IMG/VR virus record: IMGVR_UViG_3300045440_000173
Coordinates: 1-38,291 of that record
Length of the DNA: 38,291 nt
Source: a virus
Reading direction: 5' to 3' (one strand)
Under the pieces are notes generated by a model. That model made no database searches, was not told the DNA's origin, and was given only the letters and a program-made list of their open reading frames with translations. The first letter of the stretch is position 1. Each line of letters starts with the position of its first letter. Of this stretch, positions 1-38,291 are shown piece after piece. Position numbers and translations under genes: made by a program.

Positions 1-597
1 CGGGGCATACTGTTTCGTCGTGGTATATCCGCCCGCAACGGTTGGCGAAAGGTAGAGCTGTTGCCCCTCGGTCAAGGCTTGAGTGTTCAATCCGCTGACG
101 ACGCCGCGAATGACGACAGACCCCGTTCCGTTGTTGGCGATGTCCGCTTGAACCAAGCCAATCGTTTGTGCGGATGTCGCGTCAATCGTGGCCTGGGCGC
201 GTGAAATTAGCGGGTTGTTGCCAGTGGCCCCTGAGATATATACCACCGTGCCAGCCGTCATCGTGGAACCGGACTGATTGCGAACGGTAACGATCAACGC
301 ACGTGCCGACGCTACGCCAGCACTAAGCTCCTGTTGAACAAAGGCAGTTGACGCCGCCTGAGTGGTGGTCGTACCCGTCGCCGCTGTTGGCACAAGGGGG
401 CCACTAGAAAAGGTCTTTGTGCCTGCAACCGCTTGGTTGCCAGTAAGCAGCACGCAATCGGCTTTTGCGGCGGCGATCGCCGAAGTCATAGGCGTGGACA
501 CGGGCAACGTCGAAAGCGCGGCGGATTGACCGTCGTTTAGCTCGATACGGTCGGTTGAAAGCGGGGTAGTCTTGAGCGTGAGGCCGTTGATTGTCAT
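1..597 (-). CDS. tail fibre protein, N-terminal part (cut by window edge)
   Basis: Partial gene: the ATG is at 597 and the reading frame runs off the left edge after 199 codons. It is the second allele of the 730-aa fibre at 35803-37995 and differs by a handful of residues (for example Met for Thr and Ser for Gly in the first hundred residues). It contains the fibre hallmark TGNQAVAGTKTFSS, in which a repeated beta structure is built around G-x-KTF. The start overlaps the stop of the preceding 63-aa gene as ATGA. On a circular genome this is the same locus as the complete copy at the other end. Confidence 0.85.
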   Translation of the reverse strand, partial: MTINGLTLKTTPLSTDRIELNDGQSAALSTLPVSTPMTSAIAAAKADCVLLTGNQAVAGTKTFSSGPLVPTAATGTTTTQAASTAFVQQELSAGVASARALIVTVRNQSGSTMTAGTVVYISGATGNNPLISRAQATIDATSAQTIGLVQADIANNGTGSVVIRGVVSGLNTQALTEGQQLYLSPTVAGGYTTTKQYAP

Positions 598-785
598 GGG
601 AGGGTGCGGACTTCGCCGGTTGCGAGCGTGCGAAAAGTGCCGTCAGGAAGCGTGCGGATTTTTGAAAGGGGAATGGCTGCCGTCGTCTTGAACTTGGCCG
701 ATAGCCGAAGCCATTTAAGCACCGCGGTTATGGCCGTGCGTGTGAGGCCAGCCGCAATCGCCGTGCGATAGATGACGGCATTCAT
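594..785 (-). CDS. small tail-region protein, 63 aa
   Basis: A 63-residue basic protein of unknown function between the 119-aa protein and the fibre. Its C-terminus is a short internal repeat (RTLPDGTFRTLATGEVRTLP). The N-terminus has RTAIAAGLTRTAIT, where RTAI occurs twice. The second allele at 37992-38156 lacks nine of these residues, consistent with slippage between two GCCGTGCG words. Between the two alleles four of five substitutions are synonymous, which argues that the protein is made and under selection. The stop overlaps the fibre start (ATGA), implying coupled translation. Confidence 0.7.
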   Translation of the reverse strand: MNAVIYRTAIAAGLTRTAITAVLKWLRLSAKFKTTAAIPLSKIRTLPDGTFRTLATGEVRTLP

Positions 786-788
786 GGA

Positions 789-1148
789 TTAGAGCGCAAC
801 CGTCTTGAGTTGCCCGCCTTGCACGCGCAGGAGTTCGCCCGTGGAGAACAGGCATCGCAGCGTGTAGTGGTAAACCTGATTCACGGCGAGGAGCGCGGTC
901 TTGGCGGCGTCGTGGTGGATTTGCCCAATGCCGGACGCGGCGGTGACAATCAGGATTTCGCTTGCTGCCGAGGTGAGCGAAAACAGCGCGTCGGCGTCCG
1001 CGTCAACCTCGCTTGCTTTCACGACGAGCTCGAACGTGCAACCGCTGATGTTGACCGCCGCGCCTGCGCTCTCGGGGTCAATCACCGTAAACGACCAAAT
1101 CGGGGAAGACCCAACGGCCAAGCAGAGATTCGATGTCGCGCAGCTCAT
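789..1148 (-). CDS. baseplate/fibre accessory protein, 119 aa
   Basis: Small all-beta protein with alternating hydrophobic strands: an early W-S-F-T-V-I-D strand, a central F-E-L-V-V-K strand followed by the acidic stretch EVDADADALF, and a late Y-H-Y-T-L-R strand. This layout resembles the short N-terminal domain of phage upper-baseplate (BppU-like) and similar tail-fibre accessory proteins. The 109-aa protein at 12593-12922 has the same plan, so the two may be paralogues. It sits directly upstream of the fibre genes with a 3-nt gap. The fold assignment is inferred by pattern only. Confidence 0.65.
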   Translation of the reverse strand: MSCATSNLCLAVGSSPIWSFTVIDPESAGAAVNISGCTFELVVKASEVDADADALFSLTSAASEILIVTAASGIGQIHHDAAKTALLAVNQVYHYTLRCLFSTGELLRVQGGQLKTVAL

Positions 1149-1192
1149 GTCCCCACTTTTTGGATACGCGCTTGCGTGTCAAGTGCGATTGC

Positions 1193-1810
1193 TCAAACCA
1201 GCGTGTAAAATTCAGCGCTTGCGGACAGGTCGATTCCTGAAGGCGTGAACGGCGTTTCCAATATGTAATTTAAGCTATAGCCAAAAAGCATAAAGTCGCC
1301 GCTTGGGGTGCCCCCATACGGGTTTTTAATTTCCCCTAAAAAATAATCAAATTCCGGCTCGCCAGAATAAAGATTCACGCTGAAACTGTAGTAAAGACGC
1401 CACTCGCCAGACACATATGCAATTACGAAAAATGCGCTGGCAGTGCTGTACCCCCCATAAGTTCCAGCCCCTGATCCAAATTTAAAGGGTAAACTCATGG
1501 ATGAATAATTGTATCCAGCGCGTTCATACGGAACTCCTACTTCATCCGAATATGAAAACGTTATATCTCCATCGAAAGAGGCGTAGAAATCAGGTGACTC
1601 GCCTTCGATCGTGATTGTCCCTGTAGGCGAGAAAGTCACGGAATCCAAAAGCCAGAAAATTCGACATGCCTCGGCCAGTCCATCGTCGCCGCCCAACTCC
1701 GTAAGTGCGACGTAATCGACTAAACCGAAAGCATCAGCAGAATCCCGATCAAACGGAAAAGGGCACCGCTTATCCGGCCCGCGATACTTGAATGTGGCGG
1801 AGTTGCTCAC
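1193..1810 (-). CDS. tail-tip region protein, 205 aa (GTG start)
   Basis: I choose the GTG at 1810, two bases after the stop of the preceding gene. The ATG at 1876 would overlap that gene by 64 bases, and the extra residues look like out-of-frame sequence. The protein is acidic and very rich in Tyr, Phe, Gly and Ser (for example AGYNYSSMSLPFKFGSGAGTYGGYS), as in beta-rich tail-tip or receptor-contact proteins. No known domain is recognised. This gene is visibly lower in GC than its neighbours, so it may have been exchanged horizontally. It lies between the tail-tip 99-aa gene and the fibre block. Confidence 0.6.
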   Translation of the reverse strand: MSNSATFKYRGPDKRCPFPFDRDSADAFGLVDYVALTELGGDDGLAEACRIFWLLDSVTFSPTGTITIEGESPDFYASFDGDITFSYSDEVGVPYERAGYNYSSMSLPFKFGSGAGTYGGYSTASAFFVIAYVSGEWRLYYSFSVNLYSGEPEFDYFLGEIKNPYGGTPSGDFMLFGYSLNYILETPFTPSGIDLSASAEFYTLV

Positions 1811-1812
1811 GG

Positions 1813-2112
1813 TTAATCCGGATTGTCCGTCAGAAAGTTGCGCGTGGTCACGACACCGCCGTCGTACACCGTCCACTCCTCGGGGCCGTAGCCGTCAGGC
1901 AGACCGCCGCCGCCGCTGCCGCCGCCCCCGTCATTCTCATCGGGCGAGGGAATCTCAACGACGATATTCATGTCAGAAACCGTCACCTTGATTCCATTAC
2001 GCCCCTCAATGTTTGAGAGCGGGCGCAGCGCGTCGATGATCTGGTTGATCTTCTGCGCCTGAGCGTCAAACGCCACAGGCCAGCTTGCGAGCTTTTCGGG
2101 AATTTGGCTCAT
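1813..2112 (-). CDS. small tail protein with glycine linker, 99 aa
   Basis: The N-terminal helix (residues about 1-35, LASWPVAFDAQAQKINQIIDALRPL) is followed by a short beta segment (GRNGIKVTVSDMNIVVEIPSP), an acidic Gly-rich linker (DENDGGGGSGGGG) and a C-terminal tail. Small proteins of this build, a Q-x-x-x-I-N-x-I-I-x-A-L-R-P helix plus an IKV strand, occur between tape-measure and fibre genes in many environmental siphoviruses, probably as tail-tip or fibre-attachment pieces. The start overlaps the stop of the upstream 297-aa gene (ATGA). Confidence 0.65.
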   Translation of the reverse strand: MSQIPEKLASWPVAFDAQAQKINQIIDALRPLSNIEGRNGIKVTVSDMNIVVEIPSPDENDGGGGSGGGGLPDGYGPEEWTVYDGGVVTTRNFLTDNPD

Positions 2113-3002
2113 AGCGCGCGGACGTATATTGTTCTGCGGACGTAGATGGGTTCCTTCCAGCGTTCGACCGACGATGACACCACAAGACCAACTCCGCTTG
2201 CCGCCATGTCGTAGTATTCCGACTTACTGGGCGTGGTGGTGGTCGTGATGCCGGAAGATCCGGCGTTGCCGTATTGGTCAAAATACCCGAATGGCTCAAA
2301 GGGCTGGATGCTATCCACGGTTGCATATCCAGCCGTAACACCCGGCAAAATGTATTCGCTGATCTGCCAGGTCGGCACGTTGCGCGTGCGTGATCCACTG
2401 CCCAGGTTCGTTGATTTCCAGACGTAGCCCAATGAGAAAGTGCCGCTGTTTTTATAGGGGCCGGTGAATGAATTGGTCGTTACCGCCGTTGCCACGCCGG
2501 TGGTCGAGTAACTGGTTTTATCGGTGTTGCGAATGTTAACGCGGTAGGTTCCACCGACTAAAATTCCGTGTGCGGTTACGTTGAACGTGGCCACTGAACC
2601 GGAGATGCCGGTGATCGACGTGATCACGCTGGATGTTCCGGTCGTCTCGTTGGCAACTTGCGGGAATGCGTAAGCCGTGCTGCCAGGGTATTCCTTGCGC
2701 GTGGCCGGAACGTTTGCCCACCTGCGCACGAATGAAACCAGCCCCGCTTCGATCTCTTGCGGCTCGGTGTCGCCGATGCAATAGGCCGACCCCGTGCTCA
2801 CTGGGGAGCCCGAGAAATTGGCATCGGTGGCAGGCACAAACGCGGCCCCCAATGTTGGCGGCGCATAACGGTCGGCAAGCTGCACAAGCGGTTGGTGAAT
2901 CTCTTTGGTCGTAAGGTCTCCCGCTGCCGCGAACGGATAAATGATCTTCGCTGGTTTGTCGAAGATTGCCGACGTTGTGACGTGTGACTCGTAGGATGAC
3001 AT
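2109..3002 (-). CDS. tail-tip protein, 297 aa
   Basis: Follows the tape-measure gene by 4 nt, the position where distal tail or tail-tip genes are found. The C-terminal half is rich in Ser/Thr/Gly and contains a beta module, ATFNVTAHGILVGGTYRV then a TTNSFTGPY strand, of the kind seen in tail-surface proteins. The end is strongly basic and aromatic (VERWKEPIYVRRTIYVRAL). No Dit or Tal domain is visible, so this phage seems to have an unusual, reduced tail tip. Function is assigned from context only. Confidence 0.6.
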   Translation of the reverse strand: MSSYESHVTTSAIFDKPAKIIYPFAAAGDLTTKEIHQPLVQLADRYAPPTLGAAFVPATDANFSGSPVSTGSAYCIGDTEPQEIEAGLVSFVRRWANVPATRKEYPGSTAYAFPQVANETTGTSSVITSITGISGSVATFNVTAHGILVGGTYRVNIRNTDKTSYSTTGVATAVTTNSFTGPYKNSGTFSLGYVWKSTNLGSGSRTRNVPTWQISEYILPGVTAGYATVDSIQPFEPFGYFDQYGNAGSSGITTTTTPSKSEYYDMAASGVGLVVSSSVERWKEPIYVRRTIYVRAL

Positions 3003-3006
3003 GGTG

Positions 3007-4200
3007 TTATTTTCCGGTGGGCTTTAAGTAGTCGCGGATTTCCTTTAGGAGTGATTCCGACTCTCCCGTTTTCCCTTCGTTGCCGAGTGTTTCGGCCTTG
3101 GTTTTCTCGGTCCTCAATGCGTCTTCCTCGCTGATGACGACGCCGTTGCGCATGAGCTGGCCCTTGTCGTTGCGCGTGCGGCCCGTGCCTTCGCCCGCCA
3201 GGTCCATTGGCTTGCCGCCACCGCCGCCCGCCTTCTCGGCGTTCAGCTCGGCGTATTTCACGCGCAAATCACCGAGCGCCTTGATGTCCTCGGCGGATTG
3301 CGACTTTTGCGCCTTCGCGTAAGCCTCCTGACCCTTCTTCTTCGTCTCCGCGATCTTCTGTTCAAGCGTGGCGTTGTCCCAGATGTGCTTGTAGCGCGCC
3401 TCGGCCAACGCCGCCTCGTCCTTCTCCTGCTTCGCCATCCATTCCTGATGGGCGTTTTGCATCTTCTCGAATTCGGCCTGTTGCTCCTTTTTTGCCTTTG
3501 CATCTGCTTCGGCTGAATCCTGCTTTTGCTTATCGGTTCTGGCCTGATTCTTGAACCACGTGGACACGCGCTCTTCCTCGCGCTTTTTCTCTTCCTCGCT
3601 GGCCTTGGCCGCTTCCGCGTCGGTGCCTTTTTTGACGGCGGCAATCGCCTTCTCGGTCTTCTCACGTTGTTCGTCGAATGCGTTCCGCTTCTGCAAAACT
3701 TCCATTTCGTCCTGCCCTGAAATGGCCGCATCCATCCACTCCTTTTTCTTGATGGCCAGTTGCGCCTTCGCGTATTCCGCGCGCTCCGCATCGGTCATCG
3801 CCGCGTCTTCATTCGCCGCGTTGCGAGCTGCCGTCTTCTGCGCAATCTCCTTAAAATATCCATCCAGCTTTTTGGCTGATTCCGCCGCCTCTCCGTACTC
3901 TTCCGCGATGTATCCAACGGCAGCCGACAGCGCCGCCACCCCAATCGCCGCCACGCCTAAGCCCGGCACAAGCCCAGCGGCAGCACCGGCAGAGCCGAAC
4001 GCACCCGCCAATTGCTTGACCGTCTCAATCGCCTTCGGGCCGCTTGATGTTACCTTGTCGAACATGCCGCCGCCCTGGGGCTGTGACTTGGCGATGCCTT
4101 GCACCGCGCGCTCGTAAGCCTTGGTTGCGCGCGTGGCCTGAAGCATTTTCGCCTCAACCTCCGACACATCCGCCCCGAACTTTGCTTTGATACTAGACAT
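3007..4200 (-). CDS. tail tape-measure protein, short (397 aa)
   Basis: The start is the ATG at 4200 (MSSIKAKF), overlapping the end of the previous gene by 8 nt; an earlier in-frame ATG at 4233 lies inside that gene and is less likely. Residues about 1-50 begin with KFGADVSEVEAKM, typical of tape-measure N-termini. A hydrophobic Ala/Gly segment (about residues 62-95) could insert in the membrane. Long charged coiled coil, rich in Lys, Glu, Ala and Gln, fills residues about 110-330. The end is EIRDYLKPTGK. Tape-measure length sets tail length, so about 400 residues suggests a short tail of roughly 60 nm. The call rests on position and composition. Confidence 0.75.
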   Translation of the reverse strand: MSSIKAKFGADVSEVEAKMLQATRATKAYERAVQGIAKSQPQGGGMFDKVTSSGPKAIETVKQLAGAFGSAGAAAGLVPGLGVAAIGVAALSAAVGYIAEEYGEAAESAKKLDGYFKEIAQKTAARNAANEDAAMTDAERAEYAKAQLAIKKKEWMDAAISGQDEMEVLQKRNAFDEQREKTEKAIAAVKKGTDAEAAKASEEEKKREEERVSTWFKNQARTDKQKQDSAEADAKAKKEQQAEFEKMQNAHQEWMAKQEKDEAALAEARYKHIWDNATLEQKIAETKKKGQEAYAKAQKSQSAEDIKALGDLRVKYAELNAEKAGGGGGKPMDLAGEGTGRTRNDKGQLMRNGVVISEEDALRTEKTKAETLGNEGKTGESESLLKEIRDYLKPTGK

Positions 4201-4876
4201 TTTTAAAAGCTCTTTCTGCGCGTCGTAGCGCATTCAACTTGCCGAGATAGCGGCGGTTTACTTGGTCGGTTAATTGGTCTCCGCGATACTCGGGATTCGT
4301 GGCCTTGCGCGCGCGGGCGAGCCATTGCCAGAACTGCGCAAGCGGGATCTCGCGCAGTGCCTCAAATGTCCACGCGGGGAACTCTGCCATTACTTCGCCC
4401 GCCATGAGGATTTGCACGTTCACGCGCGACGGGTTGGCGGGGTCTTCCGGCGCCGAGCCCGTCGAGAATCGACCCGGCATGTCCATGAACCCGCTCTCAA
4501 CGTGCTGCGTCACCGCGTAAACGATAAACCGTTCGTCGTATCCGCACGCACGCAGGGTCATATTTGCGCGGAATCCCCGCAAAAACTTGGCCATGCGTGA
4601 CCCTTCCGGCACGCCAAGCCAATCAGAGCGCAGAATCCAAAGGGCACGCAACGCATCCGCACACGTCACCTCGCCACCGCAAACAAGCGGCGACTCGATG
4701 GCATCGAGTACCGACCACGTTTTGAGCGTGATCGGCAGTACGGAGCACCCGCACACAACGTCGGGTAATGCGAAAAGGGAGCTGTCGCGTACCTCGCGCA
4801 GTTGCGCCTTCGCTGCGTCGAAGTCCTCGCGCCAGCCCTCAATCTCCGTGAAGGAGCGAGGGAGGCCGGTGGTCAT
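4193..4876 (-). CDS. tail assembly protein, 227 aa
   Basis: The start at 4876 forms a TAATG junction with the tail-tube gene stop; the longer frame beginning at 4966 would run deep into that gene. The protein lies between tube and tape measure, where tail assembly chaperones sit. It is helical, with several Trp and Cys residues (DALRALWILRSDWLGVP, AQFWQWLARARKA). No chaperone signature is certain, and I see no clear slippery site that would make a second, frameshifted product. The role is inferred from position. Confidence 0.65.
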   Translation of the reverse strand: MTTGLPRSFTEIEGWREDFDAAKAQLREVRDSSLFALPDVVCGCSVLPITLKTWSVLDAIESPLVCGGEVTCADALRALWILRSDWLGVPEGSRMAKFLRGFRANMTLRACGYDERFIVYAVTQHVESGFMDMPGRFSTGSAPEDPANPSRVNVQILMAGEVMAEFPAWTFEALREIPLAQFWQWLARARKATNPEYRGDQLTDQVNRRYLGKLNALRRAERAFKNV

Positions 4877-5217
4877 TAGGCGGCGGATCCCGTGCGGCGG
4901 ATGGTCAGGGCGAAGGTGCCAGCAGCGGAAGAGCTGAAGGTCTGCGCGACCTGAAAGATGACCCAAGTGGAGCCCTTGTAAGTAAACGTGGCGAACTGGG
5001 CCGGAACTGCCTCGGCCTCGTTTTCGCGCTCAATGGTCATCGAGCCGTCACGCGGGCCGTCGACACGGCGGCAACCGCGATAAGAGCCATCAGAATTTTG
5101 GAAGTCAGGGCCAACAGCGGACGCGCCGCCGTCATTGAAATCGGTGACGATGTAAACGACTGCGCCAATGGTGACATCAGTGGTGACTGCGGAAGTGGTG
5201 GGATCGTAAGAGGCCAT
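4876..5217 (-). CDS. probable major tail tube protein, 113 aa
   Basis: A small, Thr/Ser-rich, all-beta protein (TTDVTIGAVVYIVTDFND near the N-terminus; GTFALTIRRTGSAA at the C-terminus). It is placed after the tail-terminator-like gene and before the assembly and tape-measure genes, the usual place of the tail tube gene. At 113 residues it is at the short end for tube proteins. Its stop overlaps the next start as TAATG. The identification is by gene order and composition. Confidence 0.6.
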   Translation of the reverse strand: MASYDPTTSAVTTDVTIGAVVYIVTDFNDGGASAVGPDFQNSDGSYRGCRRVDGPRDGSMTIERENEAEAVPAQFATFTYKGSTWVIFQVAQTFSSSAAGTFALTIRRTGSAA

Positions 5218-5263
5218 GGTAGGTATTCAGTTTTTGGATACAGTTTAGAGAAAAAAGGGGGTG

Positions 5264-5782
5264 TTAAGGCGTTGGCCATGCGTCGGCCTTGATCTGTAAC
5301 TGCACGGCGTAGTTGAGCGTCGAAACGTCGAACGAATCATCGGCCACGGCGTGGTCTTCTGCGGTGGACGAAAGGACGGCGATGCCATGGTAATCAAGTG
5401 CCAGGGCGGTCTTGCCGTTCACCGTGCCGTTGAGAGAGCCGCGCAACATCAGTGCCTTGATCTGCGCAACGCGGTAATCGTGGAGCGATGCAAAGCCGGA
5501 AACGGGCGATGCCTCGGCAAGGGCGCGCTCGGTATGAACTTCAAAGATGATGACACCATTAAACCAGTCGTCCTCCTTTTCGCCGGTCTTGCTTGTGGTT
5601 GGCGTTGCGCAGTGGCCAGTGCTTGCGCCGTGCTGGTATTGCACGATGACCTTGCTGTCCGGCTCGTCGCCCGTGTGGCGCGTGCCGTATGCGCTCACGC
5701 CATTGGCCGCGCAGTAGGCCACGAAGCCCGCTTCAATGCTGGCCTGCGTGTCCATGAGGTGTTCAAGGCTGGGGGCTTGCAT
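5264..5782 (-). CDS. tail terminator/completion-like protein, 172 aa
   Basis: Lies between the head-closure-like gene and the tube gene, where tail terminator (gpU-like) or tail completion proteins are encoded. The sequence alternates helix (MQAPSLEHLMDTQASIEAGF) and beta strands, including GVIIFEVHTERA and, near the end, LNYAVQLQIKADAW. The latter is the type of final strand often seen in terminators (...Y.v.f.i.a). No catalytic motif is present. The 46-nt gap to the tube gene is one of the few larger spacers in the operon and could hold an internal promoter, but I cannot pick one out. Confidence 0.6.
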   Translation of the reverse strand: MQAPSLEHLMDTQASIEAGFVAYCAANGVSAYGTRHTGDEPDSKVIVQYQHGASTGHCATPTTSKTGEKEDDWFNGVIIFEVHTERALAEASPVSGFASLHDYRVAQIKALMLRGSLNGTVNGKTALALDYHGIAVLSSTAEDHAVADDSFDVSTLNYAVQLQIKADAWPTP

Positions 5783-5788
5783 GGCGGT

Positions 5789-6160
5789 TTAAGTGCGGCG
5801 CCTGGAGAGCGTTAGCTGGTAGCAGTCCTTGGCCAAATCGGTGCGAACGTCGGAGATTCGATAAACAGTCGAACCCGAGCGGATGCCGTGTTGGTCGGTT
5901 TCGTAAATCGTAATGCTGTCTTGGCTCTGGGCTTCTGGCTTGGCCATGCCAAGCGGAAGTGCGAGCATGAGTTCGATGTCAGCGGTTTCCTGTGTGTATC
6001 CAGAAATCCCTATTTTGCGCTGAAACGAAGGCTCAGAAACGCGGGCCGCGTACTCTTTCCCGCGAAAGAGAATTAGCGACGGCTTGCGGTAAATGTTGGC
6101 ACTAAAAACCCCTCGGCGAAGGCTGCCGTCGATTGCAGGAATCGTCGAGGGGTCGAACAT
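5789..6160 (-). CDS. head-tail joining (head closure) protein, 123 aa
   Basis: Small basic protein directly after the coat gene. It has the shape of head-closure/stopper proteins: strands around KPSLILFRGKEYAARV, a loop with GYTQETADIEL and a C-terminal segment GSTVYRISDVRTDLAKDCYQLTLSRR. These proteins (lambda gpFII/HK97 gp9 type) connect the portal ring to the tail. Assigned mainly by position and size. Confidence 0.55.
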   Translation of the reverse strand: MFDPSTIPAIDGSLRRGVFSANIYRKPSLILFRGKEYAARVSEPSFQRKIGISGYTQETADIELMLALPLGMAKPEAQSQDSITIYETDQHGIRSGSTVYRISDVRTDLAKDCYQLTLSRRRT

Positions 6161-6171
6161 TGTCAGAAGGC

Positions 6172-7308
6172 TTAACCAATCAGGAGCGCGGAGTGGGCGG
6201 GCTTAATGGCCGAAACACCCCAGACGGCACCAACGCGGAAGGTCACCATGCGGTCTCCGCCAACGGCGCTCACCTCGAAGGAAAGGCCGGTGCGGGGGTC
6301 GGTGATGGTCTCGCGCATAAGGGCGATGTCGCCCTCCTCGGGGAAGTCCGGCAGGCGGGTGGCGAGCAGGAGCGATGAGCGGTCGAATGCCACGCCAGCG
6401 CGGCTGTTGGTGGCAATCAGCGTGACGGTGTTGCCGTCGGAACCGGCGTCAACGAGGCCAGGGGCGTTGATCGTGAAGGTGCCAGCGGCGGCGATGGCGT
6501 TGGCGCTCACGACGTAGTTGCGGCTGTTGATGGTCACCACGTCACCCACAAGAACCGTGCCGGTGCCGGTCTTAACGGTGATGCTGGTGGAGCCAACTGC
6601 GTGCGCACCGTTGAGGACGTAGGATGCGCCGGTTCCCTTGGTGAACGAAGCGCCGAGAGCGTAGGATTCGCGGATCTTCATGCCGTTGATGTCGAGCAGC
6701 ACGCCTTGGCGCAGGATGTCGTCGGTGGTGGCGTTCTGGCTGGTGGCCTGCTTGCCGCGCAAGTTGACACCGGCAGCGGTCGAGATGACGAGCTGGCGAT
6801 CCATGGGCGCGCCGTTATCGGTGAGGATGCGGCCCAAGTTGGCGGCATCGGTGTAGTCGTTGGCGGTGCCAAACGGGGTGGTGGCGGCGGTGCCGTAGGC
6901 GCGGGAGCTGCCAAGGATGGCGGCGGCGGCGAGGTCGGTTTCCATTTCGTTCACCAGCGAGCGAATCGCTTGGGCGATCTGGAGCTGTTTGATGGTGGCG
7001 TAACCAGCGCCGTTGTTGATGCTCTTTTGCTCAGAGCCGGTCCACGAGAACTTGGCCTCGCGCTGTTTGCTCATGGTGACGGAGACGCTCGAAATGGTCT
7101 GGTCAACCGCAGCAGGCAGGGACATCGCCGGGGAGATGGTGGAGACGGTGGCGGTGGGTACAATGGGGATGCGCAGCGTCTGGCTCATGCCGATCTGGTC
7201 GGCGCTGGAGTCACGGAGAACGGAGGGGATGAAACCGGACAGCTCACGGCTCACGATGTCGAGAGCGGCGTAGGCGTCGGGGATGAGATTGGTCAGAGTA
7301 TTAGGCAT
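6172..7308 (-). CDS. major capsid protein, P22 coat (gp5) family
   Basis: 378 aa forming the icosahedral shell. The N-terminus (NTLTNLIPDAYAALDIVSREL) and the stretch with three beta segments (SSVSVTMSKQREAKFSWTG) match the P22-like coat family. Residues about 215-295 hold a Gly/Thr-rich insertion domain (GSTSITVKTGTGTVLVGDVV), as in the P22 I-domain. The C-terminus MVTFRVGAVWGVSAIKP is diagnostic of the family (usual form W-G-V-x-x-I-x-P). The gene follows the protease/scaffold gene, the standard head order. A 42-nt gap precedes it. Confidence 0.88.
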   Translation of the reverse strand: MPNTLTNLIPDAYAALDIVSRELSGFIPSVLRDSSADQIGMSQTLRIPIVPTATVSTISPAMSLPAAVDQTISSVSVTMSKQREAKFSWTGSEQKSINNGAGYATIKQLQIAQAIRSLVNEMETDLAAAAILGSSRAYGTAATTPFGTANDYTDAANLGRILTDNGAPMDRQLVISTAAGVNLRGKQATSQNATTDDILRQGVLLDINGMKIRESYALGASFTKGTGASYVLNGAHAVGSTSITVKTGTGTVLVGDVVTINSRNYVVSANAIAAAGTFTINAPGLVDAGSDGNTVTLIATNSRAGVAFDRSSLLLATRLPDFPEEGDIALMRETITDPRTGLSFEVSAVGGDRMVTFRVGAVWGVSAIKPAHSALLIG

Positions 7309-7350
7309 GGTGGTATGTGGATTTTAAGAGTCGGATTTTACGGGTGGAAA

Positions 7351-8388
7351 TTATTCGGAGATGCGTCCGCCTTTGCGGGAGAACTCCATTTTCTCGCTCA
7401 CCGTTTTAGCGGCGAACTCGGACTGGTTGCAGACGGGGCGGGAGTCGGGAACGGTGGCGGATTCAAGTTTCAGCGGGCGAATGCCGAAACGGCGCTGGGT
7501 CTTGGACAGCTCAACGATCTGGGCTTCCTGCGCCTGTACCTTCTTGCTCAGCTCTTCGACCTTGGCGGCCTCGGGCTCAGCGATTCCCAGCTTGCCCTCA
7601 AGCTCGGCAACCTTGGCCTTGAGCGCCTCGTTCTCAGCGATGAGCGCGGCTTGATCCTCGGCGTCGAGTTTGGCCTGCACTTCGCCAACGACATCCTCGG
7701 GTTTGGCCTCGGGGTTTTCAACAGCGTATTGAATGGCGCGGGCAACGTGTTCGGGGGATTTCCCGAACGCGGAATGGATGGACTGGATGACGTTCATAAA
7801 GCGGGAGTGTGGTGGTTTTTCAACTACAGGTAAAGTGGGGGTGATTTCGTTGTGTATCGGTTTCTCGGATACGTCAAGCGGTGTTTCCTTGCTGAAGAGG
7901 GCTTTATTGGCAGCGGGAGCGGAAACGAAGTCGGCGGACTCAATCGAGGTCGGGCGAATGAAGGCGCTTCCGCCGTCGGCCGCCTCCTCTAAGTCTTGGT
8001 AAATCGAGACGGAGACGCCGAATGATTCCGGAGCAGTCATGGCCAATTCAAAGAGGGTATCGTAGGCTTGGCGGTTGTGAGTCTTGAATGCTTCCAGCGC
8101 CTTGAATTGCGAGGCGCGCAGCACGCCACTCTCGGCGTCAATGTAGATGCCAGAGAACACGCCGACGACCTCCGTTGGCGCGGGGTTGTAGGAGTGATTC
8201 AGGAAGGCTTTGATGCTCTTACCCTGGCTCAACTGGAAGAGCCCTTGCAGGCTGCCCAAGTCCACGCGGCAATTGTGGCCCGCTGCCTCGCCAATCGACA
8301 TCAGCGCGACGTTGCGCAGGATGCCGTTTTCGGGGTCAACGTTGGTGAGTTGGAGTGGCTCTGCGTTATAGTAGCGAACAAGGGTCAT
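7351..8388 (-). CDS. prohead protease fused to scaffold
   Basis: 345 aa with two parts. Residues 1 to about 165 form the protease: AFLNHSYNPAP (His65) and PESFGVSVSIY (Ser126 region) fit the His/Ser pattern of HK97-type (S78) prohead proteases. Residues about 190-310 are Glu/Ala/Lys-rich coiled coil (ENEALKAKVAELEGKLG), the scaffold on which the coat assembles and which the protease then removes. It lies directly before the coat gene. The 345-aa single-polypeptide protease/scaffold arrangement is common in siphoviruses. Confidence 0.82.
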   Translation of the reverse strand: MTLVRYYNAEPLQLTNVDPENGILRNVALMSIGEAAGHNCRVDLGSLQGLFQLSQGKSIKAFLNHSYNPAPTEVVGVFSGIYIDAESGVLRASQFKALEAFKTHNRQAYDTLFELAMTAPESFGVSVSIYQDLEEAADGGSAFIRPTSIESADFVSAPAANKALFSKETPLDVSEKPIHNEITPTLPVVEKPPHSRFMNVIQSIHSAFGKSPEHVARAIQYAVENPEAKPEDVVGEVQAKLDAEDQAALIAENEALKAKVAELEGKLGIAEPEAAKVEELSKKVQAQEAQIVELSKTQRRFGIRPLKLESATVPDSRPVCNQSEFAAKTVSEKMEFSRKGGRISE

Positions 8389-8391
8389 AAA

Positions 8392-11300
8392 TTAGGGGAT
8401 ATCGTCAGTTGCGGGGATGAATAGTGAGGCAAGTTTTACGTTGTCGTTTACCACTGTTAGGGCGGCGTCTATGTCGGTCTTGGTGCTGATTCCTGCGAGT
8501 GAGGTGATTGCGCCGTTGGTACCGCGCATGTCCGTGTTGGTGGTCGTTGTATCCACAAGTGTGACACGCGGGATTATTGCGCCCGTGTGGGTCGTTGCGG
8601 CAAGCATCATCTCGGAGCCGACGGCGGCGGGCGCGGCGGGCAGGTTGTCAGTCTTGGCCTTGATAGCCGCAATGCCCGCGTTGTCGGGTGCCCTGTAGCT
8701 GGCAGCGAGGAGAGGCGTGGTCGGGATCGCGTCAACGCTCGCTTGACTTGCCTTGGCGGCAACGGTGGCCTCCAGCGCAAGCGGGGCGACAGCGGAATCG
8801 AGTTCGGCCTTGGTGGGGCCGTCGTATGCATTGAGCGCGGCGGCTGCGGCTGCTTGGGTCGCCGTAGAGTCAAGCGGTGCGGTTGCGTTGCGGCTGCTGA
8901 TGGCTGCGTCGATGCGCGCCAGCTCCGTGGCCAGTTCTACTCGCACGGCGGCGGCTACCTCGGCAGCGGTCGGCGCGGATCCGCCACCTGCAACAACCGT
9001 CGCGGACGTCGAAAGGTTGATCGTCACCTGTGGCCCGCCAACGACATCCTCGATGGGGTCATCCGCAATGCCGCCAACCAAGTTTCCGCCCGTCACATAT
9101 GCCTGCGAGACGGACCCCGAGGCCCACGAAATTTGCCAGTCCAGAAGCTCGACGGTGATCGCGATTTGAACGCCGCTGGAAAGGGTGGTCAGGCCGGAAA
9201 TGTTGGCGAACGCGGACAGCCGGATACCATCCTCGGTGGCCTGCTCGATGGCGATGATGTCGGCAATCTCGGCAAGCGTGAACTCGTCACGTGTTCCAGT
9301 GGCGCGGATTTTCTTGTTTGCAAAGTCCACCGTGTAATCGGCGGGCATGATGGAGTCGTAAAACGGGGTGATCGTTTGGCTGGTGAGCACTGAGGCCCCC
9401 GTTGCCGAGGTGATGGCCGTGTAAATTTCGCGGGCGTACTCCTTCTTGCGGACGCGCACACTTAGCACGTCGCCCGCTGAAATCTCCACGCCGTTGTTGT
9501 AGGCGAACGTAAGCGAGGTGCCGTCTGGGATGGCGTTGTAAACCTCCGTGTCGGTGGTCTCGTTGTAAATGCGGACGCGAGTTCCTGAGATGATCGGCCC
9601 AACCGTGATGGCTGCATCGGTTTTGAACGGGTAAACCACAAGCTGCGATGTCGCATCGGTCACAAGGTCGATGCGGATGAAGGTTATCGCGTTGGTGGTG
9701 GCGGCGGTGACGGTGGTGGCGCGAACCTTGAGTTTGATTCCCGTGGCGGGGTTGATCGCGGCGAGGCCCGAAAGGGTGGCGGCGTCTAGGGTCAACCAAG
9801 TGCCGTTCCACGCTCCGCCCGTGCTCCACTGAAACTCGTAGCTCATGTTTGTGGTGAGCGTGCCCGTGATCGTTGGGGCGATGTTGGCAAACGCGGTGTA
9901 GCCCAGCATCAGGTAATCCATCTCCCAGACGATCTGATCGCCAACGGCGGGCATGTAGATACTGCCTGCGCCCGTGAACTTTGGCGTTCCTGCGGTGATG
10001 TAGCACTGCGCGGCGGAGGTCGCGGTATTGCTGATCTCGTTGCCCGCGATGATTAGGCGGCCTGTGGTCGTTCCTGAAAACTCATCGGCCCAGTGCGAGC
10101 CGTATATCGAGCTTTGTCCCGCGATGCCCATCAATTGCCGAACGCCGCGCAATCGGGTGTCGTTGCCCGATGCGTAACCGCCCGAACCGGTGCCGCCCCA
10201 ACAATTGTCAGTTACGGTCCGATAGGTGTTGGCCGATGTCACGAAAAGCACCGTGCGGTGGTCTGAAATATAGATGCGGTTAAACTCATTTTCCCCCGAC
10301 TGCAACACGTTGCCGATGCCCGCAGGCCTGTTGGTTCCAGCGGGCAATGGCGAGGCAGGCGTGCCGATGTTCCGGAAGCGGTTTTTGTAGCATTGCGCAC
10401 TCAGGGCGAAAATGTAGTCGTAGCAGTTGATGTTCGCCAGACCGCCAAACCATGTCAGCCCCGTCCACAAGATGCCCAATGAAAGCGAGGACGCGACTAG
10501 AACGGACAGGCCGTTGGTCGTCTGCGTCGTGCCAACCAAGCAATCACCCCACACCGGATCGGTGACGGTCACGGCGGAAACGTCCACGAAATAAAATTCT
10601 GAGCCGATGCAGGTGCAGCGGGTTAGTGTGGCGTTCGCCACGCGGATAAGAGCGATTCCGCGCTTGTCTGGGTTTGCATGGGTGAGCGTGCCAGTTGATG
10701 CTTCAAATTGCTCAACTTGAACGTCGGTCAAAATGACTGAAGCGCAGTCTGCGATGTTAAGCGTGGTGGCGCCTGCCGTGGCTGTGCCAACGCCGTTGTC
10801 ACCAGCCCAGAGGCGCGTCATCCGGCAGTCGGTAAACGTGATTCCTGCGAAGCCGTTGTTGATGAGCAAGCAGATGCCGGAAAGAAAGCCCTCGCCGCCC
10901 CAAGCGGCGTTTGTGATCGTGTTTCTCGTCGGGCTGTTGCCGAAGCCTAACAGGTGGCCACCCGCACATCCTTGGGCAAAGTTTTCGATGTTGAGCGAGT
11001 AGCAGTTGGTGACGCTGAGAAACCAATTACAAACGCAGTTTTTAAGGTCAATAACGCCAGCCGCACCGGCGTTTATCTCGTAGCGGCTGCTAGAGGTGGC
11101 ATGAAGCACATTGGCCGCGTAATTTTGGGTGTTCGTGTTTGAGAGCCACACGTTCGGGATGCGCACGCGCAGGCCGCTCGCGGGCTTGAACCCACATGAA
11201 TTAGACGCGCGGCGGGCAATCGTGACCTTCGAGTCGATCGAGCGAAACGTGATTGCTGCCGTTGCCGTAGCGTTGGACGAAAGGGTGACGCTGGTATTTG

Positions 11301-12201
11301 CGACGATGGAGTTGATGCAGGTGCCGTCGACGAGCGTTTCGGCGGTGCCGGTGTTGGTGTTCTGAACCGCGCCACGCACGTTAAAACCAGCAGTGCTGGC
11401 CATCGTAACCACAGCGCTTGCGTTGGTCGCGTTGCCTTCCTGCTCACGCCATTGGCCAAAGTATTTCCCGCGCAGGTCCGTCGCCACAAACTGCGTGGTG
11501 GTGCCCCATCGGCAACCGGCGTTCAGCCATTTTTCATACACGTTTGAGCCCACCGAGGTCTCCATCCAAAAAGCAGGCAGCGAGTCGAGAACGGGAAGGT
11601 TAAACGTTTGATCGTCCGTGCCGTTCGTTACGCCAAGCTCGAACCAGTCGCCTTGGCATACGAGCGAGCCGAGACGCGGGATCGAAAGATTGTTTCCGCC
11701 TTCCGCCGCAATCTCAATCCATGAACGGCGTCCGCCCGTCGCGCTGTTGATCGTGACCGTCGCGCCGCCAGGGAGCGTGACGACCTCGTTGTCTAAAAAC
11801 GTGCCAACCTTGGAGCGGAACTTGACAAGACCAGTGGTGGGCATGGCCCCGCCTGCGGCGTTGGGGATAGCGGGATACGTTGCCCACACGCCGAGGAACT
11901 CGCCCGTCGCGCCGCTGGTTCCGCCCGTGCAGTTCTGCGTGCCTACGGTGCCGAGTGTGGGAACGTTGCCAGAGCTGGCGTCGAACTCGATTTGCCATAC
12001 TTTCGTGCCGTCGATCAAGATTCCGCCGCCGAGCGTGGCGGAAATGTCCATAGACCCGACCACCGCCGCCTGCTGGGCGTGGCGAATGTCGGAATCGAGC
12101 GTGAGCACGCCGCCGTTGCACGCCACGTTTTCACCGTTGGCGAGGCCGCTGATTGAAGCGTCGTCGTAGTTCGTGTTGGCGGTAATTATTTGATTACTCA
12201 T
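8392..12201 (-). CDS. very large beta-rich structural protein (tailspike/adhesin-like), 1269 aa
   Basis: The longest gene in the window. Residues about 1-250 are Gly/Thr-rich beta sequence. Residues about 270-700 have the Asn/Cys/Thr-laden repeating strands of a right-handed beta-helix (for example TLNIADCASVILTDVQVEQF, then ATLTRCTCIGSEF one turn later), as in tailspikes. A further beta section follows. The last about 200 residues are Ala-rich and helical, with the phage structural motif NAGIAAIKAKTDNLP. It is unusual that it sits inside the head block, between portal and protease. It could be a capsid-borne adhesin or a tailspike. No enzyme active site can be named. Confidence 0.7.
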   Translation of the reverse strand: MSNQIITANTNYDDASISGLANGENVACNGGVLTLDSDIRHAQQAAVVGSMDISATLGGGILIDGTKVWQIEFDASSGNVPTLGTVGTQNCTGGTSGATGEFLGVWATYPAIPNAAGGAMPTTGLVKFRSKVGTFLDNEVVTLPGGATVTINSATGGRRSWIEIAAEGGNNLSIPRLGSLVCQGDWFELGVTNGTDDQTFNLPVLDSLPAFWMETSVGSNVYEKWLNAGCRWGTTTQFVATDLRGKYFGQWREQEGNATNASAVVTMASTAGFNVRGAVQNTNTGTAETLVDGTCINSIVANTSVTLSSNATATAAITFRSIDSKVTIARRASNSCGFKPASGLRVRIPNVWLSNTNTQNYAANVLHATSSSRYEINAGAAGVIDLKNCVCNWFLSVTNCYSLNIENFAQGCAGGHLLGFGNSPTRNTITNAAWGGEGFLSGICLLINNGFAGITFTDCRMTRLWAGDNGVGTATAGATTLNIADCASVILTDVQVEQFEASTGTLTHANPDKRGIALIRVANATLTRCTCIGSEFYFVDVSAVTVTDPVWGDCLVGTTQTTNGLSVLVASSLSLGILWTGLTWFGGLANINCYDYIFALSAQCYKNRFRNIGTPASPLPAGTNRPAGIGNVLQSGENEFNRIYISDHRTVLFVTSANTYRTVTDNCWGGTGSGGYASGNDTRLRGVRQLMGIAGQSSIYGSHWADEFSGTTTGRLIIAGNEISNTATSAAQCYITAGTPKFTGAGSIYMPAVGDQIVWEMDYLMLGYTAFANIAPTITGTLTTNMSYEFQWSTGGAWNGTWLTLDAATLSGLAAINPATGIKLKVRATTVTAATTNAITFIRIDLVTDATSQLVVYPFKTDAAITVGPIISGTRVRIYNETTDTEVYNAIPDGTSLTFAYNNGVEISAGDVLSVRVRKKEYAREIYTAITSATGASVLTSQTITPFYDSIMPADYTVDFANKKIRATGTRDEFTLAEIADIIAIEQATEDGIRLSAFANISGLTTLSSGVQIAITVELLDWQISWASGSVSQAYVTGGNLVGGIADDPIEDVVGGPQVTINLSTSATVVAGGGSAPTAAEVAAAVRVELATELARIDAAISSRNATAPLDSTATQAAAAAALNAYDGPTKAELDSAVAPLALEATVAAKASQASVDAIPTTPLLAASYRAPDNAGIAAIKAKTDNLPAAPAAVGSEMMLAATTHTGAIIPRVTLVDTTTTNTDMRGTNGAITSLAGISTKTDIDAALTVVNDNVKLASLFIPATDDIP

Positions 12202-12209
12202 GGGCTATG

Positions 12210-12590
12210 TTAGAAATTAAGAGCTTTGGTGGCCACAAGTCCGGTTAAAGTGGTGCCGTCGAATCCGGTATAAAAGGCGTCCGTCGCGTTGTCGGTTGAA
12301 ATGAATCGGTAACGCGTTGTCGTGCCGTAATCGTAGGTGTAAACGCGCCCGCCCGTGATTGCCGTGGGGCCGGTCGGAACCGCGCCAACCGCCAGGCCAA
12401 ACCAGCTCGTCGTCGGGTCGTAGTCCACGCCCGCCGGTCCTTGCGGTCCGGTGTCGCTGGACACCTCAACAGTCACGTCGTCAACCATGCTCGTGACGCT
12501 CACCGTTACGTCATCGGTGAGCGCGTTGACGGTGATTGTCACATCGTCAATCGTGACCGGCGCTGTGATCGTGACGTTATCGGCGGCCAT
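12210..12590 (-). CDS. structural protein with VTV repeats and collagen-like motif, 126 aa
   Basis: The first 45 residues repeat a D-D-V-T-(V/I)-x-V unit four times (residues about 5-45), giving a stack of short beta strands. Then comes a collagen-like GPQGPAG, and a C-terminal domain rich in Tyr/Thr/Gly (GRVYTYDYGTTTRYRF). This build, a short repeat stalk plus a Gly-Pro hinge plus a globular head, is typical of trimeric fibre or decoration proteins. It lies 8 nt upstream of the 1269-aa adhesin gene, with which it probably works. Confidence 0.6.
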   Translation of the reverse strand: MAADNVTITAPVTIDDVTITVNALTDDVTVSVTSMVDDVTVEVSSDTGPQGPAGVDYDPTTSWFGLAVGAVPTGPTAITGGRVYTYDYGTTTRYRFISTDNATDAFYTGFDGTTLTGLVATKALNF

Positions 12591-12592
12591 GT

Positions 12593-12922
12593 TTATTCGG
12601 TCTCCTGCTCAGAGCGATCAATTGAGAACGTGCCTTTGACCCAAGTCGTGAAAATGCCGCCAACCTCGCACCGGATGTCCCAAGTTAGGACGGCGCGGGG
12701 CCACGTTGAAGTTATCGTATCCGCCACCAATGGGCGGGTAATCGTGTCGCCGGACACGACGCATGCCACGGGGCCGTAAACTTGAACAGCTCCCTTTTTA
12801 ACTCCGAAGGTTGCCGAGGTGATAACGGCGGGAACGGCGTTGATGCCATACGCGAAGTTGCGCGCCTTCAGCGTGTCGCCTCGAACCAAATCCTGCGCGG
12901 GAACTGTGCCTTGGATTGCCAT
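12593..12922 (-). CDS. small beta-sandwich accessory protein, 109 aa
   Basis: Begins with the strand-turn-strand motif DLVRGDTLKARNFAYG and ends with LTWDIRCEVGGIFTTWVKGTFSID, the pattern of small Ig-like or BppU-N-like domains found in phage baseplate and fibre clusters. The same plan is seen in the 119-aa protein at 789-1148. It lies between the portal gene (3-nt gap) and the 126-aa stalk protein, so the portal is immediately followed by an adhesin-type cassette of three genes. Confidence 0.6.
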   Translation of the reverse strand: MAIQGTVPAQDLVRGDTLKARNFAYGINAVPAVITSATFGVKKGAVQVYGPVACVVSGDTITRPLVADTITSTWPRAVLTWDIRCEVGGIFTTWVKGTFSIDRSEQETE

Positions 12923-12925
12923 GGG

Positions 12926-14524
12926 TTAGACGGTTGGGGATTGGGTGTTGGCCCGCGCTGCGTTGGCTTCCGCGTTGACGGCTGCCGCGTCGGCATTGGC
13001 CAGCGCATTGATTGCCTCGCTCGCGGCGGTGGCGTTGGGCATGTAGGCCATGATCTCCTGCGCGGTCACCTGCTGCGCTTCGATCTGCTCTTTCGTGGGG
13101 GCCGCGTACATCGCGTAGGCCCGCACGTTCTTGGCCCAGCGAACCGCCGAGCGCACGACCTGCTGCTGCACTTGATCGGCAAATTTGCCGTTTTCCGCGC
13201 ATACATCGTCGAGAGACTTCGACCCGTTCGCCAGAGCGGTGCCCTGGGCAAGAACGTGCTTGGTCTCGTCGATCTCGCGCACGACCGGCCAACCGTATGA
13301 AATATCCGCGATACCGTCGCCCTCGATTGGGATCTCGCCGGAATCAACCGCGATGGCGGTTTGACGCTCAATCACGCGGTCGCAAAACACTTCGCGCTCG
13401 CGGCGAATGTCTTTGAGTACGTCCGTCAAGCGGATGCGGTCCGCGCGGGCGGATGAGTAGTTGCTGTTACGATACCCGACCAAAACCTCCTCGGGGAATA
13501 GGCCGGTAGGTGCGCAAATTTGATCGAGCAACATGAGCGCGAACGATGAAAAGTCCTGCGCGTTTAGGCTGGGCTCGATTAACTTAACGTCCTCGCCCAC
13601 CTCGCCGTACATAATCGATCCGTTTTTGATGTCCTGATAGGACGAACGCGCCACGCTCTGCGCCAGGATCGTGCCGCCGTTCTGTTCAACCGTGGACGAC
13701 AGCGCGGACGATTCCGCGAACATGCCAGGGTCAAAGTTCTTCGTGAAGAACATGGACATGGCCGACTGGTTTTTAACCGTCGTCACCTTGGCCTTGATGA
13801 TGTCGTCAAGGTTCTGAATCTGCGCGATGACCGATGAAAGGATAGGGGAGAACCGGCGCTCTTCGATTCTCATGGGAGAGCCAATGTGGGAGACAAACTC
13901 GGCGGGGATGAGCTGCGCGCCGTCCTTTTCCTCGAACGACACAACCGATGACTGGCCCTGATTCGTGGTCTGCTTGCGCACGCCGAAGCGGTAAAACAGG
14001 GGAACTCCGGTCTCGTCGTAAATGATGCCGTCAAATTCGTTTTCGTCGGGCTTGGCCGGTGAGCCGCAAAGCTCCGAAGGGATGAGTTGAATCTTATCGT
14101 CAACCTCAACCGCGAAGACTTCGCCGGCGATGAGCGTTTCCACGGAGATGATTTTATTCATCCGGTGCCAGCTCCACCCGCACCCGTGCATGATCGAACG
14201 CAGGCGGCGCTCAAGGGCGCGCTCTTTCTCGTCGTTAAACCCTCCGTCGGTCGTGATCGCGTGAACCGTGGGCGAGCCGATTGCCAGCGCGTAGCGGAAT
14301 GCCAGCGCGGCCACGACGGGGTTATTGCGCAGCGACCGGCGCAGGTATGAAATAATCTTTTTGCGATCCGTGAACGGGAGCATTTCCGTTTCGGGGCGCG
14401 TGTTGTAGTCCCATGTCCCGTGCAGCTTGCGCTCGCGCGTGTTGCGGCTCGCCTCGTATTCGCCAACGAAATACTTCATCGGCTGGCCTCGGCTGTCGAG
14501 AATCGTGGGGGTAGATGCGGCCAT
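12926..14524 (-). CDS. portal protein, lambda family
   Basis: 532 aa; twelve copies would form the DNA gate at one capsid vertex. The family signature NSNYSSARADRIRLTDV and the preceding PTGLFPEEVLVGYR are clear, as is the N-terminal RSLRNNPVVAALAFRYALAIG. The C-terminal about 80 residues are Ala/Asn-rich. In lambda this portal class is associated with gpW, encoded next door here, and with a GpA-type terminase, also present, so the packaging set is self-consistent. Confidence 0.9.
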   Translation of the reverse strand: MAASTPTILDSRGQPMKYFVGEYEASRNTRERKLHGTWDYNTRPETEMLPFTDRKKIISYLRRSLRNNPVVAALAFRYALAIGSPTVHAITTDGGFNDEKERALERRLRSIMHGCGWSWHRMNKIISVETLIAGEVFAVEVDDKIQLIPSELCGSPAKPDENEFDGIIYDETGVPLFYRFGVRKQTTNQGQSSVVSFEEKDGAQLIPAEFVSHIGSPMRIEERRFSPILSSVIAQIQNLDDIIKAKVTTVKNQSAMSMFFTKNFDPGMFAESSALSSTVEQNGGTILAQSVARSSYQDIKNGSIMYGEVGEDVKLIEPSLNAQDFSSFALMLLDQICAPTGLFPEEVLVGYRNSNYSSARADRIRLTDVLKDIRREREVFCDRVIERQTAIAVDSGEIPIEGDGIADISYGWPVVREIDETKHVLAQGTALANGSKSLDDVCAENGKFADQVQQQVVRSAVRWAKNVRAYAMYAAPTKEQIEAQQVTAQEIMAYMPNATAASEAINALANADAAAVNAEANAARANTQSPTV

Positions 14525-14525
14525 G

Positions 14526-14789
14526 TTACTCGGGGACGTAGTTGCTTAAATTGATGCCGGAAGGCGCGGGGATTTCCTCGGCGGCGGCAAGGGCAAGATA
14601 CTGCTCACGCATCCGTCGAAGGAGCGTCAACTTGTTACGCCAGCGCGGGTTGTCGTTAAAAGTCGCGCTTACTCCTTGCGATGAATGCGAGTCGCCAAGT
14701 CCGTGCGAAACCGCAAGGCGGTTTTGGATCTGACCGATCTCTTCTTCGATCTCGGCAAGGCGGACGGATTGCGACGCAGTGAGGGCCAT
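14526..14789 (-). CDS. head-tail connector protein, gpW family
   Basis: 87 aa, ending one base before the portal start, the lambda gene order (A, W, B). Two helices flank a short beta hairpin: VRLAEIEEEIGQIQNRLAVS, then the loop SSQGVSATFNDNPRW, then NKLTLLRRMREQYLALA. This matches the alpha+beta plan of gpW, which plugs the portal after packaging. It is about 20 residues longer than lambda gpW because of a C-terminal extension. Confidence 0.72.
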   Translation of the reverse strand: MALTASQSVRLAEIEEEIGQIQNRLAVSHGLGDSHSSQGVSATFNDNPRWRNKLTLLRRMREQYLALAAAEEIPAPSGINLSNYVPE

Positions 14790-14820
14790 TGCCCTTTAGT
14801 GCGTCCGTGTATCCGTTTTG

Positions 14821-15702
14821 TCAATACTCCTTCACGCTCGCCCAAGGGTGATATTTCGAGACGAACTTTGCGTCGGAATAAAACCCCTTATCGAGGTTGT
14901 TCATGAAGAAGCGGCGGCGGGCAGAGATGGCGCTTTCAAGTTTGCGCTCGCCTCCCGTTGCCGATGCCAGGCCCGATCCGTTGACCACGGTCAACTCGAA
15001 GTTGTTTGTCTTCTCTCCGGTGGCGATGACGCCCGCGACCGTCCGCGTGCGATTGGAGATGGGCCGCGCGCGGCGCACAAAGTCGGGGATGCCCTCGGCG
15101 TCTCCGCTTTGCAGTTTGTCGATTATCTCAAGCCACGACCGCGCCGTGATACCACGGGCGGCCACACGATCTTTGATCCTATCTTTTACCTTCGCTTGGT
15201 TGATGGCCCATATCTGCTTAAATCTCGCCCAGTCTTCGTCCTTCACGCGCCAACCGTTACGGCTGCGATGCTTGGCGCGCAGTCGGTTGACGCCGTTAGG
15301 GCTGCGGTCGAGTTTCATTCCCTTGGTGCCTCCCGTGCGTGATCCGTCGGCAAGCGGTGCGAACTTGCCAGAATCTGGGTTAAACCAACCCATTGGAATA
15401 GCTTTCTTTGTGTCCTTGCGCCCAACCATCCATTGGCGGCCATACTCGCCGCGCCGCCCCGAGACGTTGGTGGTTCCGCCGAAACTTGCATAACCATTTT
15501 GCCGAAACGTAGCCACGCCCTTTTTAAAAGCACGCGCTCTAACTCCCGCCAAATCAGAATGCTTCTGCATTCGCATCGTTGCGCGGATGATGTGCTTCAC
15601 CTCGCCCCTGATCGTATCGGGGACGTTCTTGCGCAGCACCACCGCAAGCTGGCCGAAAAAGGTTTCGACCGGCTTAACGTCAACGGTGGCGGTTATCTTC
15701 AT
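14821..15702 (-). CDS. basic phage protein of unknown function, 293 aa
   Basis: Very rich in Arg and Lys (net strongly positive). An N-terminal helical part (PVETFFGQLAVVLRKNVPDTIRG) is followed by HIIRATMRMQKHSDLAGVRAR and a basic Trp-containing core (GRQWMVGRKDTKKAIPMGWF). The last 60 residues include LESAISARRRFFMNNLDKGFY. It resembles in general style minor tail/head-joining proteins such as HK97-gp10-like or gpZ-like proteins, but these normally lie downstream of the coat gene, not between terminase and gpW. I do not assign a function. Confidence 0.55.
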   Translation of the reverse strand: MKITATVDVKPVETFFGQLAVVLRKNVPDTIRGEVKHIIRATMRMQKHSDLAGVRARAFKKGVATFRQNGYASFGGTTNVSGRRGEYGRQWMVGRKDTKKAIPMGWFNPDSGKFAPLADGSRTGGTKGMKLDRSPNGVNRLRAKHRSRNGWRVKDEDWARFKQIWAINQAKVKDRIKDRVAARGITARSWLEIIDKLQSGDAEGIPDFVRRARPISNRTRTVAGVIATGEKTNNFELTVVNGSGLASATGGERKLESAISARRRFFMNNLDKGFYSDAKFVSKYHPWASVKEY

Positions 15703-15740
15703 CGTATCGGCTTATCCGATACGCTTTCCCGCGTCAACTC

Positions 15741-15935
15741 TCAGCGGTTCGCCGGATTGCGCAGGCGGGACTCATGCCGTAGCACGGCGACGTTGATTTC
15801 GTTGATCTCGGTCTTAATCTTGTCGAGGCGCGAGATGAGGAGGAACGGCAGGATGATCCAGACAATGCCAATGGCAGCGAGGAGGACGCCGCCGACGATA
15901 AGGAGGACTGCCGGAATGCTTTCAATTAAGTTCAT
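15741..15935 (-). CDS. small membrane protein, 64 aa
   Basis: Residues about 5-35 form one long or two close hydrophobic segments (IPAVLLIVGGVLLAAIGIVW, continuing IILPFLLI). These are followed by a charged helix (SRLDKIKTEINEINVAVLRH) that may form a coiled coil. It lies 26 nt after the terminase stop and 38 nt before the next gene. Small one- or two-TM proteins in this place could be accessory holin or superinfection-exclusion proteins, but nothing decides it. Confidence 0.55.
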   Translation of the reverse strand: MNLIESIPAVLLIVGGVLLAAIGIVWIILPFLLISRLDKIKTEINEINVAVLRHESRLRNPANR

Positions 15936-15961
15936 GCGGTGGGGACTTATACACGGAAACC

Positions 15962-17965
15962 CTACTGTGTAAACACTGACTCGCCGGTTCCGCCCGCGCC
16001 GCGCCGTTGCGACATGGGGACGTAGGCGGGCAGGCAGTGAGCGGGGCGAGGGATGGGTGCGCGCTCAACGATGATGTTGCCCACGATGCGCTCGGGCGAC
16101 TCGGCGGCGGGCTCAGCTGTAAAGGATTCCTTGACGACTGGATCCGGCTTGGGGATCGCCGCCATTTCCGCAAGGATGCCCACCGTGTCGAACGTCAAGC
16201 GGCGGTGAGCGGCGAGCGCATAAACGCGAATGTCGAGCGGCTCGTTGCGCCGGTTGCCCGCCTCGTAAATGTAATACGGCCTCCCGTGGCTGTACCGCGT
16301 CATGCGCTTCTCGCTCGTGAGCTGGTGGTAAAAGCGCGTGTCGTAGCCGTGGCCTTTGGGGAAGTGCATCGAACCAGGCCCAGGCACCGGCAACATGATG
16401 CGCGAATAAATCACCGTTTTTGCTGCAGTCACGCCTACCATCCACTGATGGACCTTGCGCTTGTTGTTGATCGAGGGCTTGCGTTGCATGATCGGGATCT
16501 GTTTGCCGATGGTGTTTTGGCCCTTCGATGCGAAGATGCCACGCGACCGGCGCGGACCAGTGAACTGCAAGACGCGATCCTGCTTCGCCCCCGAGTCAAT
16601 GAACGTCGTCGCCGCGCCCATGGTCTTTCCGCTGGGGTGGGTGAAGGTTTTCGCAAGGAGCAAGTCCAGCTCTTCCCATACCTTGTCCGCCTGCGTGTCG
16701 CCGTGGATAACGTGATACCCGAGCCCCCACGTTTCCTCTCCCTCGCCGTAGCCGACGAACTCGCATTCGATGCGGTCGTCCTGAACGTCGGCACCCGCCG
16801 CGATGCGCAGCACGCCCAACGGAATCGACTCGTCGGGATTGTAATCCTCGGCGCGCGCCAACACCGACTTCTCGTCCAGCTTTTCAAACTCTTCTTCCGA
16901 CGGCTCGGCCAAAAAGGTGTTCATCCAAGGCTTCATGCGCTCAGGTCCGCCCGCCTTCGACTCCAAGAAATCAACAGCGAACTCGTGAAGCATGGAGGTG
17001 AACTGCGGCTTGTGCCCCATCAGCCGATAAAGTCCGCTAAGGTGGTAGCCGCGCCGCCCCTTGAACGGTTGCCGCGCCTGCCAATGCCCGCGAACGATTG
17101 CGCGCTGCCGGTCAAGGTCAGTCCACCGGCACCCGCACTCGCCCAAGTAGTAGGCCGTTTCCGGCATGGCCTTGCCCTCGGCGTCCTTATCCCAACGCAC
17201 GCCCGCCCATGTCAGCTCCTGCGCTTTGTTGCAATGAGGGCAGAGAGCGCGCCATGTCCTAAAATCGGAATCCTCAAGCAGCGCCCAAATCTTTGACCGG
17301 CCTTTGACCGTGGGCGTGGACATCTTAACTTTTACCGCGTTGGAGAAATTGGACGCGCGGCGATCCGCAAGCGCGCACGGGTCTCCTTCCTCACCCGCCG
17401 AGAATGGGTCGGAGTCGATTTCATCCTGGAGCACCACGCGGCACGACGCACGACGCAGGCCGCTCGGTGAGTTTGCGCCGGCAATGCGGATAAACCCACC
17501 GGGGAAGCTCTTTTGTAAAATCGTGTTGCCGCTATCACGCGACCGCGCGTCTTGGATGAGCGCAGCCAATACCGGCGTGTCTTGAATCATCGGGTCAAGT
17601 TTCTCTTTCGAGTACCCTTTCGATGCGTCAAGCGTCGGGTATTTTACCAAGATGGGCGAAGGATCGGCGTGGATCATATAACCGATCAAGTTATTCATCA
17701 GCTCGGTTTTCCCCACCTGCGAGGCGATGCAAAGGACCGTCTCCCGAACGTCCGGCGCGGTGAAGGATTCCATTATCTCGCGCTGGTACGGCACGCGGTC
17801 GCACCGATATTTACCCGGCTCCGACGATGCGCCACGCGAAAGGATGCGGTATTTTTCAGCCCATTCGGCAACGGTCATCTTCATCGGCCAACGCAGGAAC
17901 TTCCACGCCCGAACGAGCGCGGCCCTATCGTTGGCCCGGCAATACTTTTTGATGGCTTGGCTCAT
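15962..17965 (-). CDS. terminase large subunit, GpA family
   Basis: 667 aa packaging motor and nuclease. An N-terminal Trp-rich segment (MTVAEWAEKYRILS) precedes the ATPase: Walker A ASQVGKTE (81-88) with the GpA-type S-Q-x-G-K-T form and Walker B VVLQDEID (178-184). The nuclease half holds acidic residues in AAGADVQDDRIECEFVG and the stretch TTFIDSGAKQDRVLQF. The length fits lambda GpA (about 640). GpA-type motors usually cut at cos sites, so a cos sequence is expected upstream of TerS (18433-18880). The start overlaps the TerS stop by ATGA. Confidence 0.93.
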   Translation of the reverse strand: MSQAIKKYCRANDRAALVRAWKFLRWPMKMTVAEWAEKYRILSRGASSEPGKYRCDRVPYQREIMESFTAPDVRETVLCIASQVGKTELMNNLIGYMIHADPSPILVKYPTLDASKGYSKEKLDPMIQDTPVLAALIQDARSRDSGNTILQKSFPGGFIRIAGANSPSGLRRASCRVVLQDEIDSDPFSAGEEGDPCALADRRASNFSNAVKVKMSTPTVKGRSKIWALLEDSDFRTWRALCPHCNKAQELTWAGVRWDKDAEGKAMPETAYYLGECGCRWTDLDRQRAIVRGHWQARQPFKGRRGYHLSGLYRLMGHKPQFTSMLHEFAVDFLESKAGGPERMKPWMNTFLAEPSEEEFEKLDEKSVLARAEDYNPDESIPLGVLRIAAGADVQDDRIECEFVGYGEGEETWGLGYHVIHGDTQADKVWEELDLLLAKTFTHPSGKTMGAATTFIDSGAKQDRVLQFTGPRRSRGIFASKGQNTIGKQIPIMQRKPSINNKRKVHQWMVGVTAAKTVIYSRIMLPVPGPGSMHFPKGHGYDTRFYHQLTSEKRMTRYSHGRPYYIYEAGNRRNEPLDIRVYALAAHRRLTFDTVGILAEMAAIPKPDPVVKESFTAEPAAESPERIVGNIIVERAPIPRPAHCLPAYVPMSQRRGAGGTGESVFTQ

Positions 17966-18432
17966 TCGGCTTCGCCCTCGTCATCCTCGCCGTCATCCGG
18001 CCCAGCGTCCGCGATGCTTTCAAATGCGTCGCGCAGCTCCGACTCAATCAGCTTCGTCGCATCGCCCGCGCTCTTCGCAATCACCACCATCGGACCAATC
18101 CGTGCAGGCATCGCCATACACTTCCCGCGCAGCCCACTCAGTGCATTTGCCCACCGACGCTCAATCTTGGCGATCTCGACGAGCTTGCGCCCCTCCTTCG
18201 CCGTGAGCAGTTCGGCAAGGTCGGCATCGGCTTTCATCTTTCGCGCCTTGTCTGCCTCGTAGTCGCCCGGTGCATCATCGCTCGCCTTCCTTTCATCGCG
18301 GATAAACTCGGCAATCGATTCGCAAGAAATTCTCCCAGGCTCGGGGCGCTTCAATTTCCCCTCTTCCACCATCTGCGTTATGCGCCGATGCGTAACCGTC
18401 AAAATCTTGGCCGCTTGTGCAATTGTTATCAT
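17962..18432 (-). CDS. terminase small subunit, Nu1-like
   Basis: 156 aa and first gene of the late operon. Residues about 3-45 form a winged-helix DNA-binding unit (IAQAAKILTVTHRRITQMVE, then RPEPGRISCESIAEF). The middle is a charged helix (ADADLAELLTAKEGRKLVEI), and the end is an acidic tail (DAGPDDGEDDEGEAE) probably contacting the large subunit. Its location and HTH match lambda Nu1/terminase_2-type subunits, which recognise the packaging site just upstream. Confidence 0.82.
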   Translation of the reverse strand: MITIAQAAKILTVTHRRITQMVEEGKLKRPEPGRISCESIAEFIRDERKASDDAPGDYEADKARKMKADADLAELLTAKEGRKLVEIAKIERRWANALSGLRGKCMAMPARIGPMVVIAKSAGDATKLIESELRDAFESIADAGPDDGEDDEGEAE

Positions 18433-18880
18433 TGGTTAGTTGAGCAGGAAACCTAAGATTAAAAATCTATGCCTGAAAATGGGTCGGGGCTAAGTAAATT
18501 CCCTGCGACATCCACCGCCCTAGGAAGTACCTTGGCGAAAACTTTGGGATAGGGGTCATTTGCCTATAAACTAGGCAATTTTTGCCGGTTTGAAGCCTAA
18601 GCCCCAAAGGTTGGCCGGTACGGGGGGAAGGTGGCCACCATTGGCGAGGATACGCGCCCACTTTGGTTTTAGGACTAAGCGCCGGCGGTTATTGCGGCGC
18701 GCGTTGCCCGCAGTTGATTTGATAGTCGTGCTCATTGTTTGATGGTTGGCCGGACATTATGCGGTTAGTCGCGGCGCTGTGGGTAAACTCACCAGTGATG
18801 AAAGGCACCGCCGCAATCCACGGTTGCGGTGATGTTGGCGCGAGATGGCGAGTGCAAGCCTGATGGCGAGAATGGCCAAC
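18433..18880. other. divergent intergenic region (late promoter/cos expected)
   Basis: About 450 bases without a convincing gene; the open frames here are on minus and look like shadows. One of them reads MVGIEPTT-GLRYR, the usual meaningless translation of a tRNA read backwards. It should contain the promoter for the late (minus) operon and the packaging site recognised by the terminase. The only strong element I see is a perfect inverted repeat at 18560-18578, listed separately. I could not pick out a convincing cos sequence. Confidence 0.6.
18560..18583. promoter_or_regulatory. palindrome TTGCCTA-N5-TAGGCAA upstream of late operon
   Basis: Perfect 7-bp inverted repeat with a 5-nt spacer (TTGCCTA TAAAC TAGGCAA), followed on the plus strand by five T residues. 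It lies about 130 bp before the terminase small-subunit start on minus. It could be an operator for late transcription, or a short terminator for plus-strand reads. The symmetry is visible; the role is inferred. Confidence 0.45.
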
Positions 18881-18893
18881 AATTAACGCCAAC
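18881..18893. repeat. putative integrase arm-type site, left
   Basis: The word ATTAACGCCAAC (18882-18893) occurs again, same orientation, at 19071-19082. The two copies flank the tRNA-derived core at 18921-18969. Paired arm-type sites on both sides of the core are what a lambda-class tyrosine integrase needs. A related inverted copy (TTGGCGTTAAT) lies inside the integrase gene near 19515. Confidence 0.55.
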
Positions 18894-18920
18894 ATTCCAG
18901 CTTTTGAGAGGTAACGCCCT

Positions 18921-18969
18921 CGGTATCGTAAACCGCAGGTCGTCGGTTCAATCCCGACCATCGGCTCCA
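18921..18969 (+). other. attP core: 3' half of a tRNA-Thr(CGT) gene
   Basis: Readable as tRNA from the anticodon loop onward: loop T-CGT-AA with anticodon CGT at 18927-18929, variable loop AGGTC, T arm GTCGG-TTCAATC-CCGAC, acceptor strand CATCGGC, discriminator T and encoded CCA. The upstream 5' half is absent: the acceptor partner GCCGATG is not there, and the anticodon stem has a T-C mismatch on its phage side. The phage therefore carries the 3' end needed to restore the host tRNA-Thr gene after integration. The identity block should begin near the anticodon loop. Confidence 0.85.
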
Positions 18970-19070
18970 GTGTATGAGAGGAGAAAACAGGGGTTTGTGA
19001 CCCAACTTGAATTCCGGGCAATTTGGCGGGAATTCACCGATTTTCGCCGGTTTTCTTGATTCTCGCCAAG

Positions 19071-19082
19071 ATTAACGCCAAC
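19071..19082. repeat. putative integrase arm-type site, right
   Basis: Second copy of ATTAACGCCAAC, 9 bases before the integrase ATG. With the copy at 18882 it brackets the attP core. Because it lies in the integrase leader, binding here could also repress the integrase promoter; that is inference. Confidence 0.55.
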
Positions 19083-19090
19083 TGTACGGC

Positions 19091-20302
19091 ATGGCCCGAC
19101 ACCGCGAGAATCTGCTCCGCATCATCCCGCTCGCCGGCGGTTCATGGCTCCTCGATGGATTCCATCTGGGCAAGCGTATCAGGAAACAGGGGCGCGACGT
19201 CAACGCGCTGCGCGTGAAGATGCAGGAAATGCAGGCCGTGCTCACGCAGGCCAGCGAAAACATAATAGCCCCGCGCATGACCAGGCTAACGGAGGCACAG
19301 CTCCGAGATGCCGAGGCCGCTGTGGAGCGGGCAGGGGGGCGCTCGCTCTTGGCCTGCGTGATCACGTCGGAGCGAGTCATGGTAACGGGCGAAAAGGTGG
19401 CGCTGGTAGACGCGCTTTCGGCGTGGGTGGCGCACCAAGAGAAAAGGGGCAGGCATGAGCGAACAATCGAGGGCAACATTTCAAGGGCGCGGGCATTTAT
19501 TGCCGAGATGGCGAGAATTGGCGTTAATTCGGTTGATGAGGTGAGGCCAGAGCATTTCGAGGCGTGGGTTTATCGCGGGGAGCGCGCCGATTTCACGCGC
19601 AAAGGGGATGCGTCGGTGCTGCAAGCCTGGGCGAATTTCTGGCTTAAGCCGAAGCGGTGGGTCAAGGAAAGCCCGTTCGAGGTTGATATGCGTGACCTGA
19701 AGTCGAGAGCCCGCGCGATTGAATTGCCGCGCATTTTAACGCCAGCCCAAGCCCACGGCCTGCTTGCGGCCGCAAAACGCGTCAAATCGCAAGGAATGGC
19801 CGCCTACGTGGCCCTAGCGTGTTGGTGCTTCATGCGCCACGCCGAGGCGCTGCGGGTAACTCCGGCCGACATGAAGTTGGAGCGCAAGGCGCCCGTGGTT
19901 GAGGTCAGGCCGCGAAAGCGGGGTACGGTGAGCTATCGCCCCGTCACGGTTCCGGCCTGCGTGCTGCCAATCCTGGTCGCGGCCAAGGCGAGGGCGCTTG
20001 CGACGGGTGAGCCGGTAGCAACGTGCAAGCGGGTGAGTTGGGATGGCGTGAGGGAGGCGGCGGGGCTGGCCAAGCGCGGGCCGGTCAAAAACAAGAAGCG
20101 GGCAATCGAGTCGGAAATTTGGCAGGAGAACATTTTGAGGCATACCGGCCTGAGCTACCATTTCCAACGCGGGCAGGACATTGCCGACACGACGCGGCAG
20201 GCGGGCAACTCATCGGCCACGGCATTTGCGCATTACCTGGTCTTGCCCGAAGAAGGGGCGGCCGATGAGTTCTTTGAGGTCATGCCGCCGAATCTGATTT
20301 AG
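19091..20302 (+). CDS. site-specific tyrosine recombinase (phage integrase)
   Basis: 403 aa. Residues about 100-190 form the SAM-like core-binding domain. The catalytic domain starts near 212 (LPRILTPAQAHGLL). Visible active-site elements are Arg249 with Glu252 (FMRHAEALR), Arg350-His351 (NILRHTG) and the nucleophile Tyr382 (AFAHYLV). Two canonical histidines are replaced: the first box-II residue is Asn347 and the LGH-type histidine is Asn373 (AGNSS). This variant pattern is seen in some Verrucomicrobiota/Lentisphaerota integrases. It acts on the adjacent tRNA attP. It lacks the extra insertion of IntI-type integron integrases, so it is not the enzyme for the cassette array. Confidence 0.9.
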   Translation: MARHRENLLRIIPLAGGSWLLDGFHLGKRIRKQGRDVNALRVKMQEMQAVLTQASENIIAPRMTRLTEAQLRDAEAAVERAGGRSLLACVITSERVMVTGEKVALVDALSAWVAHQEKRGRHERTIEGNISRARAFIAEMARIGVNSVDEVRPEHFEAWVYRGERADFTRKGDASVLQAWANFWLKPKRWVKESPFEVDMRDLKSRARAIELPRILTPAQAHGLLAAAKRVKSQGMAAYVALACWCFMRHAEALRVTPADMKLERKAPVVEVRPRKRGTVSYRPVTVPACVLPILVAAKARALATGEPVATCKRVSWDGVREAAGLAKRGPVKNKKRAIESEIWQENILRHTGLSYHFQRGQDIADTTRQAGNSSATAFAHYLVLPEEGAADEFFEVMPPNLI

Positions 20303-20365
20303 GGTTTAGGGTAAATCCAACCCTACGCCCCAAACATATTCCACCCCCTATGTTAATAGGGGGGA

Positions 20366-20484
20366 AAATATGTTTATAGGGGTAAGCCCTATAAAGAGCA
20401 TTTTTTAGGGTAAAATATGTTTAGGGGTAAACACCCCTAAAATCGCCATATTTTAGGGTAAATATGTTGTTTTGGGGTAAAAAC
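20366..20484 (+). repeat. iteron-like repeats with 47-bp period
   Basis: AAATATGTT occurs at 20366, 20413 and 20460, exactly 47 bases apart, each followed by (T)(A/T)GGGGTAA (20377, 20422, 20472). The second and third are also preceded by TTTTAGGGTAA. A reversed copy (AACATATT) lies at 20333-20340. The even spacing suggests protein binding in register, as at iteron origins or multi-site operators. Confidence 0.6.
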
Positions 20485-20514
20485 GCCAAAAAACGGCAAA
20501 ATCCCCCGATTAAA

Positions 20515-20647
20515 TCACGTAGAGCAATCATATTTGCAATGGTTTACGTAATTCCAGATAGCTCAAATACACCAAATTACAGCCTAAAACCGCTAAAACC
20601 GCTTAATAAATTACGTACGCAATGACTTTTGCAGTCACTTACATAAT
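20515..20647. repeat. two related dyads around ACGTA...GCAAT...TTGCA
   Basis: 20517-20552 and 20612-20646 share the order ACGTA, GCAAT, TTTGCA and end in TACGTAAT or TACATAAT, about 95 bp apart. Each is itself imperfectly palindromic; the second contains TGAC-N7-GTCA inside ATTACGTA / TACATAAT arms. They bracket the tandem CTAAAACCG pair. Probably protein-binding sites upstream of the 69-aa gene. Confidence 0.5.
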
Positions 20648-20688
20648 AAATTCAAGTTTAAACCTGAATGTGCCGATAAATCGAGCTC

Positions 20689-20898
20689 ATGCCGACATCA
20701 TACCAGCCGAGCGCCTATTTTTTTCGCAAATCGCTGCGTGAAGCAGCCACAAAAGAGGAGGCGATTGAGGTCGGCATGGTCGTGATTCTTGAGCTGGAAA
20801 CGCTCAAAGAGTGGGTCAGAAGTCAGGGGCTGAGGCCGCCAAAAACCCACATCCATCCCAGCGAGGCCGAGGCCAAGGGGTGGAACGCGGATCACTAG
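20689..20898 (+). CDS. small protein, 69 aa, possible excisionase/regulator
   Basis: Not a recognised family. The sequence has helix-rich segments (EEAIEVGMVVILELETLKEWV) followed by a Pro/His-rich tail (LRPPKTHIHPSEAEAKGW). Its place, between integrase control DNA and the RHH switch, is where recombination directionality factors and small regulators lie. It converges on the minus-strand RHH gene, the stops overlapping by 4 nt. No clear HTH. Confidence 0.5.
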   Translation: MPTSYQPSAYFFRKSLREAATKEEAIEVGMVVILELETLKEWVRSQGLRPPKTHIHPSEAEAKGWNADH

Positions 20899-21179
20899 GC
20901 GCTGCGCTGATCCTGCTGGGGCGGGGCGTCGCCGTTCATGCGGCGCGGTGCCAGTGCGTGGGCGGGCCTGGTGTTCTTAACGCCCGTAGGTATTGCCCGC
21001 ACTGAAACCGCATCCTCAATCGGGATTCCAAGTGAATTAGCTAGCTCCCGCACAATCCAATTGCTCATCGGTCGGCCATCCTTCGCCGCAGCAGCCCGAA
21101 TCTTTAAGTCTAGAAGTTCCGAGCATGAGAATGTAACCGTTTTGCTACCTATTGCCCTACCCTTATTTCTGGTTTTCAT
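20895..21179 (-). CDS. ribbon-helix-helix DNA-binding protein, 94 aa
   Basis: Residues about 12-50 fit the MetJ/Arc fold: a beta strand SKTVTFSCSE, helix ELLDLKIRAAAAKDGR and helix PMSNWIVRELANSL, as in Arc-like and ParD-like proteins. The last about 40 residues are an unstructured Pro/Arg tail. It is transcribed away from the other RHH gene at 21268, with an 88-bp shared control region containing a palindrome. Candidate lysogeny (immunity) repressor of this phage, analogous to the Arc/Mnt pair of P22. It could alternatively control only integrase or origin genes. Confidence 0.75.
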   Translation of the reverse strand: MKTRNKGRAIGSKTVTFSCSELLDLKIRAAAAKDGRPMSNWIVRELANSLGIPIEDAVSVRAIPTGVKNTRPAHALAPRRMNGDAPPQQDQRSA

Positions 21180-21222
21180 TACGCGATAGAAAAGGTTTTT
21201 TAATTTATTTCAAACAAAAGCA

Positions 21223-21250
21223 TTGACGCCGTAAGACGGCCACTTATGGC
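21223..21250 (+). promoter_or_regulatory. promoter with operator in spacer, early operon
   Basis: TTGACG (21223-21228) and TATGGC (21245-21250), 16 bp apart, resemble -35 and -10 boxes. The spacer carries the perfect palindrome GCCGT-AAG-ACGGC (21228-21240), so a bound protein would block RNA polymerase. It lies just upstream of the 52-aa RHH gene and starts the plus-strand early operon. It is also positioned to affect the divergent RHH gene at 21179. Confidence 0.6.
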
Positions 21251-21405
21251 TATGGGGCATGCAACCCATGAAACCAATGAAACGAACCACGGTGGACATC
21301 CCAACTGGGGTGTATGCCGAATTGAAAAAACAGGCAAAGGCGGCGGGGCGTAGCGTAGCCAGCCAGACCCGAATGCTTTTAGCTGATGCCGTAAGACGGC
21401 CGCTT
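21225..21405. repeat. duplicated 21-bp operator-like element
   Basis: GA(C/T)GCCGTAAGACGGCC(A/G)CTTA is present at 21225-21245 and again at 21385-21405, 160 bp apart and in the same orientation. The first is in the early promoter, the second inside the end of the RHH coding sequence, where it also encodes DAVRRPLT. Two identical palindromes bracketing a repressor gene suggest cooperative or looping repression. Confidence 0.65.
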
Positions 21406-21426
21406 ACTACGGAGGCCGCCAAATGA
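21268..21426 (+). CDS. ribbon-helix-helix repressor, 52 aa
   Basis: A 52-aa Arc-sized protein: strand KRTTVDIP, helix TGVYAELKKQAKAAG, helix RSVASQTRMLLADAVRR. This is a complete RHH domain and little else, the usual size of Arc (53 aa). First gene of the plus-strand early operon, directly downstream of the palindrome-containing promoter. Its stop overlaps the next start as ATGA. Likely autoregulator or Cro-like partner of the divergent RHH protein. Confidence 0.75.
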   Translation: MKPMKRTTVDIPTGVYAELKKQAKAAGRSVASQTRMLLADAVRRPLTTEAAK

Positions 21427-21545
21427 TCCCGATCATCGCCTTGGCCAGCGCCGCCTTCCTCGTGACCGTCATGGTGCTGTGCGCCTGCGCTGGTAAACCC
21501 GTGAAGGAAGCCCTCGACGAGATCCAGAAGGAGGACGCGAAGTGA
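21423..21545 (+). CDS. tiny membrane or lipoprotein-like protein, 40 aa
   Basis: Starts at the ATG overlapping the RHH stop (ATGA) and ends in GTGA with the next gene, so it sits in a translationally coupled chain. Residues 2-21 are hydrophobic (IPIIALASAAFLVTVMVLCA), followed by CAGKPVKEALDEIQKEDAK. A cysteine near the end of the hydrophobic stretch could be lipidated, but the lipobox is poor. Small membrane proteins in early operons often act in superinfection exclusion or lysis control; not demonstrable here. Confidence 0.55.
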   Translation: MIPIIALASAAFLVTVMVLCACAGKPVKEALDEIQKEDAK

Positions 21546-21823
21546 GCGACACCCTCTCGAATTTCACCCAAGACCAGCTGGCTGATATCGTGGCTGAGAT
21601 TAAGCAGATCCGCGCAGCCCTTATTAAGCCCCAGCCCACCGGCCTGATCCTGACCACCACCGAGGCCATCAGCTATGTGAAAAAAGATAGTAAGTCGGGG
21701 TTTTACGCATGGGCGAAAGCCTACGGCGTCGAGCGTAGCGGCTCCGACCGCTACCCTATCCACCGCCTTGACCAAGGCCTGGCGAAAGAGGCTCGGGTGA
21801 AGTTCACCAGCAAGGCGGCCTGA
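21542..21823 (+). CDS. winged-helix DNA-binding protein, 93 aa (possible excisionase)
   Basis: GTG start overlapping the previous stop. The N-terminal helix (FTQDQLADIVAEIKQIRAAL) is followed by a DNA-binding unit: LTTTEAISYVKKDSKSGFYA with a GSDRYPIHRLDQGLAKEA wing/helix. This is the layout of MerR-like excisionase/HTH_17 proteins. It could be the excisionase for the nearby integrase or an early transcription regulator. Confidence 0.6.
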   Translation: MSDTLSNFTQDQLADIVAEIKQIRAALIKPQPTGLILTTTEAISYVKKDSKSGFYAWAKAYGVERSGSDRYPIHRLDQGLAKEARVKFTSKAA

Positions 21824-21865
21824 GCCACCGCATAACCCACTTTCCGTGCGCCGAATCCGGCCACG

Positions 21866-21893
21866 AAAAAGCCCCCTGCGCAAACAAGGGGCT
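21866..21893 (-). terminator. hairpin plus U-run oriented to the minus strand
   Basis: AGCCCC (21870-21875) pairs with GGGGCT (21888-21893), and on the minus strand the stem is followed by TTTTT (21870-21866). It lies between two plus-strand genes, so it would stop antisense transcription coming from the right. On the plus strand there is no U-run, but the hairpin sits in the leader of the next gene and may affect its expression. Confidence 0.5.
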
Positions 21894-21906
21894 CAACTGC
21901 AAACCA

Positions 21907-22266
21907 ATGACAACGCCATACACACCACAAACCGCGCAGCCGGTCAACGCTGCAATCACGGAGGCCGACGTGCTGGCCTTCATCGCTACCAAGCAGACCC
22001 AGGTGAGCGCAGAGCTGGCCGACACCGGCCCTTTCGCAATCGCCCCCGAGGTCTATTACAAGGGAGCCTACATCGCCGTAACCGCTTACATGCCGCCCGC
22101 GTGCGTCAGTGCCGTTGGCGTTGGCCAGACCGTGAGTGAGGCAATCGCCGCATTCCGCCGCGACTACACCAATAAGCTCCAGACGCCTTATAAGCTGCGC
22201 GAACAGGCAGCCCGATTGATGGAAGACGCCGACGAGCTCGAAGCTAAGATGGGAGGGGTGAAGTGA
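21907..22266 (+). CDS. phage early protein of unknown function, 119 aa
   Basis: A unique N-terminus rich in Thr/Pro (TTPYTPQTAQPV), a mixed alpha/beta middle (APEVYYKGAYIAVTAYMPP) and a C-terminal amphipathic helix (KLREQAARLMEDADELEAKM) that may dimerise. First gene after the hairpin at 21866-21893, and it ends in GTGA with the next gene. No family recognised. Confidence 0.55.
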   Translation: MTTPYTPQTAQPVNAAITEADVLAFIATKQTQVSAELADTGPFAIAPEVYYKGAYIAVTAYMPPACVSAVGVGQTVSEAIAAFRRDYTNKLQTPYKLREQAARLMEDADELEAKMGGVK

Positions 22267-22661
22267 GCTACTCCGCAAGCTCCGAGCAAGTCAGCTCCGT
22301 CGTCCGCCTTTTTGAGCGGTTGGGCGAGCGGCACGCGAAGCTGTTGGCCCTCATTCCCAAGAACGCCAACCAGCCAACCAAGCACAAGGATGCGTCATAC
22401 AGCTTAAGCGAGCGGACGCGGCTCATGCAGCGCAGCCCCGAGGCTCGCGCCCGTCGTGATGCCGAAATCATCGCGGCTTACAAAACCTGCGGGGTAATCG
22501 AGGAAGCCGCGCGCCTTGCTAGTTCCAGCTCCACCACGGCGAGCCGAGTTTTAGCCGAGGCGGGACTCACGACCAAGCGCCCGAAAGCACCGCAAGCGCC
22601 CAAACCCTCAGAGTTCTACAAGTCAGTAATCCAAGAAATTTCAGCCAGCAAAACCAAGTAA
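22263..22661 (+). CDS. helix-turn-helix early protein, 132 aa
   Basis: GTG start overlapping the previous stop. Residues about 70-105 contain an HTH-like block (EIIAAYKTCGVIEEAARLAS followed by SSSTTASRVLAEAGL), resembling sigma-4/Trp-repressor-type or transposase-type HTHs. The remainder is basic and Pro/Ala-rich. Located 4 nt ahead of the Sak4 recombinase gene. Probably a DNA-binding accessory of the replication/recombination module. Confidence 0.55.
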   Translation: MSYSASSEQVSSVVRLFERLGERHAKLLALIPKNANQPTKHKDASYSLSERTRLMQRSPEARARRDAEIIAAYKTCGVIEEAARLASSSSTTASRVLAEAGLTTKRPKAPQAPKPSEFYKSVIQEISASKTK

Positions 22662-22665
22662 TCAC

Positions 22666-23865
22666 ATGTCACTCAATATCACCAAAGGCAAACGCCAGAC
22701 CCCAATCCGGGGAATCATCATGGGCACGTCCGGCATCGGCAAATCCACCTTTGCCGCAGGCCTCCCCAAGCCGCTGTTCCTCGACACTGAGGAAAGCACC
22801 AACGAGCTCGACGTCGACCGCATCACCATCACCGACTGGCAGCACCTTCTCGACACGATCCGCCAGGTCGCCAACTCCACGCTCACCTACCAGACCATTG
22901 TCATCGACACGGCCGACTGGGCCGAGCGGATGCTCATTGAGAACCTGCTCAAGAAGAACGGCAAGAAGTCGATTGAAGACTACAGCTTTGGCAAGGGTTA
23001 CACCATCGCCGCCGAGGAGTTCGGCCGCTTCCTGACTGCAACCGACGCCCTCACCGCCAAAGGGATGCACGTTGTTTTCATCGCTCACACGAAGGTCGTC
23101 CGCGTCTCACCTCCCGACCAAACTGACGGCTACGACCGCTACGAACTGAAGATGAGCAAGCAATCTGCCCCGCTCCTCAAGGAGTGGAGTGACCTGCTTA
23201 TTTTTGCCCACAACCAAGTCACCATCGTTGAGGGCACCGACGGCCGCGTGAAAGCCCAAGGCGGCAAAGAGCGCGTCATGCACACGACCAGCTCGGCCGC
23301 ATGGGACGCCAAGAATCGTTTCGGACTGCCCGAGGTGATGCCCTTCGACGCCTCGCTTCTGCTCCCCATGTTCTCGGGGCGCATCAAGCCGGTTGCCGAG
23401 TCCGCCCCGGTTGTGGTTCCGCCTGCTGCCGAAGAACAGCCTGAGCCCGCCGCCCCTGCCAACATCACCGCAGAGCAGTGCGAACGGTTGGAGCAGTACG
23501 TTGCTGTACCCATCTGCGCGCCGATCATCAGCAGGGCGCTCGCTCATTACAACTGCATGGAGCGATCCGACCTGACGGAAGAACAGGCTGCCAAGATCAT
23601 CTCCCGCTGCCAGGAGGAAATGAACAAGGAGCCCGCCAAGCCCGCCCCGGCCGCCCCAGCTAGTGACGGCCCGCGCGCCCTGTTCCTGCCCGCCACCCTC
23701 GCTTGGCTCACCGCCAACGAAGCGGCCGTGAACACGTTCCTCATCGCCAAGAACTGGGCCAAGTCCGGCCAGACCTTCCGCGACCTGAGCCCCGACCGTG
23801 CCGAGAGCATCATCACCAAAGCCGACGCCTTCGCCAAGGCCGCCAGCATCCCGACCCTTAACTAA
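22666..23865 (+). CDS. RecA-like ATPase, Sak4-type single-strand annealing recombinase
   Basis: 399 aa. The RecA-core ATPase occupies residues about 1-230: Walker A GTSGIGKST (20-28), then LFLDTEESTNEL, then Walker B TIVIDTADW (77-85). HVVFIAHTKVVRV with a conserved sensor-type histidine and SAPLLKEWSDLLIFAHNQ complete the phage AAA_24/Sak4 pattern. The C-terminal half is a Pro/Ala linker and about 120 residues of helical sequence (ITAEQCERLEQYVA; ALFLPATLAWLTANEAA) unlike the minimal Sak4. Sak4 proteins anneal ssDNA with a partner SSB, here probably the protein at 24601-25101. Operon partners include a nuclease and a helicase. Confidence 0.78.
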   Translation: MSLNITKGKRQTPIRGIIMGTSGIGKSTFAAGLPKPLFLDTEESTNELDVDRITITDWQHLLDTIRQVANSTLTYQTIVIDTADWAERMLIENLLKKNGKKSIEDYSFGKGYTIAAEEFGRFLTATDALTAKGMHVVFIAHTKVVRVSPPDQTDGYDRYELKMSKQSAPLLKEWSDLLIFAHNQVTIVEGTDGRVKAQGGKERVMHTTSSAAWDAKNRFGLPEVMPFDASLLLPMFSGRIKPVAESAPVVVPPAAEEQPEPAAPANITAEQCERLEQYVAVPICAPIISRALAHYNCMERSDLTEEQAAKIISRCQEEMNKEPAKPAPAAPASDGPRALFLPATLAWLTANEAAVNTFLIAKNWAKSGQTFRDLSPDRAESIITKADAFAKAASIPTLN

Positions 23866-23866
23866 C

Positions 23867-24574
23867 ATGAACCACACCCTCACCCTCACGGGAATCAATC
23901 ACGCGCAGATTGAAATTGCGCCCGACGCCTACCAGCAGCGCGACGTCCTCCTCGCCACGCTCTCACCCATCACGGCCGTCTCCGACTGCTGGGATGCGGA
24001 GATTGCGACCGAGGCACTCCGCCTCGCCTCGGCTATGGTCAAGGCCGTTGAGGCCGCCCGAGTCGAAGTCGGCGGCCCCGTCCTGACGCTCACCAAGAAG
24101 ATCAACGAGACGGCGAAAACCTTCATCGGCCAGGTGGCGATTGAGGAGGCTCGGCTCAAGCGCCTGCTTGGTGACTACGCCGCCGCCGAACAGCGCAAGG
24201 CCGACATCGCCCGCCGGGCTGCGCAGGATGCCGCCGATAAGTTGGCCCGCGAAGCTGCACAGGCCGCCCGCGCCGCCGAACGTGCGACCAACGACGCCCA
24301 GGCTGAACAGGCCCAACAGGTGGCGGCCGCCGCCGAGGTGAAGGCAGTCGAGGCGCTGGTGGCCGTCGCGGAGATCAAGCGCGATACGCCGGCCGGCACC
24401 ACGCTGCGCAAAACGTGGAAGCACGAGGTCATTGACATCAAGGCGCTTTATGCCGCCCGCCCCGACCTCTGCGTGATCGAGCCCAACGGCGCGGCGATCC
24501 GTGCCCAGATTCCCCACAACCAATCAATCCCCGGCCTACGCATCTGGCAGGAGGCCTCCGTCAGCGTCCGCTAA
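23867..24574 (+). CDS. coiled-coil recombination-associated protein, 235 aa
   Basis: The start is the ATG at 23867, two bases after the previous stop. The N-terminal part is helical. A long Ala/Glu/Gln coiled coil spans residues about 75-165 (AAEQRKADIARRAAQDAADK). The C-terminal about 55 residues form a conserved-looking block (RKTWKHEVIDIKALYAARPD and IPGLRIWQEASVSVR). Similar W-x-h-x-V-x-D...PG-h-x-h-W tails occur in phage proteins encoded beside annealing recombinases, and this gene sits between Sak4 and SSB-like genes. Role: probably assembly or regulation of the recombination complex. Confidence 0.6.
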   Translation: MNHTLTLTGINHAQIEIAPDAYQQRDVLLATLSPITAVSDCWDAEIATEALRLASAMVKAVEAARVEVGGPVLTLTKKINETAKTFIGQVAIEEARLKRLLGDYAAAEQRKADIARRAAQDAADKLAREAAQAARAAERATNDAQAEQAQQVAAAAEVKAVEALVAVAEIKRDTPAGTTLRKTWKHEVIDIKALYAARPDLCVIEPNGAAIRAQIPHNQSIPGLRIWQEASVSVR

Positions 24575-24600
24575 TTTTCCCCAACCAAACATCCATCATC

Positions 24601-25101
24601 ATGTCACTCATCCAATCAACCGGCCGCCACATCGTGACGGCTTCCGCTACCACCTTTGGTTCAACCGATTCCGGCAAAGACTTTGTGCAGATCACCTGCA
24701 CGAATGAGGCTGGCGAAGTCATCACCGGCTGGCTCTATCTCACCGACGCGGCGTTCGCTGGCGCGGTCAAACAACTGCGCGAGGCGTTCGGCTTCGACGG
24801 TCAATTCGCCACGCTGGTCGAACAGGTGGACGGCAAGCAATGCGCCGTTGAGGTCGTCAGCGAGAATTACAACGGCAAGGACCGCATGAAGGTCAAATGG
24901 TTCAACTCGGCAACCGGTGGCGGCGCTCCCGTAGCCAAGCCGATGGCCAACCAAGCAGCCCGCTTGGCGGCCCTGACGGCCGCCGCCGGGCGCATCCCCA
25001 GCGCCACGCCCAAGCCCGCAGCCGCTCGCCCGCCCGCCGCTGCACCGGCTCCCAAGGCTGCCCCGCCCGCCGCCACCGCAAACGAAGACGCTCCCTTCTA
25101 A
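24601..25101 (+). CDS. single-stranded DNA-binding-like protein
   Basis: 166 aa. The first about 100 residues are OB-fold-like: strands in DFVQITCTNEAGEVITGWLY and CAVEVVSENYNGKDRMKVKW. They are followed by a long Ala/Pro linker and an acidic-aromatic tip ending NEDAPF, which mimics the C-terminal (D)DxPF tail by which bacterial SSBs recruit partner proteins. It sits three genes after an HTH gene in the recombination block, next to Sak4, which needs an SSB partner. No sequence identity to canonical SSB is claimed. Confidence 0.65.
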   Translation: MSLIQSTGRHIVTASATTFGSTDSGKDFVQITCTNEAGEVITGWLYLTDAAFAGAVKQLREAFGFDGQFATLVEQVDGKQCAVEVVSENYNGKDRMKVKWFNSATGGGAPVAKPMANQAARLAALTAAAGRIPSATPKPAAARPPAAAPAPKAAPPAATANEDAPF

Positions 25102-25102
25102 C

Positions 25103-25318
25103 ATGGCCACCATCTCACAAACCGGACAGCGGACAATCGAGCGCGCCCTCGCTTGCGGCTGGATTCACGGTAACGGACTGTTCGGCCCCGGCCGCTTCAT
25201 GAAGCTCTCCAAAGCCGACCGCAAAAAGTACCTGACGAATCAGGCCCGCAAGGCCAAGGCGTCAAACGGCTGGGTGCCGGTCAAGATCGTCGTGGAACTT
25301 GAAGGGGCGTCCGCTTGA
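25103..25318 (+). CDS. small basic early protein, 71 aa
   Basis: Starts one base after the previous stop. The sequence is basic (FMKLSKADRKKYLTNQARKA) with aromatic residues. No family recognised. Between SSB-like and methylase genes; the last codons overlap the TTG start of the methylase as TTGA. Confidence 0.5.
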   Translation: MATISQTGQRTIERALACGWIHGNGLFGPGRFMKLSKADRKKYLTNQARKAKASNGWVPVKIVVELEGASA

Positions 25319-26361
25319 GCACTACGAACTATAACCGCGCCCCGTTCCCTTGGTTCGGGGGAAAGTCGAAAGCGGCTGAACTAATCTGGGCGCACTTTGG
25401 CGCGGACTGCGGAAATTACATCGAGCCGTTCATGGGCTCGGCGGCGGTGTACCTCAACCGCCCCGCTGAGTTTTCCGGCTGGGTTACGCTCAACGACCTC
25501 GACGGCCTAATCATTAACTTCTGGCGCAGCGTTTCGCGCTACCCAGACGAAACCGCCGCCGCCGCATCGCAACCCGTGTTTGAGTGTGACCTGCACGCCC
25601 GCCACCTAAAGTTGGTGAACGGCAAGGCGGCACTTGCGGAACGGCTCATGGCTGAACCCGACCACTGTGACCCCGTGCTTGCAGGTTGGTGGGCTTGGGG
25701 CGCGTGCGTTTGGATTGGTGGCGGGTGGTGCGCAGGGGATGGCCCGTGGCACGCAGAGCCCGACGCGGAGGGCGTGCCGGTGTTCACCCTCGGGAACGGC
25801 GGCAAGGGCGTGAACCGGAAGCTCCCGCACCTCGGGGACGGCGGCACGGGCGTAAACCGCCAGCTCCCGCACCTCGGGGACGGCGGCAAGGGCGTAAACC
25901 GCCAGCTCCCGCACCTCGGGGACGGCGGCACGGGCGAAGAGGCCGCCATGCTTGAGCGGGCCACTGAATGGTTCAGCGCTCTACGCGACAGCTTCCGTGG
26001 GGCTCGCATCGCCTGCGGTGATTGGCAGCGCATCTGCTCGGTTGGATCAATGACGCGCAACGGTATTTGCGCAGTGCTTCTTGATCCGCCTTACAGCCAG
26101 ACGGCGGCGGTTTATGCCAACGACTCATCAACCGTGGCGCATGAGGTGCGGGCGTGGTGCGTGGCCAACGGCCAGAACCCGCTTTTGCGCATCGCCCTTT
26201 GCGGGCACGACACCGAGCACAACGAGCTGGAGGGCATGGGCTGGAATGTCGAAACGTGGGACAAGGGCGGCGGCTACCAAGGCGCGGACGACCGCGAGCG
26301 CATTTGGTTCTCACCGGCATGCCTAAATCCAAGCGGAAAACAGGGGGATTTATTCGCATGA
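25315..26361 (+). CDS. D12-class DNA adenine methyltransferase with repeat insert
   Basis: 348 aa, TTG start embedded in TTGA with the previous stop. Motifs: APFPWFGGKS (9-18) and IEPFMGSAAV (36-45) form the SAM-binding half; DPPY (257-260) is the amino-methylation motif of N6-adenine methylases. Order matches Dam/D12 enzymes. Between them lies a tandem repeat (residues about 159-206) of a 14-residue unit (LGDGGTGVNRQLPH), encoded by 42-bp repeats. Probably protects phage DNA from host restriction; the recognition sequence is not predictable from motifs. The protein overlaps the next gene by ATGA. Confidence 0.8.
   Translation: MSTTNYNRAPFPWFGGKSKAAELIWAHFGADCGNYIEPFMGSAAVYLNRPAEFSGWVTLNDLDGLIINFWRSVSRYPDETAAAASQPVFECDLHARHLKLVNGKAALAERLMAEPDHCDPVLAGWWAWGACVWIGGGWCAGDGPWHAEPDAEGVPVFTLGNGGKGVNRKLPHLGDGGTGVNRQLPHLGDGGKGVNRQLPHLGDGGTGEEAAMLERATEWFSALRDSFRGARIACGDWQRICSVGSMTRNGICAVLLDPPYSQTAAVYANDSSTVAHEVRAWCVANGQNPLLRIALCGHDTEHNELEGMGWNVETWDKGGGYQGADDRERIWFSPACLNPSGKQGDLFA
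25789..25936 (+). repeat. 42-bp tandem repeats inside methylase gene
   Basis: Three full units (25789-25830, 25831-25872, 25873-25914) and a half unit to 25936. Units two and three differ by a single base; the first has several changes. Each encodes 14 residues, so copy-number change keeps the frame. Recombination or slippage here would shorten or lengthen the protein loop. Confidence 0.85.
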
Positions 26362-27467
26362 AGCTGCGCCCCTACCAGTCCCGCTGCGTGGACTTCCTCG
26401 CTGCCGAACGGGTCGCGCTCTGCGTGTGCCCGGCCGGTGGCGGCAAGACCATCATCGGAGCGGCCGCCCTGGCCGCCGCTGCCCAGCCCTGGGACCTGAT
26501 CGGCTGGGCCTGCAATACCCGCGAGCAAGTTGAGCAGGGCCAGAAAGCCTTGGCCGCCGCTGGCATCAAGCCGGCGTGGGTCAAGTGCGTGGCGGGGCTC
26601 ACCCCCGACGACATCAGCCCGCTTGACTTCCTTGTAATCGACGAAGTTCACCACCTACCCGCCAACAGCTGGAGCCTGTTGGCGGATTCCGCCAAGGGGC
26701 GCATCTGGGGATTAACCGCCACGCCAAAGAGTGGCGACCCCGACCGCGACTGGGCATTCAATAAAGTCTGGGGCGATGCGGTTGTGAAGGTCGGGCGGGA
26801 TGAGGTCATGGCGGGCGGGCACTTGGCCGCCGGTCGTGTCGTCATGCTCGACCTCGATCAACCCGGTGAGTTCAACGCCGGAATAGAAGCCGAGGCCGCC
26901 GCCGAAGCCATCAAGATGCGCCGCAAGTGCCCCGGTCTTCCCATAACCGAGGTGCTGCGCCGCACGACCTGGCAGGCGACACTCACCCGCCTGATAGAAA
27001 ACCCCGTGCGTCATGCCGCTGTCGTGCGGACGGCAACCGCCGAGATGGAGCGGGGGGAGTCGGTCTTAATCCTCGTCCAGCAGATTGAGCAGGGCCAACG
27101 ATTCGCCCAGGTTATCCCCGGCGCAGTCTTGGCCCATTCCAAGATGGGGGCGAAGAAGCGGCGCGAGGCAATCGAGGGCTTTCGCTCCGGTGAACTGCGC
27201 TGCTTGATCGCCACCAGTCTAGCCGACGAAGGGCTCGACGTTCCCCGCGCCTCGGTGCTGATCCTCGCCACGGCCGGACGTTCGGCCGCAAAGCTGGAGC
27301 AGCGAACTGGCCGCGTCATGCGCCCGAGCGAGGGCAAGACCACCGGCCTCGTTTATGACTTCACGGATTCCGGCGCGAGCATGGCCAACAGCCAAAGCCG
27401 CGCCCGCCTCACCACCTACAAGAAACTCAAGTACAAGATCGAAACCGTCAGCCCATTTCCAGAATGA
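26358..27467 (+). CDS. superfamily 2 DNA helicase
   Basis: The ATG at 26358 overlaps the methylase stop (ATGA), giving 369 aa; upstream in-frame codons belong to the methylase region. Motifs: Q-like LRPYQSRCVDFLA, Walker A CPAGGGKT (24-31), VIDEVHH (DEVH box, 95-98), LTATP (119-123), motif V SLADEGLDVPRAS and motif VI QRTGRVMRP. The arrangement is that of DEAD/DEAH (UvrB/RecG-like) phage helicases that open DNA for replication or recombination. Confidence 0.88.
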   Translation: MKLRPYQSRCVDFLAAERVALCVCPAGGGKTIIGAAALAAAAQPWDLIGWACNTREQVEQGQKALAAAGIKPAWVKCVAGLTPDDISPLDFLVIDEVHHLPANSWSLLADSAKGRIWGLTATPKSGDPDRDWAFNKVWGDAVVKVGRDEVMAGGHLAAGRVVMLDLDQPGEFNAGIEAEAAAEAIKMRRKCPGLPITEVLRRTTWQATLTRLIENPVRHAAVVRTATAEMERGESVLILVQQIEQGQRFAQVIPGAVLAHSKMGAKKRREAIEGFRSGELRCLIATSLADEGLDVPRASVLILATAGRSAAKLEQRTGRVMRPSEGKTTGLVYDFTDSGASMANSQSRARLTTYKKLKYKIETVSPFPE

Positions 27468-27838
27468 ACGAGCCCCTCTTTTGCCATAAGTGTGGGACCA
27501 CAACAGAGCACGAATTGTCCCGCTGCATCATATCCAGCGGGACCGAGTTCTTTGGTTGGTACTGCTGGAACTGCAACAGCCGCACCAAGAAAAACGGGTC
27601 AGACTGGGTTAAGAAGGAATGGGTAAGGAATAAGATCACCGACTTATCTGCGATCCCTACGGCTCAGATTAACCCGAGATTTACCTGCGCGAGATGCGAA
27701 AAGGAAGGTGCCGAGCTTCACCACTGGGCACCGCGAGCAATGTTCCCCGACGCCGAAAGGTGGCCGATGAGCCACCTCTGCAAGTCATGCCACGACCAAT
27801 GGCACCGCATCGTTACACCATCACTTATTTACAAATGA
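27464..27838 (+). CDS. zinc-ribbon/HNH nuclease-like protein, 124 aa
   Basis: Residues about 7-45 form a four-cysteine zinc ribbon (CHKC...CWNC). Residues about 75-115 form an HNH-like unit: CARCEKEGAELHHW (the HH pair), then FPDAERWPMSHLCKSCHDQWH with the last His. Structure-wise an HNH with zinc-binding Cys pairs, as in phage-borne nucleases or Cas9-like HNH units without the rest. It may cut DNA near the packaging or replication fork. Start and stop overlap neighbours by ATGA. Confidence 0.65.
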   Translation: MNEPLFCHKCGTTTEHELSRCIISSGTEFFGWYCWNCNSRTKKNGSDWVKKEWVRNKITDLSAIPTAQINPRFTCARCEKEGAELHHWAPRAMFPDAERWPMSHLCKSCHDQWHRIVTPSLIYK

Positions 27839-28143
27839 AAACCACACCTTTAATCGCCATGCAGTTCTTCCAGTCGCATGGACTCCCGGCACCCGCCGCC
27901 GAGCTGAAGTTTCACCCCGAGCGCCGCTGGCGCTTCGACTACGCATGGCCCGCGCTCAAGATCGCCCTTGAAGTTGAGGGCGGCATCTGGTCGGGCGGCC
28001 GACACACCAGCCCGCAAGGCTTCGTCAAGGACATGGCCAAATACAACGCGGCCGCCTGCCTCGGCTGGCGCGTGCTGCGGGTTGCCCCGAAAGACCTGCT
28101 CACCCTCGCAACCGTCAAGATGGTCAAGGAGGCCAGCGCATGA
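27835..28143 (+). CDS. PD-(D/E)XK endonuclease, possible Holliday junction resolvase
   Basis: 102 aa from the overlapping ATG at 27835. The core motif is FDYAWPALKIALEVEGG, where Asp and Glu-x-Glu form the catalytic set, followed by CLGWRVLRVAPKDL. This matches VRR/DUF559/Vsr-like restriction-fold nucleases common in phage replication cassettes, where they resolve branched DNA. The acidic/basic order is right for PD-(D/E)XK; family-level identity is inferred. Confidence 0.65.
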   Translation: MKTTPLIAMQFFQSHGLPAPAAELKFHPERRWRFDYAWPALKIALEVEGGIWSGGRHTSPQGFVKDMAKYNAAACLGWRVLRVAPKDLLTLATVKMVKEASA

Positions 28144-30170
28144 CCATTTCCCGCGTCACCTCCGCCACCTCGACCGCTTGCGCCGCCATCACGCCTGAGC
28201 AGGCCATCGAGGAAATCCGCAGCGGCCAACACAAGGCCGCCATCCAATCCATCCGCGACGACCTTGACCTAGACTGCCACGAAGCGGCCGACGCCGCCAA
28301 GCGCAAGCTGCCCGCCATCCTGTGGAATGGCCAGTTCTCCAAGCGTTCAACGGCTGGCTGCACCGGGCGCTCGGGATTGATCGTGGCCGACCTCGACGGG
28401 CTGGACGATCCGGCCGCCGTGCGGGAGGCGCTGCGCCCCGACGACTACGTGTTTGCCGCCTTCATCTCCCCGAGTGGGCGCGGGCTCAAGGTCGTGTTTA
28501 CTTGCAACACGGGGGCGAGCCATGCCGACAACTTCGCCGCGATGGAGCACCACTTGCGCACCAAGTACGCCCTCGCCACCGACCCGAGCGGCAAAGACGT
28601 TTCCCGCCTCTGCTTCGTCAGCCACGATCCCGAGCTCCACCATAACCCCTTCGCCGCCCCACTGCCCGCCTTCGCCGCCACGGTTGAGGCTCCCGCCATT
28701 CCAGACCGGCCCGCACCGGCCAAGCCAACGACGGCCGACATCAAGCCTGGCGAGGATTTCAATCGGCGCGGCGCGGCCCAGATCCCCGACCTGCTCCGCT
28801 CGGCTGGGTGGTCGCAGGTTGGCGACGGCGAGAACTGGACGCGCCCCGGAAAGACCGGCGGCATCAGCGCCACATGGAATCACAACGGTTGCGAGGCGCT
28901 GAAGGTTTTCACCTCCAACGCTGCGCCCTTCGAGGCGGGCAAGGCATACGGCCCGTTCCAGATTCTCGCCCTGCTTCGCCATGGTGGGGACTTCCGCTCC
29001 GCCGCCGTTGACTTGAAGGGGCTCGGCTACGGCAGCCAACTCCGCGAGAGGTCAGACGCATGGGAACCGCCTGGCGCGGACGGCCCCGACGAGATCCCGC
29101 CCGAAGGTGGGTCAGATGTCGTGCCGCCGCCCAAGAAGGAAACCGAGGACGAGCGGACGCTGCGCCTATTGGATGAGTGCGTGTTCAATCCCGACCTGAT
29201 GCTTGAGCCGCCGACGCCTGTTTTCATGCTCGCTGGCGTCGTCATCAGCACGCCCGGCAATTTGACCGCAATCACGGCGCAGGCCAAGGTGGGCAAGTCG
29301 GCGCTGGTTTCTGCGCTCATCGCCTCGGCTATCACCGACCCCGATAAGGGCCGAGACTGCTTGACCGCGCAGGGACTCAACCGCAACGGCTTCGCCCTCC
29401 TTTATTTCGACACCGAGCAAAGCCCTTACGACTTCCAGCAGACCGTGCGCCGCACGCACTGGCGGGCCGACGTAGAAATCACCGACAAGCCAGACTGGCT
29501 GATTCCGTTCGGCCTGGCAGGACTCCCGATCAAGATCATGCGCGAGGGCCTGCGCCTTAAGTTGCAGCAGGCCAAGGAGGCATTCGGCGGGGTGTACGCG
29601 GTCATCCTTGACGGCGTGGCCGACTATGTTCTCGACGTGAACGATCCGGCCGAGTGCAACGAGTTCGTGGCGCAGCTCCACGGCTTGGCCATTGCCTACC
29701 ACTGCGCCATTCTCTGCGTGATCCACAAGAACCCCGGCAGCGAGAAGGTGCGCGGCCATCTCGGCTCACAGATCGAACGCAAGGCCGAGACCAATCTCAA
29801 CCTTGAGAAAGACGGCGACGTGACGGTGGTATGGTCGGCCAAGAATCGCGGCGCGCCCATCAGCAAGGACACCGCCCCGCGCTTCGCATGGAATGACGAG
29901 GCGAAGATGCACCTGAGCGTTTCGGCGCAGGCGGCAGCGACCATGCAAGAGAAGGCGGCCGGATACCTGGCAAACCTTGCGGCATCCGTCTTGAAGCCGG
30001 GAGAGCAGAAGCGGTGGGGAGAACTGATTTCCTTAGTGCAGAAGGAGCCAAGCAAGACCGGCCGCCGGACATCCGAACAGTCGGCCGAGTCCTATCTCAA
30101 TCAAATGATTGCCGCCGGTTATATCGCCAAAGAGTTCGGCATCTACTCACTGCCAAGCACCACCCAATGA
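28140..30170 (+). CDS. primase-helicase fusion (BT4734-like/AAA)
   Basis: 676 aa. N-terminal primase-type part: IVADLDGLDD (Asp84/Asp86), FISPSGRGLKVVF, then DVSRLCFVSHDP; this is the pattern of archaeo-eukaryotic-like primases (VirE-N/BT4734). The middle (about 205-300) is a linker domain with GRSAT-like repeats (GISATWNHNG, HGGDFRSAA). The C-terminal RecA/RepA-like helicase has Walker A TAQAKVGKSA (379-388), a strand LLYFDTEQS, and Walker B VILDGVADY (488-496). It is the only replicative motor in the window, so DNA polymerase is presumably taken from the host. Confidence 0.82.
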   Translation: MTISRVTSATSTACAAITPEQAIEEIRSGQHKAAIQSIRDDLDLDCHEAADAAKRKLPAILWNGQFSKRSTAGCTGRSGLIVADLDGLDDPAAVREALRPDDYVFAAFISPSGRGLKVVFTCNTGASHADNFAAMEHHLRTKYALATDPSGKDVSRLCFVSHDPELHHNPFAAPLPAFAATVEAPAIPDRPAPAKPTTADIKPGEDFNRRGAAQIPDLLRSAGWSQVGDGENWTRPGKTGGISATWNHNGCEALKVFTSNAAPFEAGKAYGPFQILALLRHGGDFRSAAVDLKGLGYGSQLRERSDAWEPPGADGPDEIPPEGGSDVVPPPKKETEDERTLRLLDECVFNPDLMLEPPTPVFMLAGVVISTPGNLTAITAQAKVGKSALVSALIASAITDPDKGRDCLTAQGLNRNGFALLYFDTEQSPYDFQQTVRRTHWRADVEITDKPDWLIPFGLAGLPIKIMREGLRLKLQQAKEAFGGVYAVILDGVADYVLDVNDPAECNEFVAQLHGLAIAYHCAILCVIHKNPGSEKVRGHLGSQIERKAETNLNLEKDGDVTVVWSAKNRGAPISKDTAPRFAWNDEAKMHLSVSAQAAATMQEKAAGYLANLAASVLKPGEQKRWGELISLVQKEPSKTGRRTSEQSAESYLNQMIAAGYIAKEFGIYSLPSTTQ

Positions 30171-30316
30171 CCACCGACGAACTGAAAAACGCGGTCGTGG
30201 CGCTGATCGTGGCAGGCGGGAAAATGGAAGCGGCCTTGAACCAGTGCAACGTTCGCCCGCACGTTTTGGCGGAGTGGCGGGCCGTGGTCCATGCGATCAA
30301 GACGAAGCCGCGATGA
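30167..30316 (+). CDS. tiny HTH-like protein, 49 aa
   Basis: Starts at the overlapping ATG after the primase stop (ATGA). A short helix (TDELKNAVVALIVAGGKMEAA) and HTH-like residues (LNQCNVRPHVLAEWRAVVH). Very short; it resembles the recognition part of Trp/homeodomain-like HTH transposase-type proteins. Translationally linked to the next gene by ATGA. Confidence 0.5.
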   Translation: MTTDELKNAVVALIVAGGKMEAALNQCNVRPHVLAEWRAVVHAIKTKPR

Positions 30317-30690
30317 CCGAGCCCACCAAATTCACGACGATCACCGGCAGCGACTGGCGAGTGAGCTTACAGGCCGCCCGCGCCCGCCGAACCCTCAACA
30401 AAGAAAACTTCAGAAACCAAATCCTAGACACCATGAAACCACGCAATCCCAACGGACGCCCGCCACTGCGGGACTATTCCTTAATCAAAGCCCGAGCGGT
30501 TTCCCTCCTGCGCGAGGGGTACTCGGTCAACGACATCCAGCGCGCCGCATCGGTGCCGCTTCACATCCTTGTTCAGTGGCGCAACGAGGCCGGAATCAAG
30601 CCCCGACCATCGGGCTTTAACTCCAACCGTGGCCGGCTTCCGTACCTGGAGCAATTTGCCGTTGAGGCATGGAAGGAGGGCGGCAAATGA
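30313..30690 (+). CDS. basic HTH protein, 125 aa
   Basis: The start is the overlapping ATG at 30313. N-terminal helical and basic part (RVSLQAARARRTLNKENF), then residues about 60-95 form an HTH (VSLLREGYSVNDIQRAASVP, then LHILVQWRNEAGI). Rich in Arg and Pro, probably DNA-binding. Last clear phage-type gene before the cassette region; it overlaps the next gene by ATGA. Confidence 0.55.
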   Translation: MTEPTKFTTITGSDWRVSLQAARARRTLNKENFRNQILDTMKPRNPNGRPPLRDYSLIKARAVSLLREGYSVNDIQRAASVPLHILVQWRNEAGIKPRPSGFNSNRGRLPYLEQFAVEAWKEGGK

Positions 30691-31040
30691 TCAACATCGA
30701 CCGAATTGACGACACCGGGCTGTCGGCGGTGTTCGCCGTCGAGGTGGCTGGATATCTTCAGCACAACCAATCCGGTCCGAATGGCCGATGGGTTAACAAC
30801 GGCGTCGTCTGGATGTGCCCGAGCGTCTTGACCTTCGCAGCGTCCATGGACGCTGTGCTGCCGTATTTAGAGCGCACACTTTTCAGAATCGAGCGCCTGT
30901 GCCAGCCCGATGAATACTGCGTTTACATCGAGTTACCCGCTGGCACCTACGTCAAAGGCTGCGACGCGCGGCTTTCAAAGGCTGCGTGCATCGCGCTGAT
31001 CATGGCCGCGCGGGCTGATTCCGCATTGCCCAACGTTTAA
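30687..31040 (+). CDS. first cassette-type gene (117 aa), ends in attC
   Basis: 117 aa with no known family: NGVVWMCPSVLTFAASMDAV (hydrophobic) and ERTLFRIERLCQPDEYCVYI. The stop codon TAA (31038-31040) lies inside the attC at 31028, giving the C-terminus SALPNV, shared with unrelated genes downstream. GATTCCGCATT just before attC recurs before attC5, so the 3' end is cassette-like. The 5' end is fused to the phage operon by a 4-nt overlap, and no attI or left attC is seen. Either the gene is the first cassette or a phage gene that acquired an attC at its end. Confidence 0.6.
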   Translation: MINIDRIDDTGLSAVFAVEVAGYLQHNQSGPNGRWVNNGVVWMCPSVLTFAASMDAVLPYLERTLFRIERLCQPDEYCVYIELPAGTYVKGCDARLSKAACIALIMAARADSALPNV

Positions 31041-31116
31041 GCTCAGCGATGAGCTGACGCAACTAACAGAACCATTTGTGACATCGAAGCTCATTCGCTG
31101 TAGCGACTGGTTAGGC
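31028..31116 (+). repeat. attC1
   Basis: 89 bp. Left core GCCCAAC, right core GTTAGGC, the consensus inverse core RYYYAAC and core GTTRRRY. Inner arms CAGCG-ATGAGCT (left) pair with the right arm read backwards, CAGCGAATGAGCT, leaving one extra A, the typical extrahelical base that tells IntI which strand to use. The stop of the upstream gene lies inside. Confidence 0.85.
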
Positions 31117-31163
31117 TGTATGGTATTTCCGATGATCGGGTAACGTAAACGAACACTAAAACT

Positions 31164-31382
31164 ATGAATAAAAAATATAAATGGGTTGAGCTATCCGATC
31201 AGGGATTAATGGTTAAACCCAAAGAACTAGGCCCGTATTACGACAAGGAAGATTTCAATGGCCATTATGGACACTTTGACAGCGAGGCTGGCGCAATAGA
31301 ACACGCTGAAAAAGTAAGGAGGAATCACCCATATTCCGAGAATGAGTTGGTCTTGGTTACAGTGTATGTCTTCTCTGCCTAA
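31164..31382 (+). CDS. cassette gene 1, small acidic/aromatic protein, 72 aa
   Basis: Unknown. Tyr/His/Asp-rich (LGPYYDKEDFNGHYGHFDSE), with a basic C-terminal helix and a strand (ELVLVTVYVFSA). The start ATG comes after the cassette leader (AACGTAAACGAAC...AAACT). The stop TAA is inside attC2. Confidence 0.6.
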   Translation: MNKKYKWVELSDQGLMVKPKELGPYYDKEDFNGHYGHFDSEAGAIEHAEKVRRNHPYSENELVLVTVYVFSA

Positions 31383-31466
31383 CGATAAAGCTCAGCGATA
31401 GCCCACTGCAACTAGCCGAACAATTTGCGACATCTGCGGGCTATTCGCTGTAGCGACTGGTTAGGC
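31377..31466 (+). repeat. attC2
   Basis: 90 bp between GCCTAAC and GTTAGGC. Arms CAGCG-ATAGCCC and (right, reversed) CAGCGAATAGCCC pair with one extrahelical A. Closely related to attC6 (same AGCCCACTG and AGCCGAACAATT blocks). Belongs to the cassette to its left. Confidence 0.85.
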
Positions 31467-31508
31467 TCTGTAACGACTGCAAATTCCGATTAACTAAACG
31501 ATAACTTT

Positions 31509-31754
31509 ATGGATAAAACAAAAGCAGATATACTATACGAATCACTCGCCAACTTCACCGACGAGGAGGGCGCAATCGAGTGCGGAGCAAAAATGCGGGA
31601 CTTCGCCCGCGAGCTAGAGCGCGAGAACGCCAAACTGCTAGGGCTTCTAGGTGAAGTCTTTCAATGCATAGAATATGCGGAACGGTGCGGCGGACTGGAC
31701 TCGGTCACTGAAATCAAGGTACGCCGTGCTTTGGCTGCATTGCCCAACGTATAG
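31509..31754 (+). CDS. cassette gene 2, helical protein, 81 aa
   Basis: Mostly alpha-helical with a coiled-coil-like stretch (MRDFARELERENAKLLGLLG) and FQCIEYAERCGGLDS. Unknown function. The stop TAG is inside attC3, giving the ending ALAALPNV. Small helical proteins of this kind are frequent unknowns in integron arrays. Confidence 0.6.
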   Translation: MDKTKADILYESLANFTDEEGAIECGAKMRDFARELERENAKLLGLLGEVFQCIEYAERCGGLDSVTEIKVRRALAALPNV

Positions 31755-31832
31755 CTGAGCCAGATGCGCTCCTGTAACCAAATAAACAATCAGCGGGCCA
31801 AGGCGCATCTTGGCTCCAGCGACTGGTTGGGC
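31742..31832 (+). repeat. attC3
   Basis: 91 bp between GCCCAAC and GTTGGGC. Arms GCTGAGCCAGATGCGC and, read from the right end, GCTGGAGCCAAGATGCGC pair with two extrahelical bases. Identical over all 91 bases to attC4 at 32533. Confidence 0.88.
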
Positions 31833-31870
31833 TCGAATGCTTTTTAATTTCCGACAAACTCAAAATTACT

Positions 31871-32545
31871 ATGAACGATAAAACTAACGACTTCACCGAC
31901 TTCCCGAAAATGGCGCGACTCTCACGCGAGTGCATAATCACTGAGAAAATCGACGGCACAAACGCGCAAATCTATATCGCGCCGCTATCCGCAAACGAAC
32001 CCATACCCGAACACTCGCTTGGCGTCTTTGACTTTGGCGGTGCGCTGCACTATATGGCCGCCGGTTCCCGCACCCGCTGGATCACTCCGCAGGATGACAA
32101 CTTCGGCTTTGCTGGTTGGGTCGCTCGCAACTTCGACCAACTTAAAACGCTCGGCGCTGGGCGTCACTTTGGCGAATGGTGGGGCGCTGGCATTCAGCGG
32201 AAATACAACATGGAAGAAAAGCGGTTCAGCCTATTCAACGTGTCGCGCTGGTGCCTACACGGTTCGACGCCTAATAAAATCGACAATGCCGATCCACGGA
32301 TCGTGAAACTGCAAGACGTGCTACCTCCATGCGTCGGACTGGTTCCGGTCTTGTTTCGTGGTGAGTTCACGACGGGCGCTTGCGAGTCGGCACTCGACCA
32401 ACTGCGCAGCTTCGGGAGCTTCGCAAAAAGTGGATTCATGAAACCCGAGGGAATCGTCTGCTTCCACGTCGCCGCAAACGCTGGGTTCAAGAAAACACTG
32501 GAGCGTGACGAAGCTCCGAAGTCTTCCTACTTGCCCAACGTATAG
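31871..32545 (+). CDS. cassette gene 3, RNA ligase family protein, 224 aa
   Basis: Nucleotidyltransferase motifs are in order: motif I TEKIDGTN (nucleophile Lys26), an Arg-containing GSRTRW, motif III HFGEWWGAGIQRKY (99-112), motif IIIa FSLFNV, motif IV KPEGIV (191-196) and motif V FKKTL (206-210). Members join RNA ends using ATP and are used in RNA repair. In phages such enzymes undo host tRNA cleavage by anticodon nucleases. Here it is on a cassette with its own leader, and it ends in LPNV because the stop (TAG) is in attC4. Protein length is typical for small Rnl-like ligases. Confidence 0.8.
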   Translation: MNDKTNDFTDFPKMARLSRECIITEKIDGTNAQIYIAPLSANEPIPEHSLGVFDFGGALHYMAAGSRTRWITPQDDNFGFAGWVARNFDQLKTLGAGRHFGEWWGAGIQRKYNMEEKRFSLFNVSRWCLHGSTPNKIDNADPRIVKLQDVLPPCVGLVPVLFRGEFTTGACESALDQLRSFGSFAKSGFMKPEGIVCFHVAANAGFKKTLERDEAPKSSYLPNV

Positions 32546-32623
32546 CTGAGCCAGATGCGCTCCTGTAACCAAATAAACAATCAGCGGGCCAAGGCGCATC
32601 TTGGCTCCAGCGACTGGTTGGGC
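32533..32623 (+). repeat. attC4
   Basis: 91 bp, base-for-base identical to attC3. The two identical sites flank the RNA-ligase cassette. This suggests a recent acquisition, or repeated use of one attC type. Confidence 0.88.
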
Positions 32624-32701
32624 GGCTGGTGTATCCTTTCTGAAATAGCTAACAAATAAACATGACGCGGCAACGTGTCTAAAAAACTACGAAAAACAAA
32701 C

Positions 32702-32944
32702 ATGAGTGATACGCCAACACCAATACACGAAGGCTGGACTGCCCTAGCGCAATTCCGGCAAGGCAGCGGAGTGATGGGAATGAACGCCATAGACTACTGG
32801 CTTCAAAAGGACGGCAAAACGATCCGTAGGCATGCGTGGTCGCAGGGTGGAGAAGGCTGGCGGACTGTGGACAAGGTGCCAGAATCCGAGCCATCATATC
32901 GCTGCACGTTCCGCGCCTCCGATTCCGCATTGCCCAACGTTTAA
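32702..32944 (+). CDS. cassette gene 4, unknown protein, 80 aa
   Basis: Start taken at the ATG 32702; a GTG at 32675 would add nine basic residues. Just before it, 32662-32682 encodes a six-codon reading frame (MTRQRV, stop), possibly a leader peptide. The protein carries WTALAQFRQGSGVMGMNAID and aromatic strands; no family. The stop TAA is within attC5 (SALPNV ending). Confidence 0.55.
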   Translation: MSDTPTPIHEGWTALAQFRQGSGVMGMNAIDYWLQKDGKTIRRHAWSQGGEGWRTVDKVPESEPSYRCTFRASDSALPNV

Positions 32945-33025
32945 GCTCAGAGACGACCACCTCTCCCCGACTCTCGAACCATTTGAGTGACGAGCGTGGT
33001 CGTTCTCTGTAGCGCCTGGTTGGGC
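32932..33025 (+). repeat. attC5
   Basis: 94 bp between GCCCAAC and GTTGGGC. Arms CAGAG-ACGACCAC and CAGAGAACGACCAC (right arm reversed) pair with one extrahelical A. Shares the left end GCCCAACGTTTAAGCTCAG with attC1. Confidence 0.85.
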
Positions 33026-33070
33026 TGTATGGTTTTTCCGTCGATTGGGTAACGTAAACGAATAACTAAA

Positions 33071-33232
33071 ATGACCTGCGAAAAATGTGGGGGATATGTA
33101 GAATGGAAGGGGCCGATGATAAACCTAACGCACACCGAGTGCTTACGCTGTGGAGCTATAAACTGTCAGATTCCTGAGTCGTATGACGAAGACGATACGT
33201 TAGAAACAAATGGCGAATCCTTTGGAGACTAA
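33071..33232 (+). CDS. cassette gene 5a, zinc-ribbon mini-protein, 53 aa
   Basis: Two CxxC pairs (CEKC and CLRC) separated by 17 residues, with a fifth Cys close by (GAINCQI). The C-terminal 20 residues are strongly acidic. Likely binds one zinc ion and may act on nucleic acid or another protein. Followed after 3 nt by gene 5b, so the cassette carries two genes. Confidence 0.6.
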   Translation: MTCEKCGGYVEWKGPMINLTHTECLRCGAINCQIPESYDEDDTLETNGESFGD

Positions 33233-33235
33233 TAA

Positions 33236-33418
33236 ATGAAAATACATCGTAATAAACAAGAGGCACTCGCAGCCTTAAAAGAATACCGGGACACCGTATC
33301 TGCACTAGCAGAAAGGCTGGGAGTTCATGAGGAGTGCGAGGACTCATGCTGCGCTGTTTATGACAGCGTTAAGTTTTACGCAGATGACGGCAAAACTGTG
33401 TGCCGATATTCCGAATGA
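33236..33418 (+). CDS. cassette gene 5b, cysteine-containing mini-protein, 60 aa
   Basis: An N-terminal basic helix (KIHRNKQEALAALKEYRDTV) and ECEDSCCAVYDSVKFYADDG in the second half. Unknown. It stops 7 nt before attC6 rather than inside it. Together with 5a it makes a two-gene cassette, the format in which toxin-antitoxin pairs are carried by integrons, though neither partner resembles a named toxin. Confidence 0.55.
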   Translation: MKIHRNKQEALAALKEYRDTVSALAERLGVHEECEDSCCAVYDSVKFYADDGKTVCRYSE

Positions 33419-33425
33419 TCTTTCT

Positions 33426-33513
33426 GCCCAACGTTCAAGCTCAGCGATAGCCCACTGTGATAGCCGAACAATTAGCGGCGTTGCGGGCTATTCGCTGTAG
33501 CGCCTGGTTAGGC
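33426..33513 (+). repeat. attC6
   Basis: 88 bp between GCCCAAC and GTTAGGC. Arms CAGCG-ATAGCCC / CAGCGAATAGCCC with one extrahelical A, very close to attC2. Last complete site in the array. Confidence 0.85.
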
Positions 33514-33555
33514 TGTATGGCTCCGACGATTGGGAGACGTAAACGAAAATAATAT

Positions 33556-33945
33556 ATGACTATTGAATTGGCTAGAAAACGATTAGAATACTGGGCGGTA
33601 AGGTTAAACCTACACACTCATGTGGAATATCTTGCCGCTGCTCAAAACTGCCCGGGCCTTAGAGCTGTGCTTATCCGGTTGGGACATAAAGTTCCAAGGG
33701 GATTCTCATTACCTAAAAGAAAGAACACTAAATATATCGCAGCATCCGATGACTGGCACCCATCTTTTCGTGGTGGGGTGGTAGCGATAACGTGGCATAA
33801 TGATGACAACCGAATATCTGTTTGGGGCGATGATGACTTTGGTATGGAGAAACTTAACACCACGCGAATGGAATACGATATGCTAATCTCTAACGCACCC
33901 ATCTCTCAACCTATGCTGCGTAAGATTGGTTTCTGCATTGCCTAA
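33556..33945 (+). CDS. cassette gene 6, unknown protein, 129 aa
   Basis: Basic and aromatic, with TIELARKRLEYWAVRLNLHT at the start and GGVVAITWHNDDNRISVWGD, a beta hairpin, in the middle. No family recognised. The stop lies in GCCTAAC at 33940, the left core of a seventh attC whose right half is missing. The gene keeps the cassette leader (GACGTAAACGAAAATAATAT) before its ATG. Confidence 0.6.
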   Translation: MTIELARKRLEYWAVRLNLHTHVEYLAAAQNCPGLRAVLIRLGHKVPRGFSLPKRKNTKYIAASDDWHPSFRGGVVAITWHNDDNRISVWGDDDFGMEKLNTTRMEYDMLISNAPISQPMLRKIGFCIA

Positions 33946-33946
33946 C
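33940..33946 (+). repeat. remnant of attC7 (left core only)
   Basis: GCCTAAC overlaps the stop of the last cassette gene just as in the other units. Within the next 140 bases there is no GTTRRRY and no complementary arm (nearest is CTTAGGC at 34027). So this attC was truncated, or the junction with phage DNA lies here. Confidence 0.5.
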
Positions 33947-34114
33947 CAGCACTAGTCTTAACTTCTTCCAGATAGGCGGACTCAACTCCTCCAAAACTGG
34001 AAAAAGGTCGGCATTCCACGGGCAATCTTAGGCAGGCTTAAAACCTGCAAATCCGTAAACAAGTGGACTTTTTGTTTATGGGTTCAAAACCCCATGCGCC
34101 TTGTAAAAATTCAT
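33947..34114. other. end of cassette array, non-coding
   Basis: No gene. Contains a small hairpin GCAGG-CTTAAAA-CCTGC (34034-34050) and, at about 34075-34092, an inverted repeat ATGGG...CCCAT around TTCAAAAC which looks superficially like a tRNA T-arm but has an 8-nt loop and no acceptor partner. It is the boundary between cassette DNA and the phage late operon. Confidence 0.5.
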
Positions 34115-34142
34115 GCCCCGCCGTAACAAGTGGGGCTTTTTA
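34115..34142 (+). terminator. intrinsic terminator between convergent operons
   Basis: GCCCC (34115-34119) pairs with GGGGC (34132-34136), followed by TTTTTATT. Well placed to end the plus-strand early/cassette transcript. The minus-strand operon also ends here, its final stop (34140-34142) inside the T-run, and the same stem may serve it, but without a good U-run. Confidence 0.7.
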
Positions 34143-34337
34143 TTGGCCCAGTCCGGCAGGCAGCGCAATCGGCCCGCACTTCTGGCAGGCGAGGGCAACG
34201 AGCTTGTGGGCGGAGTAGCCAGCTAAACCGGATTCTCGGCACGTTGGGCAGCGCACGAGCTGCGAAGGTTGCCATTCGATCAGCGCGTAGGCCATGAGGT
34301 CGGTGGGTGCTACGCTGTTGCGGTCGGGCAAGCTCAT
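34140..34337 (-). CDS. zinc-ribbon protein, last gene of late operon, 65 aa
   Basis: The start overlaps the preceding stop by ATGA. Two CxxC pairs (CPTC and CQKC) 19 residues apart (RCPTCRESGLAGYSAHKLVA, then LACQKCG) define a small zinc ribbon. No enzymatic part. Small zinc-ribbon proteins at the ends of phage operons are often of unknown role; a regulatory or host-takeover function is possible. Confidence 0.65.
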   Translation of the reverse strand: MSLPDRNSVAPTDLMAYALIEWQPSQLVRCPTCRESGLAGYSAHKLVALACQKCGPIALPAGLGQ

Positions 34338-34711
34338 TTTTTAGAGAGCCACCACGAAAACACCGCCATGCCGATGATCTGCACGAAGCCAAAGATTCCG
34401 CCAATCGTCCAAATTACGCCCTGTCGTCGCGCCGTTTCGGTACGCTGGGCAACTTCGGCAATTTCGAGCTGTTCGATGCGACGAGAAAGTTCCGCCTCTT
34501 CCAGTCGGGTGACTCGGCCATTGGTGCGGATCGCCTGCGTTTTGATCTCGGACAAGATTGTGTCCTGGTGATCCATGCGAGACGAACCACGCTCGAAGCG
34601 TTCGCGCATTTCTAAGCGGAATGAATCGCGGCTTTGGGTGTCTGATTCCTGTTTTGCAATGATCGTTGCGAACATCGAGTCGACGGAGCGGGGCTCAAAT
34701 TGGGTGCTCAT
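34334..34711 (-). CDS. coiled-coil membrane protein (lysis-block), 125 aa
   Basis: The start at 34711 overlaps the holin stop (ATGA); the upstream in-frame ATG at 34849 would lie within the holin gene. Residues about 30-90 are charged coiled coil (MFATIIAKQESDTQSRDSF; VTRLEEAELSRRIEQLEIAE), and residues about 100-120 are one transmembrane helix (VIWTIGGIFGFVQIIGMAVF) with a KK end. The plan resembles XhlA-type hemolysin/spanin-like lysis accessory proteins. Confidence 0.55.
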   Translation of the reverse strand: MSTQFEPRSVDSMFATIIAKQESDTQSRDSFRLEMRERFERGSSRMDHQDTILSEIKTQAIRTNGRVTRLEEAELSRRIEQLEIAEVAQRTETARRQGVIWTIGGIFGFVQIIGMAVFSWWLSKK

Positions 34712-35142
34712 TTCTTGGAGGTGTAGCGGCTGCCGAGCCACCAGAAAATCGCGGTGAATGCGGCGAATTGAAGTTCGGAGATCATTGCCGCCTGCACCTC
34801 TTCGGGCGCTTTGAAATAGGCGAGCGAAAGGACGCCGAGCAAGGCCCACGTCAGGCCTGGGCGAGTAAAGGCCCGCAAAGCCTCAACGATGCCCAGCAGC
34901 GAGGCCACCCAGCGGGCCGCGCCTGCGGGGATGGGGATTGCGTCGTTGGTCTTTTGCGAAGCGGTGAAGGCGTCCCAAGCGGATTGTTTCTCAGCTGCGG
35001 CGACCTTGGCGTTCATCAGCAGGATCTCGACCTCGGCGTTCTTCTTCTTCTGCCAGGTCTCGAAAAACCCAGTGCCTAGGTGGAGGAGCGAGCCGACGAC
35101 GCCGCCGCCCGCTGCGTTGAAAAGGATGTCGATTAGGCTCAT
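34708..35142 (-). CDS. holin, 3TM type
   Basis: 144 aa. The N-terminal segment (ILFNAAGGGVVGSLLHLGTG) is followed by a charged helix (KKKNAEVEILLMNAKVAAAE), then two or three hydrophobic segments (WVASLLGIVEALRA; GLTWALLGVLSLAYF; FAAFTAIFWWLGSRY). The RAFTRPGLTWAL piece is typical of 3TM holins of the GTA_holin_3TM class. Overlaps the upstream gene and the next by ATGA. Would permeabilise the inner membrane late in infection. Confidence 0.7.
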   Translation of the reverse strand: MSLIDILFNAAGGGVVGSLLHLGTGFFETWQKKKNAEVEILLMNAKVAAAEKQSAWDAFTASQKTNDAIPIPAGAARWVASLLGIVEALRAFTRPGLTWALLGVLSLAYFKAPEEVQAAMISELQFAAFTAIFWWLGSRYTSKK

Positions 35143-35582
35143 TTTTTAAGGATGTAAGTTTTCACCACGCGCCCCACGAAGGTCTCGGGGTAAACGCGGG
35201 TGGTGTCGTAGCTGGCGTTATGGAGGCCCGAGGTGATCCAGCCGGCGGCGGTGAGCTGGGCGAGTTGGTGGAGAATGTTGCCGCTCGGCGTGCGGAACAC
35301 GACGAGGTCGCCCTTGCCGAGAACGCGGAAATCGCAGCGTTCAACCATGACCCACGCCACGCGGCCCTCGCCTGCGGGGATGTAGGGTTGCATCGATCCG
35401 GTGCCGAGAACGGCAACGAGCGGGTAGCCCTCGCGCAGCATGCCGTCAATTTCGTGCGGGGCGACGGGTTGCGAGGGAGGCAGGGCTTTGACCATAGAGC
35501 GATGAAGAGTTATGGCGTACCAGCAGACGGATCCGATGATGAGGGCGAAAACTACGGGCATCATGCCGATGAAGTACCTCAC
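35139..35582 (-). CDS. S26 signal-peptidase-like membrane protein, 147 aa
   Basis: Start at the GTG 35582, overlapping the previous stop as GTGA; the longer frame from 35771 runs through the neighbouring gene. An N-terminal anchor (residues 4-26) is followed by the signature GTGSMQPYIPAGEG (Ser63), GDLVVF (91-96), ILHQLAQL (His105) and GRVV (about 137). This is the S26 leader-peptidase pattern with Ser and His rather than Lys as second catalytic residue, like the S26B branch. It lies in a lysis/fibre block, so it may process an exported phage protein or act on the host envelope. Confidence 0.7.
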   Translation of the reverse strand: MRYFIGMMPVVFALIIGSVCWYAITLHRSMVKALPPSQPVAPHEIDGMLREGYPLVAVLGTGSMQPYIPAGEGRVAWVMVERCDFRVLGKGDLVVFRTPSGNILHQLAQLTAAGWITSGLHNASYDTTRVYPETFVGRVVKTYILKK

Positions 35583-35806
35583 GGGTTGGCGACTTTGAAG
35601 GCATCCCAGAGCGCGGGCAGCTCGGCCTCGACGTTGGCCTCGTTGGCCTCGGTCGGGGATTCCAGGCCGATGGACGCGCCGTCGTAGGAGAGGACGTAGC
35701 TGTTGCCCGAAATGCCCGAGACGCTCACGATGACCTCGGGCGTGGTGGAGACCGTGACCGACATGGGCCACGGGGAGAGTTCGATGGGGTCAGTTAAAAT
35801 GCTCAT
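35579..35806 (-). CDS. small tail protein, 75 aa
   Basis: The start at 35806 overlaps the fibre stop as ATGA. A beta-rich N-terminus (WPMSVTVSTTPEVIVSVSG) and an acidic/Trp C-terminus (AELPALWDAFKVANP). Probably a chaperone or attachment partner for the fibre just upstream, as short genes directly after fibres often are; sequence alone does not show it. Confidence 0.6.
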   Translation of the reverse strand: MSILTDPIELSPWPMSVTVSTTPEVIVSVSGISGNSYVLSYDGASIGLESPTEANEANVEAELPALWDAFKVANP

Positions 35807-37995
35807 TGGATGTATTCCCATTGGATCGTATGCTTGAGGGTCGCCGTGGTGCTGGAGTTGACCCAGAGGTTGCCCGTGGAGGTGAAGGGCGTGAGCAGGG
35901 TGATTTGATTGTCACCCGAAACGACGGCGGCAGAGGCGCGGTACTGTGCGCCCGCCGAGACGTTTCCAAGGGTGACGTTGGGCGTGCCGCTAGAGTTGAT
36001 GACCCAGCTGGAAATGCGGGCGTTCGTTGGGATGATAACCTGCGTGCCGCCAATCTGCTGATTGCCCGAGGTGGTGGTCGTGAAGCGGATCATGCCGCGC
36101 ATGGCGGGGTCGATGACCGAGACGCCCGTTGCAGGTAGGATCAAGTCGCAGTTGTTGCCTGACGTATCGCGCACCATGTACCCCGCGTTGCGCTGGCCGC
36201 TGTCCTGCTCGAAGAGGGTGCCGAGGGGGATGATTGAGAAACCGGAGACAACTAGTGTTCCAGTCCCAACCTGATTAAAAACTATCGGATAGTAAGTTCC
36301 CAATGCAACGGACGTAACCGTTAGAACGATAGAGTTTGCACCGTTTAACACTCCAGCCGCCGGGCCTTGATTGTTTTTATATACCTGCACCCCTGCACCT
36401 GTGATCGTTGCGTTAAACGTCAGTAGGAGCTTTTGCCCAATGTACGATGATGGAATATTACAGCTCTGCAAAAACTTATTTCCATTGGCAGAGGCAGTAA
36501 ACCCAGTGGCACTTGCGCCACTGAATGAATCGAAGTTAATGTTCGTGAATGCTGTAGTATTCAGCGCCGTCATACTCCCGCCGCGTTGCTCCGGCAGCGT
36601 GACCAGCCCGCGACCGATTAGGGCCGTGATTTCGGATTGGGTTAGGGCGTAGTTGAAGAAACAGCCATGTGATACTGAACCAGAGGAAAACGGCGCACCT
36701 CCATTCCTAGACATGAGCGAAACGCTATTCGTGTCATACGAATTAGCGTCGGTAGATGTACCCAAGCTGACCCCGTTTAAGTAGGCATAAGCAACCCCAG
36801 ACAACCGCGCATAAACCAAAATGGAAACAGATGTAAGCGTAACGGCAAAATTCCCCCCACTAATTACACCGTTTTTATTAGCCCCAAAAGCGGTTCCTGT
36901 GTATTGAATCCCTAACGATCCAAATGCACCGGATACTAAATCGCCGTTTATGGTGCCCGGATTAAGCATTAAAACTACAGTAAAATCCCCCGTCCCCACA
37001 GCCGGAATCCCGCCGTTGCCAATCACCGCCCACGCCGTGCCGTCGAACCGCAGGCCCTCGCGCTCGATAAGAGCCACTTTGCTGGCGATGTCGGCGGCGT
37101 CGGCGGCTGCGAGTGCAGCGGCTGCGGTCGTCTTCTCGCTGTCCAGCTCGTTAATCGCCGCCTGCACGGTCGTTGCGGCGATGTTGCCTGCGGGCGTGTT
37201 GGCAACAGATGCCGCTGTTAATGCCGATTTCTCCCAGAGCCCCGTTGTCGAGTTGTAGCGCAATAGGTCGCCATTCGTCGGATTCTGCGCGGATACGTCG
37301 TGGATCTCGTCCATCTCGTATCCGTTCTGGATTGCAACCTCAATCGTGCCGAGCGTCGGGTGCGAGCGGGTTACGATGCCCACGTAAACCAGGTGATTCG
37401 GGGCATACTGTTTCGTCGTGGTATATCCGCCCGCAACGGTTGGCGAAAGGTAGAGCTGTTGCCCCTCGGTCAAGGCTTGAGTGTTCAATCCGCTGACGAC
37501 GCCGCGAATGACGACAGACCCCGTTGCGTTGTTGGCGATGTCCGCTTGAACCAAGCCAATTGTTTGTGCGGATGTCGCGTCAATCGTGGCCTGGGCGCGT
37601 GAAATCAGCGGGTTGTTACCAGTGGCCCCTGAGATATATACCACCGTGCCAGCCGTCATCGTGGAACCGGACTGATTGCGAACGGTAACGATCAACGCAC
37701 GTGCAGACGCTACGCCAGCACCAAGCTCCTGTTGAACAAAGGCAGTTGACGCCGCCTGAGTGGTGGTCGTACCCGTCGCCGCTGTTGGCACAAGGGGGCC
37801 ACTCGAAAAGGTCTTTGTGCCTGCAACTGCTTGGTTGCCCGTAAGCAGCACGCAATCGGCTTTTGCCGTGGCGATTGCCGAGGTCGTCGGCGTTGACACG
37901 GGCAACGTCGAAAGCGCGGCGGATTGGCCGTCGTTTAGCTCGATGCGGTCGGTTGCAAGCGGGGTTGTCTTGAGCGTGAGGCCGTTGATTGTCAT
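35803..37995 (-). CDS. tail fibre with LamG-like receptor-binding domain
   Basis: 730 aa, complete allele. Residues about 1-80 carry the fibre motif TGNQAVAGTKTFSS. Residues about 90-240 are a Gly/Ala/Thr-rich beta region (STMTAGTVVYISGATGNNPL). A Leu/Ala helix near residues 275-300 is followed by a concanavalin/LamG-like domain (about 290-450: GDFTVVLMLNPG, YAYLNGVSLG, FFNYALTQSEITALIG). The rest is beta sandwich ending IQWEYIQ. Such proteins form the receptor-binding fibre; the LamG fold suggests sugar or glycan binding. It is the fibre whose N-terminus is repeated at 1-597 of the window. Confidence 0.82.
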   Translation of the reverse strand: MTINGLTLKTTPLATDRIELNDGQSAALSTLPVSTPTTSAIATAKADCVLLTGNQAVAGTKTFSSGPLVPTAATGTTTTQAASTAFVQQELGAGVASARALIVTVRNQSGSTMTAGTVVYISGATGNNPLISRAQATIDATSAQTIGLVQADIANNATGSVVIRGVVSGLNTQALTEGQQLYLSPTVAGGYTTTKQYAPNHLVYVGIVTRSHPTLGTIEVAIQNGYEMDEIHDVSAQNPTNGDLLRYNSTTGLWEKSALTAASVANTPAGNIAATTVQAAINELDSEKTTAAAALAAADAADIASKVALIEREGLRFDGTAWAVIGNGGIPAVGTGDFTVVLMLNPGTINGDLVSGAFGSLGIQYTGTAFGANKNGVISGGNFAVTLTSVSILVYARLSGVAYAYLNGVSLGTSTDANSYDTNSVSLMSRNGGAPFSSGSVSHGCFFNYALTQSEITALIGRGLVTLPEQRGGSMTALNTTAFTNINFDSFSGASATGFTASANGNKFLQSCNIPSSYIGQKLLLTFNATITGAGVQVYKNNQGPAAGVLNGANSIVLTVTSVALGTYYPIVFNQVGTGTLVVSGFSIIPLGTLFEQDSGQRNAGYMVRDTSGNNCDLILPATGVSVIDPAMRGMIRFTTTTSGNQQIGGTQVIIPTNARISSWVINSSGTPNVTLGNVSAGAQYRASAAVVSGDNQITLLTPFTSTGNLWVNSSTTATLKHTIQWEYIQ

Positions 37996-38156
37996 GGGAG
38001 GGTGCGGACTTCGCCGGTTGCGAGCGTGCGGAACGTGCCGTCAGGCAGTGTGCGGATTTTTGAAAGGGGAATGGCTGCCGTCGTCTTGAACTTGGCCGAT
38101 AGCCGAAGCCATTTAAGCACCGCGGTTATGGCCGTGCGATAGATGACGGCCTTCAT
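37992..38156 (-). CDS. small tail-region protein, 54-aa allele
   Basis: Same gene as 594-785 but nine residues shorter (TAIAAGLTR missing) and with Lys for Asn at position 2. The other differences are silent. Stop overlaps the fibre start (ATGA). Confidence 0.65.
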   Translation of the reverse strand: MKAVIYRTAITAVLKWLRLSAKFKTTAAIPLSKIRTLPDGTFRTLATGEVRTLP

Positions 38157-38159
38157 GGA

Positions 38160-38291
38160 TTAGAGCGCGACCGTCTTGAGTTGCCCGCCTTGCACGCGCA
38201 GGAGTTCGCCCGTGGAGAACAGGCATCGCAGCGTGTAGTGGTAAACCTGATTCACGGCGAGGAGCGCGGTCTTGGCGGCGTCGTGGTGGAT
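38160..38291 (-). CDS. baseplate accessory protein, C-terminal part (cut by window edge)
   Basis: Last 43 codons of the same gene as 789-1148 with one silent substitution. The frame runs off the right edge of the window. Confidence 0.7.
   Translation of the reverse strand: MHHDAAKTALLAVNQVYHYTLRCLFSTGELLRVQGGQLKTVAL

Follow-up and report, generated by a model that had tools for sequence, protein, structure and literature searches.

How a gene for an RNA ligase came to lie between two identical attC sites of a phage, and what an attC array does in such a genome, are the questions raised by this locus. The window, which is the whole of the IMG/VR virus record IMGVR_UViG_3300045440_000173 (38,291 bases; G000 in the comparisons below), is a near-complete temperate tailed phage. 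Its ends (1-920 and 37399-38291, in the tail gene region) overlap with 94% identity over 920 bases, so that the record seems nearly complete and circularly permuted; this suggests a permuted genome assembled from two strains, not a true gene duplication. The explanation that we consider probable from the sequence comparisons is that the array would serve the phage as a gene-swap site, with genes reversed relative to attC, an attC site copied onto its neighbor, and a ligase that would seal RNA.

The attC array and its place in the phage

A covariance model (R1) built from 32 attC sites of other phages, with the window excluded, matched the 38-kb window exactly six times, with E values from 2.4e-23 to 4.4e-19 (Table 1). 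In the stems, 97.5% of the cells were paired, a value that fell to 34 to 40% when the partner was slid by one column. Double-sided changes were present in 10 of the 20 stem pairs (92 cells, versus 31 in shuffles), and the covariation score was 0.384, against a shuffled mean of 0.123. Having two or more such sites, each with R''/R' boxes that pair and a stem that folds, the window resembles the integrase-less arrays called CALINs. No integron integrase (TIGR02249) was detected in the window or its relatives across the 16 records tested, the sole match being a weak fragment below the cut-off in the unrelated G004. Four ORFs, ending at attC1, attC3, attC4 (the ligase) and attC5, have the tail LPNV* in common, since the attC box TTGCCCAACGT supplies their last codons. 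In the alignment of all phage arrays (A4), the central loop of the attC sites carries a conserved motif near CGAACMATCAGCGG, which is missing from the host sites seen, many of them having long hairpins there.

Table 1. Features of the window, in order of position.
Feature	Positions	Strand	Remarks
Terminase large subunit, GpA-type	15962..17965	-	PHROG 15, E 7e-197; query for finding the phage's relatives
Tyrosine recombinase (phage integrase, not IntI)	19091..20302	+	PHROG 1, E 9.6e-14; no TIGR02249 match
Sak4-like ssDNA annealing protein	22666..23865	+	PHROG 124, E 2.3e-56
ORF ending LPNV inside attC1	30687..31040	+	either opens the array or is the last of the phage genes
attC array without integron integrase (CALIN)	31028..33513	+	end of rightward early genes
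attC1	31028..31116	+	R1, E 4.4e-19
Small ORF, attC1-attC2	31164..31382	+	
attC2	31377..31466	+	R1, E 8.6e-22
Small ORF, attC2-attC3, ends LPNV	31509..31754	+	
attC3	31742..31832	+	R1, E 5.7e-21; identical to attC4; polarity makes it the site predicted to move with the ligase gene
Inter-attC segment, 700 nt	31833..32532	+	98.9% over 700/700 nt with G001; both flanking attC sites differ
Small Rnl2-type RNA ligase, 224 aa, catalytic K26	31871..32545	+	PF09414, PHROG 548, AF2
attC4	32533..32623	+	R1, E 5.7e-21
Small ORF, attC4-attC5, ends LPNV	32675..32944	+	
attC5	32932..33025	+	R1, E 2.4e-23
Two small ORFs (53 and 60 aa), attC5-attC6	33071..33418	+	90% like G001
attC6	33426..33513	+	R1, E 3.2e-21
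ORF after attC6	33556..33945	+	last gene before the terminator
Terminator-like hairpin and T-run	34114..34143	.	sequence; start of the right junction conserved at the array site of related phages

The rightward early gene block has the array at its 3' end and stops at the terminator-like hairpin. A portal protein and a primase/helicase are also encoded in the window; a scan brought up no relatives of the primase. The Sak4-like protein is a candidate recombinase for swaps between attC arms. Directly upstream of the phage integrase, positions 18926-18970 correspond to a tRNA 3' end (T-arm and acceptor), also seen in G021, which is likely an attachment site within a tRNA gene. To the right of the array, positions 33931-34115 have counterparts at 72 to 79% identity in G017, G018, and G020, phages in which attC sites are all that is otherwise shared with the window. 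Two candidate elements at 33.95-34.14 kb were rejected: a tRNA-like one, for which ARAGORN gave nothing except one poor forced fold, and an sRNA, for which the Rfam isrJ match (E 0.69) was under the gathering score.

The phage group was defined by terminase relatives at 86 to 97% identity. An attC array adjoins the same junction, which lies to the right of the array, in all six records of the group that cover it (G000, G001, G002, G021, G022, and G023), the contig of G024 ending just to the left of the junction. The content of the array differs among the six, and within the group the ligase is found in G000, G001, and G002 only. The sequence-only reading had taken the ligase for a cassette, and the group does show a gene that comes and goes: the same site with other content, and a 99% identical ligase in another array.

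Shared array genes, host integrons, and polarity

The genes of the phage arrays are largely uncoupled from their attC sites. The attC sites on the left and right of the ligase are 75% and 70% alike between the window and G001, which is the background level, despite the near-identity of the segment between them. The same was observed for a gene pair of G021 and G022 (98.5%, with attC flanks at 78% and 77%) and for a methylase-like pair of G002 and G019 (94%, with the left attC at 69%), and the first half of the ORF between attC2 and attC3 is about 88 to 93% like array genes of G022 and G023 that carry other attC types. Each break point is at or close to a box, GCCYAAC 3' of the gene and GTTRGGC 5' of it. 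The unit duplicated in a bacterial Opitutus array comprises a gene and one attC, and both of its breaks are at the GCCYAAC box, as expected of IntI. Joint inheritance of gene and attC was not the rule in the phage arrays, the only coupled case being a 175-nt gene of G002 and G019 whose attC sites are 99% and 90% alike. Nor does the ligase always come with this attC, a check proposed in the sequence-only reading: it is flanked by other attC types in G001 and G002, and ligases without attC exist.

Array genes are also shared across unrelated phages. The 175-nt gene is 100% identical in G002 and G019, which share a second gene at 94% and, beyond the array, resemble each other only in 62 nt on its right side. 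At L003:9252-9869 lies a methyltransferase-like gene (no Pfam match) that is 94% identical to G019 19069-19715; both copies lie in arrays, and the two phages are otherwise unrelated. Bacterial sources were sought for two phage array genes, and the matches were all distant.

The attC 3'-end pattern was searched in 257 Gb of bacterial and archaeal genomes and found in 24 stretches, of which 18 carry a Verrucomicrobiota title, in most cases Opitutae or Opitutaceae. R1 also finds attC arrays in Verrucomicrobiota MAGs (best E 8e-17). IntI scored over the curated cut-off in 8 of 15 such genomes, and in G037 and G044 the attC lies on the same contig as IntI, about 1 kb away. By sequence, the attC family of the phages is that of the chromosomal integrons of Opitutae and other Verrucomicrobiota, and the hosts are probably Verrucomicrobia-type, as judged from the attC type rather than from isolates. 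The phage sites share the stem family of the sedentary chromosomal integrons of Opitutae, whose hosts have IntI. They differ from them in the conserved loop, in their mostly reversed genes, and in having no IntI, whereas many host Opitutae sites have long central hairpins and the host genes lie on the attC top strand.

The polarity of the genes was compared in nine phage arrays and about 10 bacterial loci, with attC oriented as in the window and a strict rule that counts clear ORFs. The ratio of plus to minus ORFs was 15:3 in phages versus 2:25 in bacteria (Fisher's test, P = 2.6e-7), and when all calls were counted, 30 of the 35 bacterial cassette ORFs were on the minus strand. Under looser rules the phage ORFs were plus-biased only 24:18 or 22:13; the coding strand is uncertain for many array ORFs because they are short. 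The clear ORFs of the window are all plus, i.e., 3:0 against the attC top strand. In known attC sites, the folded bottom strand has its extra bases on the 3' arm (PMC3053210), and the extra stem bases are on the 3' arm of the window's coding strand at all five scorable sites and at 46 of 55 in other phages. How IntI and attC are placed relative to each other in G037 and G044 leads to the same strand reading, and visual inspection shows this arrangement also for ligases with short attC sites. ORF strand counts, the extra-base arm, and IntI geometry therefore place the ligase on the predicted attC bottom strand. These comparisons assign phage array genes mostly to the bottom strand of attC and host cassettes to the top strand; the reading of phage genes along the top strand was dropped after comparison with bacterial arrays. 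Cutting by IntI at this locus would mobilize attC3 with the ligase (31748-32538), not the ligase with attC4.

Integrase-less attC clusters in temperate and virulent phages are described by Qi et al. 2023 (PMC9892861), where it is also stated that phage CALIN genes may counter host defence and that IntI1 recombined 5 of the 6 phage attC sites tested. The main text of that paper includes no ligase, Verrucomicrobia, or IMG data and, in the sections available, describes no reversed polarity, gene/attC decoupling, or conserved array junction. That phages carry CALINs and that IntI1 can recombine phage attC is therefore already known and, relative to those sections, polarity and decoupling are the new parts. 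In contrast to those CALINs, the array here has kept to one junction throughout a phage group, and array genes recur in unrelated phages.

In the gene-swap explanation, a host integrase acting in trans, a phage annealing recombinase acting in the conserved attC arms, or both would replace the genes between sites, and phage-type genes would be retained in the direction of phage transcription, and so reversed relative to attC. More tentatively, phages of Opitutae-type bacteria may have made host attC arrays into a dedicated gene-swap locus of reversed polarity, whose bottom-strand genes would be read with the phage operon and whose segments would move between unrelated phages without their sites, through host integrase in trans, phage annealing recombinases using the attC arms as linkers, or both, the ligase having entered at least twice. 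The main alternative, which we regard as unlikely, is ordinary capture of a piece of host chromosomal integron that is decaying in the phage, gene direction and attC mixing being noise. The truncated attC after the G001 ligase does show decay, credible genes in the canonical direction do occur in some phage arrays, and phage CALINs were known before (PMC9892861), but the array is at the same junction in all six covering records, its stems are maintained by covariation, phage gene families occupy the slots, the strand bias is opposite to that of hosts (P = 3e-7), and the ligase is absent from the 373 Opitutales genomes searched. Gene capture by integrons is familiar from bacteria, and reports of phage CALINs have been scattered until now. 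A phage group with an attC array maintained at one junction, genes in common with unrelated phages and gene direction reversed relative to attC would make attC arrays part of phage gene exchange, and the site would be one where phage genes and host cassettes meet. The decoupling of gene and attC is directly testable and bears on how cassettes form.

The RNA ligase

The ligase ORF carries K26 in KIDG, followed by FGEWWG, PEGI, and FKKT, and these key residues show no or almost no variation among 53 phage homologues, a comparison that bears out the RNA ligase motifs (Lys26 in KIDG, then III to V) recognized in the sequence-only reading. The profiles matched were PF09414 (E 1.8e-10) and PHROG 548 (E 1.7e-26). 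Structure prediction against the Rnl families, suggested in the same reading, gave an Rnl2-type nucleotidyltransferase fold: the AlphaFold2 model (pLDDT 90.8) had T4 RNA ligase 2 and Naegleria RNA ligase as its best solved fold matches, the one to T4 Rnl2 with an E value of 4e-5, a probability of 1.00, and a TM of only 0.45. A phmmer search of PDB with the ligase alone gave chance matches only, so that profile and fold searches were needed; the profile search reached T4 Rnl2 at an E value of 3e-7. The likeness to the T4 Rnl2 family consists of the nucleotidyltransferase fold, the KxDG lysine, and a motif III of the FGExxGxGIQ type. T4 Rnl2 has a C-terminal domain, whereas ligases of the window type have only about 200 to 224 aa without it, and the ligase of the window, like the homologues seen, stops after motif V. 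As a member of a phage family, the ligase represents a minimal Rnl2-type nucleotidyltransferase, and it probably seals RNA breaks or nicks.

Relatives of the ligase were found in at least 80 IMG/VR loci and at least 82 records of isolated phages, where the neighbors are replication, recombination, or methylase genes. The same query that gives 85 to 99% identity in phage records had no match in 373 Opitutales genomes. The attC sites are real ones of an integron family; the proposal that the cassette was picked up from an integron is doubtful for the gene itself, which belongs to a widespread phage family. In the ligase tree, the group with long attC sites (window, L002, and L003) is apart from the group with short ones (L004, L006, and L009), and ligases without attC branch between them, the deeper forks being weak. 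The existence of two separate attC-flanked groups implies either two or more arrivals of the ligase between attC sites or a single one followed by several losses. The ligases of the second group (L004, L006, L009, and L011, in other phages) adjoin attC sites of 56 to 63 nt, which are class-1-like, and that of L011 is also preceded by an attC-like hairpin.

A counter-defence role of the ligase cassette is unproven. Phage tRNA repair works against PrrC (PMC2610378), and the RNA ligase fold and motifs would suit a cassette that mends tRNAs cut by host anticodon nucleases, as T4 Pnkp and Rnl1 do. This reading is nevertheless improbable, since the nearest solved relative is Rnl2 and not Rnl1, no end-healing kinase partner was present among the window ORFs scanned, and no polynucleotide kinase is annotated within 5 to 6 kb of the ligase in RHph_Y1_10 and CcrBL9. 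Moreover, the Arthrobacter phage Seahorse has the small ligase together with a separate kinase/RNA-ligase pair, so the small ligase probably does another job. A role in tRNA repair is thus possible and not favored.

The identical attC3 and attC4 pair

The identity of attC3 and attC4 reported in the sequence-only reading was confirmed at 91 of 91 positions, and it extends 2 bases upstream and 0 downstream; the four remaining sites (attC1, attC2, attC5, and attC6) differ. IntI insertion of a cassette cuts one box, leaves the target attC unchanged, and does not copy the incoming site, and therefore an identical pair needs a separate duplication or conversion of a site. A recent insertion of the ligase gene as a cassette, to which the singularity of the pair could point, is thus very unlikely to be the source of the identity, all the more so because the same gene lies between other attC types in G001 and G002. 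Of the two origins suggested in that reading, insertion or duplication, the former is disfavored, and we favor a recently copied site: one attC may have been copied onto its neighbor by homologous recombination or conversion. The identity of attC3 and attC4 has no equal among the 232 within-array attC pairs drawn from 11 phage records, the next best pair being 91.4% identical and the median 68.5%.
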